Source of the DNA: Rhodospirillales bacterium
Lineage (GTDB): Bacteria; Pseudomonadota; Alphaproteobacteria; Rhodospirillales; Shumkoniaceae
Assembly: GCA_028281785.1 (NCBI GenBank)
Contig: JANQJG010000165.1
Span: forward strand, 1-64,000
DNA: 64,000 nt
Direction: 5' to 3'
Below are positions 1 through 64,000 of this stretch, piece by piece. A program made the translations under genes and the position numbers. Each line of letters starts with the position of its first letter. Position 1 is the stretch's first letter. Under the pieces are notes generated by a model, which did not search any database, was not told the DNA's origin, and saw only the letters and a list, made by a program, of their open reading frames with translations.

Positions 1-28
1 CTGTACTTTTTTTCAATGGTTACAAGGC

Positions 29-205
29 GAAATGGGGGTTTGGGGCGGCCCGGCGCCCCCATTTCAGGTGTTGCCAAATCGCAAGCTTTCGGACCGATCG
101 GGCCGCAAGCTTGCGATTTGAGATTCCGCCTGATCCGGCGTAGCTACCGGATCAGGCGGGAAGTATCTTCAAATCCGCCCGTAGAGCCGCCTCAAGGGCG
201 GATTT
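29..205. repeat. Array of four unlike perfect hairpins
   Basis: Four perfect inverted repeats follow each other with 5-11 bp between them: arms 29-38/56-65 (10 bp), 75-88/107-120 (14 bp), 126-138/147-159 (13 bp) and 171-180/196-205 (10 bp), with loops of 8-18 bases. The stem sequences are unrelated to one another, so this is not a simple tandem repeat. No T-tract follows any stem, which argues against ordinary terminators. No gene is recognised before the minus-strand gene that ends at 812. Confidence 0.75.
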
Positions 206-311
206 GGCCACTCAAAACCGGGGAAAGTACACCGAGCCGAAGGCGAGGGACTTTTTCACGATCAACTATAGCAGGCTGCTGAACGAAGACCAGCTGGTGG
301 CAGCCCCCATG

Positions 312-357
312 CTTCGACTGGGCTCGGCATGAGGGCGTCATCCCGCGCCTGTCGAAG
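312..357. repeat. Short inverted repeat, dispersed-repeat type
   Basis: The arms CTTCGAC (312-318) and GTCGAAG (351-357) enclose a GC-rich loop. The wording resembles the common intergenic repeat carrying 'cttcgac...gtcgaag' ends seen in many proteobacteria. Only one copy was seen here, so the family assignment is from memory. Confidence 0.4.
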
Positions 358-421
358 GAGAGGCCCGGAAATCTGTCAACGATCCATCCGGCCCGAACCG
401 CGAGGTGAGGGGTTCGGGATT

Positions 422-701
422 AAGCCCGGCGCCGGTTCCGTTCACCACAGAGAACACGGAGAACACCGAGGTTACACAGAGGCCTCTCTGGCGCGAGGCA
501 AGGTTAAAGCGCGCGCAGCGCGCGCTCTCCCTTCTCTGTGTCCATCTCTGTGCGCTCTGTGTTCTCTGTGGTTCAAATATCACGGCCCCTACGGGCGCGG
601 AGAGAATGGGTAGGGCAGGGAGCTTCGTTTTCTCTCACTTGCGCCTGGGTTTGGGGCAGGGGCCGGTCAAGCCGCTTTCGGACGCACCGGCCGTCAAATC
701 G
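422..701. repeat. Dispersed 280-bp repeat, copy A
   Basis: Nearly identical to 4549-4819. The core has imperfect inverted ends: ACCACAGAGAACAC near 440 pairs with GTTCTCTGTGGT near 560. Copy A is 9 bp longer than copy B at a GCGC-rich slippage point near 510-530. Frames open through it are chance readings; no protein family is recognisable. It could be a MITE-like or other non-autonomous intergenic element. Confidence 0.85.
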
Positions 702-811
702 CTCGCCGGTCTCAATGAACAGGAAAAGGGCCGCATCGCGCTTCGCCGGACGCCTGGCGGACTGAACCGCCGCAACGCCATCAGAATGGGTCCATATGAA
801 AAAGACATGCT

Positions 812-1420
812 CTATGCCCCGGAAGGGAAGATCGTCTTCATTTCGTTCCACCGCAGCTCCCTGGTTGCGGTCTCGGCCTTGGCGATCGTTTCTTTGAAGC
901 CTTCGGTCTCCCCGAAGGCACGAACCGCCGCCCGATTGACCGCGCTTTCGGCATGAAGCAACTGCTCGAGGAATGCCACGTAGTCATCGCGGCAAAGATA
1001 GGCATTACGCACCATCAGAGCGAAATTCTCACCGTCGACGACGAGCAACCGCCTGTAATGGTCGATAAGAACCTCTATTTCCGCGCGCTGCCTGGCACGA
1101 ATCTCCTTTCTCGTCGGCTCGGCTTCCTCCTCCCACTCGGCAGGTAGCCGGACGGTCAGGGCCTCCTCCTTGGTCAAGCCGCCGATTTCCATATCCCGCG
1201 CCATGTCCAGGGCAAGTCTTTTCGTCAACATGAATTCGCGGACAAACGCCCTCGCGACCTCTTTCAGTTCGCGGGAACTGATCACGTATTGGACCAAAAG
1301 GATCGGGATGAGAATCATCCACACGGATATCAGAGGTTTGTCGACGACCCGATTCGCCACCGCCCAAGCGAAGCCGGTTTCCTGGGAGAGTACGAGTTCG
1401 TATCGCGACTCGACAGACAT
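812..1420 (-). CDS. Conserved membrane-anchored protein, YeiH-operon partner
   Basis: This 202-residue protein has one clear hydrophobic segment around residues 30-48 (VWMILIPILLVQYVI). A charged, mostly helical domain with a KEIRARQRAEIEVLIDHYRR stretch follows. I do not know its function. From memory it resembles a family of short proteins (called NF038143 in some annotations) found beside YeiH-type exporters in sulfur bacteria; this cannot be checked here. It is the last gene of a minus-strand set of three (exporter, small membrane protein, this gene). A repeat element of about 170 bp now separates it from the other two. The ATG at 1420 is the only plausible start. Confidence 0.65.
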   Translation of the reverse strand: MSVESRYELVLSQETGFAWAVANRVVDKPLISVWMILIPILLVQYVISSRELKEVARAFVREFMLTKRLALDMARDMEIGGLTKEEALTVRLPAEWEEEAEPTRKEIRARQRAEIEVLIDHYRRLLVVDGENFALMVRNAYLCRDDYVAFLEQLLHAESAVNRAAVRAFGETEGFKETIAKAETATRELRWNEMKTIFPSGA

Positions 1421-1435
1421 CGTAAAAGCGGCGCT

Positions 1436-1603
1436 AACAGGCTGCTGAAAAACTGCTCGAAATGTCTTGCCTCGTCCTTCGAGACGGCGCTTCGCGCCTC
1501 CTCAGGATGAGGTAAGCCTTTGAAATGATTGACCTCATGCTGAGGAGCGCAGTGTCTCGAAGCACGAGGTCAATCATGGAATCGCCCTTTTCAGCAGCCT
1601 GCT
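1436..1603. repeat. Compound inverted-repeat element (MITE-like)
   Basis: The outer arms are 1436-1451 (AACAGGCTGCTGAAAA) and 1588-1603, which match at 15 of 16 positions as an inverted repeat. Nested inside is a second inverted repeat: cctcgtccttcgagac / gtctcgaagcacgagg ends plus ctcctcaggatgagg / cctcatgctgaggag. The inner part matches a widespread alphaproteobacterial intergenic repeat in style. The right end provides the TAG stop (cta, 1602-1604) of the 110-residue gene beside it. A lone copy of the outer-arm word also occurs near 270-283. Confidence 0.8.
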
Positions 1604-1934
1604 ACGGATTTTTCGGCGGTTTGGCGGGTTGGCCGTCCGACGGGAAGCTGCGTTCGGTACTGTAATCGCGCAGGTGGATGAGGGTGTACTCGATCTCGGC
1701 GATCTTCTCCACCTGACCGTAGAAGATGGCGCCGGTCTCGAGCCCGCTTTCGCGCAGAGCCTTGATCTTCGGGCCCCATCCCTCGATGTCCTCGAGCGCG
1801 GGGGCCAGGAAGACCATCCCGCCCAGCAGGGCGGTGGCGATCAGGAAACTCAACCAGCGGCGCAAAGGGCCACCGGGTGGGCCTTTCGGCCCACCCGGAT
1901 TGTCAGTCCCGCTATTGGTTCGACATGTAGCCAC
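1602..1934 (-). CDS. Small single-TM protein of the YeiH operon
   Basis: This 110-residue protein has a Gly/Pro-rich start, one transmembrane segment at about residues 27-45 (WLSFLIATALLGGMVFLAP), and a soluble tail facing one side of the membrane. It starts with GTG at 1934, 9 bp after the stop of the exporter gene, so the two are almost certainly co-transcribed. The ATG at 1926 is in another frame that stops after four codons, so GTG is preferred. No family is recognised. Its last codons and stop lie in a repeat element, so the original C-terminus may have been altered. Confidence 0.6.
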   Translation of the reverse strand: MATCRTNSGTDNPGGPKGPPGGPLRRWLSFLIATALLGGMVFLAPALEDIEGWGPKIKALRESGLETGAIFYGQVEKIAEIEYTLIHLRDYSTERSFPSDGQPAKPPKNP

Positions 1935-1943
1935 GATAACGGT

Positions 1944-3713
1944 CTACTCCAGGATCCGCGCCGTGATGTCGGGGAACACGACGAAGAACATCAGCCATGC
2001 CACGAACAGCGTGAGGAGCAGGTTGAAGCTCTGTCCCACCACGTAGAGAATGACCGGCTTGCCGCCCTTGAAGTGCACCGCGAGTTCACGGAAGTCGGTG
2101 GACAGGCCGATGCTGACGAAGGCCAGGCAGAAGAACCAGCCCCTGAACTTGTTGGCCCAGGAGAGTATGCCGCCGTCGATCATCACCTTGCCCCAGTCGT
2201 GCCCCATCCCGGAGTAGATGAGCGAGAACACCACGGAAGCGCCGAGGAAGCCCAGAATGAACTTGGGGAAGCGGTTCCAGATTTCGGCCAGGGCCCCGCC
2301 GACGCTCAGGTCCACCTGGCCGGCGGTGCCGGAACGCTCTCTTTCAATCGTCAGCGCCCAGTAGGCGGCGACGCCGAAGGCAATGACGCCGATCAAAATG
2401 TTCTGAATCATCTTGATGGTGGCGGCCGTATACATGGCAACCGGTCCGATGAGTTCGCCGGCGGCAACCACCGAGCCCGTGTTATCGACTGTTCCGCCGA
2501 GCCACGCGCCGGCGAGGACATGGTGCATGCCGACTGAATTGGCAATGGCCGGGAGGACGAAGATCATGACGGCGACGAAGACCATCGACAGGCCGATGGC
2601 CAGGGTCAGTTCCTCCTTCTTCGCCTTACAGGCGGCGGCCGTGGCGATTGCCGCCGAAACGCCGGAGACCGACATGTCGGAAGAGACCGTGATGTTCAAC
2701 TCCTTGGAGGGCATCTTGATGATCTTCTGTCCGAACCAGTAAGTAAAGATGAGCACGATGGGTGTGACCACCCAGGTGACTCCAAGGCCCGGAATGCCGA
2801 TGAGCGCGATCTTGCCGATGAGGATGCGCGCCCCCAGGAGAACCAGGCCGGTCTTGATGAAGTACTCGGTCATCAGCGCCGGTTTCAGCCACGCCGGAGT
2901 TCCTATCGTATTGGCGATGACAAGACCGATGACCAACGCAAAGAGCACATAGGAAAGTCCCAACGCTTTCAATTGCGCCTGTCCGGCCAGGATGTACGCC
3001 AGAACGCCGATGATGAACACCACGGGGAAGCCGATCAGGAATTTTTTGGCGTTCCGCCCCATGAAGGGAACGCCGATGGCGAACAGGAGGCCGATAGCGA
3101 TCATCAGGACGATCATGCTGCCGATGATGTTCTTGGCCTTGGTCGTCGCTTTCTTCTTCGCCTTGCCCTCCGCGGTCTTGGCCGCCCGCCAGGCCGCGAT
3201 CTCGTCCTTGGCCTTGGCATTCAGGTCTTCGCTCTCGAACTGGGCGGCTTCGGCCGCGGATTCCGCCGCCATGGCCGCCGCCAAGGCCGCGGCTGTGGCA
3301 GCCTTGGCCTGGTCGTACTTCTCCTTGTTCGCGTCACGAATGGCGGCGGCGTCTTTTTCGCTCAGGTAGAAGGAATCGATGGGGTTGGACGTCCATGTCC
3401 CCGGTTTGGCGGTAAATCCGAAGAGAGGCTTGATAGGACCGACCTTCGAGGCCTTCAACGTCCCCTTGGCGTCCTCTGCCTTGAAATAGGCGATGGTGCG
3501 GAACGGTGCACGTTCCGATTCCGCCATCATGGTCGTGTTGGACTCTTCGATTTTCGCCATCATGTCTGCTGGCGGGTTGGGGATGATCAGGATCATCGCA
3601 AACACCAACAGGAATGCGCCCAACCAGATCGCCCAGTAGTCTTCTGAACTGATCAGCTTGGGCCACTCTGATTTCTTTTTTACCGTCAAAACTTCGCTAT
3701 TGTTTTCAGCCAT
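1944..3713 (-). CDS. YeiH-family putative sulfate/sulfite exporter
   Basis: This 589-residue protein belongs to the YeiH-type putative sulfate exporter family (PF03601). The membrane core (about residue 205 on) has many hydrophobic segments, including ITVSSDMSVSGVSAAIATAA and the AWLGGTVDNTGSVVAAGELI stretch, which are typical of the family. Ahead of it lies an extra N-terminal part: TM at about 28-46, a periplasmic-like stretch, then an Ala/Lys-rich helical segment (QAKAATAAALAAAMAAESAA). This makes it much longer than the usual ~340-residue YeiH. Transport of sulfate or sulfite is a family prediction, not proven here. It heads a three-gene minus-strand operon. A role in removing oxidised sulfur made by the dsr system in the same window is an inference. 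Confidence 0.8.
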   Translation of the reverse strand: MAENNSEVLTVKKKSEWPKLISSEDYWAIWLGAFLLVFAMILIIPNPPADMMAKIEESNTTMMAESERAPFRTIAYFKAEDAKGTLKASKVGPIKPLFGFTAKPGTWTSNPIDSFYLSEKDAAAIRDANKEKYDQAKAATAAALAAAMAAESAAEAAQFESEDLNAKAKDEIAAWRAAKTAEGKAKKKATTKAKNIIGSMIVLMIAIGLLFAIGVPFMGRNAKKFLIGFPVVFIIGVLAYILAGQAQLKALGLSYVLFALVIGLVIANTIGTPAWLKPALMTEYFIKTGLVLLGARILIGKIALIGIPGLGVTWVVTPIVLIFTYWFGQKIIKMPSKELNITVSSDMSVSGVSAAIATAAACKAKKEELTLAIGLSMVFVAVMIFVLPAIANSVGMHHVLAGAWLGGTVDNTGSVVAAGELIGPVAMYTAATIKMIQNILIGVIAFGVAAYWALTIERERSGTAGQVDLSVGGALAEIWNRFPKFILGFLGASVVFSLIYSGMGHDWGKVMIDGGILSWANKFRGWFFCLAFVSIGLSTDFRELAVHFKGGKPVILYVVGQSFNLLLTLFVAWLMFFVVFPDITARILE

Positions 3714-4548
3714 ATTCTCTCTCCAGTTAAGTCACTTCGGCCGATTTGTTTTTGTTATTGCTTTTACCGCTCTCTCGTTAGCTGGAGGCCCCCTAAGCCC
3801 TCGAGTTCCTTTATCGGAGACGCGTCTCCGAATTCAGTATCCAAAAAAGCCAATGCCGGTTGAGCAAATGCCCCTGCGGTTGATGGGAAAGCTGCTTTAC
3901 ACCGACGGATACGCAAAAAACCAAATACCTCTTCCATTTTCCCGATGCCTGGCCGATCTTTCGCCTGACGCCGGGTGGCGCGCCGTCACTGCACGAGGGC
4001 GCGGCAGTGTGTTTCCCCAATACGACAATCCGGCCAGCTCCCTGTGGCTGTCCAGCTGAATTGTGGAAATGCAAATGACTTGCAGCAGGTTTTCGGTGGT
4101 TCAAATAAAGACGAAGGACGCATTGGCATCTTCGTCGGGCCAAGCCTTCTAAAAACGCGTATTCGTCGCGGCATTTTTTTTGAAAGACCGTTTTTATTTT
4201 CTGTGTTTATAAATAGCCGATGCGCGCCATGCTCACAAGAACGAAATAGACTTAATTCATTAGATTTAAATAATATTAAAGGTATAATGATTCTCATTTT
4301 GTTATGCTTTGATTAATAGAGATAATTGCCGGCCGATGCCAACTAAATGGTTGATTGTGGTTAAACGCCCTAGATGGCTGGGGTTGACGACGCAAAGCGG
4401 TATCTACATTGGATTTGGGAAAGTATTCGGCCCACTCTGTTACACAAAGTATTGGGGCGGGTCGTGAATCTCGGCATGGAAATATCCCAAAAACCCGGGA
4501 GCTTCGTTCTCTCTCCCCTTGCGTTGGGGGTCGGGGCGGGGGCTCGTC
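3714..4548. other. Long intergenic region, AT-rich, no gene seen
   Basis: About 835 bp without a convincing gene. Frames open here have no family character. The part nearest 3713 should hold the promoter of the exporter operon. The stretch 4160-4330 is strikingly AT-rich compared with the rest of the window. Bases 4498-4555 are a degraded partial copy of the terminal part of the 280-bp repeat that also occurs at 4737-4793. Confidence 0.6.
4283..4300. promoter_or_regulatory. Fur-box-like site
   Basis: TATAATGATTCTCATTTT closely resembles classical Fur boxes (GATAATGATTCTCATT type). It sits in an AT-rich island. No gene starts directly beside it, so its target, if any, is unclear. Confidence 0.35.
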
Positions 4549-4819
4549 AAGCCCGGCGCCGGTTCCGTTCACCACAGAGAACACAGAGAACACCGAGGTT
4601 ACACAGAGGCCTCTCTGGCGCGAGGCAAGGTTAAAGCGCGCGCTCTCCCTTCTCTGTGTCCATCTCTGTGCGCTCTGTGTTCTCTGTGGTTCAAATATCA
4701 CGGCCGCTACGGGCGCGGAGAGAATGGGTAGGGCAGGGAGCTTCGTTTTCTCTCACTTGCGCCTGGGTTTGGGGCAGGGGCCGGTCAAGCCGCTGTCAGA
4801 CGCGCCGGCCGTCAAATCG
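4549..4819. repeat. Dispersed 280-bp repeat, copy B (271 bp)
   Basis: Second copy of the element at 422-701, in the same orientation, with only a handful of substitutions and a 9-bp deletion in the GCGC run. It runs into the 3' end of the GNAT gene: its terminal GTCAAATCG contains the TGA stop (tca, 4812-4814) read on the minus strand. Confidence 0.85.
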
Positions 4820-5318
4820 TCCGCGCCATCAGGACCGAGGGGAAGGCCACATCCGGGCCCATGGGAACCGCGATCTCGCGCAGCGCCGAAAAGCCGAGCG
4901 CGGCATAGAACCCGGCCGCGTTGCGGCTTGCATAGCATTCGAACCGCGTCACGCCGGCGGACCGCGCGGCCTCCTCGCAGCGATCATGGATCGCGCGCCC
5001 GATGCCCCGCCCGATCCAATCGGGATGCGTCGCGAAATGGCGGATATGGCCGAGCTGGGGCAAGACCTCTCCCGTTCCCGGCCGCTCCCTTGTCCATCCG
5101 CCGCAGCCGACCATCAGACCGGAACCGGTCTCCGCCACGTAATAGGTCCCCGAGGAGAGCAGGGTTGGGTTCGCCCGCGTCATCAGGGGAAGGGCGCCCT
5201 TCAACACCGCCTCGTCATAGCCGGCGCGCATCAGCACCGGGTAGGAAGCACGGAGCAGCGCCCCCACGGCCCGTCCATCCGCAGGCGTGGCGACTCTCAG
5301 GGTGACTTCCGCCGTCAT
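4812..5318 (-). CDS. GNAT-family N-acetyltransferase
   Basis: This 168-residue GNAT acyltransferase has the acetyl-CoA loop in HFATHPDWIGRGIGRAIHDR (motif A, R-G-x-G-R) and a C-terminal YAALGFSALREIAV motif B. The open frame runs upstream to 5495, but the ATG at 5318 is preceded by AGCGAGGTC as a ribosome site and matches the usual family start, so it was chosen. The substrate cannot be told from sequence. The gene is divergent from the HD-GYP gene, with about 130 bp between them for promoters. The 3' end abuts a dispersed repeat which supplies the stop codon, so the last residues may differ from the ancestral protein. Confidence 0.8.
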   Translation of the reverse strand: MTAEVTLRVATPADGRAVGALLRASYPVLMRAGYDEAVLKGALPLMTRANPTLLSSGTYYVAETGSGLMVGCGGWTRERPGTGEVLPQLGHIRHFATHPDWIGRGIGRAIHDRCEEAARSAGVTRFECYASRNAAGFYAALGFSALREIAVPMGPDVAFPSVLMARTI

Positions 5319-5449
5319 ATGGGGACCTCGCTGCGCCACCGTTCCGCCGCATCGTAACCTCGCGATAACAGTTTGTGACAACTCCGTCATGAAGGCGATA
5401 CCCGGGCGGCATATGCTCCCGCGCTTTACGAACCGGGGGTGCTTCTCCC

Positions 5450-6520
5450 ATGCCAGGAGAACGAGCGGACGTCGCCGTCGTCCATGACGCGTCATTCGAT
5501 CCCAGGGATGTCATCGAGGCGCTGCTTGGGTCTTTCAGTCTCAAGCGCGTGACACTCGACAGCCCCTTGGGGACTGGCCCTCCCCACGCCCGTCTTTGTA
5601 TTCTTTGCGTGAGCCTCACGTCCGACGAGGTGTTTCGTCGGGTCAGGAAGGTGCTCGGACATTGCGGGTGCGAAAGGCTGTTCATCGTCCCCACCCACAA
5701 CAGCGGCGCGATATCCCGCCTGAAGGAGCTGGATATCCTGGACTATCTCGTGCTGCCCGTGGACCCGGACCATCTGCGCCGTCTGGTGAAGGAAGCCCTT
5801 AATCGGCCAGTCGAAAGCGCGTGGGAGGCCTTGCATCCGACGGCGCGAAGGGCGCTCAAGAGCGGGCTGGCCTGCTTCGAGACCTGCTATGCGAAGGTCC
5901 GCGACGGCGAGCCCCTGCCCATGGACGACGTCAAGGCCAGTTGCGACCATATCTGCGCGGCCGCCGAGCTGGGCGGGCTGGACGGTTGGATCGCCGCGCT
6001 CGAGGGTCACCATGACTATTCGTTCCGACACAGCATGTTCGTCTGCGGCGCTCTGGCCTATTTCGCCGGCTCGATCGGCATCCGGGGCGTCGATATCGCG
6101 CAGCTCACCATGGGCGGGCTGCTGCACGACATCGGCAAGATGCAGATCCCCGTGGAGGTGCTGGACAAGACGGCCAAGCTCGAGGCCGGCGAATGGGCGG
6201 TCATGCGCAAGCACCCGGTCTACTCGCGGGAGATCCTGCTCGCCAATGACGGTCTGGACGAGGACACCGTCGCCATGGCCGTCCACCACCATGAAAAACT
6301 CGACGGGTCAGGCTACCCCTACGGTTTGTCGGGCGCGCGGATATCCGACCATGTCAGGCTCGCGGCCATCGCCGACGTCTATTCGGCGCTTATCGACAAG
6401 CGGTCGTACAAGGCGGCCATGACGCCGGAGGCGGCGCTCGACCTGATGGCCGGGTTCAAGGGCCACCTCGACATGGACCTGCTCCGGGCCTTCCGAAGCT
6501 TCGTGCTCGATACGGCGTGA
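5450..6520 (+). CDS. HD-GYP domain protein, likely c-di-GMP phosphodiesterase
   Basis: This 356-residue protein has an N-terminal part (about 1-120) that looks like a degenerate response-regulator receiver. It is followed by an HD-GYP domain from about residue 185. Seen motifs are the metal-binding LLHDIGK, HHHEKLDGSGYP (the GYP signature) and ADVYSALIDKRSYK. Family knowledge: such domains hydrolyse cyclic di-GMP to pGpG or GMP and lower surface attachment or raise motility. No phospho-acceptor Asp context is obvious in the N-terminal part, so control by a kinase is doubtful. It is a stand-alone gene, divergent from the GNAT gene. The upstream part of the window has no other c-di-GMP gene. 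Confidence 0.85.
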   Translation: MPGERADVAVVHDASFDPRDVIEALLGSFSLKRVTLDSPLGTGPPHARLCILCVSLTSDEVFRRVRKVLGHCGCERLFIVPTHNSGAISRLKELDILDYLVLPVDPDHLRRLVKEALNRPVESAWEALHPTARRALKSGLACFETCYAKVRDGEPLPMDDVKASCDHICAAAELGGLDGWIAALEGHHDYSFRHSMFVCGALAYFAGSIGIRGVDIAQLTMGGLLHDIGKMQIPVEVLDKTAKLEAGEWAVMRKHPVYSREILLANDGLDEDTVAMAVHHHEKLDGSGYPYGLSGARISDHVRLAAIADVYSALIDKRSYKAAMTPEAALDLMAGFKGHLDMDLLRAFRSFVLDTA

Positions 6521-6657
6521 CACGCCGGGGCGAAGCCTGTCGTTCCACCCATCAGGCGCGCACCGCGTTCACCTCGGTCCGTGCCCCCGTTTTGATGTGG
6601 CGCCGTACCAGGGATGATCCGGGGTTTCGGGCGCGTTGCCCCGTTTGCAAGGATCCT

Positions 6658-7239
6658 TCAATGGCCCTCGGAAGAGGATCCCGACAGCCTCCCCTTGATG
6701 CGACTTAGCGCAATGGGTGTGATCCCCAGATAGTGCGCCATGTCGACCTGGGTAATGCGCCGGCAAAGAACCGGATTGCCGTCGAGGAAACGCATGTACC
6801 GTTCTTCCGCCGACAAACACAGCAGTTCGTATTCGCGGAGCTCCTTTCTCAGGCCCAACCACTGGAAAAACTGAAAAGCCATTGCCGACAAATCCGGATC
6901 GCTCACACAGGCCGACTCAAACACCTTATAGGGCAAAGGATAGACGACGCTATCCTCAAGGCATGTTGCCGAAAAGGAACTGGGCCGGCCAAGCGACTGC
7001 GACATCCGGGAACCGAACAGGCCCCGATCCATGATGAACGACTTGATCCGCTCTTTTCCCTCCAGTGTGACATAGTGGAGTTTCACTAGCCCTTGTGTCA
7101 TGACGAACACTTCCGACCGGGTTTCCCCCTGGCGGAAGATGTCTCCGCCCTTATTGCAGTGCACGGCCCGGCAGCTGTCGATCAGCCCTTCATGGCCGCA
7201 CAGGGACTTCCAGAAATCTTCGAACGAAAAAAAGCTCAT
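6658..7239 (-). CDS. Crp/Fnr-family transcription regulator
   Basis: This 193-residue protein has an N-terminal cyclic-nucleotide-binding-like beta-roll (GGDIFRQGETRSEVFVMTQG), a linking helix and a short C-terminal helix-turn-helix (ITQVDMAHYLGITPIALSRI). It has no Cys cluster of the FNR type, so it is probably not an oxygen sensor of that kind; the ligand is unknown. It is divergent from the SDR gene with 74 bp between the two starts. That gap holds two palindromes, which suggests it controls itself and the SDR/DUF2141/TVP38 cluster (inference). Confidence 0.85.
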   Translation of the reverse strand: MSFFSFEDFWKSLCGHEGLIDSCRAVHCNKGGDIFRQGETRSEVFVMTQGLVKLHYVTLEGKERIKSFIMDRGLFGSRMSQSLGRPSSFSATCLEDSVVYPLPYKVFESACVSDPDLSAMAFQFFQWLGLRKELREYELLCLSAEERYMRFLDGNPVLCRRITQVDMAHYLGITPIALSRIKGRLSGSSSEGH

Positions 7240-7257
7240 TCATAAACTCGGGTTAAT

Positions 7258-7295
7258 GCCGAGGCGCCCCTCGGCAGCTTAGTACCGGCGGGTAC
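7258..7295. promoter_or_regulatory. Two palindromes in the divergent regulator/SDR gap
   Basis: GTACC-GGCG-GGTAC at 7282-7295 and GCCGAGG...CCTCGGC at 7258-7275 lie in the 74-bp gap between the divergent Crp-like gene and the SDR gene. This is where an autoregulatory operator would be expected. Binding is inferred only from position and symmetry. Confidence 0.45.
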
Positions 7296-7313
7296 ATCCA
7301 TGGGTTTATCGCA

Positions 7314-8051
7314 GTGAGGCTAACAAACAAAACAGTTCTACTGACCGGCGGTACGTCCGGCATTGGATTGATGCTGGTCCAGGAGCTTCACGAAAAAGGC
7401 AACCGGACCGTCGTGATGGGACGTTCCCGGACAAAGCTCGACGATCTGGAAAAGTGCTTCGATACCGTCACCGCCTATCCATGCGATCTGTCGCGGCGCG
7501 GTCAGGTCGAGGAGGCGATGGATCAAATCACCGCCCGGCACCCGGACATTTCGCTGTTGATCAACAACGCGGCGGTTCAGTTCACGCCGACCTTTATCGC
7601 CGACGACTTTGAGTACAGCGGCATCGATGTGGAAATCACGACCAATTTGACGGCACCGTTGTCGATTACTTCGCTGTTTTTGTCGAGCGTACTGCCCCGC
7701 CAAAGCCAGGCAAGGATCGTCAATATATCCTCCGGTCTGGCCTTTTATCCGAAGACAGGCTCGGCGGTTTACTGCGCCACCAAGGCGGCCATTCACAGCG
7801 TTTCTCAAAGTCTCCGTTACCAGTTGGAAAAAACACCGGTGGCGGTGACGGAAGTCATCCTGCCGCTTGTCGATACGCCCATGACACATGGGCGCGGCAG
7901 CGGAAAGCTGAGCGCCAAGGATGCCGCGACGGCCATCATCGAGGGCATCGAAGCGGGTCGAGACGAGATCTATGTCGGCAAGGCGCGCTTCCTGTTGCCG
8001 CTGATGCGCGTCGCACCCGGCATCGTCAAAAGAATGATGAAGAGGTATTGA
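7314..8051 (+). CDS. Short-chain dehydrogenase/reductase (DltE-like)
   Basis: This 245-residue classical SDR has the cofactor loop TGGTSGIG (residues 11-18), LLINNAA, and the catalytic Ser in INISSG-type sequence (VNISSGL) with YCATKAA (Tyr-x3-Lys). The C-terminal part (DEIYVGKARFLLPLMRVAPG) resembles DltE-type SDRs. The substrate is unknown. The start is GTG at 7314; the ATG just upstream at 7300 runs into a stop after five codons. The stop TGA overlaps the ATG of the next gene (TGATG), so the two are translationally coupled. It opens a four-gene plus-strand run: SDR, DUF2141, TVP38, cupin. Confidence 0.85.
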   Translation: MRLTNKTVLLTGGTSGIGLMLVQELHEKGNRTVVMGRSRTKLDDLEKCFDTVTAYPCDLSRRGQVEEAMDQITARHPDISLLINNAAVQFTPTFIADDFEYSGIDVEITTNLTAPLSITSLFLSSVLPRQSQARIVNISSGLAFYPKTGSAVYCATKAAIHSVSQSLRYQLEKTPVAVTEVILPLVDTPMTHGRGSGKLSAKDAATAIIEGIEAGRDEIYVGKARFLLPLMRVAPGIVKRMMKRY

Positions 8052-8515
8052 TGAAGGCTCCCATCCTGTATCGGATCGCCAGCTATGCCGTCGTGACGAC
8101 CGCAATGGTCCTGTCGGCGGGCAATGAAGCGCGGGCGGAAGACTGGCAGTCGATGGTTCTGCGGGTTACGGGGATCGAGGCCGCGCGCGGCGGCCAGATT
8201 CAAGTGTTCGTCTTCCTGCGGGACGGGTTCCCCATAAAACAAGAAAAATCCGTGAGATCCTATGTCCGGCCGGTGGCCGGAGACTCCCTGGAATTTGCCA
8301 TCGAGGTCCCCGCGGACGTACCGTTTGCGATCAAGGTCCATCACGACGAGGACGGCACCGGCACGGTCACCAAGAACTGGACGGGCATATTCCCCGCCGA
8401 GGGGTTCGGGTTTTCCGCCGGTGCGAAGATGGAGCTGTTTCCGCCGACCTTTGCGGACGCCAAAACCACCTGGCCGAGTGGAGGAAACCTCTCCATCGCC
8501 GTCGTCTATCCATGA
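8051..8515 (+). CDS. DUF2141 secreted protein
   Basis: This 154-residue protein has a signal peptide (about residues 1-27, ending near NEARAED). A small domain matching the DUF2141 pattern follows: FVFLRDGFP, VPFAIKVHHDEDGTGTVTKN and FPAEGFGFS. The molecular role of DUF2141 is unknown; the domain is thought to be periplasmic or extracytoplasmic and beta-rich. The start overlaps the SDR stop. The next gene begins 7 bp after its stop, so all three are one transcript. The neighbouring TVP38 membrane protein suggests an envelope-related job (inference). Confidence 0.8.
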   Translation: MKAPILYRIASYAVVTTAMVLSAGNEARAEDWQSMVLRVTGIEAARGGQIQVFVFLRDGFPIKQEKSVRSYVRPVAGDSLEFAIEVPADVPFAIKVHHDEDGTGTVTKNWTGIFPAEGFGFSAGAKMELFPPTFADAKTTWPSGGNLSIAVVYP

Positions 8516-8522
8516 GGTCATC

Positions 8523-9212
8523 ATGAGGCAGCTGATCGCGACGGCGGCCGGGCTTGCGTTTGTCTTTGCCAGTACGTTTCTCGTTATCAAGGCAACGGGG
8601 ATTCTGACCATCGACGATATCGAGGCCTTCCTGACCGCGGCCCATGAAATCGCTCCCCTGTATGGCGCCGCCATCGTGGTTCTCCTGTTGATTTCCGACC
8701 TGTTCATTGCGGTCCCGACGTTGACGGTCACCATGCTGTCCGGATACTTCCTGGGGTTCCCGCTGGGTTTTCTCGCCAGCGCAACGGGTCTGCTCGCGGC
8801 CGGCATAACCGGATACGTCATCACCTATGTCTATGGACCGGGACTGTTGAACCGGATTCACAAGGACGCCGAAAAGCGGGCCGAGATGGAACGGCTGTTT
8901 GCAAGATATGGCGGCATTGTTCTGGTCATATGCCGGGCCCTGCCCATACTTCCGGAAGTCAGCTGCTGTCTGGCGGGGGCAACCCGGATGCGTTTTTTGA
9001 CGTTCATCCTCTCGTTTCTGTTGGGCACCATCCCCTATGCCCTGATCGCCACCTATGCCGGTTCCCGAAGCACGATCGACGACCCGACACCGGCGATCAT
9101 TGCTGCGATTGCCCTGTCGGCGTTCTTTGCCGCCGCCTGGGCCCTGTTGCGCCGGCGATACAATGCCGAGCAAAGAAGCGGTCGGTCTTCTTCGGATTCC
9201 GTCGGGGCGTAG
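8523..9212 (+). CDS. TVP38/TMEM64 (DedA-like) membrane protein
   Basis: This 229-residue integral membrane protein of the TVP38/TMEM64 SNARE-associated family is related to DedA proteins. It has about five or six hydrophobic segments and the conserved central part SGYFLGFPLGFLASATG and CRALPILPEVSCCLAGATRM (the family's R-x-x-P...P-x-...-N/C-L-x-G region). Family knowledge points to lipid scrambling or envelope maintenance. The ATG at 8523 lies 7 bp after the DUF2141 stop; the open frame continues upstream to 8262, but that would overlap the previous gene widely. Confidence 0.85.
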   Translation: MRQLIATAAGLAFVFASTFLVIKATGILTIDDIEAFLTAAHEIAPLYGAAIVVLLLISDLFIAVPTLTVTMLSGYFLGFPLGFLASATGLLAAGITGYVITYVYGPGLLNRIHKDAEKRAEMERLFARYGGIVLVICRALPILPEVSCCLAGATRMRFLTFILSFLLGTIPYALIATYAGSRSTIDDPTPAIIAAIALSAFFAAAWALLRRRYNAEQRSGRSSSDSVGA

Positions 9213-9271
9213 CTTTGATTCCCGGACCTCGCCACCCATATCCCGTTGAAGCGGGAATTGGAGGGGGCGGC

Positions 9272-9796
9272 ATGCCGATCGAACTGGCAAAGCTCGACTT
9301 CGATGAGTTGTCCTTTGCGGATGACGGCCACATCCCCAACAATCCGCGACTTCCCCTATTGCTGTATTGCGGTGTCTTGAGGCCGGATGCGGTCTCGGCG
9401 GGCGCCTGCGAGAGGCTGTTTGCCGCCAATGGCTGGGGCGGCGGTTGGCGCAACGGCATCTACGGGTCGCATCATTTCCATTCCACGGCGCATGAGGTGC
9501 TGGGCATCGTGCGCGGCCGGGCCCGGGTCACCTTCGGTGGGCCGGAAGGAAAAACGGTCGAGCTGGGCGCCGGGGACGTCGCCATCCTACCCGCCGGAAC
9601 CGGCCACAAACGCGAAGAGTCCTCGGGCGACCTGCTGGTGATCGGCGCCTATCCCGGCGGCATGCGTTTCGACACGCTCTGGGGCGATCCGGCGGAGCAT
9701 GACCGGGCGGTGGCAAACATATCCAGGGTGCCGGTGCCGGACCTCGACCCGGTTTACGGCTCCGAAGGGCCGCTTCAGCGGATCTGGAACGCGTAA
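9272..9796 (+). CDS. Cupin-domain protein, YjlB-like
   Basis: This 174-residue single-domain cupin has two cupin motifs: HHFHSTAHEVLGIVRG with metal-ligand His/Glu (about residues 69-84), and GDVAILPAGTGHK. The PGGMRFDTLWGDPAEHD tail is like B. subtilis YjlB. The function is unknown; a metal-dependent enzyme or sugar/small-molecule binder is possible. The ATG at 9272 is preceded by GGAGGGGG and was chosen over upstream in-frame codons that would overlap the TVP38 gene. It is convergent with the sulfotransferase gene, with a GC hairpin between. Confidence 0.8.
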   Translation: MPIELAKLDFDELSFADDGHIPNNPRLPLLLYCGVLRPDAVSAGACERLFAANGWGGGWRNGIYGSHHFHSTAHEVLGIVRGRARVTFGGPEGKTVELGAGDVAILPAGTGHKREESSGDLLVIGAYPGGMRFDTLWGDPAEHDRAVANISRVPVPDLDPVYGSEGPLQRIWNA

Positions 9797-9819
9797 GAGC
9801 CTGTTTGAGGAGTCCCACG

Positions 9820-9841
9820 GGGCCGGCGGCGCCACCGGCCC
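9820..9841. terminator. GC hairpin between convergent genes
   Basis: GGGCCGG (9820-9826) pairs with CCGGCCC (9835-9841) exactly in the 45-bp gap between two convergent genes. There is no T-tract, so it may act bidirectionally or only protect mRNA ends. Confidence 0.4.
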
Positions 9842-10780
9842 TCACGCATAGCCGTACATCCGCATGCCGGGAAAGCAGAACAGCCTCACCATCGCCTGGT
9901 CGCGGGCGGGCAGCCCGGTGATCCATTCCCGATCCTCCCGCACGGTAATGCGGCCGGTCTCGAAGCGGTTGGGGTTGCCCGCCACCATATGGCTCGGGCC
10001 GAGCGTGATGTCCTTGTCGCTCAGAAAACCGGGGGCGGCGAGGGCGTCCTCGGCCAGGGAGCGGACGGATCGAATGCCCTCGCTCGGATGGCTGACGAAA
10101 TCCTCATAGCGCAGCAGGGCGTACTGGCGGGACCTCCGGCCCCAGATCGACCGCAGCACCCGGTTTCGCTGGTTCCAGTGCAGGCTGTTCTGAACCGGGC
10201 CGATGGATTTCATCTTGCCGAAGGGTTGCGTCTTGCGCCGCCGCGTCCAGGAGAAGGTGCAGGCCCGGGGGTCGCGGACCAGATGGCAGAGGTTCAGGTC
10301 GATCTCCCGGGCGGCGTCCAGGGCGTAGGCATAGGCCGGATATTTGGAGCTGTCGACGATCACGCTGGCCCCGGAAACCTCGGCGATGGCGCGATACAGG
10401 CGCTCCAGCGCGGCCACGTAGTCCGTCATCCGGCCGGACAGACGGCGTCGCAAAACTCTTTCCGGCATCGTCAGCAATCGCCAGGTCGGCATCAGCGCCT
10501 GCGCCCGGATCATATGCTCGGCCTGATCCGCGTGCATGCCGTCGAAGGCGAGGTCGAAGACGGCCCTCCAGAAGCCGCATTCGTGAAAGGGGGCCGAGCA
10601 GCCGCAGGTGTAGTTGCCCAGGATGCCGTCCTGCCAGACCGACCGGATCTCGCCGACGGCGATCCAGCCGTCGAGCTGGCCGAGGGCCCGGCAGAGGAGG
10701 GTGGAGCCGGAGCGTCCCCATCCGCCGATATAGATGACCGTCGCCGCCTTGTCGGTTTTTTCCGATCGTTCCGGAGCCAT
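9842..10780 (-). CDS. PAPS-dependent sulfotransferase family protein
   Basis: This 312-residue protein has the 5'-phosphosulfate-binding loop GGWGRSGSTLL close to the N-terminus and a 3'-phosphate-binding-like segment VIVDSSKYPAYAYAL with CHLVRDPRACTFSW. These are typical of the sulfotransferase superfamily. The acceptor could be a lipid, saccharide or small molecule; the sequence does not say. The ATG at 10780 has GAGGTG upstream; a TTG at 10795 would add five residues. It is a single gene, convergent with the cupin gene. Its own promoter should lie in 10781-11290. Confidence 0.8.
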   Translation of the reverse strand: MAPERSEKTDKAATVIYIGGWGRSGSTLLCRALGQLDGWIAVGEIRSVWQDGILGNYTCGCSAPFHECGFWRAVFDLAFDGMHADQAEHMIRAQALMPTWRLLTMPERVLRRRLSGRMTDYVAALERLYRAIAEVSGASVIVDSSKYPAYAYALDAAREIDLNLCHLVRDPRACTFSWTRRRKTQPFGKMKSIGPVQNSLHWNQRNRVLRSIWGRRSRQYALLRYEDFVSHPSEGIRSVRSLAEDALAAPGFLSDKDITLGPSHMVAGNPNRFETGRITVREDREWITGLPARDQAMVRLFCFPGMRMYGYA

Positions 10781-11290
10781 GGAGTCGCACCTCAACTATT
10801 GGTCGCGCGCTGATGTCGCGTCCACAATCCCTTGTTCATTTCCCGGATTTTCGGTCCCGCTGGCCAAGACGGCGACCGATTTGACGGGCTCAAGCTACCA
10901 TCCGTTGGCGCCGCCGAGCTTGTGAACTTTATGTGGCGGGCCGCCGACCGGCGACGGCGCCCGGACCCGCGCAAACCCAGGCGTGGCGCCGAACTCCGCG
11001 ATCTCGGCGCGCATCCGGCGGCTGAGTCAATTATGAGTCATTTTAGAACGCTTCGATGTTAGGGCGTTCTGTCATGAGGTGTACTCGCTTGCGCCGAAGC
11101 GATTTTGCGTCCCGGGCAGGCGGCGGGCGCGGCGCGATGGCGGTCGTCATGCCGTTGAGCCGCCTGACGCCGCAGGCGCCCACCGAAACCCAACCCACCG
11201 GGCCGATTGAGGCCGCCGGCACCGTGATGTTCTGCGCCGGCCCCGGCCAGCTTTGCCGAGTTGACATCGCCTGGTTAATCTAGCAAACTA
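10781..11290. other. Intergenic region without a recognised gene
   Basis: About 510 bp. A stem AGAACGC...GCGTTCT spans 11045-11072. Short frames on both strands (about 11043-11283) have reasonable codon look but no ribosome site or family character, so none is called. Confidence 0.5.
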
Positions 11291-11304
11291 GTCAACAAGT
11301 TGAC
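11291..11304. promoter_or_regulatory. Candidate GntR-type operator
   Basis: A perfect dyad GTCAAC-AA-GTTGAC lies 63 bp upstream of the PLP-enzyme start. FCD-type GntR regulators bind short dyads with GT...AC halves, and such a regulator is encoded at 12730. The match is by pattern only. Confidence 0.45.
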
Positions 11305-11367
11305 AAGAACAGCGCGAGACGGGCGTTCACCACCTTTTTCGGAGCCGCCCGGCCGGGATCGGAACCT

Positions 11368-12621
11368 GTGGCGAAAAACAAAATGCAAGCGTCGGGCCTT
11401 GTTTGCCTGGATTGCGGACACACGCATGGATTGGGTGTCTTCTCCTACGAGTGCGACCGATGCGGGTGGCCGCTGGGTGTGGCCTATGCGCCCGACGGGT
11501 TTTCTTCATCCGCCGCGCGGGAGATCCTGATTTCCGCGCGCCGCATGTGGGACTTTTTCGACTTTCTGCCCCTGGACCGAAGCGACGCGATCGTCGAGCT
11601 GGGAGAGGGTGGAACGCCGCTTCTGGAGGCGTCGTCGGGCGATGGCGACGGGAAGGGGGCCGAGGTCTTCCTGAAGAACGAAACGCTCAACCCGACCGGC
11701 GCGTTCAAGGATCGCCCGCTTTCCGTCATCCTCAGCATGGCCAGACAGCACGGCGTGGAAAGGGTGGTCACGGGGTCGTCCGGAAATGCCGGCGTGGCCA
11801 TGTCGGCCTATGCCGCGCGGGCCGGCATCGACGCGGTCGTCGTCGTTCCGCAAACGACATCGCGGGAAAAGCTTCTGGCGATCAAGGCGTTCGGCGCGCA
11901 GGTCGTCCAGATAGCCGGAACCTGCAGCGATTCACTTTCCGTCGCCAACGACCTGTGCGCGAAACACGATTGGCTTTGCGCGACGACGACCTACCGAAAC
12001 CCCTTCGGGCTCGAGGGGGACAAGACGGTGGCCTACGAGCTGCTGAGGGATATGGATTTCCGCCCCCCGACCCATGTTTTCGTCCCCATTGGCTCGGGTC
12101 CCTTGCTGACCGGTTGCTATCGCGGCTTTCAGGATCTGGCGCGCTGGGGTCTGCTTGACGAGCCGCCGCGGATGATCGGGGTTCAGGCGCGGGGATGCGC
12201 CCCCATCGCCGCCGCCTACGAGAAGGGCACGGAACATGTGGAGGCGTGGGCGCATTCCGACACCATCGCCACGGGCATCGCCGACGAACTGAAGGGATAC
12301 GAGTTCGATGGCGTCCTTTCGCTGCGGGCGGCGCGGCAATCGGGCGGCGCCGTTCTGAGCGTTTCCGACCAACAGATTATCGAGGCGATGGAAAGCCTCG
12401 CCGGGTCCTGGGGCGTCCTCGCCGAACCGACCGGAGCCGTCGGCCTTGCCGGCCTGCGTCAGTACGCGCGTACCCACGGGTTTTCCCGTGGGGACCGGGC
12501 CGTGTGCATCGTGACCGGTTGCGGATTCAAGGATTCGGTTGGCATCTCGCGATTCGTCGACACCGACAAGCTGCCGGTTGTCGAACCGTCGCTCGAGGCA
12601 TTGGAACATGTGGTCACGTAG
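11368..12621 (+). CDS. Threonine-synthase-like PLP-dependent enzyme
   Basis: This 417-residue fold-type II PLP enzyme has an N-terminal zinc-ribbon-like CLDCG...CDRCGWPLGV (residues 14-37), as in archaeal-type threonine synthases. The PLP lysine is in LNPTGAFKDRP, followed by the substrate/phosphate loop GSSGNAGVAM and a Gly-rich PIGSGPLLTG. Classical threonine synthase makes threonine from O-phosphohomoserine. In this catabolic setting (GntR, TRAP importer, D-aminoacylase) it may instead be an ammonia-lyase, racemase or other beta-replacement enzyme; this is inference. The start is GTG at 11368, and a candidate operator lies upstream. The regulator gene follows after about 110 bp. Confidence 0.8.
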   Translation: MAKNKMQASGLVCLDCGHTHGLGVFSYECDRCGWPLGVAYAPDGFSSSAAREILISARRMWDFFDFLPLDRSDAIVELGEGGTPLLEASSGDGDGKGAEVFLKNETLNPTGAFKDRPLSVILSMARQHGVERVVTGSSGNAGVAMSAYAARAGIDAVVVVPQTTSREKLLAIKAFGAQVVQIAGTCSDSLSVANDLCAKHDWLCATTTYRNPFGLEGDKTVAYELLRDMDFRPPTHVFVPIGSGPLLTGCYRGFQDLARWGLLDEPPRMIGVQARGCAPIAAAYEKGTEHVEAWAHSDTIATGIADELKGYEFDGVLSLRAARQSGGAVLSVSDQQIIEAMESLAGSWGVLAEPTGAVGLAGLRQYARTHGFSRGDRAVCIVTGCGFKDSVGISRFVDTDKLPVVEPSLEALEHVVT

Positions 12622-12729
12622 CGGAACCTGAAAGACAGACCCGCATGTCGCGCCCGTGCGCTCGCATGCCGGGGACGTGGCGGGAACCGGCGCCACGGTC
12701 TCCGGAATAGATAGGGAACCCGACCGTTC

Positions 12730-13485
12730 ATGCATGAGACGAGCAAGCTCTCGCCCCCGGAAAAACCCGGCCTGTCCTTGACGTCCCGGATGCTGAAGAA
12801 CGGCCTGCCCATTCGTCCGCAAGTATACGAGCTTCTGCATCGAGGCATTCGTCAGCTGGACATTCCGCCCGGTCGGTCGATCTCCGAGCCGGAGGTGTCC
12901 GCGGCGCTCGGCGTCAGCCGGGGGCCGGTCAGGGAAGCCTTCATCCGGCTGGCCGACGAGGGGCTGGTCGAGGTCATTCCACAGGTGGGGACCTTTGTGT
13001 CGAGGCTCGACGTGACCGTCCTGATGGAAGCGATCTATGTCCGCCAGGCCCTTGAGCCCGACCTTGCGGCGCGCGCCGCGGCGCATGCCGCTCCGGCGGA
13101 CGCGCACGGACTCAAGGCGCTGGCCGAAATGCAGGAGGCCGCGGCGCGAATCAAGGACCTGAACCGCGTTTGGGACTTGGATAACGAATTCCATCATACG
13201 ATTGCCAGGTTGAGCGGTTTGCCGGGGGTGTGGAAATACATCAGCGGTGTCCGCGGAACCCTGGCACGCCTGCGTACGCTTGAGCTGTTCGAGCTGGACG
13301 GCCCCAGAATCTGGGTCTCCCAGCATCGGCGCATCGCGGACTGCATCTGTCGTAACGACGCGGAGGGCGCGCGAAAACAGATGCAAAAGCACATCAATGT
13401 CAGCGTCGGCCAGATCGAAAAGCTGCGGGCGCGTTTCCCGTCCTTCTTCACCGAGGGCGAGTCCGGTCAAACCCCTTTGTTGTAA
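12730..13485 (+). CDS. GntR-family regulator, FCD (FadR) type
   Basis: This 251-residue protein has an N-terminal winged helix with SEPEVSAALGVSRGPVREAF (about residues 56-75). The C-terminal FCD domain has the metal/ligand residues in DLDNEFHHTIA and QHRRIADCI. FCD regulators usually repress catabolic genes until the substrate binds. The gene is placed between the PLP enzyme and the TRAP importer, so it most likely controls both; the GTCAAC-AA-GTTGAC dyad at 11291-11304 is a candidate site. The ATG at 12730 begins about 110 bp after the previous stop. Confidence 0.9.
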   Translation: MHETSKLSPPEKPGLSLTSRMLKNGLPIRPQVYELLHRGIRQLDIPPGRSISEPEVSAALGVSRGPVREAFIRLADEGLVEVIPQVGTFVSRLDVTVLMEAIYVRQALEPDLAARAAAHAAPADAHGLKALAEMQEAAARIKDLNRVWDLDNEFHHTIARLSGLPGVWKYISGVRGTLARLRTLELFELDGPRIWVSQHRRIADCICRNDAEGARKQMQKHINVSVGQIEKLRARFPSFFTEGESGQTPLL

Positions 13486-13687
13486 CGGGGCGGACGGCGG
13501 CCTTTCCGGGCGCCAGCGCCCGGCATGAACGTTTTGGCGAAAAGGAGAGCAGCGTTAACGGCGATTTGGGAACGATTCAATCTCGACGGCCACCGTCTGT
13601 CATTGGCCGGACTCTTTTTTGACGACGGACACATGCACGCAAGCAACCGGGTGCATGGCACAACCTCTAAACATGGAGTTTCACGCG

Positions 13688-14746
13688 ATGCTATCTCAAA
13701 CAAAAGAAGTCTTTGGAGTGCTCGGGGCGGTTTTTACTCTGGCATGTTCGGCTTTGCCATTCCACGCGGCCCTTGCCGATACAAAACCGGAGCACACCAT
13801 CAGGTTCGCCTATTACGGCGGCACCAATCTCCAGACCGACTACGAACACGCCACCGCTTTTGCCTTCAAGTCCGTCGTGGAAACCAAGTCCGGCGGCAAG
13901 ATTGAAGTGAAGCTTTATCCCGGCGGGGTGCTGGGCACCGCCGAGGAAGTCGTGGAATCGATGATTGAGAACCGGATTCAGATGGGGCTGCCGACGGAAG
14001 GCGTGCTGACCAGATGGATGCCCAAACTCTCCAGCTTCGCCATCCCCTATCTGTATGACGACATCAACGTGGCCCGCGAGATGTTTCAGGGGGAATTCGG
14101 CGAAAAGTATCGGAAGATGATTCTGGACGAGGTGGGCGTCAGGATCCTCGATGTCGGGGAAGTCGGCGGCCTCCTCGCCTTCACCACCAACAAGCGGCCC
14201 ATTCCCGATCCCAAGGATATCGCCGGGCTGAAGATCAGAACCCTCGCCCATGACGGCTATATCGCCTTCCTCAAGGAGCTCGGGGCCTCGCCCACGCCGA
14301 TGCCCTTCGCGGAAGTGTACACCTCCATGCAGACGGGCGTGATCGACGGCCATTTCAACCCGATCAGCGCCGTCGTCTCCTTCAAGATCTACGAGGTTCA
14401 GGACTATCTCACCCTCACCGAGCATCTCTACGGGCCGATGTACATCGCCGTGAGCGAGAAGTTCTTCCAGGAGCTGGATTCCAACGAGCAGCGGGTTCTT
14501 TACGAGGCCGCCAAGCAGGCGCGAAGCGTCAACTACGGCATCACCACTTTGACCGAGGCCAGCGGGCTGAGTTTCCTCGCCGAAAAAGGGATGACGATCG
14601 TGCCTTTGACCGTCGACCAGAAAGCGGCCTACCGCGGCAAGACGGAACAGGCCCTGAAGGAGGTTTATTCCAAGAAATTCGGCAGCGAATGGGTTGAGGA
14701 AATCCTCGCCGCCGCCGATGCCGCCAAGCGGCGCGTCTACGAGTAA
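13688..14746 (+). CDS. dctP: TRAP transporter substrate-binding protein DctP
   Basis: This 352-residue periplasmic binding protein of the DctP family has a signal peptide (about 1-30, cleavage near FHAALADT). The conserved middle contains FAIPYLYDD and GLKIRTLAHDGYIAFLKELGASPTPMPFAEVYTSMQTGVIDG (given in parts: the invariant Arg is in LKIRT, and the FAEVYTSMQTGVIDG helix follows). It captures an organic acid or amino-acid derivative for the DctQM permease encoded next. The ATG at 13688 was chosen because GGAG lies 9 bases upstream and it begins the signal peptide. An in-frame ATG at 13673 is also possible. Confidence 0.9.
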   Translation: MLSQTKEVFGVLGAVFTLACSALPFHAALADTKPEHTIRFAYYGGTNLQTDYEHATAFAFKSVVETKSGGKIEVKLYPGGVLGTAEEVVESMIENRIQMGLPTEGVLTRWMPKLSSFAIPYLYDDINVAREMFQGEFGEKYRKMILDEVGVRILDVGEVGGLLAFTTNKRPIPDPKDIAGLKIRTLAHDGYIAFLKELGASPTPMPFAEVYTSMQTGVIDGHFNPISAVVSFKIYEVQDYLTLTEHLYGPMYIAVSEKFFQELDSNEQRVLYEAAKQARSVNYGITTLTEASGLSFLAEKGMTIVPLTVDQKAAYRGKTEQALKEVYSKKFGSEWVEEILAAADAAKRRVYE

Positions 14747-14796
14747 GATCACGGAAGAAACTCGGAATCACCGAAATTGGGCGTTGGCGGCAATAC

Positions 14797-15303
14797 ATGA
14801 AAAGCCTGCGAAAAGCCGCGGAGAAAGTCAGCGATTGGCTCGAGTTCATGACAATCGCCGTGTCCGTGGTGCTCGCCGTCAACATGGTTATTGTCGTCAA
14901 CGTCAACGTGTTTTTCCGATACGTCGTGCAGGAGTCGTTTCAGTGGGTTGAGGAACTGTCCGTATACAGCATGATCTGGATGGGGCTGCTATGCGCGAGC
15001 GTGATCTACAAGAAAAGAGGGCACCCCGCCATCGACGTTTTTGTCGCCAACCTCCCGAAAAATGTCAGAATCTTCCTGGGCTGGCTCATTGAAATCGTCA
15101 TCGCCGTGTTCCTGATCGTCGTGATCTACAAAGGCTTCAACTACGCCTTTGAATCGGGAAGCAAAAGGTTCACCAACTCGCTTGGCATTACCCTCACTCT
15201 CCCCTACTTGGCGCCTCCCGTGGGTTGCGCCCTCATATTGCTGCAGCAAATTCTTACCCTTATCGTCAAGGGCGTGAACGTTCCGGGACAACGCGGGCAA
15301 TGA
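14797..15303 (+). CDS. dctQ: TRAP transporter small permease DctQ
   Basis: This 168-residue membrane protein has four hydrophobic segments (about 18-40, 57-72, 92-115, 135-155) and the family feature WVEELSVYSMIWMGLL in the second. It associates with the large subunit DctM in the sodium-dependent TRAP importer. The ATG at 14797 lies 50 bp after dctP. Its stop TGA overlaps the ATG of dctM (ATGA), showing translational coupling. Confidence 0.9.
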   Translation: MKSLRKAAEKVSDWLEFMTIAVSVVLAVNMVIVVNVNVFFRYVVQESFQWVEELSVYSMIWMGLLCASVIYKKRGHPAIDVFVANLPKNVRIFLGWLIEIVIAVFLIVVIYKGFNYAFESGSKRFTNSLGITLTLPYLAPPVGCALILLQQILTLIVKGVNVPGQRGQ

Positions 15304-16586
15304 GCTCGGCCCTGTTCGTCGTGCTGGTCCTTCTGGGCCTTATCATCCTCGGCTTTCCCATCAGCTTTTCGCTGGGCATTACCGGGCTCGCCCTGCTCTA
15401 CAAGCTGGACATGACCTTCATGCTGGAGATCCTTCCCCAGCGCATGTTCAGCGGGGTCAACAGCTTCGTGATCATGGCCATGCCGTTCTTCATGCTGGCC
15501 GGCTCGATCATGAACCGGACCGGCATAACCAACGCCTTGGTCCGCTTCGCGGAATCCTGCATTGGCTGGGTAAGGGGCGGGCTGGCCCATGTGAACATCG
15601 TCGGCAGCATCCTGTTCGCGGGCCTTACGGGATCGGCCGTGGCGGACACCGCCGCGCTGGGGTCGGTCCTGATCCCGGCGATGAAAAAGGCGGGCTACTC
15701 CAGGGGGTTCAGCGCCGCCGTCACCGCCGCCTCGTCGGTCATCGGGCCGATTATTCCGCCCAGCATCATCATGGTGATCTACGGCTCGCTGATGAATGTA
15801 TCCATCGCGGGCCTTTTCGTCGCCGGTATTTTCCCGGGGCTGTTGTTTGGCGTCACGTTGATGGGTGTCACCTACGTCATCGCGAGGAAGCGCGATTACC
15901 CGAAACAGGAAGACTTTTCGGTCAACGAGCTTGGTTATAACTTTGTGAGAAGCCTGCCCGCGCTGATGATGCCCGTCATCATTCTTGGCGGCATCCTTGG
16001 TGGAATATTCACTCCGACCGAGGCCGCCGGCGTGGCCGTTCTCTATGCGATTTTCATTGGCTTTATCTTCAGAAGGCTTTCCTTCAAGGACCTCTGGAAA
16101 TCCCTGGAAGAGACGGTCCTGTCCATGGGGATGATCCTTTTGATCCTGTCCTGCGCCGGCATTCTCAGCTGGCTGATGGCCAGCGAAAAGATCCCCGATC
16201 AGATCGCGCAGGCGATCTTGAGTATCACGGAAAACAAGTATCTTCTGCTTTTTCTGATCAATGTGGTCCTGCTGGTCGTCGGAATGTTCATGGACATCAC
16301 CGCCGCGTTGATCATGCTCGCCTCCATCATGGCGCCCTTGGCGATTCACGCCGGCGTGGACCCGCTTCATTTCGGGATTATCATGGTGACGAACCTGAAT
16401 ATCGGGTTGATTACGCCGCCCCTGGGCGCCTGCCTGTTCGTGGCGTCGGGGATCGCGCGGATTCAGCTGAAGCCCATCGTCAGGGAGATCCTTCCCTTCG
16501 TTCTCGCCGAGGTGGCCGTTCTCTTTGTCGTCACCTATTTCGAGGGCATGGTCCTCTTCCTGCCGAGGCTGTTGGGGTATGTCTAG
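15300..16586 (+). CDS. dctM: TRAP transporter large permease DctM
   Basis: This 428-residue protein of the DctM family has about 12 transmembrane segments. Typical motifs seen are FVIMAMPFFMLAGSIMNRTG, FAGLTGSAVADTAALGSVLIPAMKKAGY and the C-terminal GIIMVTNLNIGLITPPLGACLFV. It forms the solute and sodium path of the DctPQM importer. The ATG at 15300 overlaps the dctQ stop, so the longer frame from 15225 is not used. Its stop codon TAG lies in the first bases of a repeat element (16584 on). The cargo may be the N-acyl or D-amino-acid compound handled by the enzymes around it (inference). Confidence 0.9.
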   Translation: MSSALFVVLVLLGLIILGFPISFSLGITGLALLYKLDMTFMLEILPQRMFSGVNSFVIMAMPFFMLAGSIMNRTGITNALVRFAESCIGWVRGGLAHVNIVGSILFAGLTGSAVADTAALGSVLIPAMKKAGYSRGFSAAVTAASSVIGPIIPPSIIMVIYGSLMNVSIAGLFVAGIFPGLLFGVTLMGVTYVIARKRDYPKQEDFSVNELGYNFVRSLPALMMPVIILGGILGGIFTPTEAAGVAVLYAIFIGFIFRRLSFKDLWKSLEETVLSMGMILLILSCAGILSWLMASEKIPDQIAQAILSITENKYLLLFLINVVLLVVGMFMDITAALIMLASIMAPLAIHAGVDPLHFGIIMVTNLNIGLITPPLGACLFVASGIARIQLKPIVREILPFVLAEVAVLFVVTYFEGMVLFLPRLLGYV

Positions 16587-16686
16587 AGCAAATCCCGAGC
16601 GGATTGGTTTAATCCGCGACGACGTATTTGCTTAAAATCCATATGTTGGAGCTTTTCACATGATCGGGATCAATCCTGAAAAGCTC
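16587..16686. repeat. Intergenic element with nested stem-loops
   Basis: Arms AGCAAAT (16587-16593) and ATTTGCT (16626-16632) enclose a stem GCGGATT/AATCCGC (16599-16617). A second hairpin pairs GAGCTTTTCA (16649-16658) with TGAAAAGCTC (16677-16686). Outer words TCTAGAGC and GCTCTAG bracket the whole. The style matches a repeat common between genes in Rhodospirillales (from memory). It could also act as the 3' end signal of the dctPQM transcript. Confidence 0.7.
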
Positions 16687-16800
16687 TAGTGACCGGGCAT
16701 CCCGGAGCATCGTCGGTGAGAGGCGTTGACGGATTTTACGATCTGACCGGTTCCGGGTCGGCTACTTGAAAACGGGTACTTGAAAAAAGGTGGGTGCGTG

Positions 16801-18267
16801 GTGAGCAAAGCAGCCGAATTCGACACCGTCATCCTCGGGGGAACCTTGATCGACGGGACGGGCGGTCCGCCCCGGCGCGCCGATATCGCCCTGTCCGGCC
16901 GGCGGATCGCCGCGCTGGGCGATCCGGATCTGCCGGCGGGGGCGACGGCACGGCACGAAATCGACGCCCGCGGCCTGGTCGTCGCGCCTGGCTTCATCGA
17001 CGTCCACACCCATGACGACAACGCCGTCCTGGCCGACCCGCGCATGACCGCCAAGGTCAGCCAGGGCGTGACCACCGTGATCGTCGGCAATTGCGGCGTT
17101 TCCCTCGCGCCGATCACCGACATCGATCCGCCGCCGCCGCACAACCTGCTCGGCGGCCGCTCCGCCTATCGCTTCGGCGACATGGCGGCCTATCTGGGCG
17201 CGGTCGAGGCCGCCCGCCCGAACGTCAATGTCGCCGCCCTGGTCGGTCACGGCACCCTTCGTCTGTGCACCATGAACGGGCAGCTCGGCCGCGCGGCGAC
17301 GGCGGCGGAAATCGACGCCATGCGGGCGGGTCTCAGGGCCGCCATGGGCGCCGGCGCCATCGGCATGAGCTCCGGCCTCTTCTACAAGCCGAGCGCCGCG
17401 GCGCCGAAAGAGGAAGTGGCCGCGATCGCCGGCGTGTTGGCCGAAACCGGCGGCCTCTATGTCACCCATATGCGGAACGAGGACGACAGGCTGCTGGAGT
17501 CCATGCGGGAATCCTTCGAAACCGCCGCCGAAGCCGGCGCGCCGCTGGTCATCTCCCACCACAAGGTCTGCCGCCCGCAGAACTTCGGCAAGAGCGTCCA
17601 ATCCCTCCAGGCCATCGAGCGGGCGCGGCAGGGCCAGGCTGTCGGCCTCGACGCCTATCCCTATACCGCCGGCTCGACCGTGCTCGATCCCGATTGGGTG
17701 GACGAGCAGATACGCGTGATGGTGACTTGGTCCGAGCCGCATCCCGAGGCCACCGGCCGCGATCTCGCGGACATCGCCGGGGAGTGGGGCTGCGACCTGC
17801 GGGAGGCCGCCGAACGCCTGCACCCGGCGGGAGCCGTCTACTTCCAGATGGACGAGGCGGACCTGCGGCGCATCCTCGCCTATCCGCAAACCATGATCGG
17901 CTCGGACGGCCTGCCCCACGACGAGCATCCCCATCCCCGGCTCTGGGGCACGTTCCCCCGTGTCCTCGGGCATTACAGCCGCGATGTCGGGCTGTTCCCC
18001 CTGGAGGTCGCGGTACGCAAGATGAGCGGGCTTTCGGCCGCCACCTTCGGGCTCGCGGACCGCGGCGAGATCCGCCCCGGCAATTTCGCCGACATCGTCC
18101 TGTTCGATCCCCACCGGGTCGCCGATGCCGCGACCTTTGCCGACCCGACGCGGCTTTCGATCGGCATCGAGCGCGTGCTGGTCAACGGCGCCCTGGCCTT
18201 CGAGAACGGCCAAGCCGCCGCCGACGGCCATGGCCAGGTGATCCGGCGGGGGCAGGGCGGCGGGTAG
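16801..18267 (+). CDS. N-acyl-D-amino-acid deacylase family amidohydrolase
   Basis: This protein of about 488 residues is a D-aminoacylase-type metal-dependent amidohydrolase. It has GFIDVHTHDD (metal His pair) near residue 65, VIVGNCGVSLAP (conserved Cys), VGHGTLR, a GMSSGLFYKPS loop, YVTHMRNEDD, HHKVC and the C-terminal SDGLPHDEHPHPRLWGTF. It removes an acyl group from N-acyl-D-amino acids. GTG at 16801 with AAAGGTGG seven bases upstream is the most likely start; GTG 16798 and TTG 16780 are in frame. It lies downstream of the TRAP importer on the same strand, so import plus deacylation is the likely pathway step. A PLP enzyme could then act on the freed amino acid (inference). Confidence 0.85.
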   Translation: MSKAAEFDTVILGGTLIDGTGGPPRRADIALSGRRIAALGDPDLPAGATARHEIDARGLVVAPGFIDVHTHDDNAVLADPRMTAKVSQGVTTVIVGNCGVSLAPITDIDPPPPHNLLGGRSAYRFGDMAAYLGAVEAARPNVNVAALVGHGTLRLCTMNGQLGRAATAAEIDAMRAGLRAAMGAGAIGMSSGLFYKPSAAAPKEEVAAIAGVLAETGGLYVTHMRNEDDRLLESMRESFETAAEAGAPLVISHHKVCRPQNFGKSVQSLQAIERARQGQAVGLDAYPYTAGSTVLDPDWVDEQIRVMVTWSEPHPEATGRDLADIAGEWGCDLREAAERLHPAGAVYFQMDEADLRRILAYPQTMIGSDGLPHDEHPHPRLWGTFPRVLGHYSRDVGLFPLEVAVRKMSGLSAATFGLADRGEIRPGNFADIVLFDPHRVADAATFADPTRLSIGIERVLVNGALAFENGQAAADGHGQVIRRGQGGG

Positions 18268-18277
18268 GGGGCCCCCC

Positions 18278-18376
18278 CTACAACACCTTGTGCTCCGCCA
18301 CGGGGATCTGCGCGCGGACGCGTTTCACGGTTTCGAAATCGAGGCGGGCGGTGCAGTGCCCGTCGCCGTCTCCCAC
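18278..18376 (-). pseudogene. 3' fragment of a carbon-nitrogen hydrolase gene (left copy)
   Basis: Minus-strand translation ends in TARLDFETVKRVRAQIPVAEHKVL-stop (read in parts: TARLDFETVKRV, RAQIPVAEHKVL). This is the C-terminus of a nitrilase-superfamily amidohydrolase. Nothing of the rest of the gene is adjacent. The reading frame upstream switches to an unrelated open stretch (about 18377-18485) that I cannot identify. A second, diverged copy of the same 3' end lies at 22269-22436 on the other side of the ATPase/TPR module. Confidence 0.7.
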
Positions 18377-18492
18377 CAAATTCCCTGTGTGTCAGAGAGC
18401 TGGAGCGCCACCCATTCGCTTGTGGCGCCGGCAATGTCCGCCAGCACGCCCGTGTAGATGTTCAAGGTGTAATGCTGATAGTTCGCCTAGAG

Positions 18493-20769
18493 CTACGATC
18501 GGTCTTCTGGTGATCGTTCGATGGCACCGATCTCTTCGAGTTTTCGGATTATGGGGGTAAGCCTTTGTTCGTCTGGCTCAATCCCGGCATCGCTGCAGCT
18601 TCGGATATAGTTGCGCAACAACTTACAGGTGAGTTGGGCGAATGCCTGAGGAAGAGCAAGAAACGGAGGCGATATAACCAAAAGCCCGTCGCAGAAGCTC
18701 TCGGCTGCATCCAAGTGCCGACCCATTGTCCGTAGAATTGCACCTCGCGCACCGAACGACATCGCCAAGGCGGACGCAAAAGCATCCGGGCGATCGGCGG
18801 CGAGGGCGCGCCTGATCTTCACCGCTTCCTCGATTGCCGCCAGGGCGTCCTCACGGCGGTCGAGAGCAGCTAGGCAGTTCGACAGATTGTTGAGGGACAG
18901 GGCAAGCTCGGGCTGGAATGCGTCGAGGCGAGTGGCGGTAAGCGCGCGATGGATTTCCAACGCTCCTTCGATCGCCGCTAATGCGTCCTCGCGCCGGCCC
19001 AGAGCGCCCAGGCAGTTCGACAGGTTGCTGAGGGATTGTGCGAAGTAGGGCCGGAAGACGTCGGGGTGGGCGGCGGCGAGGCTGCGCCTGATCTCCACCG
19101 CTTCCTCGATTGCCGCCAGGGCGTTCTCGTGCCGACCGAGTTCGCAGAGGCGATTCGACAGGTTGTTGAGCGACGAGGCGAGATCTGGCCGGAAGGCGTC
19201 GGGGCGGGCGTCGGCGAGCGCGCGGTGGATTTCCACCGCTTCTTCGATTGCCGCCACGGCGTCCTCGCGGCGGCCGAGATCGGCCAGGCAGTTCGACAGG
19301 ATGATGAGGGACAGGGCGAAGTCGGGCCGGAAGGCGTCGGGGCTGGCGGTGGCCAGGACGCGCCTGATCTCCAACGCTTCCTCGATTGCCACCAGGGCAT
19401 CCTCGCGGCGGCCGAGAGCGCCCAGGTTAACCGACAGGTTGTGAAGGGAAAAGGCGAGGTCGGGGCGGTAGGCATCAGGGCGGGAGGCAGCGAGGTCGCG
19501 CTTGATCTCCACCGCTTCTTCGATTGCCGCCAGGGCGTCCTCGCGGCGGTCGAGAGCGTCCAGGCGAGCCGACAGGTTGTTGAGTGACCCGGCCAAATTG
19601 GGTTGGAAGGCGTCGGGACGGGCGTCGGCGAGCGCGCGGTGGATTTCCACCGCTTCTTCGATCGCCGCCAGGGCGTCCTCGCGGCGGCCGAGATCGGCTA
19701 GGCCGTTCGAGAGATTGCCGAGGGACTGGGCGAGGTCGGGCCGGAAGGCGTCGGGGCGGGCGGCAGCCAGGGCGCGCCTGATCTCCACCGCTTCCTTGAT
19801 TGCCGCGAGAGCGTCTTCACGGCGACCGAGATCGGCTAGGCGAGCTGACAGGGTGTTGAAGGACTCGGCGAGGTCGGGCCGAAAGGCGTCGGGGCGGGCG
19901 GCAGCCAGGGCGCGCCTGATCTCCACCGCTTCCTCGATTGCCGCAAGAGCGTTTTCGCGGCGGCCGAGATCGGCGAAGCGATTCGACAAGTTGCTTAGAG
20001 ACTGGGCGAGGTGGGAACGGAAGACATCGGGGCGGGCGGCGGCGAGGGCGCGCCTAATCTCCAACGCTTCCTTGATTGCCGCGAAAGCGTCCTCGCGGCG
20101 GCCGAGATCGGCCAAGCTGTTCGACAGATTGTTGAGGGAATTGGCCAAGTCGGGGCGGAAGGCGTCTGGGCGGGCGGCGGCGAGGGCACGACTGATCTCA
20201 ACCGCTTCCTCGACTGCCCCCAGGGCGTCCTCGCGGCGGCCGAGAGCGGCTAGGTTAGCCGCTAGGTTGTTGAGCGACTGGGCGAGGTAGGAACGGAAGA
20301 CATCGGGGCCGGTGTCGGCCAGGGCGCGCCTGATCTCCACCGCTTCCTCGATTGCCGCCAGGGCGTCCTCGCGGCGGCCGAGAGCGGAGAGCCGCACGGC
20401 AAGATTGTTTGCGAGCCTCGCGCGCTCCTCGGCTTCACTTCCTTCCTCTTCGATGTATGTCACCGCCTCATAAAGGATCGACGCGACGACTGCTCCCATT
20501 TCTCGAAGAGCCGTTGTGAGGTAGGGTATGTCCGGCTCGAGGAGTCGGGCAAGGTGCTCGTCAGGATGGGCTTCCAACCACTCCGCGGCGATTTGTCCGA
20601 TCGGATCCCCTGACTCGATCGCCACGCGCAGCGTAAGCGGAAGCACCCGACTTGGATTGGCGCTAATCGCTCGTTCGACTTTGGATCGTCCTCTATCCGG
20701 CCATCGCTGCGCGACCCAGTTCAGCTTCGTGAGGCCGTTGGTCGCCTCAACTTGGTTCAAGCCGCTCAT
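18493..20769 (-). CDS. Tandem TPR protein of an ATPase/TPR module
   Basis: This 758-residue protein has an N-terminal helical region (1-126). Twelve consecutive 46-residue repeats follow (about 127-678) of the pattern L-x-x-LGRREDALAAIEEAVEI-RRALA...RPDAFRP-LA-SLNNLS, then a short helical tail. This is a kinesin-light-chain-like tetratricopeptide pattern with a slightly long unit. Such arrays usually bind partner proteins and often act as the sensor of STAND ATPases. The gene begins 23 bp inside the end of the upstream P-loop ATPase gene, so the pair is translationally coupled or was once a single frame. A role in phage or stress sensing is inferred from architecture and island context only. 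Confidence 0.8.
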   Translation of the reverse strand: MSGLNQVEATNGLTKLNWVAQRWPDRGRSKVERAISANPSRVLPLTLRVAIESGDPIGQIAAEWLEAHPDEHLARLLEPDIPYLTTALREMGAVVASILYEAVTYIEEEGSEAEERARLANNLAVRLSALGRREDALAAIEEAVEIRRALADTGPDVFRSYLAQSLNNLAANLAALGRREDALGAVEEAVEISRALAAARPDAFRPDLANSLNNLSNSLADLGRREDAFAAIKEALEIRRALAAARPDVFRSHLAQSLSNLSNRFADLGRRENALAAIEEAVEIRRALAAARPDAFRPDLAESFNTLSARLADLGRREDALAAIKEAVEIRRALAAARPDAFRPDLAQSLGNLSNGLADLGRREDALAAIEEAVEIHRALADARPDAFQPNLAGSLNNLSARLDALDRREDALAAIEEAVEIKRDLAASRPDAYRPDLAFSLHNLSVNLGALGRREDALVAIEEALEIRRVLATASPDAFRPDFALSLIILSNCLADLGRREDAVAAIEEAVEIHRALADARPDAFRPDLASSLNNLSNRLCELGRHENALAAIEEAVEIRRSLAAAHPDVFRPYFAQSLSNLSNCLGALGRREDALAAIEGALEIHRALTATRLDAFQPELALSLNNLSNCLAALDRREDALAAIEEAVKIRRALAADRPDAFASALAMSFGARGAILRTMGRHLDAAESFCDGLLVISPPFLALPQAFAQLTCKLLRNYIRSCSDAGIEPDEQRLTPIIRKLEEIGAIERSPEDRS
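18736..20391. repeat. Twelve tandem 138-bp units (TPR coding)
   Basis: The coding sequence of the TPR protein contains 12 head-to-tail units of exactly 138 bp (46 codons), strongly alike at DNA level. Copy number could change by recombination or slippage. Frames open on the opposite strand across this block are by-products of the repeat. Confidence 0.85.
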
Positions 20770-22075
20770 ACAAGTGCTCGATAAAATCGTCGTCGATAAT
20801 GCTCAAGAAGTATGCCCCAACAAGGTCCGGCGTCACGCCGTTCACCCACCCTGGTCCAGGATAGAGGTCATGAAAGATTCCCGAGATTACGGCAAGCGTT
20901 GCGGGATCCACCCCATCGAGCAACGGACAACGCTTGAGGCTCTCGACGGCTTTGTCGCGGCTTCGGATGCCCTCTCCAAGTGAAACCAACGTAAGATAGG
21001 CTGCTGCCTGCTGGATGGGAGCTTGCTTCAGTACCTTCATCCCTGTCCGAGATTCAACCAATTCGTCCCAATGTCGCTTCTCACGCACAAGAATCCATTC
21101 AAGCAAGGCGTCCTCGGAAACATCGCGCGCACTGACTTCACCGAGGTAAACAGAAAGCGCCGCAAGATGTATAAGTATAGCTTCGTCAAATCCCTGCTGA
21201 TTTAGGTCGGGTCTTTGCTTTAGATCGCGCTCTTCGCGGAAGTGCTCGGCAAATGCTGCGTACGCGTCATCAAAAGCGGCTTCGCGCGTTGCCTGATCTT
21301 GTCCAAGGGGCGACGGCTCAAATTCCGATAGCCCTTGCGACATGAAACCGCCGATGTCCATGTCGCTTTCGGCAATCCTGTCCCAGAGGTCCGACCGCCG
21401 CCGTGAGATAAACACGACCCGTACGCGGCGCTCTGGATTTCCGTCCCCAAGGGCAAGCGACGCTTTCATGACCGCCCGCACCTCCGGCTCAAATCGCTCG
21501 GCATAGTCGACGACGAAAACGAAGTCGCCCGGTAGAACATCGAAATACAGAAGTGTTTCCGGATTGAAGCGAAGCTTTGAAAGGTCCAGAAAACCAACGT
21601 TCCAAGGTCTCCCGCCCTCGTCTTTGAGGACTTCGAGGAGCCGCATGACCAGCCGGGTCTTGCCTCGCCCTGTATCGCCCGTAATCAGCTTCCATCGTAC
21701 CCAACCCGACGAATCGTCGTAGCACCAGTCACGCAACACCTTCTCCTCCACCGCTCGGTGGCCGAAAGGAACAGGCGAGCACTCAGGATGCAATAGCGAG
21801 GCATCGGAATAGACTTTGCGTTGTGTATCCGAAATCGGTCGAAACAGAGCCTTGGCTTGGGCTTGGGCGTCCAGCTTATCGGTGAGTACTCTCCCAGCCT
21901 CCGAAAGCCCGAATGGCCCTAGTACCGCCGGGAGCCACGTCCTAAACCAAAACTGTCTATTCCTCGTCACACCAGCACCAAACCTGATTGGCCTTTTCTC
22001 ACTACCACCCGGCGTGATCGATGTCAGCCATCCCATGGCTGAGGGCCAGAGCTTTACATTCGCGTCCCAAAGCAA
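20747..22075 (-). CDS. P-loop ATPase, STAND-like
   Basis: This protein of up to 442 residues has Walker A in LITGDTGRGKTRLVMRLLEV (about residues 130-149) and Walker B in GDFVFVVDYAER (about 183-194). Sensor-like VRVVFISRRRSDLW and a helical region ending in PDLVGAYFLS, like the winged-helix part of STAND NTPases, follow. The signals before residue ~80 are unclear, so the true start may be further in. The stop overlaps the TPR gene by 23 bp in another frame, and the protein sense continues smoothly from one frame to the other. An ancient single STAND-TPR protein split by a frameshift, or a coupled two-protein system, are both possible. Confidence 0.75.
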   Translation of the reverse strand: MLWDANVKLWPSAMGWLTSITPGGSEKRPIRFGAGVTRNRQFWFRTWLPAVLGPFGLSEAGRVLTDKLDAQAQAKALFRPISDTQRKVYSDASLLHPECSPVPFGHRAVEEKVLRDWCYDDSSGWVRWKLITGDTGRGKTRLVMRLLEVLKDEGGRPWNVGFLDLSKLRFNPETLLYFDVLPGDFVFVVDYAERFEPEVRAVMKASLALGDGNPERRVRVVFISRRRSDLWDRIAESDMDIGGFMSQGLSEFEPSPLGQDQATREAAFDDAYAAFAEHFREERDLKQRPDLNQQGFDEAILIHLAALSVYLGEVSARDVSEDALLEWILVREKRHWDELVESRTGMKVLKQAPIQQAAAYLTLVSLGEGIRSRDKAVESLKRCPLLDGVDPATLAVISGIFHDLYPGPGWVNGVTPDLVGAYFLSIIDDDFIEHLYERLEPS

Positions 22076-22126
22076 TAACCGCCGGCCAAACGGTCGCTCA
22101 ACTGGATGTCTTTGCGGCGCGAGAAG

Positions 22127-22262
22127 CTATGGAAGGGACGGCTTGGCGATGACCTCAGTCTCTTTCTCAAGTAAACCCAAGCGAGCGACCAACTCCGCAA
22201 GCCGTTCATCGCGCCGACGGGCTAAGGGCGGGGCAATCACAGCGTTGAAAAGCTCGGCCGTT
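22127..22262 (-). pseudogene. Decayed 5' coding fragment next to the ATPase gene
   Basis: Minus-strand reading gives TAELFNAVIAPPLARRRDE then RLAELVA in one frame. After a frame change near 22186 it gives RLGLLEKETEVIAKPSLP-stop. The wording looks like the N-terminal part of a helical hypothetical protein family seen in accessory regions (memory only). It has no start codon and begins right at the nitrilase 3' fragment, so it is cut at a recombination junction. Confidence 0.4.
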
Positions 22263-22268
22263 ACCCCC

Positions 22269-22436
22269 CTACAGCACCTTATGCTCCGCGACGGGGATCT
22301 GGGCGCGGACGCGTTTCATGTATCCGAGGTCGAGGCGCGCGGTAAAAAACTCGTCGCTGTCCGACGCCTTGGCCACCACATGGCCCCAGGGGTCGACGAT
22401 CTGCGAGTGGCCGGTGCCTACGGACGAGGGCGTGAC
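22269..22436 (-). pseudogene. 3' fragment of carbon-nitrogen hydrolase (right copy)
   Basis: The minus strand encodes SVGTGHSQIVDPWGHVVA, then KASDSDEFFTARLDLGYM, then KRVRAQIPVAEHKVL-stop. This is the C-terminal ~55 residues of a nitrilase-superfamily (omega-amidase-like) enzyme. A stop (TAA) interrupts the frame just upstream near 22436, where similarity ends. The matching start of such a gene is found 1.6 kb away at 24008-24088 in the same orientation, with the nuclease-like gene in between. About 190-200 middle residues are missing. Confidence 0.75.
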
Positions 22437-22504
22437 TTAGGGGCCACAAGGAGAGGTGAGGACAACGCTATTCGACATCCACCCTACCCAAACTTGGACA
22501 AACT

Positions 22505-23872
22505 CTACTCCGCGACATCCGCGACAGTTGAAGCAATCATGTCCACGGCTCTGGCTTCGGAACTTTCGGTTTCGTCCGTGGGTTTTTTCGTGATTTTCGG
22601 CGCCGATGGCTGCCAAGCCTTCAGGCGCTGGCCCACCTGCTCATAAAACTCGGGAACGACTGCCTCAAGCGCGTCTATGAAGACACGGCTCCCCGCGAAT
22701 TTGCCTCCCAGATCGCGGACCAACAGGACTTCAAATGACTGGGGAACCATCCCCGCCTTGTTGTCGGGCGCCACGCAGGAGGGGTTGTCTCGCAGTTCGG
22801 TCAGCGACCCTTGTGTGGGCTGAGACCTTCTTGGCCAATACGCGCGCACGTAAATATTGGTTTGTTCGGTTTTGGACAGCTGTCGTAACAGCCAGTTAAG
22901 TCTGCCCCTCGTCGTTTTGATATCGGCCGGTGCCTGAAGCTTCATTGACACACAAATGGATTGGGCGCGGAGGTCCGCGCCGACCCACAAGGGCGCCGCC
23001 GCGTTCGGAACGTCCAAGCGGCAAGTCAGGGAGTTGGTCTTTGCCAGGCTTTCGCAATCATCCTTCAGACGTTTGAGCGGGTCCGAGGCATGGGCGCGGG
23101 ACAGTCCAATCGCGACCTCCCGGCCGATTTTCCTGCTCAATACAAGGCACAGGTCGCGCACTTCCTGGTGCCAGCTGGCTATGGTGTTCTCGACTTCGTC
23201 CGACGATTTGGCGAGAACGGCTCCGGCTTTCACGTTGGCAACCACCTGCTTCCACTCGGTGTTCATCCGATCGAAGCGGGAGACCCCCGAACTGGGGTGA
23301 CGGAAAAAGCGGAGAAACTCCCGCAACATGTACCTCTGGTCGCCGTCTACGACGTCCTCCGAGGAGGATAGCAGCGTGCCGACCGTAAGAATGTACATCC
23401 ACGACCAGTGGTAGACGCCAACGCGTTTCGAAATGGTTTTGGGGAGGCTCACAACCGGATGTAGGGGCGTTGCGACGAACTGGTTGGAAATCGTTATGAC
23501 CGCATCGATGCCGGCGGCCTTGGCCTGCCTTGCATAGGCTTCGACTTGGCTATCATCGATATCCGAGTTGCCCACCTTTGCCTCGATCAGGGCCGACCAC
23601 CGGGTCTTTCCGCTGGTAACGGTTATCAGGCCATCCGGGCGCAGGTTTTCGCCGTTCGAATTCTTCAGAACGACTTCCGAATACGCCTCGATCCGTGCTC
23701 GCGATCCAGCCTTCTTTCCAACCGAGGCCAGAAGGCTTTGGCCCAGTTCACGCACCGCGCAAAAGCAGGCGAGAAAGATCGAGAGCGTGCGTCCTTCCTT
23801 CGACGTGTCGGCCAACACCGGGAAAAGGCGTACGCGTCCGCCCGAGGCCAGGATGTCCGGAAGCTCAGACAT
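22505..23872 (-). CDS. Protein with PD-(D/E)XK nuclease-like motif
   Basis: This 455-residue protein has, in its first third, RPDGLITVTSGKTRWSALIE followed by AKVGNSDIDDSQVEAYARQA. The spacing is D...E-A-K with a downstream Gln, the signature of PD-(D/E)XK (Mrr/endonuclease-like) folds. The next strand is DAVITISNQF. The remaining 300 residues are not recognised. ATG 23872 has a GGGGGG run before it and was chosen over codons further upstream. Family members I recall are annotated only as hypothetical, so DNA or RNA cleavage is inferred from the motif. The gene sits inside a broken nitrilase gene next to an ATPase/TPR module. A palindrome GATAGC-C-GCTATC (23945-23957) lies in its promoter region. 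Confidence 0.7.
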   Translation of the reverse strand: MSELPDILASGGRVRLFPVLADTSKEGRTLSIFLACFCAVRELGQSLLASVGKKAGSRARIEAYSEVVLKNSNGENLRPDGLITVTSGKTRWSALIEAKVGNSDIDDSQVEAYARQAKAAGIDAVITISNQFVATPLHPVVSLPKTISKRVGVYHWSWMYILTVGTLLSSSEDVVDGDQRYMLREFLRFFRHPSSGVSRFDRMNTEWKQVVANVKAGAVLAKSSDEVENTIASWHQEVRDLCLVLSRKIGREVAIGLSRAHASDPLKRLKDDCESLAKTNSLTCRLDVPNAAAPLWVGADLRAQSICVSMKLQAPADIKTTRGRLNWLLRQLSKTEQTNIYVRAYWPRRSQPTQGSLTELRDNPSCVAPDNKAGMVPQSFEVLLVRDLGGKFAGSRVFIDALEAVVPEFYEQVGQRLKAWQPSAPKITKKPTDETESSEARAVDMIASTVADVAE

Positions 23873-24007
23873 AGTGGTTTCCCCCCGTTTTGTTTTCACG
23901 AGCAATGGTAGCCGCGTCCGTCCCAGGGGACAACCTTTTGGATAGATAGCCGCTATCGCTTCACGTATGAGAAATCAGCCTGCCCTCTGACCCACAGTGC
24001 CAGCCGG

Positions 24008-24088
24008 CACGGCGATCAGCGACTCGGCCCGGGCCAGGTTGGCGGCCTTGTCGTCGGTGGCGTTCATCTGGATCAGCGAGACCTTCAC
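24008..24088 (-). pseudogene. 5' fragment of carbon-nitrogen hydrolase gene
   Basis: Starting with GTG at 24088 the minus strand reads MKVSLIQMNATDDKAANLAR then AESLI. This is the classic N-terminus of a nitrilase-superfamily amidohydrolase (first beta-strand with the IQM-N motif). The frame then leaves the family and stops near 23975. It belongs to the same orientation and order as the 3' fragment at 22269-22436, so the two are ends of one gene whose middle was replaced. Confidence 0.75.
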
Positions 24089-24168
24089 GCGCCCCTCCCG
24101 TTCGTTTCTGCCGGACGTCGGCGGGACGTCCGCCCGATGTCGTCCCGAGGTCATGCCGATGTCGGCCG

Positions 24169-24202
24169 CATGTCAACATCATGTCGACATGATGTTGACA
24201 TG
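24169..24202. promoter_or_regulatory. Perfect 34-bp palindrome
   Basis: A perfect inverted repeat without a loop, centred on GTCGAC between 24185 and 24186; each half contains ATGTTGACAT. It lies just upstream of the broken nitrilase start and 66 bp from the end of the small gene at 24268. It could be an operator, a recombination site or the seat of a cruciform; the sequence alone does not decide. Confidence 0.6.
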
Positions 24203-24267
24203 GAAGGGCAACAAATGACGACAGATTTTGGGGGGCTACGCCCGCTCGCGGGGGCGTCCCCGGCTCA

Positions 24268-24522
24268 TCAGGCGGCCTCGTGACGTTTCCTCAGCAGCGC
24301 CTGGCAGAGCTCCTGTTTGACCTCGGCGGGCGCGTCGAGGGTGAACAGCTCCTCCCGCAGGCTTCTCAACCGCTCGGCGGTCGCGGTCTTGTGGCTGAGG
24401 GCGCCGATTCGCCCGCGAAACTCGTCGATTCGCCGGGATCGCGCGTCGTCGTTTCCGCCCGAGGTGATCAGCTCGTTGGCGAGCGCCGCCATCTGGCGCA
24501 GGAGCGAGCCAGAGCCCATCAT
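24268..24522 (-). CDS. Small helical protein of unknown function
   Basis: This protein of about 84 residues is highly charged and helical, with no signal or membrane segment (RIDEFRGRIGALSHKTATAE in the middle). No family is recognised. Three candidate starts lie in a row (GTG 24525, ATG 24522, ATG 24519) after AAGGA; ATG 24522 has the best spacing. A clear TATAAT lies about 45 bases upstream at 24567-24572 on the minus strand, which supports it as a real gene. Confidence 0.55.
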   Translation of the reverse strand: MMGSGSLLRQMAALANELITSGGNDDARSRRIDEFRGRIGALSHKTATAERLRSLREELFTLDAPAEVKQELCQALLRKRHEAA

Positions 24523-24566
24523 CACGTTTCCTTCCCGGGGTCCGCCGGTTTTTTGATATGCGGTAT

Positions 24567-24595
24567 ATTATAACGAGCAGTGCCGATGCGAAAAA
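24567..24595 (-). promoter_or_regulatory. Candidate sigma-70 promoter (-10 TATAAT)
   Basis: On the minus strand TATAAT lies at 24572-24567, with TTTTTC 17 bases upstream as a weak -35. It sits about 45 bases before the start of the 84-residue gene. Confidence 0.4.
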
Positions 24596-24774
24596 GGGTT
24601 ATCGGCGCCGGCCGCCGGAAAGCTTGATCCCCCGCGGGAGCGGCAGGGAAACGACCCCGTGGGGCCCGGGCAAGGATTGATGCGCCGCCGCGAAGGGTGT
24701 AGGGGAGAGGGGCCGGCCATCCCGTTCTTCGTCCGAATCGCGCGGCCGGCATTTGATCCGAAAGATTTGGCATC

Positions 24775-25707
24775 ATGCCCGACGCCTCATGCCCGGCCAC
24801 TTGCGCGGCCAACGAACACGCCCCCCTCCGGGGAGTTCTTCTCCTGGTCCTGGCGATGCTGCTGATCCCCTTCAACGATGCGATCGCCAAAATCCTGACC
24901 GCCCGATATCCGGTGGCCGAGATCGTCTGGGGGCGGTACATCGTTCACCTGCTCCTGCTCGCGCCCTTCGTGCTGCTGCGCTATGGCCCGCGCGCCTTCT
25001 GGCCGGAACAGACGGGGCTTCAGGTCTTGCGCGGCGCCCTCATGGTGGGCGCGACCTTCTTCTTCTTCTGGGCCCTGTCGCGCCTGCCGATGGCGAACAC
25101 GGTGGCCCTCATCTTCTTCTACCCCATGGTCGTGACCGCGCTCTCGCCGCTGATCCTGAAGGAGCATGTGGGGCTTCGGCGCTGGATCGCCGTCTTCTTC
25201 GGGTTGATCGGAACGCTGATCATCGTCCGCCCGGGCACCGACGTGTTCCAATGGTGGTCGCTGATCGCGCTCTGCGGCGGCAGCTGCTATGCCCTCTTCC
25301 TGATCGTCACGCGGAAGGTCGCGGGCTCGGCGCCGCCGCTGGTCACGGCCGGATACGCGGCGGTCGTCGGCGCCGTCGCCATGCCGCTGATCATGCCCGG
25401 CGGGTGGGTCGTGCCCAATCTCGCGGATCTCGGCCTTTTCGTCGCGATGGGCGGGGTCGCGGCCATCGCCCATGTGCTGATCGCCAAGGCGGTCGACTAT
25501 GCTCCGGCATCGCTGCTCGCCGGCTTCGGCTATACCGAGATCGTGATGGCGACCGTGTTGGGCTACGTGATTTTCGGCGACTTTCCCGACGCCTGGACCT
25601 GGGTCGGCGTGGTCGTCATCATCGCCGCCGGCCTTTACATCACCATGCGCGAGAGACGGGTCCACGGCGACCCGACGGTCGGGACGCCGGGCGCCCCCGC
25701 GGATTAG
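24775..25707 (+). CDS. DMT-superfamily (EamA) transporter
   Basis: This 310-residue membrane protein has ten hydrophobic segments and two EamA halves (about 20-155 and 165-295). Typical words are LPMANTVALIFFYPMVVTALSP and ALIFFYP, and in the second half GFGYTEIVMATVLGYVIFGD. Substrates of this family are varied (amino acids, metabolites) and cannot be told. The ATG at 24775 begins it; the last residues after the tenth segment are polar. It is divergent from the small gene at 24522. The next gene on the opposite strand ends 28 bp after it. Confidence 0.85.
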   Translation: MPDASCPATCAANEHAPLRGVLLLVLAMLLIPFNDAIAKILTARYPVAEIVWGRYIVHLLLLAPFVLLRYGPRAFWPEQTGLQVLRGALMVGATFFFFWALSRLPMANTVALIFFYPMVVTALSPLILKEHVGLRRWIAVFFGLIGTLIIVRPGTDVFQWWSLIALCGGSCYALFLIVTRKVAGSAPPLVTAGYAAVVGAVAMPLIMPGGWVVPNLADLGLFVAMGGVAAIAHVLIAKAVDYAPASLLAGFGYTEIVMATVLGYVIFGDFPDAWTWVGVVVIIAAGLYITMRERRVHGDPTVGTPGAPAD

Positions 25708-25735
25708 GCCGGCTTCGGGAAATGCCGATACGAGG

Positions 25736-25921
25736 TCAGTCTTTCTTGGCTCCGGTAATCGCGCCGGTGGGATCGGTCTCCACCAGCGTGGCCACGCTTT
25801 CGTAAACCTTGGCGCTTTCCGCGAGTTTCGCGCTCAACTCCGGGTTGCCTTCTCCGACCGCCCGGTAGAATTGCGCCGCTTCGCGAAGCAGCTTTGCCGC
25901 CAGCTCTGCATGTGATGACAT
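25736..25921 (-). CDS. Small alanine-rich helical protein
   Basis: This 61-residue protein starts at ATG 25921 with AGGAG seven bases upstream, a good ribosome site. It is a two-helix-like sequence (AELAAKLLREAAQFYRAVGE, AKLAESAKVYESVATLVETD) without signal peptide. Function is unknown; short proteins of this look are common in Rhodospirillales. It is divergent from the kinase-like gene at 26146 and convergent with the transporter. Confidence 0.6.
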   Translation of the reverse strand: MSSHAELAAKLLREAAQFYRAVGEGNPELSAKLAESAKVYESVATLVETDPTGAITGAKKD

Positions 25922-26145
25922 GATGGGTCTCCTATGTTCCTTTGGCGAACTTGCGCCGCGTCTCGGCAGAGTGGCTTCTTGCTGGGAGCCATTCCCCACC
26001 ATGATGATCGCTGTCCGATTTCCCGCGGCGCGGTTCAAGCGTTCGCTCCGCCACCGAGGCGTCGTATCCCCCGCGATTGCTGGCTCTTTGCACCTTGACC
26101 GCATGCGTGTAGGGTGAACGCCGCCTTTCGGCAGGAGAGGAGAGC

Positions 26146-27684
26146 ATGCAGACGGAAGACCAACAGGAGGTTATCGCGTTTCTCTCCCGCCCGGCAACCG
26201 TCGGGGACGGCTGCAAGGACGTGAAGCGGACCGAAACCCAGATTTCGATCGTCTTCATTGGTGATAAGCGGGTCCTCAAGTTGAAGCGGGCGATAAAGCT
26301 TCCCTTTCTGGATTTTTCCACTGTTGAACAGCGGCGCCAAGCCTGCGAGGCGGAGGTGTCCCTCAACCGCCGCACCGCTCCGGATCTCTATGTGAGCGCG
26401 AATCCGATCCGCCGCGCCCCGGATGGCGGGTTGCGGCTCGGCGGCGATGGCGAGGTCGTGGACTGGGTTGTCGACATGCGGCGGTTTGACGAGGACACTC
26501 TTCTCGACCGCGTGGCCCAGCGCGGAGGCCTCGACCGCCATCTGATGGAGGATCTGGCGGTCGCGGTCGCGGGCTTCCACGCCAAGGCGGAGCCGCAGGA
26601 CGATTTCGGCGGCCGGGAGGGGATCGCGGGCACGATGGAAAGCAACGCAGTGGCGCTTCGCCAAGGTGCCGACGGAATCCTGGACGAGGACGAGGTGGAG
26701 CGCGTCCTTTCAGACACCCAGGCCGCGTTTTCGCGGTATGAGACGGCTCTTGCGGCGCGGAAGGAGCGGGGACTGGTGCGCCGCTGCCATGGCGATCTGC
26801 ATTTGCGCAACATCTTCCTCGCCGAGGGCCGCCCGACGCTGTTCGACGCCATTGAGTTCAGCGACCTCATCGCCGTGATCGACGTCTTTTACGATCTCGC
26901 CTTCCTGCTGATGGACCTCGACCGCAGGGGGCTTCGGCCCCTCGGCAATCTCGTGCTCAACCGTTATCTCGACATCACCGGCGACAATGACGGGCTGCGT
27001 CCGCTTCCCCTCTTCCTGGCGATGCGGGCGACCATCCGCGCCTTCGTGAGCGCCGGAACCGCGAAGGCAATCGGCGGCGGCGCGGAGGCCGCGACCCTGG
27101 GAGAAGATGCCCGGATTTATCTGGGCATGGCCGGTGACTATCTGCGCGTGCCGGAACCGAGGTTGATCGCCGTGGGTGGATTGTCCGGGACCGGAAAATC
27201 GCGCCTCGCGCGGATCTTGGCGCCCGAGCTCGGAGCCGCGCCCGGCGCCCGCATCGCCCGCAGCGATTCGCTCCGGAAGCGCCTTGCGGGCGTGGATCCC
27301 CTCACGCGCCTGGGGCCGGACGGCTACTCCGCGGAGATGACCGAGCGAACCTACGAGCGGGTTCTGGACGAGGCGCGGGAGGCGCTTCGGGCCGGCCAGA
27401 CCGTGATTGCCGATGCGGTATTTGCCAGGCCGGAACAGCGATCGGCGGTTGAAGCCGTCGCGCGCGAGGTGGGTGTGCCATTCAACGGCCTTTGGCTGGA
27501 GGCGCCCTCCGAGGCGATGGCGGAACGCGTGACTCTAAGAGAGCGCAATGTCTCGGATGCCACGGCGGACGTCGTGCGACGGCAGTTGGACTACGATCTG
27601 GGAGACATTGCATGGCCGCGCGTCGACACGGGCGGGTCACGGGAACGCACGGCGGAGTTGGCCCGGGCCGCCTTAAGGGGCTAA
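26146..27684 (+). CDS. Fusion of aminoglycoside-phosphotransferase-like and AAA kinase domains
   Basis: This 512-residue two-domain protein has an N-terminal half (to about 330) with an APH-like kinase fold: catalytic loop CHGDLHLRNIFL and DAIEFSDLIAVIDVFYDLAF. The C-terminal half has a zeta-toxin/gluconate-kinase-like P-loop GGLSGTGKSRLARILAPEL and LIADAVFARPEQR. This bifunctional architecture is widespread in proteobacteria; the substrate is unknown, and drug resistance should not be assumed. It is followed after 42 bp by the universal stress gene on the same strand, so the two are likely an operon. Confidence 0.85.
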   Translation: MQTEDQQEVIAFLSRPATVGDGCKDVKRTETQISIVFIGDKRVLKLKRAIKLPFLDFSTVEQRRQACEAEVSLNRRTAPDLYVSANPIRRAPDGGLRLGGDGEVVDWVVDMRRFDEDTLLDRVAQRGGLDRHLMEDLAVAVAGFHAKAEPQDDFGGREGIAGTMESNAVALRQGADGILDEDEVERVLSDTQAAFSRYETALAARKERGLVRRCHGDLHLRNIFLAEGRPTLFDAIEFSDLIAVIDVFYDLAFLLMDLDRRGLRPLGNLVLNRYLDITGDNDGLRPLPLFLAMRATIRAFVSAGTAKAIGGGAEAATLGEDARIYLGMAGDYLRVPEPRLIAVGGLSGTGKSRLARILAPELGAAPGARIARSDSLRKRLAGVDPLTRLGPDGYSAEMTERTYERVLDEAREALRAGQTVIADAVFARPEQRSAVEAVAREVGVPFNGLWLEAPSEAMAERVTLRERNVSDATADVVRRQLDYDLGDIAWPRVDTGGSRERTAELARAALRG

Positions 27685-27726
27685 CATCCGCAAAACGCTT
27701 TGGGAGAGGTCAAGGAGACGCATTCG

Positions 27727-28593
27727 ATGCCCATTCGAACGATTCTCGCCCCCATAGACGGGACCGAGGCTGCCTGGCCGGTGCTTGATGCCGCCTTCAC
27801 CGTGGGCTGCGATCTTCCGGCCCATATCGATGTTCTGCACGTCCGCGCAGACTCGAAGAATGCCGTGCCTTTGCTCGGGGAAGGGATGTCGGGGGCCATG
27901 ATCGAGGAAATGATCGATCTGGCGGAAAAGGAAGCGTCCGGGCGAGCCAAGTCGGCCCGGGACATGTTCGACGACCTGCGCGGGCGGCATTCCGTTCCGA
28001 TCGCCGAAACCGCACCCGGACCGGACGGGGCGTCGGTGACATGGATCGAGGAAACCGGACGTGAGGACGAGGTGACGGCGCAGCGTGGCCGTCTGGCCGA
28101 TCTGATTGTGATCGCCCGTCCGACACCGGAGATGGACGTGACCTCGCGCATGACCCTGAACGCGGCCATCCGCGAAACGGGGCGCCCTGTACTCGTGGTT
28201 CCGCCCGAACCTCCCCAATCCCTCGGACGTAAGGTCGCGGTGGCCTGGAACGGCAGTGCCGAGGCGGCGCGCGCCGTTCGGCTGGCGATGGACGTCATCT
28301 CCCGCGCCGAGGAGGTGTCCGTCTTGACCGTGGAAGGCGAGCGGACGTCGGGGGCCCGGGCGGCGGAGTTTGCCGCCTATCTGGCATGGCACGGCATCAC
28401 GGCGCGAATCCGCACCTTGGAATACGCCGAACGGTTCGCGGGGGAGGAACTGCTGAAGGCCTGCGGCGACATGGGCGCCGATTTGCTGGTCATGGGCGCG
28501 TACACGCAGAGTCGGGTTCGGCAGTTGATCCTGGGCGGCGTGACCCGTCATGTGCTGGAGGTTGCCGAGCTACCGGTGGTGATGGCCCGCTGA
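27727..28593 (+). CDS. Tandem universal stress protein (UspA x2)
   Basis: This 288-residue protein has two UspA folds. The first (1-150) starts MPIRTILAPIDGTEAAWPVL; the second begins KVAVAWNGSAEAARAVRLAM and ends with the nucleotide-binding LLVMGAYTQSRVRQLILGGV and HVLEVAELPVVMAR. ATP-type binding is likely for the second half, with its G-x2-G-x9-G(S/T)-like tail. The ATG at 27727 has AAGGAGA upstream. It is probably co-transcribed with the kinase fusion; the strong hairpin at 28636 ends the unit. Confidence 0.85.
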   Translation: MPIRTILAPIDGTEAAWPVLDAAFTVGCDLPAHIDVLHVRADSKNAVPLLGEGMSGAMIEEMIDLAEKEASGRAKSARDMFDDLRGRHSVPIAETAPGPDGASVTWIEETGREDEVTAQRGRLADLIVIARPTPEMDVTSRMTLNAAIRETGRPVLVVPPEPPQSLGRKVAVAWNGSAEAARAVRLAMDVISRAEEVSVLTVEGERTSGARAAEFAAYLAWHGITARIRTLEYAERFAGEELLKACGDMGADLLVMGAYTQSRVRQLILGGVTRHVLEVAELPVVMAR

Positions 28594-28635
28594 GATCATC
28601 ATAGCGGAGCCGCTCAGCAGGCTGACCAAAACGGG

Positions 28636-28667
28636 AGCGGCCCGCGAATCGCGGGCCGCTTCTTTCC
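28636..28667 (+). terminator. Rho-independent-like terminator after the Usp gene
   Basis: A perfect 11-bp stem AGCGGCCCGCG-AAT-CGCGGGCCGCT (28636-28660) is followed by TCTTTCC. It lies 43 bp after the stop. Confidence 0.7.
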
Positions 28668-29048
28668 ATCCCGTGGAAAAGGTCAGGCTCCTGATGCGCC
28701 GGTCGCCGATCGAAGAAGCGGCTGTCGCCTCAAGCTTGCCTTTCCTTTACCCACCTCCGTAACCGTAACGCCTCTCCCTGCAAATGACTTGCAGGATCAA
28801 CGCGAAATGAGTCTCCTGCGACGAACACTCTAACGAATATGTCGGCCGATCCACCTGAGATTAGAAATGCTTAAAACTGACCATTTACATCGTTCACGAA
28901 AGGAAAATACCCGCAAATTGCGGCCAATGTCTGTGATGCCGGTCACAAGGCGTCAGGAATGTGGAGGGTGACCCGCACGGTCACCTTGAACCCGGCCGGA
29001 CTGAGGCCGAGGCAAGACAGGGCGTTGCGGAATTGATATCGTGGCGCC
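28668..29048. other. Intergenic region, no gene seen
   Basis: About 380 bp with nothing recognisable; the AT-richer part 28850-28920 may hold the promoter of the SDR gene that follows. Confidence 0.5.
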
Positions 29049-29789
29049 ATGAAGGAGGGACGCAAGACAGTCATCGTCACCGGCGCGAGCCGTGGAATCG
29101 GCCATGCCATCGCAAGATGTTTCGTCGAGCGGGACTGGCGCATCATCACCTGTTCGCGCGGCGACGTCCCGCTCGAATGCAAGCGCGATCCCCACTGGAC
29201 CCTTCACGTTCCAACGGACCTGGGCGACGCCGAAAGCCTGACGCGATTCGTCGATGAGGCCAATCGGGTGATTGGCGACGGGCCATTGCACGCTCTCATC
29301 AACAATGCCGGTATATCGCCCAAGACTCCGTTCAAGGAGCGGCTGGGGTGCCTCAACGGGGAGATCTCGGCTTGGCGCGAGGTGTTCGAGCTCAACTTCT
29401 TCGCCGCGCTCAAGCTATCGCGCGGCTTCGCATCCGCGCTCCACAGGGGCGGCGGCTCGGTGGTGAACATCACCTCCATCGCCGGTCACTACGTCCATCC
29501 CTTCGCCGGGTCCGCCTATTCGATATCCAAGGCCGCGCTTTCGGCGCTCACCCGTCAGTTGGCGCATGAGTTCGCGGAGCTTGGGGTACGCGTCAACGCG
29601 GTGGCACCGGGCGAAATCGAGACGGAAATGATTCAGCCCGAATACGAGGTTCTGGTTCCGCGTATCCCGCTCAACCGCATGGGGGCACCGGCGGACGTGG
29701 CGTCCACCGTCTATTACCTTTGTTCGCCGGAGGCCGGCTACGTCACCGGCACGGAAGTCTGGGTGACCGGCGGACAGCATCTCTACTGA
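29049..29789 (+). CDS. Short-chain dehydrogenase/reductase
   Basis: This 246-residue classical SDR has the cofactor loop TGASRGIGHA, ALINNAG, VNITSIAG (catalytic Ser) and YSISKAA (Tyr-x3-Lys). The C-terminal GYVTGTEVWVTGGQHLY is typical of FabG-like enzymes. NAD(P)-dependent oxidation or reduction is certain as a family trait; the substrate is not known. It is a single gene, unrelated to the SDR at 7314 beyond family level. Confidence 0.85.
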   Translation: MKEGRKTVIVTGASRGIGHAIARCFVERDWRIITCSRGDVPLECKRDPHWTLHVPTDLGDAESLTRFVDEANRVIGDGPLHALINNAGISPKTPFKERLGCLNGEISAWREVFELNFFAALKLSRGFASALHRGGGSVVNITSIAGHYVHPFAGSAYSISKAALSALTRQLAHEFAELGVRVNAVAPGEIETEMIQPEYEVLVPRIPLNRMGAPADVASTVYYLCSPEAGYVTGTEVWVTGGQHLY

Positions 29790-30137
29790 ACGAGGTGGCG
29801 ACCTCGGGCTAGGGCCTGTGGACAGCTGGCACAAACCTTTCGCACCCTCCGCGTCCTTTAGGAATTGGTAAGGTTGACGCGCCAGACTGATGTCCGTGTT
29901 TTGCGGGCTTGTGGCAAGAAAGTTGGGAACGGTGCCCCGGGAAGCGATCCTGAGGTCAGGTGATTCATGGGTGTGCAGGTGTTGGCGTGAGGGGCGTACC
30001 CCTCAGGCCCCTCGACGCGTTCCCGCATCACTTGGCTGAGGAGCGGAGGTCCGGGATCGAGGCTCTCCCTCGGCCAGCCGAGTATGGCTCTCACAGGTTT
30101 TTGTCCAGCCCGCGTTTTGACGAGGACGGATGGACCC
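29790..30137. other. Leader region upstream of the coiled-coil gene
   Basis: About 350 bp without a separate gene. The open frame of the next gene reaches back to an ATG at 30084, so its start and promoter lie here. No clear -35/-10 pair was found. Confidence 0.5.
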
Positions 30138-33100
30138 GTGACCAACGCACAACTCGAAACCCGAACGGTGCAAGCCCATTTGGTCGAGCTACCCCTCGAG
30201 AATGAAGCGCGTTCGACGGAGGGTGATCCTCCGGCCGCGAATGAGTCTCAGGGCACGGCTCGCGGAGAGGGCGGGCCGACATCGCCGTCCACGGCGCCGC
30301 TCGGCCCCGAGATGTGGAAGGCGCCGTTCTATATTCGATACCGCTTCCTGAGTATCGTTGGCGTCCTGGCCTCCGCGGGCTGGATCGTCGTCTCCCTGCA
30401 CTACATCCAGAACCAGATGGGTTGGCCCAACCTGTTCAACCTGCTGCCGCATGAGCTCGGTGGCATGGCCGCCGGGATCCTTACACCCCTGGCCCTGATC
30501 TGGCTGGTCGTCGCGTTGCTGGAGCGGGGAACCCAGCTGCGCCGGGAATCGGCGGCGCTGCAATGGCACCTCAAGCAACTGACCTATCCATCCGCGCGGG
30601 CCGAGGGACGGGTGTCCGAGGTCACCGAATCCCTTAGACGTCAGGCTCGAGAGCTGACCAAGGTTACCGAGGATGCAAGCAGCCGCGCCGAGGCCGTCAC
30701 CGATGCCGTTCGTCGGCGGGTCGCCGAATTGGCGAAGGTTTCCGAGGACGCGGATCTGCGCGCCCAGTCGGTTGCCGAGCTGCTTCGCCGCCAGACCGAG
30801 GATCTGCAGGCCGTGACAGACCGGGCGGCAAGCCGTGCAAGGGAGACCGGCGATGACATGTTCCGTCAGGCCCAGCAGCTGACGGCCGTATCGGAACGGG
30901 CATCGGCCAAGGCCGAAGAGGCCAGCGAAACGCTCCGCCGGCGCAGCCAGGAACTCGCCGAATCCTTTGAGGAATCGGGTACGCGCGCCAAGGAGTCCGC
31001 GGACATGTTCCGGAACCGGGCGACCGAGCTGAACGCCGCGGCGGACGAGGTCGCGAAACGTTCGGAAGAAGCGGCGGCGTTTGTCGATCAGCGCATGGAG
31101 GGCCTTCTTGCCGCCTCGAGCCAAGCGGGAGACCGCCTGCGAACCGGCGCCGAGATGCTGCAAGGCCACTTCCAGGAACTCACGGAGCGTTCCGATCGAG
31201 CCTCCGCGCAGACCGACCGGATGGGCGAGGCTCTGCGCCGGCAGGCCGATACGCTTGACACGGTGGCGGAAAGGGTGGCCGGCAGGGTCGGCGAGATCGA
31301 GAAATTCCTGTCGCAGCAGACCCAGACCCTGGGCGAAACATCCGACAAGGTGGCGGCGCATGCCAAGGAGATCGGCATCGGCCTTGAGGAACAGAGCCAG
31401 CGGCTCCTCTCGACGTCCCAGCAGACCTCTGTCCAGGTCCAGGCGACCGGCGACGAGTTCCGCCGACAGGCTCACGATCTGGTCGCGGCCGCCGAAGAGG
31501 CTGTCACGCGCACGGGTACGCTCGGAGATCTGCTACAGCATCTGGTCAACGAGCTGTCGCAGGCGAAAGGCCAGGCACTCGCGGATGTCGAGGAGGCCGG
31601 CGAGGGCATCCGCAAGCGTTCCGACGAACTCGGTACGGTGTCACGCGACAGCCTCCAACGTATCGAGCAGGTCGGCGAGGCCCTTCGTCTGCAGGGCGAA
31701 GGCTTGGCACAACTCACGGATCAGGGACTGCTCCGGCTCACCGCGATGACCGAGGCCCTGCGCCGCGGAACGGTACAGGTCGCCGGCCTTTCGGATCAGG
31801 CGATCGAGGGCCTCGGAAAGGTCGCGGGAGATCTGGCCGATCGGACTCATGCGCTCGACGCCGCGGCCGAAAGGGGGATCGCCCGCATGGCGACCACGGC
31901 CGAGGCGCTGGAACACGGCGCTGGCATGATCGACGGGTCGGCGGATCGGGCCGGAGAGATGGTGGCCACCTTCCAGACTCACCTGGACCAGATCGCCGAG
32001 GCGGCCAACCGGGCGTCGACGCGTGTGGTCGAGGCGGGCGAGGCCGTGGAGGAGCGGACCAGAGGATTGACCGGCGCCTCGGACGAAGCGCTTCGCGAGG
32101 TCGAAGCCGTGGCTCGCGCGCTGGCGGAGCAATCGGAAAAACTGGATGTCACCGCTTCGAGGTCAAGCCGCCTTATCGCCGGCATGCGAGAGACGTTGGC
32201 TCGACAGGCGGAGCATCTGGAGGCGACTTCCGCGAAGGCCGGACAGCATGTGCAGAATGTCGGCAGCGAGCTTCGCCAAAGCCTGGGCCATCTGGTTGTC
32301 GCATCGGAGGACGCGGTCGCCCGCCTGCACACGGCGTCGGAGGCTCTGCATCGCGAAGCGGCGGACATCTCTACCAATTCGAGCGGTGCGGTCGACGACG
32401 TCGACCGCGTGGGCCGCGCCATGCACGAGCGGCTTCAGGAGATGAAGGGCGTCTCGGATCGGGCCGCCAAGGCCATTACTACGGTGAGCGACACTTTGCG
32501 TCGCCATTCCGAAGACCTGGTGTCCACTTCGGACCGGGCCGCCGACAACATCGGCACGGTGGGCGACATCGTTCAGCAACGCGCGTCGGAGCTGGATCAG
32601 CTCGCCGATCAGACGGTCCATCGCTTGCAGGAAGCCGGCGAGATCCTGCGGGATCGGGGCGAGGATCTTGGCGAGACCTCGGAACAAGCGGCCGCGCGGG
32701 TCGTCGCCGTCAGCGACTCGATGGATCGAACCCGCCAGGCGCTTTCCGACGGTGCGAACGCCGCGGACGCCCGCCTCCGCTCGGCCGTGGACGCGATTCG
32801 AGAGACGTCGCAGCAGGCAAACGAGGCGTCCGACGGCGCGGCGGAGCGGCTCGACATCATCTCCGGCACCTTGCGCCGACAGACGGAAGACCTCAACAAC
32901 AGCCTGGATCAGGCTGCGCAAGGGCTCAATACGGCGGGGGCGGGACTGCAACAGCGCTCGGAGGATCTCACGGCGGCCTATGACAACGCCTCGACGAAAC
33001 TGCGGGCGTTCGACGACACCTTGCGGCAGGAGATCACGACGCTCACGACCGCCTCCGGCGAGGCGGCCGAGCAGATCAGCAAGGTCGGGGACGTCCTGGG

Positions 33101-34307
33101 AGACCGATCGAACGAGGTCACGGCCACGGTGGATCGCGCCGTCAAGCTGACACGCCTGTTGACCAGCGGCCTGCGCCAGCATGCCAATCACCTGACGGCG
33201 GCTTCGGAAAAAGCGACGAGCCAGGTCGAGGCTGTCGGCGAGGCGCTAAGGCGGCGAACCCATGACATGGACGAGGTGTCGTCCCATGCCGTCGCCCGTT
33301 TGGCCCAGGCAAGCCAGCAACTGCGCCAGCGGATCAAGGACATCAAATCGGGAACGCAGGAAACCGCCGAGCAGATGGGCGACGCCACGGAAACACTCGG
33401 CGTCAAGGCGGAAGACCTCTCCACCAAGTCGCAACAGGCGATGGCCGAACTCAGGGCCATGGGCGATCTCATCGCACAACGCGCGGCCGAGGTGTCCAGC
33501 GCGTCGGAGGAGGCGGCCGCCAAGCTTGGCCGGGTCGGCGAACACATCGGTGCCCAGGCCTCGGAAATGGGAACGACGGCCAGCCGGCTTTCGGCCCAGG
33601 CCGAGGACACCGGCGCCAGCCTAACGCGCCGGGTCGAGGCTCTCACATCCGCCTGCGAGGCCGCAGATGCGGGCATGCAGAAGCTTGGCGGGATTCTGGC
33701 GGAGCGTTCGAGCGAGGTGGAGCGTATTTCGCAGACGGCCCTCGGTCAGGTCGGCGCCTGGGACGACACGCTGGGCAAGCGGTGTGAGAGGCTGGAGGGC
33801 GCCTCCGCCCAGGTGGTCGAGCAGACGCGGGAGATGATCGCGGCCATCGACCGGCGAACGGATGATCTGGAGCGCGTGGCGAAGGACGCGGGCCAAGTCT
33901 CTGACGCCCTGCGCGCGGAGGCGAGCAAAGTCGCCGCGGATGACTTCCTGCACCGGGCGACGTTCGTCTCGGAGCGGCTCCAGTCGTTGGCCGTCGACAT
34001 GAACCGGATCATGGAAACCAGTATCTCGGATGAGGACTGGCGCCGTTTCAACAAGGGCGACAAGGCGGTCTTTGTCCGCAAGATGCTGGGCTTCAAGGAC
34101 AAACAGCAGCTCGCGGCCATCCGCGAAAAGCATCGCGAGGACGAGGAGTTCCGCCATTATGTCGGCCGCTATCTGGCCCAGTTTGAAACGCTTTTGCAGG
34201 AGGCCAAGAAAGCCGACCATCAGGGCATTCTGAGTACGACCTTCCTGTCTTCCGACATGGGCAAGGTGTACCTGCTGCTGGCCCGGGCCCTCGACCGCGA
34301 GGTTTAG
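30138..34307 (+). CDS. Giant two-TM coiled-coil protein with 25-residue repeats
   Basis: This protein of about 1,389 residues (1,407 if ATG 30084 is used) starts preferably at GTG 30138, after a GGACGGATGGA stretch. It has a cytosolic Pro/Ser-rich N-terminus and two transmembrane helices (about 70-89 and 111-128). From about residue 167 an unbroken run of 44 repeats follows, 43 of exactly 25 residues and one of 21, with consensus L-RRQ-x-x-EL-x-x-x-SD-x-A-x-R-x-x-x-V-x-E-A. A compact C-terminal domain follows (about the last 130 residues: IMETSISDEDWRRFNKGDKA, FVRKMLGFKDKQQL, HYVGRYLAQFETLL). No known family was recognised. The layout (two N-terminal TMs plus a long coiled coil) recalls polar landmark proteins such as TipN of Caulobacter, by architecture only. 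Confidence 0.8.
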   Translation: MTNAQLETRTVQAHLVELPLENEARSTEGDPPAANESQGTARGEGGPTSPSTAPLGPEMWKAPFYIRYRFLSIVGVLASAGWIVVSLHYIQNQMGWPNLFNLLPHELGGMAAGILTPLALIWLVVALLERGTQLRRESAALQWHLKQLTYPSARAEGRVSEVTESLRRQARELTKVTEDASSRAEAVTDAVRRRVAELAKVSEDADLRAQSVAELLRRQTEDLQAVTDRAASRARETGDDMFRQAQQLTAVSERASAKAEEASETLRRRSQELAESFEESGTRAKESADMFRNRATELNAAADEVAKRSEEAAAFVDQRMEGLLAASSQAGDRLRTGAEMLQGHFQELTERSDRASAQTDRMGEALRRQADTLDTVAERVAGRVGEIEKFLSQQTQTLGETSDKVAAHAKEIGIGLEEQSQRLLSTSQQTSVQVQATGDEFRRQAHDLVAAAEEAVTRTGTLGDLLQHLVNELSQAKGQALADVEEAGEGIRKRSDELGTVSRDSLQRIEQVGEALRLQGEGLAQLTDQGLLRLTAMTEALRRGTVQVAGLSDQAIEGLGKVAGDLADRTHALDAAAERGIARMATTAEALEHGAGMIDGSADRAGEMVATFQTHLDQIAEAANRASTRVVEAGEAVEERTRGLTGASDEALREVEAVARALAEQSEKLDVTASRSSRLIAGMRETLARQAEHLEATSAKAGQHVQNVGSELRQSLGHLVVASEDAVARLHTASEALHREAADISTNSSGAVDDVDRVGRAMHERLQEMKGVSDRAAKAITTVSDTLRRHSEDLVSTSDRAADNIGTVGDIVQQRASELDQLADQTVHRLQEAGEILRDRGEDLGETSEQAAARVVAVSDSMDRTRQALSDGANAADARLRSAVDAIRETSQQANEASDGAAERLDIISGTLRRQTEDLNNSLDQAAQGLNTAGAGLQQRSEDLTAAYDNASTKLRAFDDTLRQEITTLTTASGEAAEQISKVGDVLGDRSNEVTATVDRAVKLTRLLTSGLRQHANHLTAASEKATSQVEAVGEALRRRTHDMDEVSSHAVARLAQASQQLRQRIKDIKSGTQETAEQMGDATETLGVKAEDLSTKSQQAMAELRAMGDLIAQRAAEVSSASEEAAAKLGRVGEHIGAQASEMGTTASRLSAQAEDTGASLTRRVEALTSACEAADAGMQKLGGILAERSSEVERISQTALGQVGAWDDTLGKRCERLEGASAQVVEQTREMIAAIDRRTDDLERVAKDAGQVSDALRAEASKVAADDFLHRATFVSERLQSLAVDMNRIMETSISDEDWRRFNKGDKAVFVRKMLGFKDKQQLAAIREKHREDEEFRHYVGRYLAQFETLLQEAKKADHQGILSTTFLSSDMGKVYLLLARALDREV
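30636..33923. repeat. 44 units of about 75 bp (25-residue coiled-coil repeat)
   Basis: Counted by eye in protein: 18 units of 25 residues, one of 21, then 25 of 25. The first begins RRQAREL (30636) and the last ends LRAEA (33923). At DNA level the units are diverged, so this is an old repeat held by protein structure. Twenty-five residues equal two heptads plus one hendecad. Confidence 0.8.
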
Positions 34308-34633
34308 CCCCTGAACCGCACATAGTGCTCTGGGCAGGCGTCGTTCGCCATTGAAATGACCGTCCATCCGGCGCAAGATGGCCGCGCACTCAACAGGTCG
34401 GAAAGGAGGTCTTTGTGCTTGTCGTTGTCTCTCTCGCCGAGGTCGGAGACTAGATAGCAATCCGGCCCTCTGTGGCCGGAAGGTCTGGTTGGCGCCAGAC
34501 CCGTTTCGCGATCCGGAGTCTCTCGACCAGGCTCGACACCGGAGGTTGCTGCAACCGATAGCGGCGTCCGGGAACGATTGTTGATTCCCTGCGTGAGCAT
34601 TGGCTAAGCCGCGCAGAATATGGTGAGAGATCA
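34308..34633. other. Intergenic region with one small hairpin
   Basis: About 325 bp, no gene. TCCGGCC (34461-34467) pairs with GGCCGGA (34474-34480); no T-tract. The rsgA promoter should lie here. Confidence 0.5.
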
Positions 34634-35695
34634 ATGACATATCGACTTTCCGATCTGGCCGATTTCGGCTGGAATGCGTTCTTTTCTTCTCAGCTTGAGT
34701 CCACTGATCTGGTCACGACCCTTCCCGTGAGGGTTGCCGAGGTCCATCGTGGCAGACTACGCGTGGTGGGACCCGCCGTGGATCGCTTTCTGCCGCCGTT
34801 CCATGTGCCGAACGGCGACGACGAAGCATCCGCAACCGTCGGCGACTGGCTCTTACTCGACGCGGAAACGTTCAGGGCGCGACGCTTGTTGGCGCGCAAG
34901 AGCTTGTTCAAGCGTCGAGCCCCTGGAAGCGGGCGTGGTCTCCAGCTTATCGCGACGAATATCGATACGCTATTCGTCGTTTCGTCATGCAATCAGGACT
35001 TCAACACCGCAAGGCTGGAGCGCTATTTGGCGTTGGCCCGGGAGGCGGACGTCACGCCGGTCATCGTTCTGACCAAGGCCGACCTGGCTGACATGCCCGA
35101 GGAGTTTGCCTCGACCGCCGCCGGGCTGTTGCCCGGGTTGTTGGCCGAGGTCATGGACGCGCGCGATCCCGATGGCGTTGCCTGCCTGACCGGTTGGTGT
35201 ACACGGGGTCAGACGGTTGCGTTCGTCGGGTCTTCCGGCGTCGGAAAGTCGACGCTCATCAACACGCTGCTGGGCAGTGATCGGATCCGGACTGAGGGCA
35301 TCCGCGAAGACGACGACAAGGGGCGGCACACGACCACGGGTCGCGCCTTGTATCGGCTGCCAGCCGGTGGTTGGCTGTTGGACACGCCCGGCATGCGGGA
35401 GTTGCAGTTGACCGATGTGCGGACCGGGCTGGACGAGGTGTTCGCGGACATAACGTCGCTGGCGCAAAACTGCCGCTTCGTCGATTGCGGACACGGCACC
35501 GAACCGGGCTGCGCCGTTCAAGAGGCGGTTCGTTCGGGCGCGCTTGACCCCGCGCGGCTAAAGCACTGGCGAAAGCTGGTCGCGGAAGAGGCCCACAACA
35601 CCGAGAGCCTTGCCGATCGCCGCAAGCGGAATCGGGAGTTCGGCAAGATGGTCAAGCGGATAAAGAAGGAAAAGCACCTGAAGCACGGAAGCTAG
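34634..35695 (+). CDS. rsgA: Ribosome small-subunit GTPase RsgA
   Basis: This 353-residue circularly permuted GTPase has an N-terminal OB-fold (about 25-105), then G4 VLTKADL before G1 GSSGVGKSTLINTLLG (about 198-213) and G3 DTPGMREL. The C-terminal zinc finger is C-x5-D-C-G-H-x-T/G-E-P-G-C-A-V (NCRFVDCGHGTEPGCAV). It acts in late maturation of the 30S ribosomal subunit. Its stop codon directly touches the stop of the convergent chelatase gene: 35695 and 35696 are adjacent. Confidence 0.95.
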   Translation: MTYRLSDLADFGWNAFFSSQLESTDLVTTLPVRVAEVHRGRLRVVGPAVDRFLPPFHVPNGDDEASATVGDWLLLDAETFRARRLLARKSLFKRRAPGSGRGLQLIATNIDTLFVVSSCNQDFNTARLERYLALAREADVTPVIVLTKADLADMPEEFASTAAGLLPGLLAEVMDARDPDGVACLTGWCTRGQTVAFVGSSGVGKSTLINTLLGSDRIRTEGIREDDDKGRHTTTGRALYRLPAGGWLLDTPGMRELQLTDVRTGLDEVFADITSLAQNCRFVDCGHGTEPGCAVQEAVRSGALDPARLKHWRKLVAEEAHNTESLADRRKRNREFGKMVKRIKKEKHLKHGS

Positions 35696-36544
35696 CTAGC
35701 CGGAACGGTCCATGGCGGCGACGGTCTCGACCACGAGGTCGGCCATCTCCGGCTCATAGCCCACCGCACGTGTGTACCAAAGCCGCCGCCCGGAAACCTC
35801 GTAGGGGCCGGCGGCCGGCCATTCCCGCCCCAGGCGGGCGAGGCCGGGGTCATCCGGGTTCAGGCCGAGCCGGGCCGGGATGTCGTCGGCGACGTGATAG
35901 CCTAGGGACATGAAATAGGGCACCATGATCGCGTCCGTCGCCGGGCTTCGTTCCGCCCAGAGGTCCACAAGCGGCTCCTGCTCGATGAAGGCGGCCTCGG
36001 CCGACGCCTCGACACCGTGGTCCCGGAGCGCCAAGGCAACCTCCCGCGTGCGCCGTTCCGACTCCGTGTCGCGGTCCGTACCGTGGCCGACGATCACGAC
36101 GCGCGTTCGTTCGGGGACTAGACGATGATCCGCCATCACCTGACGGACCCGGCCGGCGACAATGTCCGGAACGCGCGGATGGTCCCCCACGGGGTCGCAG
36201 ACAAGAATGCGTTGGCGACCGCCTTCCCCTCCCACGCGATCCGTAATCGGCCCCTCCAATCCAAGCTTGGCGGGGATAACCTGCGCCGTCATATGGCCGC
36301 GACAGGCGAAGTAGGGCACCACATAGACGATAGGTGTCTCAACGCCTTGGAGGGCGCCGCGAAGCGGTGGCTCGTCCCGCAGGAACGCCGCGCGGACCTC
36401 GCCGAACAGGGCGCGTTCGTTTAGGTCATCGGCGACAAGGCGCGTGGCACGGCTGCTTGCCTTGTTGAGCCGTGACCCGTGCCCGGCCAGCAGGAGGGTG
36501 GCGTCCGACCAGCCCCGCTTTCCGGCGCCCGGCGCCTCAGCCAT
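35696..36544 (-). CDS. cbiX: CbiX-type sirohydrochlorin chelatase
   Basis: This 282-residue protein has two CbiX/SirB-like halves. The first has LAGHGSRLNKASS and PIVYVVPYFACRGHMT; the second has VIVGHGTDRDTESERRTREV and IMVPYFMSLGYHVADDIPAR. These enzymes insert cobalt or iron into sirohydrochlorin. Here, next to the methyltransferase and the dsr operon, ferrochelation to siroheme for DsrAB is the likely job (inference). Its ATG overlaps the end of the methyltransferase gene by 8 bp. It is the last gene of the long dsr transcript. Confidence 0.8.
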   Translation of the reverse strand: MAEAPGAGKRGWSDATLLLAGHGSRLNKASSRATRLVADDLNERALFGEVRAAFLRDEPPLRGALQGVETPIVYVVPYFACRGHMTAQVIPAKLGLEGPITDRVGGEGGRQRILVCDPVGDHPRVPDIVAGRVRQVMADHRLVPERTRVVIVGHGTDRDTESERRTREVALALRDHGVEASAEAAFIEQEPLVDLWAERSPATDAIMVPYFMSLGYHVADDIPARLGLNPDDPGLARLGREWPAAGPYEVSGRRLWYTRAVGYEPEMADLVVETVAAMDRSG

Positions 36545-37322
36545 GGGCCTCCTTCTCGGCGACGGCCGCGGGGCGGAACCAGGCGAGCTCGGGCGCCAGT
36601 TCCACGACCCGACCGATCACCATCAGGGTCGGGGGCTTCAGCCCCGCTTTGGCGACTTCACGGGGAAGCTCGGCCAGGGTGGTGATCACCGTGCGCTGAC
36701 CGCCGAGCGTGCCGCTTTGGATGGCGGCCGCCGGCGTCGCGGCGGGCAGACCGGCGGCGATCAGCTCGCGGCTGATCGTGTCCAGATTGGCGAGGCCCAT
36801 GAACACGACGAGCGTCGTATCGGGATCGGCGAGGCTTTTCCAGTTGAGGTCGAGCACCTTGTCCGGCTGCCCCTGGCAGTGGCCCGTCACGAACCGAACC
36901 CCCAGCGCCTTGCCGCGATGGGTCAGTGGGATACCGGCATAGGCGGTGACGCTGGTGGCGGCAGTAATCCCCGGGACGATCTTGAATGGAACGCCGTGGC
37001 GGGTCAGGTGCAGTGCCTCCTCGCCGCCGCGGGCGAAGGTGAAGGGATCGCCGCCTTTGAGCCTGACGACCTTGCGGCCGGCATGGGCCAGCTTGACCAG
37101 GAGATCGTTGATCTCAGGCTGCGGCATGTGATGGTTGCGGGCCGTCTTTCCCGCGAAGATGCGGGTCGTGCCGGCGGGGATCAGCTCCACGATTTCAGGC
37201 GAGATCAGGCGGTCGAAGACCACGACCTCCGCCTGCTTGAGCAGGCGCATCGCCTTGACCGTCAGAAGATCGGGATCACCCGGGCCCGCCCCCACGATGT
37301 ACACGGTCGCGATCTTGGCCAA
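36537..37322 (-). CDS. cobA: Uroporphyrinogen-III C-methyltransferase (SUMT)
   Basis: This 261-residue SAM-dependent methyltransferase has VYIVGAGPGDPDLLTVKA near the start, VVRLKGGDPFTFARGGEEA in the middle and VPGITAATSVTAYAGIPLTH. It adds two methyl groups to uroporphyrinogen III, giving precorrin-2, the entry to siroheme and cobalamin. It has no siroheme-synthase (CysG) extension. The start is most likely TTG at 37322, since AAAGGAG is seven bases upstream; TTG at 37328 is too near. It lies 21 bp after dsrN in the dsr operon, so it supplies the siroheme precursor for DsrAB. Confidence 0.9.
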   Translation of the reverse strand: MAKIATVYIVGAGPGDPDLLTVKAMRLLKQAEVVVFDRLISPEIVELIPAGTTRIFAGKTARNHHMPQPEINDLLVKLAHAGRKVVRLKGGDPFTFARGGEEALHLTRHGVPFKIVPGITAATSVTAYAGIPLTHRGKALGVRFVTGHCQGQPDKVLDLNWKSLADPDTTLVVFMGLANLDTISRELIAAGLPAATPAAAIQSGTLGGQRTVITTLAELPREVAKAGLKPPTLMVIGRVVELAPELAWFRPAAVAEKEAHG

Positions 37323-37343
37323 GCTCAAGCTCCTTTTTCCGGT

Positions 37344-38723
37344 TCAGCCGCTTCGGCAGGCGCGGACATAGCCCACGAAACGGCGTGTCCAATCATTGCC
37401 TCCGGCGTCGCGCAGATGCGCATAGCTCGCCAGCAGCCGCTTATAGACGATGCCGTCATGGCGGCCGTCAACCCCGAAGCCGCGCAGAACCTCATACGCG
37501 AAAACCGGCTCGCCTTCCAGATTCTGGAGATCGGAATAGTGGAATTCGTGAGCCGAGAATTGCGCCGGGGTTCCGTCATGTCCTTGCAAAGGCCAAGGCC
37601 CGGCACCGGTTTCCTGCAAACGGATGTAGCCGTGGCCACGCGGGCGATCATGCACGACGACATCCGCCGGTATGACGCCGGCCATGCGCCGGGTCTCGCC
37701 ATCCCAGGCGATGGTTCGCGCGAGGTACATCAACCCGCCGCATTCGGCATAGACAGGGAGGCCGCCCTCGATGGCGTCGCGGATCGCCGCGCGCATCGAG
37801 GCGTTTTCCTCCAGCGCCGCCGCGTGGGTTTCGGGAAATCCGCCGCCGATGAACAGGCCGTCGAGCGCGGGCAGGCTCGCTTGCGACATCAGGTCGATGG
37901 GCACCAGCTCGACCCCGGCCGCGGTCATCGCTTCGAGGTCCCCGGAATAGTAGAAGCCGAAGGCGGAATCGCGGGCGATTCCGATGCGAGTGTCGGCCGG
38001 CCGGACGGACGGCGGCAAGGCGGGCGTCACCGACAGCGGTGGCGCCTCGGCGGCCAAGGCGAGGAGGCGGTCGAGATCGATCTGGCGGGCGAGGGCGGCC
38101 GACACGGAGGCCAGCTTCTGCGCCGCGCCTCCCAGCTCGTCGGTCGGGACGAGCCCTAGATGCCTCTCCTTGATTTCCAGGCCCGCATCCCGGTGCAGGG
38201 TTCCGAGCACGGGAATGTCGGTATAGTGCTCAACGGCGGCGCGCAGCTTCGACTCATGGCGCGGGTTGGCGACCTTGTTGAGGATCACGCCGGCGATCCT
38301 CACCTCGGGATCGAACGCCTGATAGCCGCGCAGCAGCGGCGCGATGCCGCGGGTCATGCCCCCGCAATCGACCACCAGCACGACCGGCGCGGCCAGAAGC
38401 ACGGCCATGGCCGCGTTGCTGTTGCTGCCTTCGAGGTCGAGCCCGTCATAAAGGCCGTTGTTGCCCTCGATGATCGAGATGTCGGCGCCGGTTGCGTGGC
38501 GGGCGAAGAGGCCCCGGATCTCCTCCGCGGGCATCGTATTGAAGTCGAGGTTGTGGCAGTCGCGGCCCGCGGCCGCCCTCAGCCACATGGGATCGATGTA
38601 GTCCGGCCCCTTCTTGAAGGGTTGCACGGCCAAACCACGATGTCTCAGCGCCGCGCAGAGGCCGAGCGTGATGGTCGTCTTGCCGGACGACTTGTGGGCG
38701 GCCGATATAAGAACACGAGGCAT
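37344..38723 (-). CDS. dsrN: DsrN, siroheme amidase (CobB/CbiA family)
   Basis: This 459-residue glutamine-dependent amidotransferase of the cobyrinate a,c-diamide synthase family has a P-loop-like ISAAHKSSGKTTITLG, FKKGPDYIDPMW and IIEGNNGLYDG. The C-terminal glutaminase domain has GGGFPETHAAALEENASMRA and Cys in VYAECGGLMYLA. In dsr operons this protein, DsrN, amidates siroheme to the siroheme amide used by DsrAB. The ATG at 38723 starts at the domain; the open frame runs on upstream across the gap and into dsrP but this is not coding. It sits 89 bp after dsrP. Confidence 0.9.
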   Translation of the reverse strand: MPRVLISAAHKSSGKTTITLGLCAALRHRGLAVQPFKKGPDYIDPMWLRAAAGRDCHNLDFNTMPAEEIRGLFARHATGADISIIEGNNGLYDGLDLEGSNSNAAMAVLLAAPVVLVVDCGGMTRGIAPLLRGYQAFDPEVRIAGVILNKVANPRHESKLRAAVEHYTDIPVLGTLHRDAGLEIKERHLGLVPTDELGGAAQKLASVSAALARQIDLDRLLALAAEAPPLSVTPALPPSVRPADTRIGIARDSAFGFYYSGDLEAMTAAGVELVPIDLMSQASLPALDGLFIGGGFPETHAAALEENASMRAAIRDAIEGGLPVYAECGGLMYLARTIAWDGETRRMAGVIPADVVVHDRPRGHGYIRLQETGAGPWPLQGHDGTPAQFSAHEFHYSDLQNLEGEPVFAYEVLRGFGVDGRHDGIVYKRLLASYAHLRDAGGNDWTRRFVGYVRACRSG

Positions 38724-38812
38724 GAGCGTGGGCAGGTTGTTGGTTTCGCGAACGCATGGTCGATCAGGCCGGGGGTTCCGTTCCCGACGAAACAGACCTA
38801 GCTTATGGGAAT

Positions 38813-40078
38813 CTAAGCGGCCTGGGGCGTTTGCGCCACGTCTTCGGCGCCCTCTTCGCTTTTCGCCGCCGGGTTCCGATGATGCGGGTCGGCGACCTCG
38901 TCGGCCAGGCTCAAAGGCAGAACCCTCAAGAACTTGACGACGAGGGCGACCATGAACATCGCGATCGCGATGCCGCCAATCCCCAGCAGGATCTCGGCCA
39001 GGCTGGGCACATAGCTCGCCACCTGACCGTCCAGGAAGCTGCTCGACACCTCCATGCCCGGGAACAGGATGAGGGGATAGGCGAGGCCGCCGACGATCGT
39101 CACATACATCTGCGACAGCCCGCCGAGAAGCACGAACAGGCAGGCAAAGCCGATCGCCTGTCGCGAACCCGCCATCGCCGGGTACCATAGCAGGAAAAGC
39201 GGGAACACGGCGCCGAGCAGAACCTGGCCGAGCCAGAAGACCGCCGTGTAGACGCCGCCCTCGAACAGGATGAAGCGGGTGACCCCATGATGCTCGGTGG
39301 CGTAGGCGTTGGTCAGATGCTGGACGGCGGTGAAATAGAGGGCCGCGCAGACGAAGATCGCCAGCAGGTTCTTCAGGCGCCGCACCACCGCGTCCCCCAG
39401 GGGGCGGCCGGTCCACCCATACGCGGCGAGCAGCACGAGGATGAAGAAGGCGGTGCCATAGGCAAAGGACATGATGATGAACATCGGCGCCATCACCGCC
39501 GCGTCCCAAGCCTGGCGGGCAACGATCAGTCCGAACACCCAGCCCGTGCAGGTGGTGAGCGCGAGGCGCCAGACAAAGGCGAAGAAGCCGATCGGCTTGG
39601 CATATCTGTCGAGGCGCCAATCCATCATGGCCCACAGATAGGCCGCGATGACGGCGAAGAAGACCATGTAGAAATTGATGTTCCAGACGAAGACCGACTT
39701 GAAGTTGTAGTGGGTCATGGCCACGATCAGTCGGTCCGGTCGGCCGAGGTCGAGAACCAGTATGGCCAGGCCACCGGCCATAAGAGCGAAGGCCAGCAGT
39801 CCGGACAGCCGCGCCATGGGCTTGTAGATGATGCGGCCGAAGACCGAGCCAACGGAGGCGACATTGAGCGCGCCAGAGGCCGCGACGATCAGGAAAATAG
39901 CGAAAACATGGGGAATGCCCCATGGCACTTGGTTGCTCATCCCCGTCACGTACTGCCCGTGCAGTTCGATATAGAAGGCGGCGCCGAGGCCGGCGAGCAG
40001 AACCACCGCGATTCCCCCGAGCAGCGCGTAGTAGGAGCCGCTGCGGCCCTCGACTTCGCGGAACACGACTCTGTTCAT
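38813..40078 (-). CDS. dsrP: DsrP, NrfD-type membrane subunit
   Basis: This 421-residue integral membrane protein of the NrfD/PsrC family has about ten hydrophobic segments, including LSGLLAFALMAGGLAILVLD, and ends in a charged tail. Family knowledge: it exchanges electrons between the periplasmic partners DsrO/DsrJ and the quinone pool in the DsrMKJOP complex. It starts 19 bp after dsrO. The hydrophilic C-terminus (about 30 residues) faces the cytosol by prediction. Confidence 0.9.
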   Translation of the reverse strand: MNRVVFREVEGRSGSYYALLGGIAVVLLAGLGAAFYIELHGQYVTGMSNQVPWGIPHVFAIFLIVAASGALNVASVGSVFGRIIYKPMARLSGLLAFALMAGGLAILVLDLGRPDRLIVAMTHYNFKSVFVWNINFYMVFFAVIAAYLWAMMDWRLDRYAKPIGFFAFVWRLALTTCTGWVFGLIVARQAWDAAVMAPMFIIMSFAYGTAFFILVLLAAYGWTGRPLGDAVVRRLKNLLAIFVCAALYFTAVQHLTNAYATEHHGVTRFILFEGGVYTAVFWLGQVLLGAVFPLFLLWYPAMAGSRQAIGFACLFVLLGGLSQMYVTIVGGLAYPLILFPGMEVSSSFLDGQVASYVPSLAEILLGIGGIAIAMFMVALVVKFLRVLPLSLADEVADPHHRNPAAKSEEGAEDVAQTPQAA

Positions 40079-40097
40079 CTGGTTGCCGTCCCTTGCT

Positions 40098-40862
40098 TCA
40101 CACGCCGAGATAGAGAACGCCGGGGTCGGTGCCGAGATCAGCGCGCACCCGTTTCACCACCACCTCGGAAACCCGCTTGGCGATCTCGCTTTCGGGATCC
40201 TTCAAATCGCCGAAGATCATGGATCCCGGCGCAACGTCGTTGCACGCCTCGACACAGGCCGGAATGCCGCCCACATCGACCCGGTGCACGCACATGGTGC
40301 AGGACTGCACCGTACCCCGGCCCCGCGGCGAGTGGGGTTTCGGGTCCTCGATGTCCCGGTAGGCGAAGGATCGCGCCTTGTAGGGGCAGGCGAGCATGCA
40401 GTAGCGGCAGCCGATGCAGATATGCTTGTCGACCAGCACGATCCCGTCGATGCGGCGGAAGGAGGCCCCGGTCGGGCAGACATCCGCGCAAGGCGGGTAC
40501 TGGCAATGCTGGCACATCATGGGCAGGGAATGGGCCGCGCCCGTCTGCGGATCGCGAATGTCGAGGCGGCGGATCCATTGCGGGTCCTGGCCGGGATGGC
40601 CGGATTTGGTCAGTCCATGTTCGCTGTTGCAGGCATCGACGGCCACGTCGCAGGTGGCCTTGTCCATCTTCGTGGTATCGACAAGGATGCCCCAGCGGTT
40701 CTTGTCCGTGACCGGCTCGCCGGGCGCCTTCGCCTCGGCCGCGGCGATGAGTTGCCATCCCGGGGCCAGGGTCACGGCGGCGATCGCCGTGGCCGCCTTC
40801 AGCACGTGCCGGCGGCTGCGATCAATGCCCGATGGGTCCCCAGAACTGCGATCCTTGGTCAT
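40098..40862 (-). CDS. dsrO: DsrO, periplasmic iron-sulfur protein
   Basis: This 254-residue protein has a Tat signal (SRRHVLKAATAIAAVTLAPG, residues 15-34). Four [4Fe-4S]-type cysteine clusters follow: MMCQHCQYPPCADVCPTG, CIGCRYCMLACPYKA, SCTMCVHRVDVGGIPACVEAC, plus a paired set. It belongs to the DMSO-reductase-type electron-transfer subunit family. It works in the DsrMKJOP complex on the periplasmic side with DsrJ and DsrP. The ATG at 40862 overlaps the dsrJ stop (ATGA), so the two are coupled; the open frame further upstream is not used. Confidence 0.95.
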   Translation of the reverse strand: MTKDRSSGDPSGIDRSRRHVLKAATAIAAVTLAPGWQLIAAAEAKAPGEPVTDKNRWGILVDTTKMDKATCDVAVDACNSEHGLTKSGHPGQDPQWIRRLDIRDPQTGAAHSLPMMCQHCQYPPCADVCPTGASFRRIDGIVLVDKHICIGCRYCMLACPYKARSFAYRDIEDPKPHSPRGRGTVQSCTMCVHRVDVGGIPACVEACNDVAPGSMIFGDLKDPESEIAKRVSEVVVKRVRADLGTDPGVLYLGV

Positions 40863-41341
40863 GGCGTCGGCGCCCCTTTCGCCAGATGGTCCTTGAGCTG
40901 CCCGATCAGGGTCCCTGCGTCCGAATGGCCGGGAAGGCGGGCGGCGTTCCCCGGGGTCTCTTCGACCAGGCGGGGATTGTGGCAGCTCCAGCAGTCCGTT
41001 CTGACCGCCGCATAGTTGTGGCACTCGTCGCAGAAGAACTCAACGGTCCGTACCTCGGGGTCCTCGGGATCGGGCGTCGCGTGACACTCGATACAGCCGT
41101 TCAGGCTGTACTTCCCATCGCGGATGCCAAGGTACATGGTTCGGTCACGCTCGATCTTCAGGAAGTCCATATGCTCCCGACGCATGACTTCGGCGGGCTC
41201 GACACAAGCGTCGCCCTTCGCCGCCTTGGCCAGGTTCGGTAGCGGCACGCGGCCGTCCTCGGCGCCGAGCGGCGGCGCGTTCATGGCCGACACCGCCAGC
41301 GCCAGAAAGACGGCGCAAAGGAGCCGTAGGGCGTGAATCAT
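40859..41341 (-). CDS. dsrJ: DsrJ, triheme cytochrome c
   Basis: This 160-residue periplasmic cytochrome has a signal peptide (about 1-27, MIHALRLLCAVFLALAVSAM). Three heme attachment motifs CIECH, CDECH and CWSCH follow. A lone Cys in KGDACVEPAEVM is placed where the unusual heme-ligand Cys is found in DsrJ proteins. It is part of the transmembrane DsrMKJOP complex. The start lies 7 bp after dsrL. Sequence ends with PTP and overlaps dsrO by 4 bp. Confidence 0.95.
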   Translation of the reverse strand: MIHALRLLCAVFLALAVSAMNAPPLGAEDGRVPLPNLAKAAKGDACVEPAEVMRREHMDFLKIERDRTMYLGIRDGKYSLNGCIECHATPDPEDPEVRTVEFFCDECHNYAAVRTDCWSCHNPRLVEETPGNAARLPGHSDAGTLIGQLKDHLAKGAPTP

Positions 41342-41348
41342 GATGTGA

Positions 41349-43277
41349 CTAATCCCCCAATCCCATCTGGATGTAGCCCGTCGGACAGACGTCGCGGCAG
41401 ATGTGGCAGCCGATGCATTTGTCGTAGTCGGTGTCCACATAGCGTCCGAGCGTCCGCTCGTCCTTCTTCCGCCGAAAGACCGCTTTCTGCGGGCAGTAGA
41501 TCACGCAGTTGTCGCATTCGAAGCACAGACCGCAGCTCATGCAGCGATTGGCCTCGTCGATGATCTGCTCCTCGGTCAGCGCATTCAGCCGCGAGCGGGT
41601 ATCGCCGACGCAGTCCGGACCGATCTGATTGACGATCCGAACATTGCGGGGCTTTACCGGGAAGTGGCCGACGAACAGTTTGGCGGTCGTGACGACCTCC
41701 ATGTCCGAGCGGTCGGTGTAGTTGTGGATCGCGAAGTCGGCATCCGATGTGCCACGCAGGGGTTCGTGGTCATATTCGGTCGGCCCGCGTCCGGCTTCCG
41801 ACAGCTTGTCCGCCATGTCGAAGCGGTGGATGTCAACGCGAGGGCGCTTCATCAGATCGAGAGACTGTACGTAGCGATCAATCCCTTCCGCGGCCTTCCA
41901 GCCATGCCCGACGGCCGTTGTGAGCAGATCCGGATAAATGGCGTCACCACCCACGAAATGGCCGGGGCGGCTGGCCACCTGGTAGTAGCCGTCGGCCGCG
42001 ATCAGCCCTTTGCCGTTGTCCAAGGCCTCGATCCCCTTGAAGACGGAGCTTTGGCCCGTGGCGGCGATGATCAGATCGCAGGGGATCTCGAACTCGCTGC
42101 CCTCCTGCACGACCATCTTGCCGGTGCTCCAGTCGGCGCGGATGACCTTGAAGGCGGTGGCATTTCCGTCGGGACCACGGATCACTTCGACCGGCGCCAG
42201 GCTTTCATGGATCTCGACGCCTTCGTCGACCACGGCGTCCTTCTCGTGCTGGTCGGCCGGCGCTGCCGCGAAGGGGCGGCGATAGACGATCCAGGCGTCG
42301 CAAGGCGCGCGCTCGGAGACCGGCGTGGGAGCGTGCTCGACCTCGCCCAGAACGACACGCTCCGGGCGCAGATCGGCCGGGACATCGGTCTTCGTGCCGA
42401 GGCGGCGGGCCACGCCGGCGCAATCCATGGCCGTGTTGCCGCCACCGATGACCAACGTCCGGCCGGTGAGATACTGCAGGCGCCCCTCGTTGAAGGCCCT
42501 CAGGAAGGCGAGGCCGTCGATGCAGTTGGGCGCGTCGCCCCAGCCCGGGACCGGGACCGGGTTGCCGGACCAGGCACCGATACCCCAGAAGACGGCGTCG
42601 AACTCCTTCTCCAGATCCTCGATCGAAACGTCGACGCCGACCGCAGTGTTGACCCGCGCCTCGACGCCCATGTCGAGGACGCGCTGGATTTCCTTATGCA
42701 CGATATCGCGCGGGCAGCGGTGCCCGGAGAGTCCGTATTCCAGCATGCCGCCGAGCGCCGCCTTGGCTTCGAAGACCACCGGCGAATGACCCTTGCGGCG
42801 AAGCTGATAGGCGCAGGAGAGGCCGGCCGGTCCGCCGCCGACGACGGCGATCCGACGCCCGGTCTCTTGATCCGGTTTCGGGAAGGACAGTCCCTTCTCC
42901 AACGCCCAGTCGCCGATATAGTGCTCGATGGCGTTGATGCCGATGTGATCGTCGACATCACGGCGGTTGCACTTGTCCTGACAGAGCGCCGGGCAGGTCC
43001 GTCCCATCAGGGCGGGGAAGGGGTTGGCTTCCACCATCCGCCAGAAGGCATATTCCTGCCAGCTCATGCCGTTCGTCGGCTTGTCGATGCCGCGGACGAT
43101 GTTCATCCATCCGCGCACGTCGTGACCCGAGGGACAGGCGGCCTGACAGGGCGGCGCCCGATGCACATAGGTCGGGCACTTTCCGCTCCACCCCGCCTTG
43201 AAGATGTTCTCCGTCAGGTCGGAGTACTTGTGGTCGCCTTCCTCGTAGCGGCGGTATGTGAGGGTGGTTTCGTTCAT
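41349..43277 (-). CDS. dsrL: DsrL, NAD(P)H:acceptor oxidoreductase
   Basis: This 642-residue iron-sulfur flavoprotein is related to the GltD/NADPH-glutamate-synthase small subunit. It has PPCQAACPSGHDVRGW near the N-terminus, an FAD dinucleotide loop AVVGGGPAGLSCAYQLRRKG and a second loop TLVIGGGNTAMDCAGVARRL for NAD(P). The C-terminal 2x[4Fe-4S] domain has CMSCGLCFECDNCVIYCP and CIGCHICRDVCPTGYI. It takes up electrons from DsrAB during sulfur oxidation and passes them to NAD(P). Its presence together with DsrEFH supports the oxidative pathway. The ATG at 43277 fits the family start; 61 bp separate it from dsrK. Confidence 0.95.
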   Translation of the reverse strand: MNETTLTYRRYEEGDHKYSDLTENIFKAGWSGKCPTYVHRAPPCQAACPSGHDVRGWMNIVRGIDKPTNGMSWQEYAFWRMVEANPFPALMGRTCPALCQDKCNRRDVDDHIGINAIEHYIGDWALEKGLSFPKPDQETGRRIAVVGGGPAGLSCAYQLRRKGHSPVVFEAKAALGGMLEYGLSGHRCPRDIVHKEIQRVLDMGVEARVNTAVGVDVSIEDLEKEFDAVFWGIGAWSGNPVPVPGWGDAPNCIDGLAFLRAFNEGRLQYLTGRTLVIGGGNTAMDCAGVARRLGTKTDVPADLRPERVVLGEVEHAPTPVSERAPCDAWIVYRRPFAAAPADQHEKDAVVDEGVEIHESLAPVEVIRGPDGNATAFKVIRADWSTGKMVVQEGSEFEIPCDLIIAATGQSSVFKGIEALDNGKGLIAADGYYQVASRPGHFVGGDAIYPDLLTTAVGHGWKAAEGIDRYVQSLDLMKRPRVDIHRFDMADKLSEAGRGPTEYDHEPLRGTSDADFAIHNYTDRSDMEVVTTAKLFVGHFPVKPRNVRIVNQIGPDCVGDTRSRLNALTEEQIIDEANRCMSCGLCFECDNCVIYCPQKAVFRRKKDERTLGRYVDTDYDKCIGCHICRDVCPTGYIQMGLGD

Positions 43278-43338
43278 TTCGTGTTTCCCATTCTCGCCCG
43301 TCGATCCATCAAGGATCGTTGTCGTCCATCGTTCGGCG

Positions 43339-44835
43339 TCAGTCCTTGGCCCCAAGCTGGATCGCGTTGCTGACCAGCTGATGGAGGCTGACGATCATGT
43401 CGGGATCCATATCGACCTTCGGCAGGATCGCCGTGAACTGGCTTTTGCAGATCGCGCAGATGGCCGCCATATGGGTGACGCCGTCATTGTCCATGACCTG
43501 CTTGAGCGCCTGCAGGCGGGGAGTCGCCCCGGCGATCCGCACCGGCATCAGCTCCTCGGTCAGAAGGCCGCCGCCGCCGCCGCAGCAAAAGGTCTTCTCG
43601 CGGATGAAATCGGGATGCATGTCCACGTATTTGTTGCAGCAGGCCCGGATGATCGATCGCGGGATCTCGAACTGGCCACCGGGATAGCCGCCCATCCCCG
43701 CGGCGCGGGCCGGGTTGCAGGAGTCGTGGAACGTGACCGTCATATGGTCATTGGCCGTGGGGTCGAGGGCAAGGCCCCCGCGCTCGATCAGATCCTGCGT
43801 GAACTCGCAGATATGCTGCGGGATGGGGTAGTTCGGATCGAGGAAGTCCCACGGCCCGCAGATCGTGTTGAGGAAGCTGTAGGCGGCCCGCCAGGCATGC
43901 CCGCACTCGCCCATCACGACGCGTTTGACTTTGAGGTCGATCGCCGCCGTCCGGATGCGGGTGGAGACCTTGTGCATATGCTCGTAGGAGCCGAGATACA
44001 TGGCGAAGTTGCCGGCCTCGGAGGCGTGCGAGCTGACCGTCCAGCTGATCCCGGCCTGGTGAAAGACCTTGGCGTAGCCGATCAGGCCGTCGATATGGGG
44101 TTCGGCGAAGAAGTCGGCGGACGGCGCGACCAGCAGCACGTCCGCGCCCGCCTCGTTGACCGGCACGCGGATCGACACGCCGGTCTCCTCCTCCAGGTCC
44201 TCCTCGACACCCTCGCAAATGTTGCGCAGCGCCGCTTCGGGAATGCCGAGGTTATTGCCGATCTGGTGGCATTTTAGCACGACCTCGTTGGTGTATTTCT
44301 GTCCCATCCCGATGCTGTCCATGATCTCGCGCGCGGCCATCGAAATCTCGGCCGTGTCGATGCCGTAGGGGCAGAACAGCGAGCACCGGCGGCACTGGGA
44401 GCACTGGTGGTAATAGGTGAACCACTCGTCCAGCATCTCGCGGGTCAGGGGCTTGGCGCCCACCAGATCGGGCGCGTATTTGCCGCCGGCGGTGAAATGC
44501 TTCCGGTAGACCTGCCGAAGCAGGTCCTGGCGGGCGACCGGCATGTTCTTGGGGTCGCCGGAGCCCAGGAAGAACTGGCATTTGTCGGTGCAGGCGCCGC
44601 ATTTGACGCAGATGTCGAGGTAGAGCCGAAGCGAGCGGTACTTTTCGAGAAGCTCGCCCATCTTCGCGATGGCCTTCTCCTCCCAATCCTCGACCAGCTC
44701 GGTGGGGAAGCCCAGGGCCTCCTGGAGTTGCGGCTTGGCCGGATAGGAACGAACGTCGGCGAGCGCGTCCTCCGCGATGTCCGGCGTGGGAAGGTGCTCC
44801 CCCAGTTCCGGAATGATCAGGTCTTGTTCGGCCAA
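43339..44835 (-). CDS. dsrK: DsrK, CCG-domain heterodisulfide reductase-like subunit
   Basis: This 498-residue protein is HdrD-like. It has two [4Fe-4S] motifs CVKCGACTDKCQF and CSQCRRCSLFCPYG, then two CCG-domain cysteine sets (SCNPARAAGM; FCCGGGGGLLTEE; AAICAICKSQF). It reduces or oxidises the DsrC trisulfide at the membrane with DsrM. The start is the TTG at 44835: AGGAGG lies eight bases before it and the N-terminus LAEQDLIIPELGEHL matches well; no ATG is suitably placed. It lies 20 bp after dsrM. Confidence 0.9.
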   Translation of the reverse strand: MAEQDLIIPELGEHLPTPDIAEDALADVRSYPAKPQLQEALGFPTELVEDWEEKAIAKMGELLEKYRSLRLYLDICVKCGACTDKCQFFLGSGDPKNMPVARQDLLRQVYRKHFTAGGKYAPDLVGAKPLTREMLDEWFTYYHQCSQCRRCSLFCPYGIDTAEISMAAREIMDSIGMGQKYTNEVVLKCHQIGNNLGIPEAALRNICEGVEEDLEEETGVSIRVPVNEAGADVLLVAPSADFFAEPHIDGLIGYAKVFHQAGISWTVSSHASEAGNFAMYLGSYEHMHKVSTRIRTAAIDLKVKRVVMGECGHAWRAAYSFLNTICGPWDFLDPNYPIPQHICEFTQDLIERGGLALDPTANDHMTVTFHDSCNPARAAGMGGYPGGQFEIPRSIIRACCNKYVDMHPDFIREKTFCCGGGGGLLTEELMPVRIAGATPRLQALKQVMDNDGVTHMAAICAICKSQFTAILPKVDMDPDMIVSLHQLVSNAIQLGAKD

Positions 44836-44855
44836 GGTCGATCCTCCTCGTTCGC

Positions 44856-45596
44856 TCACTTCTCGCGAAGGGCGTCGAAAGCCGCGTTCCAGCTCGCGAG
44901 CTGGCGCCGCTCGCGGGCGTCGTCCGCCTGGTTGATCGCCGGGCTGAAGAAGACGCCCGGGAGATGCAGCAGCTTGCTGAACGGCAGAACGATCATCAGC
45001 ACCGCCACCAGTAGCAGGTGAACCAGCAGGAAAAAGTCCGCCGGAAGGGGCTGCCAGTCGAAGCGCATCAGGCCCAGATAGAAGGCCTTGACCATGATGA
45101 TGTCGGTATGGCTGACGAACTTCATGGCCAGGCCGGCCAGGGCGATGGCAATCAGCAGCGCGAGCATCAGATGGTCCGAGACACCGGAGACGTAGCGGGT
45201 CCGCGGCTCGAACAGCCGCCGCACCCAAAGGCCGCCGAGACCAGCGACCATGGCGAGGCTCGCATAGGGCTCGATGGGTTGGATTAAGGCCACCCATCCC
45301 CAGACCGGTTCCATGAAATAGCGCAGATGGGTGATCAGCACGACGAGCAGCGAGGCGTGAAAGAGCGCGCTGAAGATCCAGATCCATTTGTTGGACAGGA
45401 ACAGGCTCTCGAAGAACACGATCTCCCGCGCGACCCGCAGGGCGGCGCCGCTTCGGGTGCGTGGCGCGGGGGCCGTGAAAACCTTCAGCGGCACCGGCAG
45501 CTTGAAGTAGGACCAGACCCGGTAGGCGAGGCCGCCGATCAGCACGATCGTCGCGACGTAGAACAAGATCGCGTAAACCACCGTCAAAAATGTCAT
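44856..45596 (-). CDS. dsrM: DsrM, membrane heme b subunit
   Basis: This 246-residue integral protein has five to six hydrophobic segments. His residues likely to hold heme b are in ALFHASLLVVLITHLRYF, and others lie near FFLLVHLLLVAVLMIVLPFS. It is related to the NarI-type cytochrome b family. It forms the membrane core with DsrK and links to quinone. It lies downstream of dsrC after a 66-bp gap containing a strong hairpin. Confidence 0.9.
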   Translation of the reverse strand: MTFLTVVYAILFYVATIVLIGGLAYRVWSYFKLPVPLKVFTAPAPRTRSGAALRVAREIVFFESLFLSNKWIWIFSALFHASLLVVLITHLRYFMEPVWGWVALIQPIEPYASLAMVAGLGGLWVRRLFEPRTRYVSGVSDHLMLALLIAIALAGLAMKFVSHTDIIMVKAFYLGLMRFDWQPLPADFFLLVHLLLVAVLMIVLPFSKLLHLPGVFFSPAINQADDARERRQLASWNAAFDALREK

Positions 45597-45629
45597 CTCA
45601 GCCCTATCCTCCGCGCTGCGTCCGGCGGT

Positions 45630-45647
45630 CGGGGGCCGTCGCCCCCG
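45630..45647 (-). promoter_or_regulatory. Hairpin between dsrC and dsrM
   Basis: CGGGGGC (45630-45636) and GCCCCCG (45641-45647) form a perfect 7-bp GC stem with a 4-base loop, 16 bp after the dsrC stop. It has no T-run, so it could block 3' exonucleases or weakly end transcription, leaving more dsrC message than downstream message (inference). Confidence 0.5.
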
Positions 45648-45662
45648 CCCTGTCCGTCTGCC

Positions 45663-45995
45663 TCAGATGCAGCCCGTCGGCTTCGGCAGCCCCGCGAATT
45701 TGCAGGCCTGCTTGGCCGGGCCATAGGGGAACAGCTCGTACAGGTACTTGTTGTTGCCCTTCTCGGGACCGAACGCCTTCTTCATCTGCTTGACGAGGAC
45801 GCGAATAGCCGGCGCGATCTGATATTCGTTGTAGTAGTCGCGCAGGAAATTGATGACTTCCCAATGCTCGTCGCCTAGCGCGATTCCTTCCTGCTCCGCG
45901 AGGAACGAAGCCAGTTCCGGGCTCCAATCGCCGACATCGGTGATGAAACCTTCCTCATCATGGTCAATGGACTTGCCTTGGAAATCGTAAGCCAT
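45663..45995 (-). CDS. dsrC: DsrC sulfur-carrier protein
   Basis: This 110-residue protein belongs to the DsrC/TusE family. The C-terminal arm ends ACKFAGLPKPTGCI, with the two conserved cysteines at residues 98 and 109 (the penultimate residue), spaced as in sulfur oxidisers and sulfate reducers. It carries the sulfur atom as a persulfide or trisulfide between DsrEFH, DsrAB and DsrMK. The ATG at 45995 has AAAGGAGAG before it. Confidence 0.98.
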   Translation of the reverse strand: MAYDFQGKSIDHDEEGFITDVGDWSPELASFLAEQEGIALGDEHWEVINFLRDYYNEYQIAPAIRVLVKQMKKAFGPEKGNNKYLYELFPYGPAKQACKFAGLPKPTGCI

Positions 45996-46061
45996 AGCGT
46001 CACTCTCCTTTTTCAAATCTTCGGCCTAGGACGACGGCCGGGTTTCTCCGCGCCGGCGGCC

Positions 46062-46364
46062 TCACAGCCAGGATTGAACCGGCCCCACCTCGGCCACCAG
46101 ATCGACAAACCCGCCATAGTCGACGACCGTAATACCATCGATCACCTGGTCTGACGGAATGCCGCGAGCCGCGAGATCGGGGCCAAGAACATAGAGCTTA
46201 AACTTTCCCGTCGCCGCGGCCACCCGGTCCGTGGTCGCGCTGCCTTTGCGCGCGGCATAGATCCCGTCCTCGTAAAGGAGAATCGAGTCGCCTTCCCGGA
46301 CGTGGCCGAGACAGCTGTGCAGGGCTATCCGCTCGAACGGGGACTTGTTGACCAAATGCAGCAC
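46062..46364 (-). CDS. dsrH: DsrH sulfur-relay subunit
   Basis: This 100-residue protein is TusB-like. Its single conserved Cys is at residue 18 (ALHSCLGH) and ILLYEDGIYAARKG follows. It forms the hexameric DsrE2F2H2 complex that hands sulfur to DsrC. It starts 11 bp after dsrF. Confidence 0.9.
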   Translation of the reverse strand: MLHLVNKSPFERIALHSCLGHVREGDSILLYEDGIYAARKGSATTDRVAAATGKFKLYVLGPDLAARGIPSDQVIDGITVVDYGGFVDLVAEVGPVQSWL

Positions 46365-46375
46365 CGCAGCCTCCT

Positions 46376-46780
46376 CTAACCCGAGATGATGACATCCTGT
46401 TCGGCCATGAGGTCGGCCAGCTCGGCGGCGCTCACGACCTTCACAGGAACCACGAAGTCCTCGGGCGCGAGGCCGCGCGCCTCCATGGACTCCCGCTCCA
46501 CGTAAAGCTTCTCGATGTCATAGCCTTCGAGGGCGCGATAGGTGGGCGAGAAGTTCTTCATGTTGACCGCCTTGGTGTCCTGTCCCTTCTTGATCTGGAA
46601 CACCCCGTCATCGAGGAAGGCGACGCTGACATCCTGGTCGAAGGCGCCGGTGATGAGCACCATCTCGAGGACCTCGAGCGCGTAGATGGTGCCGTAGGGC
46701 GCCTTGCGGTTGACGAACATGAAGCGCTTGACGTCCTCGTCGGTCTCGTCGAAGTCGTCGAGGGTTTCCGCCTCAGCCAT
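46376..46780 (-). CDS. dsrF: DsrF sulfur-relay subunit
   Basis: This 134-residue TusC-like subunit has an acidic N-terminal extension, then RKAPYGTIYALEVLEMVLIT and VAFLDDGVFQIKKGQDTKAV. It has no obvious active Cys, as expected for DsrF/TusC. It forms the DsrEFH complex. It lies 18 bp after dsrE and 11 bp before dsrH. Confidence 0.9.
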   Translation of the reverse strand: MAEAETLDDFDETDEDVKRFMFVNRKAPYGTIYALEVLEMVLITGAFDQDVSVAFLDDGVFQIKKGQDTKAVNMKNFSPTYRALEGYDIEKLYVERESMEARGLAPEDFVVPVKVVSAAELADLMAEQDVIISG

Positions 46781-46798
46781 GGGTCATTCCCTCCTCGC

Positions 46799-47158
46799 TC
46801 AATCCCCGAAGACGACCAGCCGTTCGCTTTCCATGGCCGCCTCGATGAGCTGGCCGAGCCCGGAAATCCGGAACCCCGGCGCCAGATTCTCATCGCTGAC
46901 TCCGCGACGCAGCGCGGCGGCCACGCAGACCACGAGGTCGAGGTCGTGTTCCTCCGCCATCTTGCCCCAGAGCTTGACCAGGTTGCGGTCGTCGGACTGG
47001 GGCGCGGACAGCTTGTTCCCGTTGTTCACGCCGTCATAGTAGAAGAAGACGCGGGAGACCTCGTGCCCCTTGTCGAGCGCCGCCTTGACGAAGTGATAGG
47101 CGGAATCCGACGCTTGATGCGTGAACGGCCCCTCGTTGACCAGCACGCCGAGCTTCAT
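46799..47158 (-). CDS. dsrE: DsrE sulfurtransferase subunit
   Basis: This 119-residue TusD-like subunit has the active Cys at residue 78 (DLDLVVCVAAALRRGV), the position used for sulfur binding in DsrE. Together with DsrF and DsrH it accepts persulfide sulfur and passes it to the DsrC arm. Presence of this gene set marks a sulfur-oxidising rather than sulfate-reducing Dsr system. It lies 12 bp after dsrB. Confidence 0.95.
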   Translation of the reverse strand: MKLGVLVNEGPFTHQASDSAYHFVKAALDKGHEVSRVFFYYDGVNNGNKLSAPQSDDRNLVKLWGKMAEEHDLDLVVCVAAALRRGVSDENLAPGFRISGLGQLIEAAMESERLVVFGD

Positions 47159-47170
47159 GACGCCAACCCC

Positions 47171-48241
47171 CTAGAACCGCAGATGGGTGGATGAGTTGAG
47201 GGTCGGCCGCGACCACTTCCAGTCGTCGATATGGTGGCGCGTGAAGGGCAGACCCGTCAGTTCGAAGAAACGTGGCCAGCCGATCCGCTCGACCCATTCG
47301 CCGACCCGCTCGAAGGGACGACCGTCGGCCTTGTAGGCCTCCAGTATGTTGCGCACGGTCGCGGCAACCTCCGGCCAGCGCGGCGGATTGTTCGGCAGCC
47401 CGGAGACCGCAAGCTTGTGGAAAGTGGGCCGGCTGCGGGCGTTGGAGTTCTTGCCGCCGATCCAGATGGCGATCTTGGTATGCACGGGATCGTTGATCTG
47501 CATGGGCGGGCAGGGGGGATAGCAGGCGCCGCAGCACATGCATTTCTTCTCGTCGACCTCGAGCGAGGGCAAGCCGTTGATGACGGCCGGGCGGATCGCC
47601 GCCACGGGACAGCGGGCAATCACGGTCGGCCGCTCGCAGATCTTGTGCACCAGATCATGGTTGATGACCGGCGGCTTGGTGTGCTGCACGTTGATGTCGA
47701 TATCCCCGTGGCCGCCGCAGTTGATCTCGCAGCAGAGGGTGTTGATCTTCACCTTGTGCGGCAGGCGCTCGTTGATGAACTCGTCGAAGAGCGAGTCCAT
47801 GATCGCCTTGACGACGCCCGAGGCATCCGTGCCCGGGATGTCGCAATGAAGCCAGCCCTGGGTATGGGCGAGCTGGCTCACCGAGTTGCCGGTGCCGCCG
47901 ACCGGAAAGCCGTCGTCGTTCAGGCGCTTGATCAGGGGCTCGACCTGGGCCTCGTCGGTGACCATGAACTCCACGTTCGAGCGGGTGGTGAAGCGCAGAT
48001 GGCCCTGCGAGTACTCGTCGGCGATATCGCACAACTGGCGGATGGTGTAGACGTCGAGCTGGCGGCAGGTGCCGGCCTTCACGGTCCAAACTTCGTCGCC
48101 GCCCTCGGCGACATGCTTCAGGACGCCGGGCCGCGGCCGCTCGTGATACCGCCATTGCCCGTAGTTCTTCCTGAGGACGGGATGCATCCATGGAAAGTGA
48201 TCCGGCACGCCGCTCTCGATGGCTTGACGGGCTTCAGTCAT
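47171..48241 (-). CDS. dsrB: DsrB, sulfite reductase beta subunit
   Basis: This 356-residue protein has siroheme-proximal cysteine set KINTLCCEINCGGHGDIDI and a ferredoxin-type set KKCMCCGACYPPCPPM with CPVAAIRP just before it. It pairs with DsrA in the alpha2-beta2 siroheme enzyme, which in reverse Dsr bacteria oxidises DsrC-bound sulfur to sulfite. The ATG at 48241 has GGAGGACAGA before it; a TTG at 48253 would add four residues. It lies 42 bp after dsrA. Confidence 0.98.
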   Translation of the reverse strand: MTEARQAIESGVPDHFPWMHPVLRKNYGQWRYHERPRPGVLKHVAEGGDEVWTVKAGTCRQLDVYTIRQLCDIADEYSQGHLRFTTRSNVEFMVTDEAQVEPLIKRLNDDGFPVGGTGNSVSQLAHTQGWLHCDIPGTDASGVVKAIMDSLFDEFINERLPHKVKINTLCCEINCGGHGDIDINVQHTKPPVINHDLVHKICERPTVIARCPVAAIRPAVINGLPSLEVDEKKCMCCGACYPPCPPMQINDPVHTKIAIWIGGKNSNARSRPTFHKLAVSGLPNNPPRWPEVAATVRNILEAYKADGRPFERVGEWVERIGWPRFFELTGLPFTRHHIDDWKWSRPTLNSSTHLRF

Positions 48242-48283
48242 TCTGTCCTCCAAACTCGCTGATCTTCGCGTTGCCGGGGGCGC

Positions 48284-49534
48284 TCATTCGGCCGCGGCCG
48301 GCTGGCGCTGGTTCCACTTGTCCGCCTGCTCTTCCCAATCGTCCATGCGGACGAAGGGGTTCGCGCGCGGGTGGACGACCATGTTGGGATCGACCTCCAG
48401 GCCGACACCCTCGATGAAATCGGCAAGGCCGATGCGTTCGATCATCTCGCCGATGCGTTCATGCTCGAGGGCGTTCTCGGCAAAGAACTCGATGATGCAT
48501 TCGGACAGGTCCTTGAGTTTTTCGTAGTCCTCGTCCGTCTCAAGGCGCATGAACGGGACGGCCACGATTCCCATCAAATCGCCGATCTGAAGCGTGTGCT
48601 TGCCGCCAATCAGGAGGGTAACGCCCCGTTCCTTGCCCGGCCGCAACGCCTTGGTCATGGCGTTGATGCAGTGCATGCAGCGGACGCAGGACCGGTTGTC
48701 GATCTCGACCGTGTCATCGTCGTTGAGGCTCATGGCGTTGGTCGGGCAGCGGGTAATGACGTTGTCGATGACCCGCTTGCGTCCCCAGTCGGCGACATAG
48801 GCCTTGAACGCCTCCTGATCGACCTGGATGTCGTCGCGCCAAGTACCGATCACCGCGCCGTCGGAACGGTGGATGGCATCGGTGCAATCGTTGGGACAGC
48901 CCGAGAACTTGAACTTGAATTTGTAGGGCAGCGACGGCCGGTGCAGGTCGTCGATGAGGTGGTTGATGATCATGCGCAGGGACCGCGCTTCATCATAGCA
49001 GGAGAACTCACAGCGGGCATGTCCCACGCAGGCCGAGGAACTGCGCAGGCTGGGGCCGGCGCCGCCCATGTCGAAGCCCATTTCGTTGAGGGCGTCGAAG
49101 GCCGGCTGGACCTGCTCTGTGGAGCAGCCCTGGAACATGATGTCGCCGCTTTGGCCGTGGAGGGCGATCAGGCCGGTCCCGTGCTCCTCCCAGATGTCGC
49201 ACATCTTGCGCAGAGCCTCGGTGCTGTAGTGGTAGCCCGCGGTCGGCATGATGCGAAGCGTGTGGAACTCAGCGGATTGGGGGAACTTATCGGCAACCTC
49301 CGAAAAGCGCGGGATGACGCCGCCGCCATAGCCACGGACGCCCACCGTGCCGCCCTTCCAGTACCCCTTGATCGTCTTGTAGGAGTACTCGAGTTGACCC
49401 AGAAGGTCCTTCATCCGATCGCCATACTGCTGGTCGTCGGTCTGGGCGAGGCGCTTAAGGTTGGTTACGAAACTCGGCCACGGCCCGCTCTCGAGCTGAT
49501 CGAGCATGGGTGTTTCGGGCATTTTTTTCGCCAT
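48284..49534 (-). CDS. dsrA: DsrA, sulfite reductase alpha subunit
   Basis: This 416-residue protein has siroheme-[4Fe-4S] ligand cysteines SACVGHARCEFSC (C-x5-C) and KFSGCPNDCTDAI (C-x3-C). A ferredoxin set CPTNAM / CVRCMHCINAM follows in its C-terminal third. The ATG at 49534 has GGAGGTAGG before it; the open frame to 49570 is not needed. It opens the dsr operon. The long upstream region to 50329 holds the promoter. Confidence 0.98.
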   Translation of the reverse strand: MAKKMPETPMLDQLESGPWPSFVTNLKRLAQTDDQQYGDRMKDLLGQLEYSYKTIKGYWKGGTVGVRGYGGGVIPRFSEVADKFPQSAEFHTLRIMPTAGYHYSTEALRKMCDIWEEHGTGLIALHGQSGDIMFQGCSTEQVQPAFDALNEMGFDMGGAGPSLRSSSACVGHARCEFSCYDEARSLRMIINHLIDDLHRPSLPYKFKFKFSGCPNDCTDAIHRSDGAVIGTWRDDIQVDQEAFKAYVADWGRKRVIDNVITRCPTNAMSLNDDDTVEIDNRSCVRCMHCINAMTKALRPGKERGVTLLIGGKHTLQIGDLMGIVAVPFMRLETDEDYEKLKDLSECIIEFFAENALEHERIGEMIERIGLADFIEGVGLEVDPNMVVHPRANPFVRMDDWEEQADKWNQRQPAAAE

Positions 49535-50329
49535 GGACCTACCTCCAAACAACGACGAACTGTTGGTCATTCGTGATCAACTGCGATCGGGAAGCCGAGC
49601 GCTCAGGCCCCAACTCCCGAAAACGGCGTTCCTCAACCAGTGCGTTAGAAATCACACGGCCGTCCGGCAGTCTCCCGGCGCGGCCTTCGGGCGCAAGGGA
49701 GACATGGAAAACAGCGGGCGAGAAAAGACGATGCGCCGGGCCGACGCTCAAAGCAGTCGTCCGACGGGAACAGCTTTGGTCGGCCGATCTCTTTCCTTCC
49801 TCCGGCGCCGCTCGCTGGGCGGCCTTTTTTGATAGGTTAGTCGACACGGTTTTAGAACGGTTTGAATTTATGGATTTATAGACTCAGGAGAAGACTAAAA
49901 TCCACATTTTTTTTACGGAAACCAAGCAATTTTTTGATTCTCTGCTACACAGGCAACACATCGCGATGATAATTATTCTCATTTACCGATATTCAAACCA
50001 GAAACCGAATGTTTTTCTCGATTCTCCGGAAAGAATCTGTATGCGAATAAAGAGATCAACTAATAAAATGAGGTCAAGCGTTCTTTCTTCGCGGCGGCGA
50101 GCCGCAATGCCCAATTGCGAATTATCGGCGACTTTCGAGCCTGGAAACGGCGCGATGTGGTTGCTCGACGCGAACACTTCTTCTCGAATCCAGTTGTCCG
50201 ATGCTCTAACTTTACGGAACGTTAGCTGAAAGGGAGCTTCGGATCGGCCCTTCGCGTTGGCGGATCGTGCCGGCCTCCCGGACTCGCTTATCAACCTATG
50301 GTTAAGTCTCTGACAATGGGAGGGGGTCC
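49535..50329. other. dsr upstream region, partly AT-rich, no gene
   Basis: Nearly 800 bp between the divergent dsrA and the small DUF gene. The part 49830-50080 is clearly AT-rich compared with both flanks. Short frames here have no family character. It should hold the dsr promoter and its operators; a Fur-like site lies in the middle. Confidence 0.6.
49968..49983. promoter_or_regulatory. Fur-box-like site upstream of dsrA
   Basis: GATAATTATTCTCATT agrees well with classical Fur boxes. It lies 434 bp before dsrA and 347 bp before the gene at 50330, in an AT-rich island. It is the best of three like it in the window. Confidence 0.4.
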
Positions 50330-50563
50330 TTGCCCACATACTTGAAAGTGACCGATCTTGAAGAACTCGAGGTCCCCTGGGGACGCTGGATTCGGCTGCA
50401 GGAAGTCACCTATGAGGGGGGGCTTACGATGCTGCGCCTTCGCATTCGCGAGGGCTCCCGGTTCACGGACCTGGAATTGACCTCGGAAAAGGCGATCCAT
50501 CTCTCGCGGGCTTTGGGTGCTTGGGCCGACTCATTGGGCCGTGATTCTTCGATTTCGTCTTAA
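50330..50563 (+). CDS. Small conserved protein (DUF-type)
   Basis: This 77-residue soluble protein reads like LKVTDLEELEVPWGRWIRLQ...GGLTMLRLRIREGSRFTDLE, a beta-rich start followed by one helix. I recall similar short proteins in Rhodospirillales (possibly DUF6967), with no known role. The start is TTG at 50330 after GGGAGGGGG; no ATG is in a fitting place. It is divergent from dsrA. Confidence 0.6.
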   Translation: MPTYLKVTDLEELEVPWGRWIRLQEVTYEGGLTMLRLRIREGSRFTDLELTSEKAIHLSRALGAWADSLGRDSSISS

Positions 50564-50845
50564 GAAACGGTTGTAGGCCGGCCCGTGCAACGATGCTTGG
50601 CACAGAGACGTTGAGAAAAACGTGCTAAAAACGCATTCTGCACCCATATCCGAAAGATCAACTGATGGATCGAAATCGGTTGTCGGCGGAGCGAATTCGG
50701 TCCCAAGGCCGGAAAAGGATCGGGGTCGAGCGGTCATGTGGCGAGAGATCTCGCGTGCGCCCCGCCCGCCGGGAACGTTGCGGCATACGACGTCAGGATT
50801 TGGTCGAGGTCGGGATCTGAACAGGATCGGGAGAGAGGTCGGGAA

Positions 50846-52342
50846 ATGATGCAGAGGCGAAAGAGCCGTCGGCTTCTTTTCTTGCTCTGCGGCTTCGTTC
50901 TCGGTGCCGCGACGGCGCCTGTCCTAGCCGGATGCGTGCAAGAGGAGTCATCACTCGTCCGGGCCGTCGAGGCGTTCCGCAGCCATGGCTATCCGATGTC
51001 TGACGAGGCCGCTCGTGAGCTCGCTCGTTTTGGCGAAGTCTATCAGGCTTACGCAAGCGATCCGCGGGACTCGCGGCCGCTTCGCCATTTCCGCGACGCC
51101 TATGTGCGGGTGCGGGCGGAGTATGTGGAAGACATCGGGGACGTTGAGCTGATCGACGCCGCCGTCGAAGGCGTTTTGAAATTGAACCCCGAGCCCAGCA
51201 GCCTACCCCCCAACGGGCTGGTTCAGACCGCGCTCGACGCGATGATTGATTCCTTGGACCCTCACTCGACCTATCTTGACGCAAATGAACTGCGCGATAC
51301 CTATGCTTCGACGCGAGGACAGTTCGGCGGGCTCGGAATCTCGGTTACCATGGAGGACGGGGTCGTCAAGGTCATTTCCCCGATCGAAGGGACACCGGCT
51401 GAGCGGGCCGGGCTGCAGTCCGGCGACCTGATCACCCATCTCGACGGCGAACCGGTCGAGGGCAGCACCTTGAACGAGGCGGTGACCCGCATGCGGGGAA
51501 GCCCCGGCAGCGAGATCCGTCTGACCGTCGACCGTAAGGGCGTGGAGCCTTTCAAAGTCTCGATCATTCGAGAAATCATCACCGACAGGGCTGTACGTTG
51601 GCGCGCCGAGGGCGACATCGGCTATCTCCGGGTGGCGAAATTCAACGAACAAATGGCCGAGGGGCTGCAAAAGGCCATGCAGGAGATCCGTGAAGAACTT
51701 GGCCCCGCTTACAAAGGCCTCGTGCTTGATCTTCGCAACAATCCGGGTGGGCTTCTGGATCAATCCCTGTTTCTCGCGGACGCGTTCCTTGAAAGCGGCC
51801 GAATTGTCTCGGTGAGGGGGCGTGATCCCGGACGCGAACAGGTTTATGACGCCCGTCCCGGTGACTTGGCGGAGGGCCTTCCCATCGTCGTCCTGATCAA
51901 CGGCGGTTCGGCCTCCGCATCGGAAATCGTCGCGATCGCCCTTCAGGAGGATAACAGGGCGATCGTGATGGGAACGCCCTCGTTCGGAAAGGGTTCCGTT
52001 CAGGTGATCACGCCGCTGCCCGTCGAGGGCGCGCTCAAGCTGACCACGGCGCTTTATTATGGCCCGTCGGGGCGCGCCATTCAGGCCCTCGGCGTGACGC
52101 CGGACATCCTGATCAAGCCGGAAGAAGCATTGGATCGGGAACGGGAGGCGGATCAGCCGGGTGCGCTGAGCGCCCGCGCGCCCGCCGATGCGCGCCAAAG
52201 TCTTTCGGTCAACGAGAGCGATTGCCCGGCCGCCGGCGAGGAAGACCGGCCCGACCGCATGCTCGGTTGCGCCTTGGCACTCCTCGAGGCCGGGTCCGCC
52301 GAGCGGTTCCTCGCCGCCGTCTCGGCATCCGGTCACATGTGA
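50846..52342 (+). CDS. S41 (CtpA-like) protease, lipoprotein
   Basis: This 498-residue protein has a lipoprotein signal with the lipobox VLAGC (Cys about residue 30). A helical region is followed by a PDZ domain (GTPAERAGLQSGDLITHLDG) and the S41 peptidase core (RNNPGGLLDQSLFLADAFLE). The catalytic serine motif is NGGSASASEIVA and the lysine is in SFGKGSVQVI. It is a C-terminal processing protease of the cell envelope. The ATG at 50846 is used; the open frame upstream lacks a ribosome site. It is the first gene of a plus-strand set with envelope character. Confidence 0.9.
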   Translation: MMQRRKSRRLLFLLCGFVLGAATAPVLAGCVQEESSLVRAVEAFRSHGYPMSDEAARELARFGEVYQAYASDPRDSRPLRHFRDAYVRVRAEYVEDIGDVELIDAAVEGVLKLNPEPSSLPPNGLVQTALDAMIDSLDPHSTYLDANELRDTYASTRGQFGGLGISVTMEDGVVKVISPIEGTPAERAGLQSGDLITHLDGEPVEGSTLNEAVTRMRGSPGSEIRLTVDRKGVEPFKVSIIREIITDRAVRWRAEGDIGYLRVAKFNEQMAEGLQKAMQEIREELGPAYKGLVLDLRNNPGGLLDQSLFLADAFLESGRIVSVRGRDPGREQVYDARPGDLAEGLPIVVLINGGSASASEIVAIALQEDNRAIVMGTPSFGKGSVQVITPLPVEGALKLTTALYYGPSGRAIQALGVTPDILIKPEEALDREREADQPGALSARAPADARQSLSVNESDCPAAGEEDRPDRMLGCALALLEAGSAERFLAAVSASGHM

Positions 52343-52485
52343 GGCCGCCGGCTCGGCCGCGACCGACAGCTTTTTTTGAGAGTTCTCTTTTTCCGCATGG
52401 ATAGCGGGCACAATCGCGCATAGTATCCGGACGTCTGCCGTCGCTTCACGGCTCCCGGCGCGGAGACGACCGCGAGATCGCATGC

Positions 52486-53712
52486 ATGCAGGACAGCCAT
52501 ATAGAGCGTAAGCTGGCCGCCGTCCTCTATGCGGATGTGGCCGGCTATAGCCGGCTCACCGGCGAGGACGAAGAGGGCACCCATCGGCTCCTCAGCGCCT
52601 ATCTGGACTTCTTCACCGAGACAATCCAGGCCCATGGCGGACGTGTCGTCCACTTCGCGGGCGATGCGGTTTTGGCCGAGTTCGGCAGCACCATGGAAGC
52701 GGTGCGTTGTGCCATTCGGGTCCAGCGCGAACTGACGACGCGGAACGAGAGCCTGCCGACCTCGCGCAGGTTGCAGTTTCGCGTCGGCATCAATCTCGGC
52801 GACGTCATGGTCGACCGCAACGACATCTACGGCGACGGCGTGAACGTCGCGGCGCGGCTGGAAGGCCTGGCCGAGGCCGGAGGAATCTGTGTTTCCGAGG
52901 CGGTTGTCGCGCAGGTTCGCAATCGCCTGGACGTGAGTTTCGTCTCCCTGGGGCGGCAGCGGGTCAAGAATATCGCCGAGGCGGTCTCGGCCTACCGTAT
53001 CCATCTCGGGAAAGGCCCCGCCCCGGCGCAACCAAGCCGCCGTTCTTGGAACCGGATGGAATGGCCGGCTTGGCTGACCCTGATACGGGCGATCGCGCTG
53101 GTCGGCGCCCTGGTGGTCGCCGCGGGGCTTTTCGTCGGGATATCAATGCTCGGCAACGAGGCCCCGCAGACGGCATCGGCCGTTGCCGTGTCGCCCTTTC
53201 GGACGATCGGGGCGCGAGCGACCGACGCCTTGGAAGAAGGATTGACGGAAGATCTGATCACCGAGTTGACACGGCGTACGGAGCTCCAGGTGATCGGCCC
53301 CCTTCCTGGGGCGCCCGACGGATCGTTCTTGCCTCCGGCCACTGAGGCGGAGGAGCCGCGAGCGCGCTACCAGGTGACGGGCACCGTGCAAAGGGCGGAG
53401 GATCGTGTGCGCATCAGTGCCCAGCTCGTCGCCGCGGAAACGGGCGTTCACCTTTGGGGCGGCCGCTATGATCGCGAGCTCGGCGACGTACTCGCCCTGC
53501 AGCAGGATGTTGCCGAGAGAATCGTATCCGCTTTGTCCGAGCAGCTCGTTCTTGCCGAGCAGGAGCACGGGGCGAGCGCCGAGGAGGGCGTATCGCTGGT
53601 CGGTCTGGTCCTGGCGGGGCTGCGGCAGATCGGGCGTCTCGCGGAGACGGCGGTGACGGCGGCCAGCGACGCCTTCGCATGGCTGGCTCGGCTGTGGGAG
53701 GGCGGGTCGTGA
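52486..53712 (+). CDS. Adenylate cyclase-domain protein with TM and TolB-like/FlgO domain
   Basis: This 408-residue protein has an N-terminal class III nucleotide cyclase domain (about 8-175): VLYADVAGYSRLTGEDE (metal Asp), HFAGDAVLAEFG and YGDGVNVAARLEGLAEAGGI. A TM helix follows at about 206-226. A periplasmic part (PFRTIGARATDALEEGLTED) resembles the FlgO/TolB-N-like domain found behind cyclase domains. It likely makes cAMP in response to an envelope signal. The final catalytic-looking residues were not checked one by one, so activity is a family inference. Confidence 0.8.
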   Translation: MQDSHIERKLAAVLYADVAGYSRLTGEDEEGTHRLLSAYLDFFTETIQAHGGRVVHFAGDAVLAEFGSTMEAVRCAIRVQRELTTRNESLPTSRRLQFRVGINLGDVMVDRNDIYGDGVNVAARLEGLAEAGGICVSEAVVAQVRNRLDVSFVSLGRQRVKNIAEAVSAYRIHLGKGPAPAQPSRRSWNRMEWPAWLTLIRAIALVGALVVAAGLFVGISMLGNEAPQTASAVAVSPFRTIGARATDALEEGLTEDLITELTRRTELQVIGPLPGAPDGSFLPPATEAEEPRARYQVTGTVQRAEDRVRISAQLVAAETGVHLWGGRYDRELGDVLALQQDVAERIVSALSEQLVLAEQEHGASAEEGVSLVGLVLAGLRQIGRLAETAVTAASDAFAWLARLWEGGS

Positions 53713-53824
53713 GAGTCGGGGCTCCGAAATCGCCGATTCCCGAGGGGATGGAGCGATGTGTGAAGTCGTTAACAGAAGCCGTTGGATTTTTTGAGTATCG
53801 TCGCATAGGCGATGGAGACGCAAA

Positions 53825-55117
53825 ATGAAAAAGGTAGGGGTCAGCTGGATCACGGTGACGGTGCTACTGGTCGCGGCCCTTTCGCCGAGTCACGCGCCGG
53901 CGATGGAGCGTGACGAGAGGGTCGTCAAGACCGGTCAACACACAGGCGACCTTTTCGCGAGGGGCGATGACGTAACCGTGCTTGCCCAAATTGAGGGCAA
54001 ACTCATCGCCATGGGCGGAGATATCAAGGTCCGCGCAGAGGTCACGGAAGACGTCATCGTTCTGGGTGGCGAGCTCGAACTCGGCGAAGAGATCGGAGGC
54101 GACGTCCTGGCCGCCGCCGGATATGTCGAAACAAGCGGCCGGATCGCTGGAGATGCCACGGTTCTGGGTGGCCGCGTCATTGTCGTGGCCGATGTGGCAG
54201 GGGACTCCTTGGTCGCTGGCGGCAGTGTGGATACCGACGGCCGGGTGAGCGGTAAGCTCCGGATAATCGGCGGCAAAATTGACAGCGGCGCTGTTGTCGA
54301 GGGCGACTTGCTGGCAGCGGGGGGAAAAGTCGTTCTTCTCGAGGGGTCGACCGTTCACGGCAATGCCTGGGTCGCTGGCGGCAGCGCGCGCGTCTCCGGG
54401 ACGGTTTCCGGTGAACTCAGGGTCGCGGCCCGGCGGGTGGAGATCGCGGGCGAAGTCTTGGGGCGCGTACTTATCGACGCCGTCGAAGTCGAGATTCTGC
54501 CGACCGCTGTTATTCGCGGCGATTTCCTGTATCGCAGCGCCGCCGAGGCGGACATTCATCCGGAGGCGCAGGTTCTTGGCGACATCATGTTCGAGCGTTC
54601 GGAAACGCCGCATCGCGTCGTCGGGTGGTGGTTTGCCGCGGCCGGTTTGGCCGGTCTCGCCGTATTCGGCGGCCTGATCCTCCTCGGCGCGGTTCTTCTC
54701 TCCGTGTTTCCCAATGTCTCGCTATCGGCAGCACGGACCATCGGCGGACGGCCTTGGCCGGCGCTGGGTCTCGGGTTCGCCGTACTGGTCGCCTGCCCGG
54801 TCCTTATCTTGATTCTCATGGCCACGGTGATCGGTATTCCGCTCGCGATTTTCCTCATCGCCCTGTACGTCGCTGCCGTCTTGTCCGCCCTTCTTGTGGC
54901 CGCGCTTGCGATCGGTCTGCGGGGCGCCCGATTGTTCCGCCGGGCTGGCGACGGTGCCCTTTGGAAACGCCTGCTCGTGCTTGCCGGCGGCCTTTTAGCC
55001 CTCGGGCTCCTCATCCTGATACCGTTCTTTGGCGTTCTGGTATTGCTGGCGGCGCTGGCCTTCGGCCTCGGCGCCCTCTTGCTGCAATCCCGGGCGGCGG
55101 TGGGGGCCAGCAGTTAA
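53825..55117 (+). CDS. Bactofilin-like polymer-forming membrane protein
   Basis: This 430-residue protein has a signal peptide (about 1-25). A beta-helix-like region follows (about 30-255) with short repeated strands of the pattern GDVLAAAG, GDATVLGG, GDSLVAGG and GKLRIIGG, as in polymer-forming cytoskeletal (bactofilin-type) folds. Four hydrophobic segments make up the C-terminal half. It is probably a membrane-bound scaffold of the envelope. It begins 112 bp after the cyclase-domain gene on the same strand. Confidence 0.75.
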   Translation: MKKVGVSWITVTVLLVAALSPSHAPAMERDERVVKTGQHTGDLFARGDDVTVLAQIEGKLIAMGGDIKVRAEVTEDVIVLGGELELGEEIGGDVLAAAGYVETSGRIAGDATVLGGRVIVVADVAGDSLVAGGSVDTDGRVSGKLRIIGGKIDSGAVVEGDLLAAGGKVVLLEGSTVHGNAWVAGGSARVSGTVSGELRVAARRVEIAGEVLGRVLIDAVEVEILPTAVIRGDFLYRSAAEADIHPEAQVLGDIMFERSETPHRVVGWWFAAAGLAGLAVFGGLILLGAVLLSVFPNVSLSAARTIGGRPWPALGLGFAVLVACPVLILILMATVIGIPLAIFLIALYVAAVLSALLVAALAIGLRGARLFRRAGDGALWKRLLVLAGGLLALGLLILIPFFGVLVLLAALAFGLGALLLQSRAAVGASS

Positions 55118-55248
55118 CCGCCAAGAAACGGCTGGAGAAGACGAGACATAGTGCTCTAGCTGTGCTTCGGCCGGGCGACCGGCGCTTGCCCCCGCGCGAA
55201 GGTCGCGGCATCATGGATTGATCCTGCGTCAGCTCAGAGGAGGCCGGG

Positions 55249-55803
55249 ATGGCATGGCTTGGGGGCCGCCTGAGAGTTCTGGGAACGCTGGTTCTGCTTA
55301 CGGCCTGCGCGAGTCCGGCGAGCGAACCGCCGCCCTGGAGCCCAGGTTCGTCTTATCCGGGGCCCGGGAATGTCGTCCAGCTCGACGTCGCGAACATCGA
55401 GGTCTATCCGGTCGCCGCGTCCACCCCCGACGCCGCCCTCGACCTGAGGGGCGCGGTGGCGGATTGGGCACGAAACTACCTTGTTCCCGTCGGCGCCAGC
55501 GGCCGGGCCCGGGTCTATATCAACGATGCCGTGGTTCGGGAGCGCGTCCTGCGGACTGCTACGTCCGGAACGGTCCGCCAGTATGACGGGCTGGTCCACG
55601 TCCGCATCGACGTCACCGACAGGGAAACGCAGAGCGCCGGTTTCGCCGGCGCGTCGGCCAGCCGCAGCGAGTCCATGCCTTACGACCTCGATCCGTGGGA
55701 GCGGGACAGGCGCCTCACCGCGATGGCCGACGCCATGCTGATAGACCTCGAAGGGAGGCTGAGGTCGGATATCCAAACGCGGCTGGTGCGGTTCCTACGT
55801 TGA
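55249..55803 (+). CDS. Small lipoprotein, unknown function
   Basis: This 184-residue protein has lipobox LLTAC (Cys near residue 20). The rest is soluble, with IDVTDRETQSAGFAGASASR in the middle. No family was recognised. The ATG at 55249 follows GGAGGCCGGG. A very AT-rich convergent gap of 57 bp separates it from the next, minus-strand, lipoprotein gene. Confidence 0.65.
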   Translation: MAWLGGRLRVLGTLVLLTACASPASEPPPWSPGSSYPGPGNVVQLDVANIEVYPVAASTPDAALDLRGAVADWARNYLVPVGASGRARVYINDAVVRERVLRTATSGTVRQYDGLVHVRIDVTDRETQSAGFAGASASRSESMPYDLDPWERDRRLTAMADAMLIDLEGRLRSDIQTRLVRFLR

Positions 55804-55860
55804 CACGTCGAAAAATATGATTTACTTCAATATATTATAATAAAATATTAACGTATAAAA

Positions 55861-56580
55861 TCAAAATAGGCGGCTGACTCCTCGAAGGCCATTCTCGCCA
55901 ACCGACAGTGTAAAGATGGGGTGGTTCGAGAGGTCCTGGCCATCCGGTTCGACATACAGCCAATTGGGATCGACGGCGCGGGGTGGATTCACGGGCACGC
56001 CCGTCCGATCCCACACGAACAGAAGCTCGGCGAAGCGGGCGGCTTCAAACCGCGGCGACGGCCAGCGATAGGCGTTGAACGTGAAACGCCCATCAACGCA
56101 GGCGGCTACGATCCAATAGAAATCCTCCGAGCGGAGCTGCAGACCCCGGGGCGTGGCATCAAATACGCCGCTTTCCCGCGTCGCTTGGCGAAGGGCCGCC
56201 AGATCCTCGGGGGCCAGGATGGCACTCGCGGTCTTGCCTTGCCAGGGGGAGAGGAGGTCCGCCGGCCGTCCGATCGACACGCTTCCCAACCGCGTGGGGC
56301 CGATGGCGCGTATATTGAGCTGCCCCGTTTGGGCTGGAACTCGCGCGCTCACCTCATACATCCGGACCTGCTCGACATAGACGCCGTTGTAGACGAAACG
56401 GTAGCGCTCGGGCGCGCCCTGCACGCACTCCGCCCGCAGGTCGTCGCCGTTCAGATAGCTGAACCAGGTCAGCTTGCGTGTCACGGGATCATCTCCGCCG
56501 CGATAGGTGCAGGCCATGATCAGCGGACCCAACATCGCGGCGAGGAGGGCAGTTCGGAACTTGGATGCCATTCGCCTCAT
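55861..56580 (-). CDS. Lipoprotein, unknown function
   Basis: This 239-residue protein has a signal with lipobox LIMAC (Cys about residue 24). A soluble domain follows with RYRFVYNGVYVEQVRMYEVS and SEDFYWIVAACVDGRFTFNA. No family was recognised. The ATG at 56580 has GGAG eight bases before it. It is convergent with the 184-residue lipoprotein gene. Confidence 0.65.
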   Translation of the reverse strand: MRRMASKFRTALLAAMLGPLIMACTYRGGDDPVTRKLTWFSYLNGDDLRAECVQGAPERYRFVYNGVYVEQVRMYEVSARVPAQTGQLNIRAIGPTRLGSVSIGRPADLLSPWQGKTASAILAPEDLAALRQATRESGVFDATPRGLQLRSEDFYWIVAACVDGRFTFNAYRWPSPRFEAARFAELLFVWDRTGVPVNPPRAVDPNWLYVEPDGQDLSNHPIFTLSVGENGLRGVSRLF

Positions 56581-57080
56581 TCTGAATTCTCCATGCGTCG
56601 GCCGACGGGCAGACGGCGCGGGCTCCGATCGAGTCGCGCGCCGCTACCCATTTCGTTCACCGTCCCGCCTGTTGTCTTCGTGCCCGGTGTCGGGAACCGG
56701 ACGCTCGGCGTTCCGCATGGACGCGAACCCCCTATCCGCTTTGCGGGCCCGTCATTACCCGGACGAAAGTGCTCGCATTCTGTGATCAACGTCACTGTCC
56801 AGATTGCGCATGAGTTGATATTATATGGCAGGATTATCACCGCTGATGACGAATTTGGCATGATGGACGGCGGTTCAATCCATCCGTCTAACCCAAAATG
56901 TTGGAAATCGGCCTAAAATTTTAGTGGAATCCCAATCAAATCATGGTCGAATGCGCGGGGTGGCCATAGCCGGCGGAAGTCTTACCGGTATTCTACCGGT
57001 GAGGGTAGCCGGGCGGGCCGCCCGTTTGCCAGGTTTAGAACGCGGCCATTCCGCCCGCGCCGCGACGGGATGAGGGGTAT
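56581..57080. other. Regulatory gap between divergent surface-protein genes
   Basis: About 500 bp without a gene. Two copies of TACCGG lie close together at about 56984-57000 and a GC hairpin (CGGGCGG...) is at about 57010-57025. The stretch 56800-56950 is AT-richer. It probably holds promoters for both the lipoprotein and the large surface protein. Confidence 0.45.
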
Positions 57081-60000
57081 ATGGTTACCTTATCTGAAAC
57101 GGCCGGATCGGCGAGTTTGCCCCAGGACTTCGTTCCGACGCTCCTGCTGAATGTGGAGAGCGGAACGGACGTCGTGGCGCTTCCCGAAGGCTTCCACCTG
57201 CCGTCGGCGGATTTCGCCCGTGCGGGGGGCGATCTGCTGATCACCGTGGGCGACGGTACGACGATCCTGGTACGCGGCTTCTTCGATGGGCAGACTCCCC
57301 CGCCCCTGGCGCTGCCGGAGGGCGGCCAGCTCTCCGGTGAATTGGTCGCGACTCTCGCCGGACCGCAGGCGGCGGGTCAGGTCGCCCAGTCCCAGCTGGG
57401 ACTCTCGGCGCAGCCGATCGGGTCCGTGGAGAGCGTCAGCGGCAGCGTGATCGCCGTCCGGGCCGACGGAACGCGGGTCGAATTGGACGTCGGCGATCCC
57501 GTTTTCCAGGGAGACATTCTCGAGACGGCGGAAGACGGGGTCATCGGAATCGTCCTGGCCGACGAGACCACGTTCTCCATGGCCGAGAACGGCCGCATGG
57601 TTCTCGACGAGATGGTGTACGACCCCGGCGCGCAGGAAGGGTCGATATCCTTCTCGGTCGTGCAAGGCGTGTTCACCTTTGTCAGCGGTCAGGTGGCCAA
57701 GACCGACCCGGATGCGATGACGCTGACGACACCGGTCGCGACGATCGGCATTCGTGGAACGCAGGTCGGCATCGCGATTCCGGACGGCATCAAGCTGAGC
57801 GTCGTTCTCATGCTCGAAGCCGACGGATTCATCGGCGAGGTGATCATCCGCAACGCCGCCGGGATCGAGGTGATGAACCTCGCGAGCCAGCTTATCGAGG
57901 TTCTCGGCCTCGGCCTGCCCCCGACTCAGCTGGGTTTCGTGACTCTGGAGGAGCTGGTCAACACGTTCGGGAGCAGCCTCCGCCATCTTCCCCTCGAGAC
58001 CGGCTCCGGCAACGACTATGGCGTGCAGCAGGGCGGCCTCGACCAGACCGAGGAGGAAGAGGAAGGCCTCGAGGACGAAGAGGTCGAGGATCTCGAAGAG
58101 GAGCTCGTTGCCGAGGAGGTCGAGGAGGAACTCGTCGAGGAACTCGTCGATCTGGAGACGGCGGGCGAGACGGAAGGCGAGGGGGAGTTCACCGAGGGTT
58201 TCACCAACGTCACGGACGGTTTCGAGACCAATCGCCTTGGGGTCATCAATCCCTTCACCGCGACGAACGGCGGTACAGGGACTGGAGGGACCGGGGATAC
58301 GAACGGCGACGGCGGCACGAACGACGACGACGATTTCAACGAGGACGAGGAAACGCCTGTGGACGCCGTCGAGGGAGATGGCGGGACCGGAGGCGCTTCG
58401 GGCGCTCCGGACGTCTCGGTTTCCGAGGCTTCCGGCGAGGAGGATACCGAGATTGCATTGGCGATCTCGGCCTCGGTCCCCGACGGAACGGATACGATTG
58501 ATTTCGTCACCATCAGCGGAATCCCTGACGGCGCGTCGCTCTCGGCGGGCACGGACACTGGCGGCGGCGTCTGGACGCTGGAGCCGGGTGACCTTGCCGC
58601 TCTGACGATCACGCCGCCCAGCGATTTCAGCGGCGTCTTTTCCGTCAGCGTCACCGCGACCACCGCCACGGGCGGGACGGAGAGCTCACCCCAGCCCTTG
58701 TTGGTCTCGGTCGCGCCGGTACCGGACGTACCGGATCTTTCAGTCTCTCCGGCGTCGGGCGACGAGGACACGGCGATTGCGCTCGGCATCTCGGCCTCGG
58801 TTCCGGACAGTACGGAAACGGTGGACTTCATCACGATCAGCGGGGTCCCGGAGGGCGCGTCTTTGTCTGCGGGGACGGACAATGGCGGCGGTGTCTGGAC
58901 GCTGGAGCCCGGGGACCTTGCCGGTCTGACGATCACGCCCGCGGACGACTTCAACGGCGATTTCGACCTGACGGTGACCGCGACCTCGACGGACGGTGGC
59001 GAGAGCGGCGAACATACCCTCTCGGTGTCAGTTGGCGAGGAACCGGACGTTCCCGATGTCTCGGTCTCTCCGGCGTCGGGCGACGAGGACACGGCGATCG
59101 GGCTCAGCATCTCGGCCTCGGTACCGGACAGCACCGAGACGGTGGATTTCGTCACGATCAACGGGGTTCCGGACGGCGCGTCTTTGTCTGCGGGGACGGA
59201 CACCGGCGGCGGCGTGTGGACGCTGGAGCCTGAAGACTTGGCCGGCCTGACAATTACGCCGCCAAGCGACTTCAATGGCGATTTCGACCTGACGGTCACG
59301 GCGACCTCGACCGACGGCGGCGAGAGTTCGGGGCAAACCCTGCCGGTCTCGGTGGGCGAAGAGTCGGACGCGCCCGAGGTCTCGGTTTCGCCGGCGTCGG
59401 GCGACGAGGATACGGCGATTGGGCTGAGCATCTCGGCCTCGGTTCCGGACAGCACCGAGACGGTGGACTTCATTACGATCAGCGGGGTTCCGGACGGCGC
59501 GTCTTTGTCTGCGGGGACGGACAATGGTGGCGGTGTCTGGACGCTGGAGCCCGGGGATCTTGCCGGCCTCACGATTACGCCTTCGGACGACTTCAACGGC
59601 GATTTCGACCTGACGGTGACCGCGACCTCGACGGACGGTAGCGAGAGCGCGGCGCAAACCCTGCCGGTCTCGGTAGACCCGGTGCCGGAGGACGCCAATG
59701 TCACCTTCCGCGTGAGCCAGGACACCACCGGCGCGCCCGATTACGATATCGACAGCACCGACGGGTTCGACTTGCCCCCGCCGGATGACTACGGCGTCCC
59801 CCAGACGGCGGAGTTTGAGGGCAGAACCGTCGAATATACGTATAAGGACGCCGATACCGCGTCCGTTTCGCTGCTCGACGGCTGGAACAGCATCAAGAAC
59901 ATCGAGGCGGCCAGCGGCGACGCGGCGGATATCATCCTCAGCAACTTCGTCCATACCGACGTTGCTCTCGGCGACGGCGGCGACAGCTCCGTCGTCATCG

Positions 60001-62174
60001 ATGGCGCGAAGCGCGGCAATATCGCAACAGGCGATGGAAACGACTTCATCGACGTCGATGCCCGCAGCAATGGGAATGGTTGGAGCAACGTCTTCGATAT
60101 CGATTCAGGCGCCGGCGATGATCGCGTCGAACTCGACGGGGACAGGGACGTCACGGAGTTCGTCGTGCAAGCCGGCGCGGGCGAAGACGAAATCGTCCTC
60201 GAGGACAATTACGACAATTCGGAGGTTACAGGCGGGCTTGGCGACGATCTGATCGATGGCGGCGAAGGCTTCGATGTCGCCGTGTTCTCCGGCACCTGCG
60301 ACCAATACGAGATCACGGTCGACGAGGACTCGGGGGACATCACGGTGGCGGGACCTGATGGCACAGACACGGTCCGGGATGTCGAGGTGCTTCGGTTCGA
60401 CGACAAGGACCTCAAGGTTGAGGATCTTCTGGCGCCGCCTTCGGTTTCCGTCCAGGCTGCCTCGGGCGACGAGGACACGACGATCGCTTTGTCCATCACG
60501 GTCACGCAGACCAACCCCACGGATCCGGTCAACGCCATCGTCATCGATGGTCTGCCAGACGGCGCGACCCTCCTGGTCGGCAGCGACAGCGGATTGACGC
60601 TTGATGGGACTCGCATCACGGGCTCGGGCCCGAATGGGCGATTGACCGATGACGACCTGTCGGATTTGACCAATGGGAAGCTGTCGGTCACACCGCCGGC
60701 GAATTCTGACGTGGATTTCAGCCTTTCCGTCACCGCGGAAACCGAAGGCGGCCGTACGAGTGAGCCGGCCAACCTGCCGGTCACGCTGAACGCCGTGGCG
60801 GATCCGCCGGTGGTCACCGCGGTTCTGGGCGAACCGATCCTGCCGGCCGCGGCGCAGCTCGCGGCGATTGCGCCTGTTTTGGCGAGCGTCGATGACGCCG
60901 TGGTCTATCCGCTGCAGATCACGGTCGAGCTTACCGACCTCGACGGCTCGGAGACCTTGTCCGACATCACGGTTAGCGGTCTGCCGGACGGCGCGACACT
61001 CTCGGCGGGCACGGATACGGGCAACGGCGTCTACAAGCTCACGACCGCGCAGCTCAACAACCTGACGCTCCGGGTTGGCGAGGATGTCACGGATGACTTC
61101 TCGATCGACGTGAGCGTCTCGTCCGTGGAGACGGAGGGCGGCGATACGGAAACCTCCTCGGTCGCGGTCGAGGTTCTGGTCAACGATCCGCCCGTGCTCT
61201 TCGGTGACGGCGAGGCAGCCGTCGGAGCCGGCCAGTCCGAGGCGCTGAGTGACGACGATCTGAGGTTGGAGGACGAAGAGAGCAATGCTGACGAGCTCGT
61301 TTACGAGCTCGTCGACGACGTCGACCTCGGGGCGCTTTATCTTGGCGACGGTGCCGGCGGTCGAAAAGAGCTTGATGTCGGCGACACTTTCACCCAGGAA
61401 GACGTGGACCTCGGGCTCCTGGTGTATGAGCAGGATGGCGATCTTGTCCACTTCTGGGACCCGGAAACGCCGGACTGGCCGGAGGCCTCCGAGGTCCTAC
61501 AGTCCAATCTCACAATGCCATTGGAAGCCGAAGGGGTGACCGTCACTTTCGAAGGCGAGCGGGCATCCTTTCACAACACGTTGGGGTGGTTCCGCTTCGA
61601 TGATCAGGGCAATCCCACGGATCCTCAGATCATCTGGGTCGACGCTTCCAACGGCGTTTTGCCCAAGGGGACGACAGCCAGCCTGGAGGGGCTGTCTCCT
61701 GGCGAGGAGTTCGGCCTTTTCATCGTCCAGGACGGCGCCCGCAAGTTCCCGTGGCTCGATGGCCAGGTTAGCTCCAACAATACGCTACGGTTCGACGAGG
61801 AAGGCAACCTCGAGTTCGTCAATCAGGGCGGCCAGGTCGTGCAGGAGATCGGCAGTAAAAACCTGTTCTTCTCGGACGATGCCGCGCGTAACCCCGATGG
61901 CCTGAATCATGCCATCGCGGGACTGAAAGATGGCGAGCTCAAGGTCGGTTTCGAGGATTTGACGGGCGGCGGCGACAAGGACTTCGACGACGTCCTCTTC
62001 ACGCTTCGCTATGAGGGGGTGTTGGGGCCGCGCGAGTCGGTTCCCGACGGCTTCACGGTAACCGCCCGCGATGGCGAGGGGGTTCAGGTCGCCGACAACG
62101 ACGATCCGTCTCAAGGCTACACCGTGACCGACGGCGAGGCGGATTTCGAGATCACGATCGACAATATGAACTGA
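57081..62174 (+). CDS. Large FecR / Ig-repeat / DUF4114 surface protein
   Basis: This 1,697-residue protein has an N-terminal retention-like region (1-110). A FecR-type domain follows (about 112-240; GSVESVSGSVIAVRADGTRV, MTLTTPVATIGIRGTQVGI). After a very acidic Glu-rich stretch (320-360), four tandem Ig-like repeats of about 106 residues follow (SPASGDEDTAIGLSISASVP...DGASLSAGTD). Then come an RTX-like part (TGGLGDDLIDGGEGFDVAVF), two more diverged repeats and a DUF4114 domain (LKVGFEDLTGGGDKDFDDVL). It is probably a secreted or surface-bound adhesin, exported by a type I route that is not encoded here. The start ATG 57081 is preceded by GATGAGGGG. Confidence 0.8.
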   Translation: MVTLSETAGSASLPQDFVPTLLLNVESGTDVVALPEGFHLPSADFARAGGDLLITVGDGTTILVRGFFDGQTPPPLALPEGGQLSGELVATLAGPQAAGQVAQSQLGLSAQPIGSVESVSGSVIAVRADGTRVELDVGDPVFQGDILETAEDGVIGIVLADETTFSMAENGRMVLDEMVYDPGAQEGSISFSVVQGVFTFVSGQVAKTDPDAMTLTTPVATIGIRGTQVGIAIPDGIKLSVVLMLEADGFIGEVIIRNAAGIEVMNLASQLIEVLGLGLPPTQLGFVTLEELVNTFGSSLRHLPLETGSGNDYGVQQGGLDQTEEEEEGLEDEEVEDLEEELVAEEVEEELVEELVDLETAGETEGEGEFTEGFTNVTDGFETNRLGVINPFTATNGGTGTGGTGDTNGDGGTNDDDDFNEDEETPVDAVEGDGGTGGASGAPDVSVSEASGEEDTEIALAISASVPDGTDTIDFVTISGIPDGASLSAGTDTGGGVWTLEPGDLAALTITPPSDFSGVFSVSVTATTATGGTESSPQPLLVSVAPVPDVPDLSVSPASGDEDTAIALGISASVPDSTETVDFITISGVPEGASLSAGTDNGGGVWTLEPGDLAGLTITPADDFNGDFDLTVTATSTDGGESGEHTLSVSVGEEPDVPDVSVSPASGDEDTAIGLSISASVPDSTETVDFVTINGVPDGASLSAGTDTGGGVWTLEPEDLAGLTITPPSDFNGDFDLTVTATSTDGGESSGQTLPVSVGEESDAPEVSVSPASGDEDTAIGLSISASVPDSTETVDFITISGVPDGASLSAGTDNGGGVWTLEPGDLAGLTITPSDDFNGDFDLTVTATSTDGSESAAQTLPVSVDPVPEDANVTFRVSQDTTGAPDYDIDSTDGFDLPPPDDYGVPQTAEFEGRTVEYTYKDADTASVSLLDGWNSIKNIEAASGDAADIILSNFVHTDVALGDGGDSSVVIDGAKRGNIATGDGNDFIDVDARSNGNGWSNVFDIDSGAGDDRVELDGDRDVTEFVVQAGAGEDEIVLEDNYDNSEVTGGLGDDLIDGGEGFDVAVFSGTCDQYEITVDEDSGDITVAGPDGTDTVRDVEVLRFDDKDLKVEDLLAPPSVSVQAASGDEDTTIALSITVTQTNPTDPVNAIVIDGLPDGATLLVGSDSGLTLDGTRITGSGPNGRLTDDDLSDLTNGKLSVTPPANSDVDFSLSVTAETEGGRTSEPANLPVTLNAVADPPVVTAVLGEPILPAAAQLAAIAPVLASVDDAVVYPLQITVELTDLDGSETLSDITVSGLPDGATLSAGTDTGNGVYKLTTAQLNNLTLRVGEDVTDDFSIDVSVSSVETEGGDTETSSVAVEVLVNDPPVLFGDGEAAVGAGQSEALSDDDLRLEDEESNADELVYELVDDVDLGALYLGDGAGGRKELDVGDTFTQEDVDLGLLVYEQDGDLVHFWDPETPDWPEASEVLQSNLTMPLEAEGVTVTFEGERASFHNTLGWFRFDDQGNPTDPQIIWVDASNGVLPKGTTASLEGLSPGEEFGLFIVQDGARKFPWLDGQVSSNNTLRFDEEGNLEFVNQGGQVVQEIGSKNLFFSDDAARNPDGLNHAIAGLKDGELKVGFEDLTGGGDKDFDDVLFTLRYEGVLGPRESVPDGFTVTARDGEGVQVADNDDPSQGYTVTDGEADFEITIDNMN
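58404..59691. repeat. Four tandem ~318-bp Ig-like coding repeats
   Basis: Within the surface-protein gene, four head-to-tail units of about 318 bp (106 codons) encode near-identical Ig-like domains; the last three are most alike. Such a block may vary in copy number between strains. Confidence 0.75.
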
Positions 62175-62300
62175 GCACGACGGTCGGCCGCTCTCTTACG
62201 TCCTTAGGATTGCGCGAGTCGAAACATGAGGGGCCGCGCCGTCTGCCTCCGGTGAGACGTCGAGTTCGAACGACGCGCCTGGATGGCGACTCAAAAAGCG

Positions 62301-62456
62301 CCCCGTGGACGTCTGTCTGTTCGTCTCCTGCGGGATCGCGGACATCTCCATCGCCGATACGATCAAGGACTGATCCCGTTCTTTCTCGGCATCGTGGCGG
62401 TGTTCATTCGCATCACCCAGAGCATCATGTTCCTGCCCTCGATCCTGATGCCGTGA
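62301..62456 (+). pseudogene. Frameshifted C-terminal remnant of a TRAP DctM gene
   Basis: In frame 1 the strand reads VDVCLFVSCGIADISIADTIKD-stop, read in parts VDVCLFVSCGIADI and SIADTIKD. With a one-base shift it continues LIPFFLGIVAVFI and MFLPSILMP-stop. This is the C-terminus of a large TRAP permease subunit, broken by a single-base deletion (AAGGACTG where GCACTG is expected). No dctP or dctQ remains next to it. Confidence 0.75.
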
Positions 62457-62845
62457 GCGTGCCGAACCCCCCTGTGTCGACGGCGTGCCGACTCGTTCTT
62501 TCAGGTTGATGATCGAGATTCGAGATTCGCGCTTTTGGTGAGGCATAGAGGGCTCGAAAGGGCGGTTTTTCGGTCGGTGAAACCGCGAAAGAATCGGGCG
62601 GTTGTCTTTAATCCCGCGCAGGATCGTTTCTTTTTACAGTGTTGTCGCCAGGGATTTGTTTCGAATTCTTTAATATTGAGAATTATTCTTAAATACTGAG
62701 GAAAATAGTCGGGAATATCTACCTTGCAATCACTCTAAAATTTGGATACACCTAGCCCCGCGGACACTAACAAAATAGCCGTAATCGGCTGTCATAACCG
62801 TACTCTTTACAACCGATTCACGCAGCATTTTGGGGCTGTAGTGGG
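62457..62845. other. Gap before NuoL-like gene, no gene seen
   Basis: About 390 bp. A Fur-like word ATTGAGAATTATTCTT is at 62675-62690. The region 62640-62760 is AT-rich and probably holds the promoter of the gene that follows. Confidence 0.45.
62675..62690. promoter_or_regulatory. Fur-box-like site upstream of NuoL-like gene
   Basis: ATTGAGAATTATTCTT resembles the ATTGAGAAT-type Fur box. It lies 155 bp before the ATG at 62846. Confidence 0.35.
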
Positions 62846-64000
62846 ATGCTCGATACGCTCGCCTTTATCCTTATCGTCGTACCATTCATCGCCGCGCTAG
62901 GCTGTTATTTCCTGCGCGCAGAGGGGCTTCGCACGCCGATCATTCTGGCGACGAGCGCGCTCCTTGTCGTGGCGTTCCTGCTCCTGCTTGGCCAGGCGCC
63001 GGTCACCTATTCGCCGGAGACGCTGCTGGGCATCCCCATCCGGGAACTCATCCAGGTCGGGGATTTTCTCCTGCTCCTGCTGATCCTCTATTTCGGTGTT
63101 CGCCACAAGAGCGCATTGATCATGGGCTTTGCTGCCCTTCAGTTGGGCATGCTCGCCTATCTGGAGTTCGGCCTCAGCACCCATGAGTACGGCCATCCGA
63201 CCTTCTACATCGACAACCTGGCCCTGGTCATGGTGGCGATCATCACGCTGGTCGGCTGCGCCATCGCCATCCACGCCGTGCCCTATATGAAGGCGCATGA
63301 GGAGCATCTGCATCTCGAAAAGAGCCGCCAGCCGCAGTTCTTCTTCATCCTGATCCTGTTCCTCGGAGCGATGAACGGGCTGGTGCTCACCAACGACATC
63401 TCCTTCTTCTATTTCTTCTGGGAGATCACGACCGTCTGCTCGTTCCTGCTGATCGGTCATGACCGCACCGAGATCGCCACCCGCAACGCCGTCCGCGCGC
63501 TGTGGATGAACAGCCTTGGCGGCGTCGGCCTGATGGCCGCGATCCTGTGGTTCTATGCCAGCCTGGGCACCCTCGACATACAGCAGATCATCGCCGCGAG
63601 CCCGACCACGGCCTACATGATGATCCCGCTCGCGCTCCTCTGCTTCGGTGCGTTCACCAAGGCGGCGCAGGTTCCGTTCCAGAGCTGGCTGCTGGGCGCC
63701 ATGGTGGCGCCGACACCGGTCTCCGCCATGCTGCATTCGAGCACGATGGTCAAGGCCGGCGTCTACGCCGTGGTGCGTTTCGCGCCCGCCTTTGCCGACA
63801 CCTACCTTGGCTTGGCCGTGGCCTTCTGCGGCGCCTTCACCTTCCTGGCGACTGCGGCGCTTGCCATCGGCCAGAGCAACGGCAAGAAGATCCTGGCCTA
63901 CTCGACGATCAGCAATCTCGGGTTGATCGTCGCTTGCGCCGGGATCGGCACGCCGGCGGCGCTGACGGCGGCGATGCTGATCATCATCTTCCACGCCGTC
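62846..64000 (+). CDS. NuoL-like proton-translocating membrane subunit (partial)
   Basis: The ATG at 62846 opens a frame running to the window end, 385 codons seen, so the 3' part is missing. The protein is a multi-spanning membrane protein. It shows the antiporter-like subunit signature of the NuoL/MrpA/HyfB family in FYFFWEITTVCSFLLIGHD and FGAFTKAAQVPFQSWLLGAM, with APTPVSAMLHSSTMVKAGVY. This names a proton-pumping subunit of complex I, a membrane hydrogenase or a carbon-uptake DabB-like system. Which one cannot be told without the following genes; the N-terminal part before the motif is longer than in a bare MrpD. Confidence 0.8.
   Translation, partial: MLDTLAFILIVVPFIAALGCYFLRAEGLRTPIILATSALLVVAFLLLLGQAPVTYSPETLLGIPIRELIQVGDFLLLLLILYFGVRHKSALIMGFAALQLGMLAYLEFGLSTHEYGHPTFYIDNLALVMVAIITLVGCAIAIHAVPYMKAHEEHLHLEKSRQPQFFFILILFLGAMNGLVLTNDISFFYFFWEITTVCSFLLIGHDRTEIATRNAVRALWMNSLGGVGLMAAILWFYASLGTLDIQQIIAASPTTAYMMIPLALLCFGAFTKAAQVPFQSWLLGAMVAPTPVSAMLHSSTMVKAGVYAVVRFAPAFADTYLGLAVAFCGAFTFLATAALAIGQSNGKKILAYSTISNLGLIVACAGIGTPAALTAAMLIIIFHAV

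Follow-up and report, generated by a model that had tools for sequence, protein, structure and literature searches.

The window, which is the whole stretch of 64,000 nucleotides that was analysed, spans positions 1 to 64,000 of the forward strand of contig JANQJG010000165.1 (assembly GCA_028281785.1), from a Rhodospirillales bacterium of the Shumkoniaceae. It contains a gene for a membrane protein with a very long helical rod, the parts of which are listed in Table 1; an in-frame GTG at 30138 offers an alternative start, giving a product of 1389 aa. The two N-terminal transmembrane (TM) helices recognised in a preliminary description were confirmed, at residues 88-106 (TM1) and 128-146 (TM2). 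As positive charges lie before TM1 and after TM2, the positive-inside rule would place both protein ends, and hence the rod, in the cytoplasm. At the opposite end, the C-terminal domain (CTD, about 120 residues) is predicted (mean pLDDT 85) to be compact and to continue the rod helix. It received no name in scans of Pfam and NCBIfam; a search of its profile against solved structures retrieved only weak, unrelated chains, and a Foldseek search with the CTD model returned no match at E <= 0.001, so that the fold offers no clue to function. The neighbouring genes are housekeeping genes, and a promoter and terminator scan yielded nothing above chance.

Table 1. Coordinates of the rod gene, its parts and its upstream neighbour.
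Feature	Positions	Strand	Basis or remark
Whole ORF, 1407 aa, start ATG	30084..34307	+	Single match in own genome
Variable N-terminal tail preceding TM1	30084..30341	+	Mean identity 0.14 (14 orthologues, residues 1-75)
Conserved transmembrane hairpin module: TM1, TM2, then ERG..YP..A..RV	30342..30614	+	Mean identity 0.50
Rod, 44 units (18x25, 1x21, 25x25 residues)	30636..33923	+	Segmentation reproduced
Rod units 1-3, best conserved part of rod	30636..30860	+	Mean identity 0.51-0.57 vs rod mean 0.31
Unit 19, 21 residues in three plain heptads, site of the conserved 4-residue phase skip	31986..32048	+	Segmentation, phase tracker
Conserved all-helical CTD	33924..34304	+	Profile searches, predicted structure
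Short-chain dehydrogenase gene, upstream neighbour, outside the system	29049..29789	+	Retained in several families across the order

Elsewhere in the window, a 758-aa tandem-TPR protein is encoded at 18493-20769 on the reverse strand, with a 138-bp DNA period (11.6 copies, 77% match); because this DNA-level repeat is far more regular than that of the rod gene, it suggests a recent expansion. A 1,697-aa protein (57081-62174, forward strand) combines FecR-like, Cadherin_3 and DUF4114 domains, and its gene carries a 321-bp repeat in four copies (58398-59674). The product is probably a large adhesin-like protein, either secreted or at the cell surface.

Periodicity of the rod

Segmentation of the rod from nucleotide 30636 was reproduced exactly, the last unit ending in LRAEA at nucleotide 33923. 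The number of units and their lengths thus stand as given in the preliminary description, which had called the repeats exact; they are so in length and not in sequence, as pairwise identity among units averages 21% and reaches 48% at most. The 25-residue period sought by that description is pronounced: self-comparison under BLOSUM62 gave peaks at lags 50 (z = 21.7), 25 (z = 20.5), 75, 100 and 125, with lower values at the heptad and hendecad lags (lag 7, z = 6.0; lag 11, z = 7.1). Lags 25, 50 and 75 still reached z = 6.3, 7.8 and 6.3 after shuffling within residue classes, which holds the hydrophobic/small/polar pattern fixed, and a charge pattern (R-R-R/Q, then E/D, then D/E) recurs every 25 residues. 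The strongest hydrophobic Fourier period is 3.57 residues, or 25/7, and the core positions (4, 7, 10/11, 14, 18, 21 and 25) match 7+7+11, supporting the division proposed earlier; 25 residues make seven helical turns. Far from being absent in close orthologues, the repeat recurs in all full-length orthologues examined from the order, the highest score of each falling at lag 25 or one of its multiples.

Two details of the earlier geometry needed amendment. Per residue, a 25/7 rod advances 100.8 degrees, a heptad coil 102.9 and a relaxed helix 99.2-100. Supercoiling should therefore be reduced, with roughly 30-45% of the heptad value left, rather than very low. The 21-residue unit had been termed a stutter, which in standard usage is a 4-residue insertion; it is instead the one unit that lacks the stutter present in the other 43. 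An alignment-free phase tracker likewise registered a single internal 4-residue skip, in agreement with the segmentation. Prolines are absent from the last 1,090 rod residues of the window protein and 13 orthologues (14 x 1,090), over which the net charge runs from -29 to -58. If fully helical, a rod of 1,096-1,125 residues would extend about 163-167 nm.

Rod length and phase in orthologues

Across nine genomes and families, the window's included, 1,125 rod residues align at 28-43% identity to the window protein, free of gaps save for one in L035; MAFFT may prefer ungapped solutions at such low identity, and lengths anchored on the CTD, together with the phase tracker, concur with its alignment. 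Other rods differ in length by 7 (L042, L034), 11 (L045), 196 (L037) or 588 residues (3 x 196, L033), such that the changes observed overall amount to 1, 7, 11, 196 or 588 residues. Those in L033 and L037 represent three and one extra blocks of 196 residues, each with its own 4-residue skip, and the identity of 78-83% among three of the four blocks in L033 indicates that the duplications are recent. In most orthologues the tracker, which requires no alignment, locates the skip 646-668 residues ahead of the CTD.

Between species, unshifted units gave the best matches (0.251 and 0.210) and displacement by any number of units gave 0.180 at most, from which it follows that the units are old and orthologous. 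Recent tandem expansion of a single unit was considered and excluded, given this result and the low identity among units. Beyond unit 3, mean unit identities range from 0.20 to 0.42; invariant columns include R185, Q187, R201, R236 and G256. To judge from conservation, these columns and rod units 1-3 likely mark contact sites near the membrane.

Retention of length while sequence diverges is an accepted signature of coiled-coil spacers (PMC5082667). The window protein shares this signature and differs from the spacers so described in being a membrane-anchored bacterial rod, in its non-heptad 25-residue unit, and in length changes that come in blocks of 196 residues. It is this rigidity of the rod, in the sense of constant length, that is new here.

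Family relations and distribution

Contrary to the earlier view that no known family carries such a repeat, the CTD has homologues in proteins of GPR/RgsE type, and rods of 25-residue period occur in most class members examined. GPR and RgsE are proteins of 2,115 and 2,089 aa with two TMs, a helix of 1,700 aa and apolipoprotein repeats (PMC8262873, PMC7327166). We compared them through orthologues from Martelella, proteins of 2,081-2,124 residues that end in the same domain (hhalign 99.8%, E 4.6e-28, 114 columns, 36% identity), and which were taken as GPR/RgsE-type because their length, N-terminal TMs and PF01442 match agree with the published features; two N-terminal TM segments exceeded the hydropathy cut in 2 of the 4 Martelella copies and one in the other 2. 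Common to the window protein, GPR (growth pole ring protein, Atu1348, Agrobacterium) and RgsE (SMc00190, Sinorhizobium) are two N-terminal TMs, a very long helical rod and the CTD at the C-terminus. The rods themselves differ: those of GPR type, as seen in Martelella, comprise ~1,750-1,850 aa of hendecad repeats (11/22/44 residues; 11/22-residue period of 3.65) and score far above the PF01442 cut-off (212-234 bits), whereas the window rod has 1,096-1,125 aa in 25-residue units (3.57) and remains below it (41.4 bits vs a cut-off of 90; E 1.6e-10). A PF01442 search across the organism's own genome gave no match. Between the hairpins the resemblance is weak (E 0.001-0.07 for a hairpin-only profile against GPR-type proteins, vs 0.17 for the best shuffled control); this profile had been trimmed and rerun with controls after a version including the first rod units also matched rod controls. 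Lacking a hendecad rod of ~1,700 aa or more, the window protein is classed with the wider family as a relative, and not as GPR proper. Distant RgsE homologues have been reported from Emcibacterales and Rhodospirillales, with a different role suspected outside Rhizobiales (Krol et al., PMC7327166), and the family link is therefore not new.

The likeness to polar landmark proteins remarked upon in the preliminary description is also supported. TipN, as published, pairs two N-terminal TMs with a large coiled coil at the C-terminus (PMC9178275), and the window protein shares these features; TipN of Caulobacter crescentus has 882 aa (PMC13170164). GPR has been called similar (PMC8546619) or analogous (PMC13170164) to TipN, which recruits TipF and contacts ParA (PMC9178275) and whose overexpression produces ectopic poles (PMC5347347).

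The C-terminal domain, which had looked conserved from one sequence, was present, nearly always as a single copy and at the extreme C-terminus, in 47 of the 60 genomes sampled from the order and 153 of the 387 sampled from the class. Most full-length orthologues in the order have 1,371-1,424 residues, and the upstream dehydrogenase gene is kept at 73-80% identity in L033, L036, L037, L039, L040 and L044, which supports orthology. Profile searches found neither hairpin nor CTD in G032, G034, G050, G042, G057 and G049; as these genomes are near complete, gene loss is likely. The joint absence of both modules implies that they travel as one protein, and that of the gene from several near-complete genomes that its function is not universally required.

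A scan of named genomes with the full protein gave no match, and with the CTD the matches were to Martelella and Parvibaculum-like genomes. Proteins of Parvibaculum and its relatives (L124-L171) possess the hairpin, 25-residue rod and CTD of the window protein, and differ in having rods of only about 430-560 aa with weaker periodicity. Between larger clades the rod varies from about 430 to 2,400 aa, indicating that no single length is needed class-wide. Among class relatives, a repeat of 29 residues scores highest in the rods of L095 and L100 (z 14-15) and adds a third class to those of 25 and 11/22/44; L098 (G143) is a very divergent relative with a 25-period rod of 2,220 residues and a weak CTD match (E 4e-11).

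In a tree of the CTD, a single clade (100/100) unites nine proteins that have hendecad rods, and it sits among proteins from Parvibaculum-like genomes whose rods have 25-residue units; the tree is unrooted, the fork around this clade is weakly supported, and L095 and L105, with rods above 3.62, are placed elsewhere. This topology suggests that the hendecad rods of GPR may have arisen inside a lineage of 25-residue rods.

Proposed function and its rivals

We put at about 60% the probability that the window protein is the order's orthologue within the GPR/RgsE family, to which TipN probably belongs as well, and that it acts at a pole or septum as a membrane-anchored landmark with a spacer rod of fixed length. 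The reading draws on the observed architecture, CTD homology, single copy, 25/7 rod, and constraint on length and skip. The two-TM hairpin would anchor the protein in the inner membrane and leave its two ends cytoplasmic, and the proline-free rod would form a continuous, weakly left-handed coiled coil, presumably multimeric, with the helical CTD as a docking head at its far end, about 163-167 nm away. Thus built, the protein would probably mark a pole or the division site, the rod serving as a spacer that fixes how far from the anchor the CTD and its partners lie, or that sets how an assembled ring is spaced. Published work states that GPR is required for polar growth and that its overexpression yields extra growth poles (PMC8262873, PMC7327166). 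The organism's own genome encodes both PopZ and MreB. Rhizobiales, to our knowledge, lack MreB, and the presence of the two proteins indicates that polar-hub machinery is present while growth of the Rhizobiales style is probably absent. Against the polar-scaffold reading, GPR serves polar growth whereas the organism has MreB, GPR rods are longer with another repeat, the hairpins resemble each other weakly, a different role has been suggested for homologues beyond Rhizobiales (PMC7327166), several near-complete genomes of the order lack the gene, and rod length varies among larger clades.

More tentatively, and at somewhat less than even odds, the polar scaffold may be a length-locked spacer, whose 44 units of 25 residues and one conserved skip were frozen through the divergence of the order, with length shifting only in steps compatible with a coiled coil, including blocks of 196 residues (about 29 nm). 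On this view, the Rhizobiales GPR would descend from such a scaffold and would have exchanged its 25/7 rod for a hendecad one on recruitment to polar growth.

The same family and anatomy could also be those of a cytoskeletal or mechanical element that runs laterally along the membrane, its length kept by in-register packing, as in intermediate filaments or tropomyosin, with no measuring of distance. We regard this as unlikely: the net negative charge and regular 25-residue charge pattern would suit such packing, as would the heptad- or hendecad-sized indels and the conserved skip, and GPR appears as a 200-nm ring in the title of a 2019 paper (cited in PMC13170164), yet packing in register usually conserves surface residues, whereas most units past the third diverge freely, and a filament-forming tail or head motif was not found in the protein.

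A good deal less probable is an apolipoprotein-like protein, whose amphipathic helices would lie on membrane or lipid surfaces and for which the PF01442 match would be functional, a role for which that E-value speaks, and which accords with lipid binding as raised hypothetically by the authors of the GPR work (PMC8262873). Against it stand the shortfall in bit score, and the 25/7 hydrophobic stripe of a coiled coil, with Ala, Leu or Val at core positions and no prolines. Apolipoprotein A repeats are units of 11 or 22 residues, usually punctuated by proline. With its match sub-threshold and its period wrong, an apolipoprotein function was rejected as the primary reading. It is scarcely credible that the protein serves an unrelated function (a secretion tape measure, a ZorA-like tail, or an MCP- or SMC-like rod) and resembles GPR by coiled-coil composition only, since the matches to SMC, Mce and ZorA models that would favour this lie in the rod and well below their cut-offs, while it is the non-repetitive CTD that carries the link to GPR; phage, MotA and ATPase modules are absent, and the neighbours are housekeeping genes.

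These findings tie an unannotated, order-wide gene to the polar scaffold family, with the CTD as a testable family signature, and the suggested origin of the hendecad rods of GPR bears on the evolution of polar growth. The exactness of the rod, together with the natural variants that carry insertions of 196 or 588 residues, provides a handle on the question of distance measurement by long coiled coils in bacteria.
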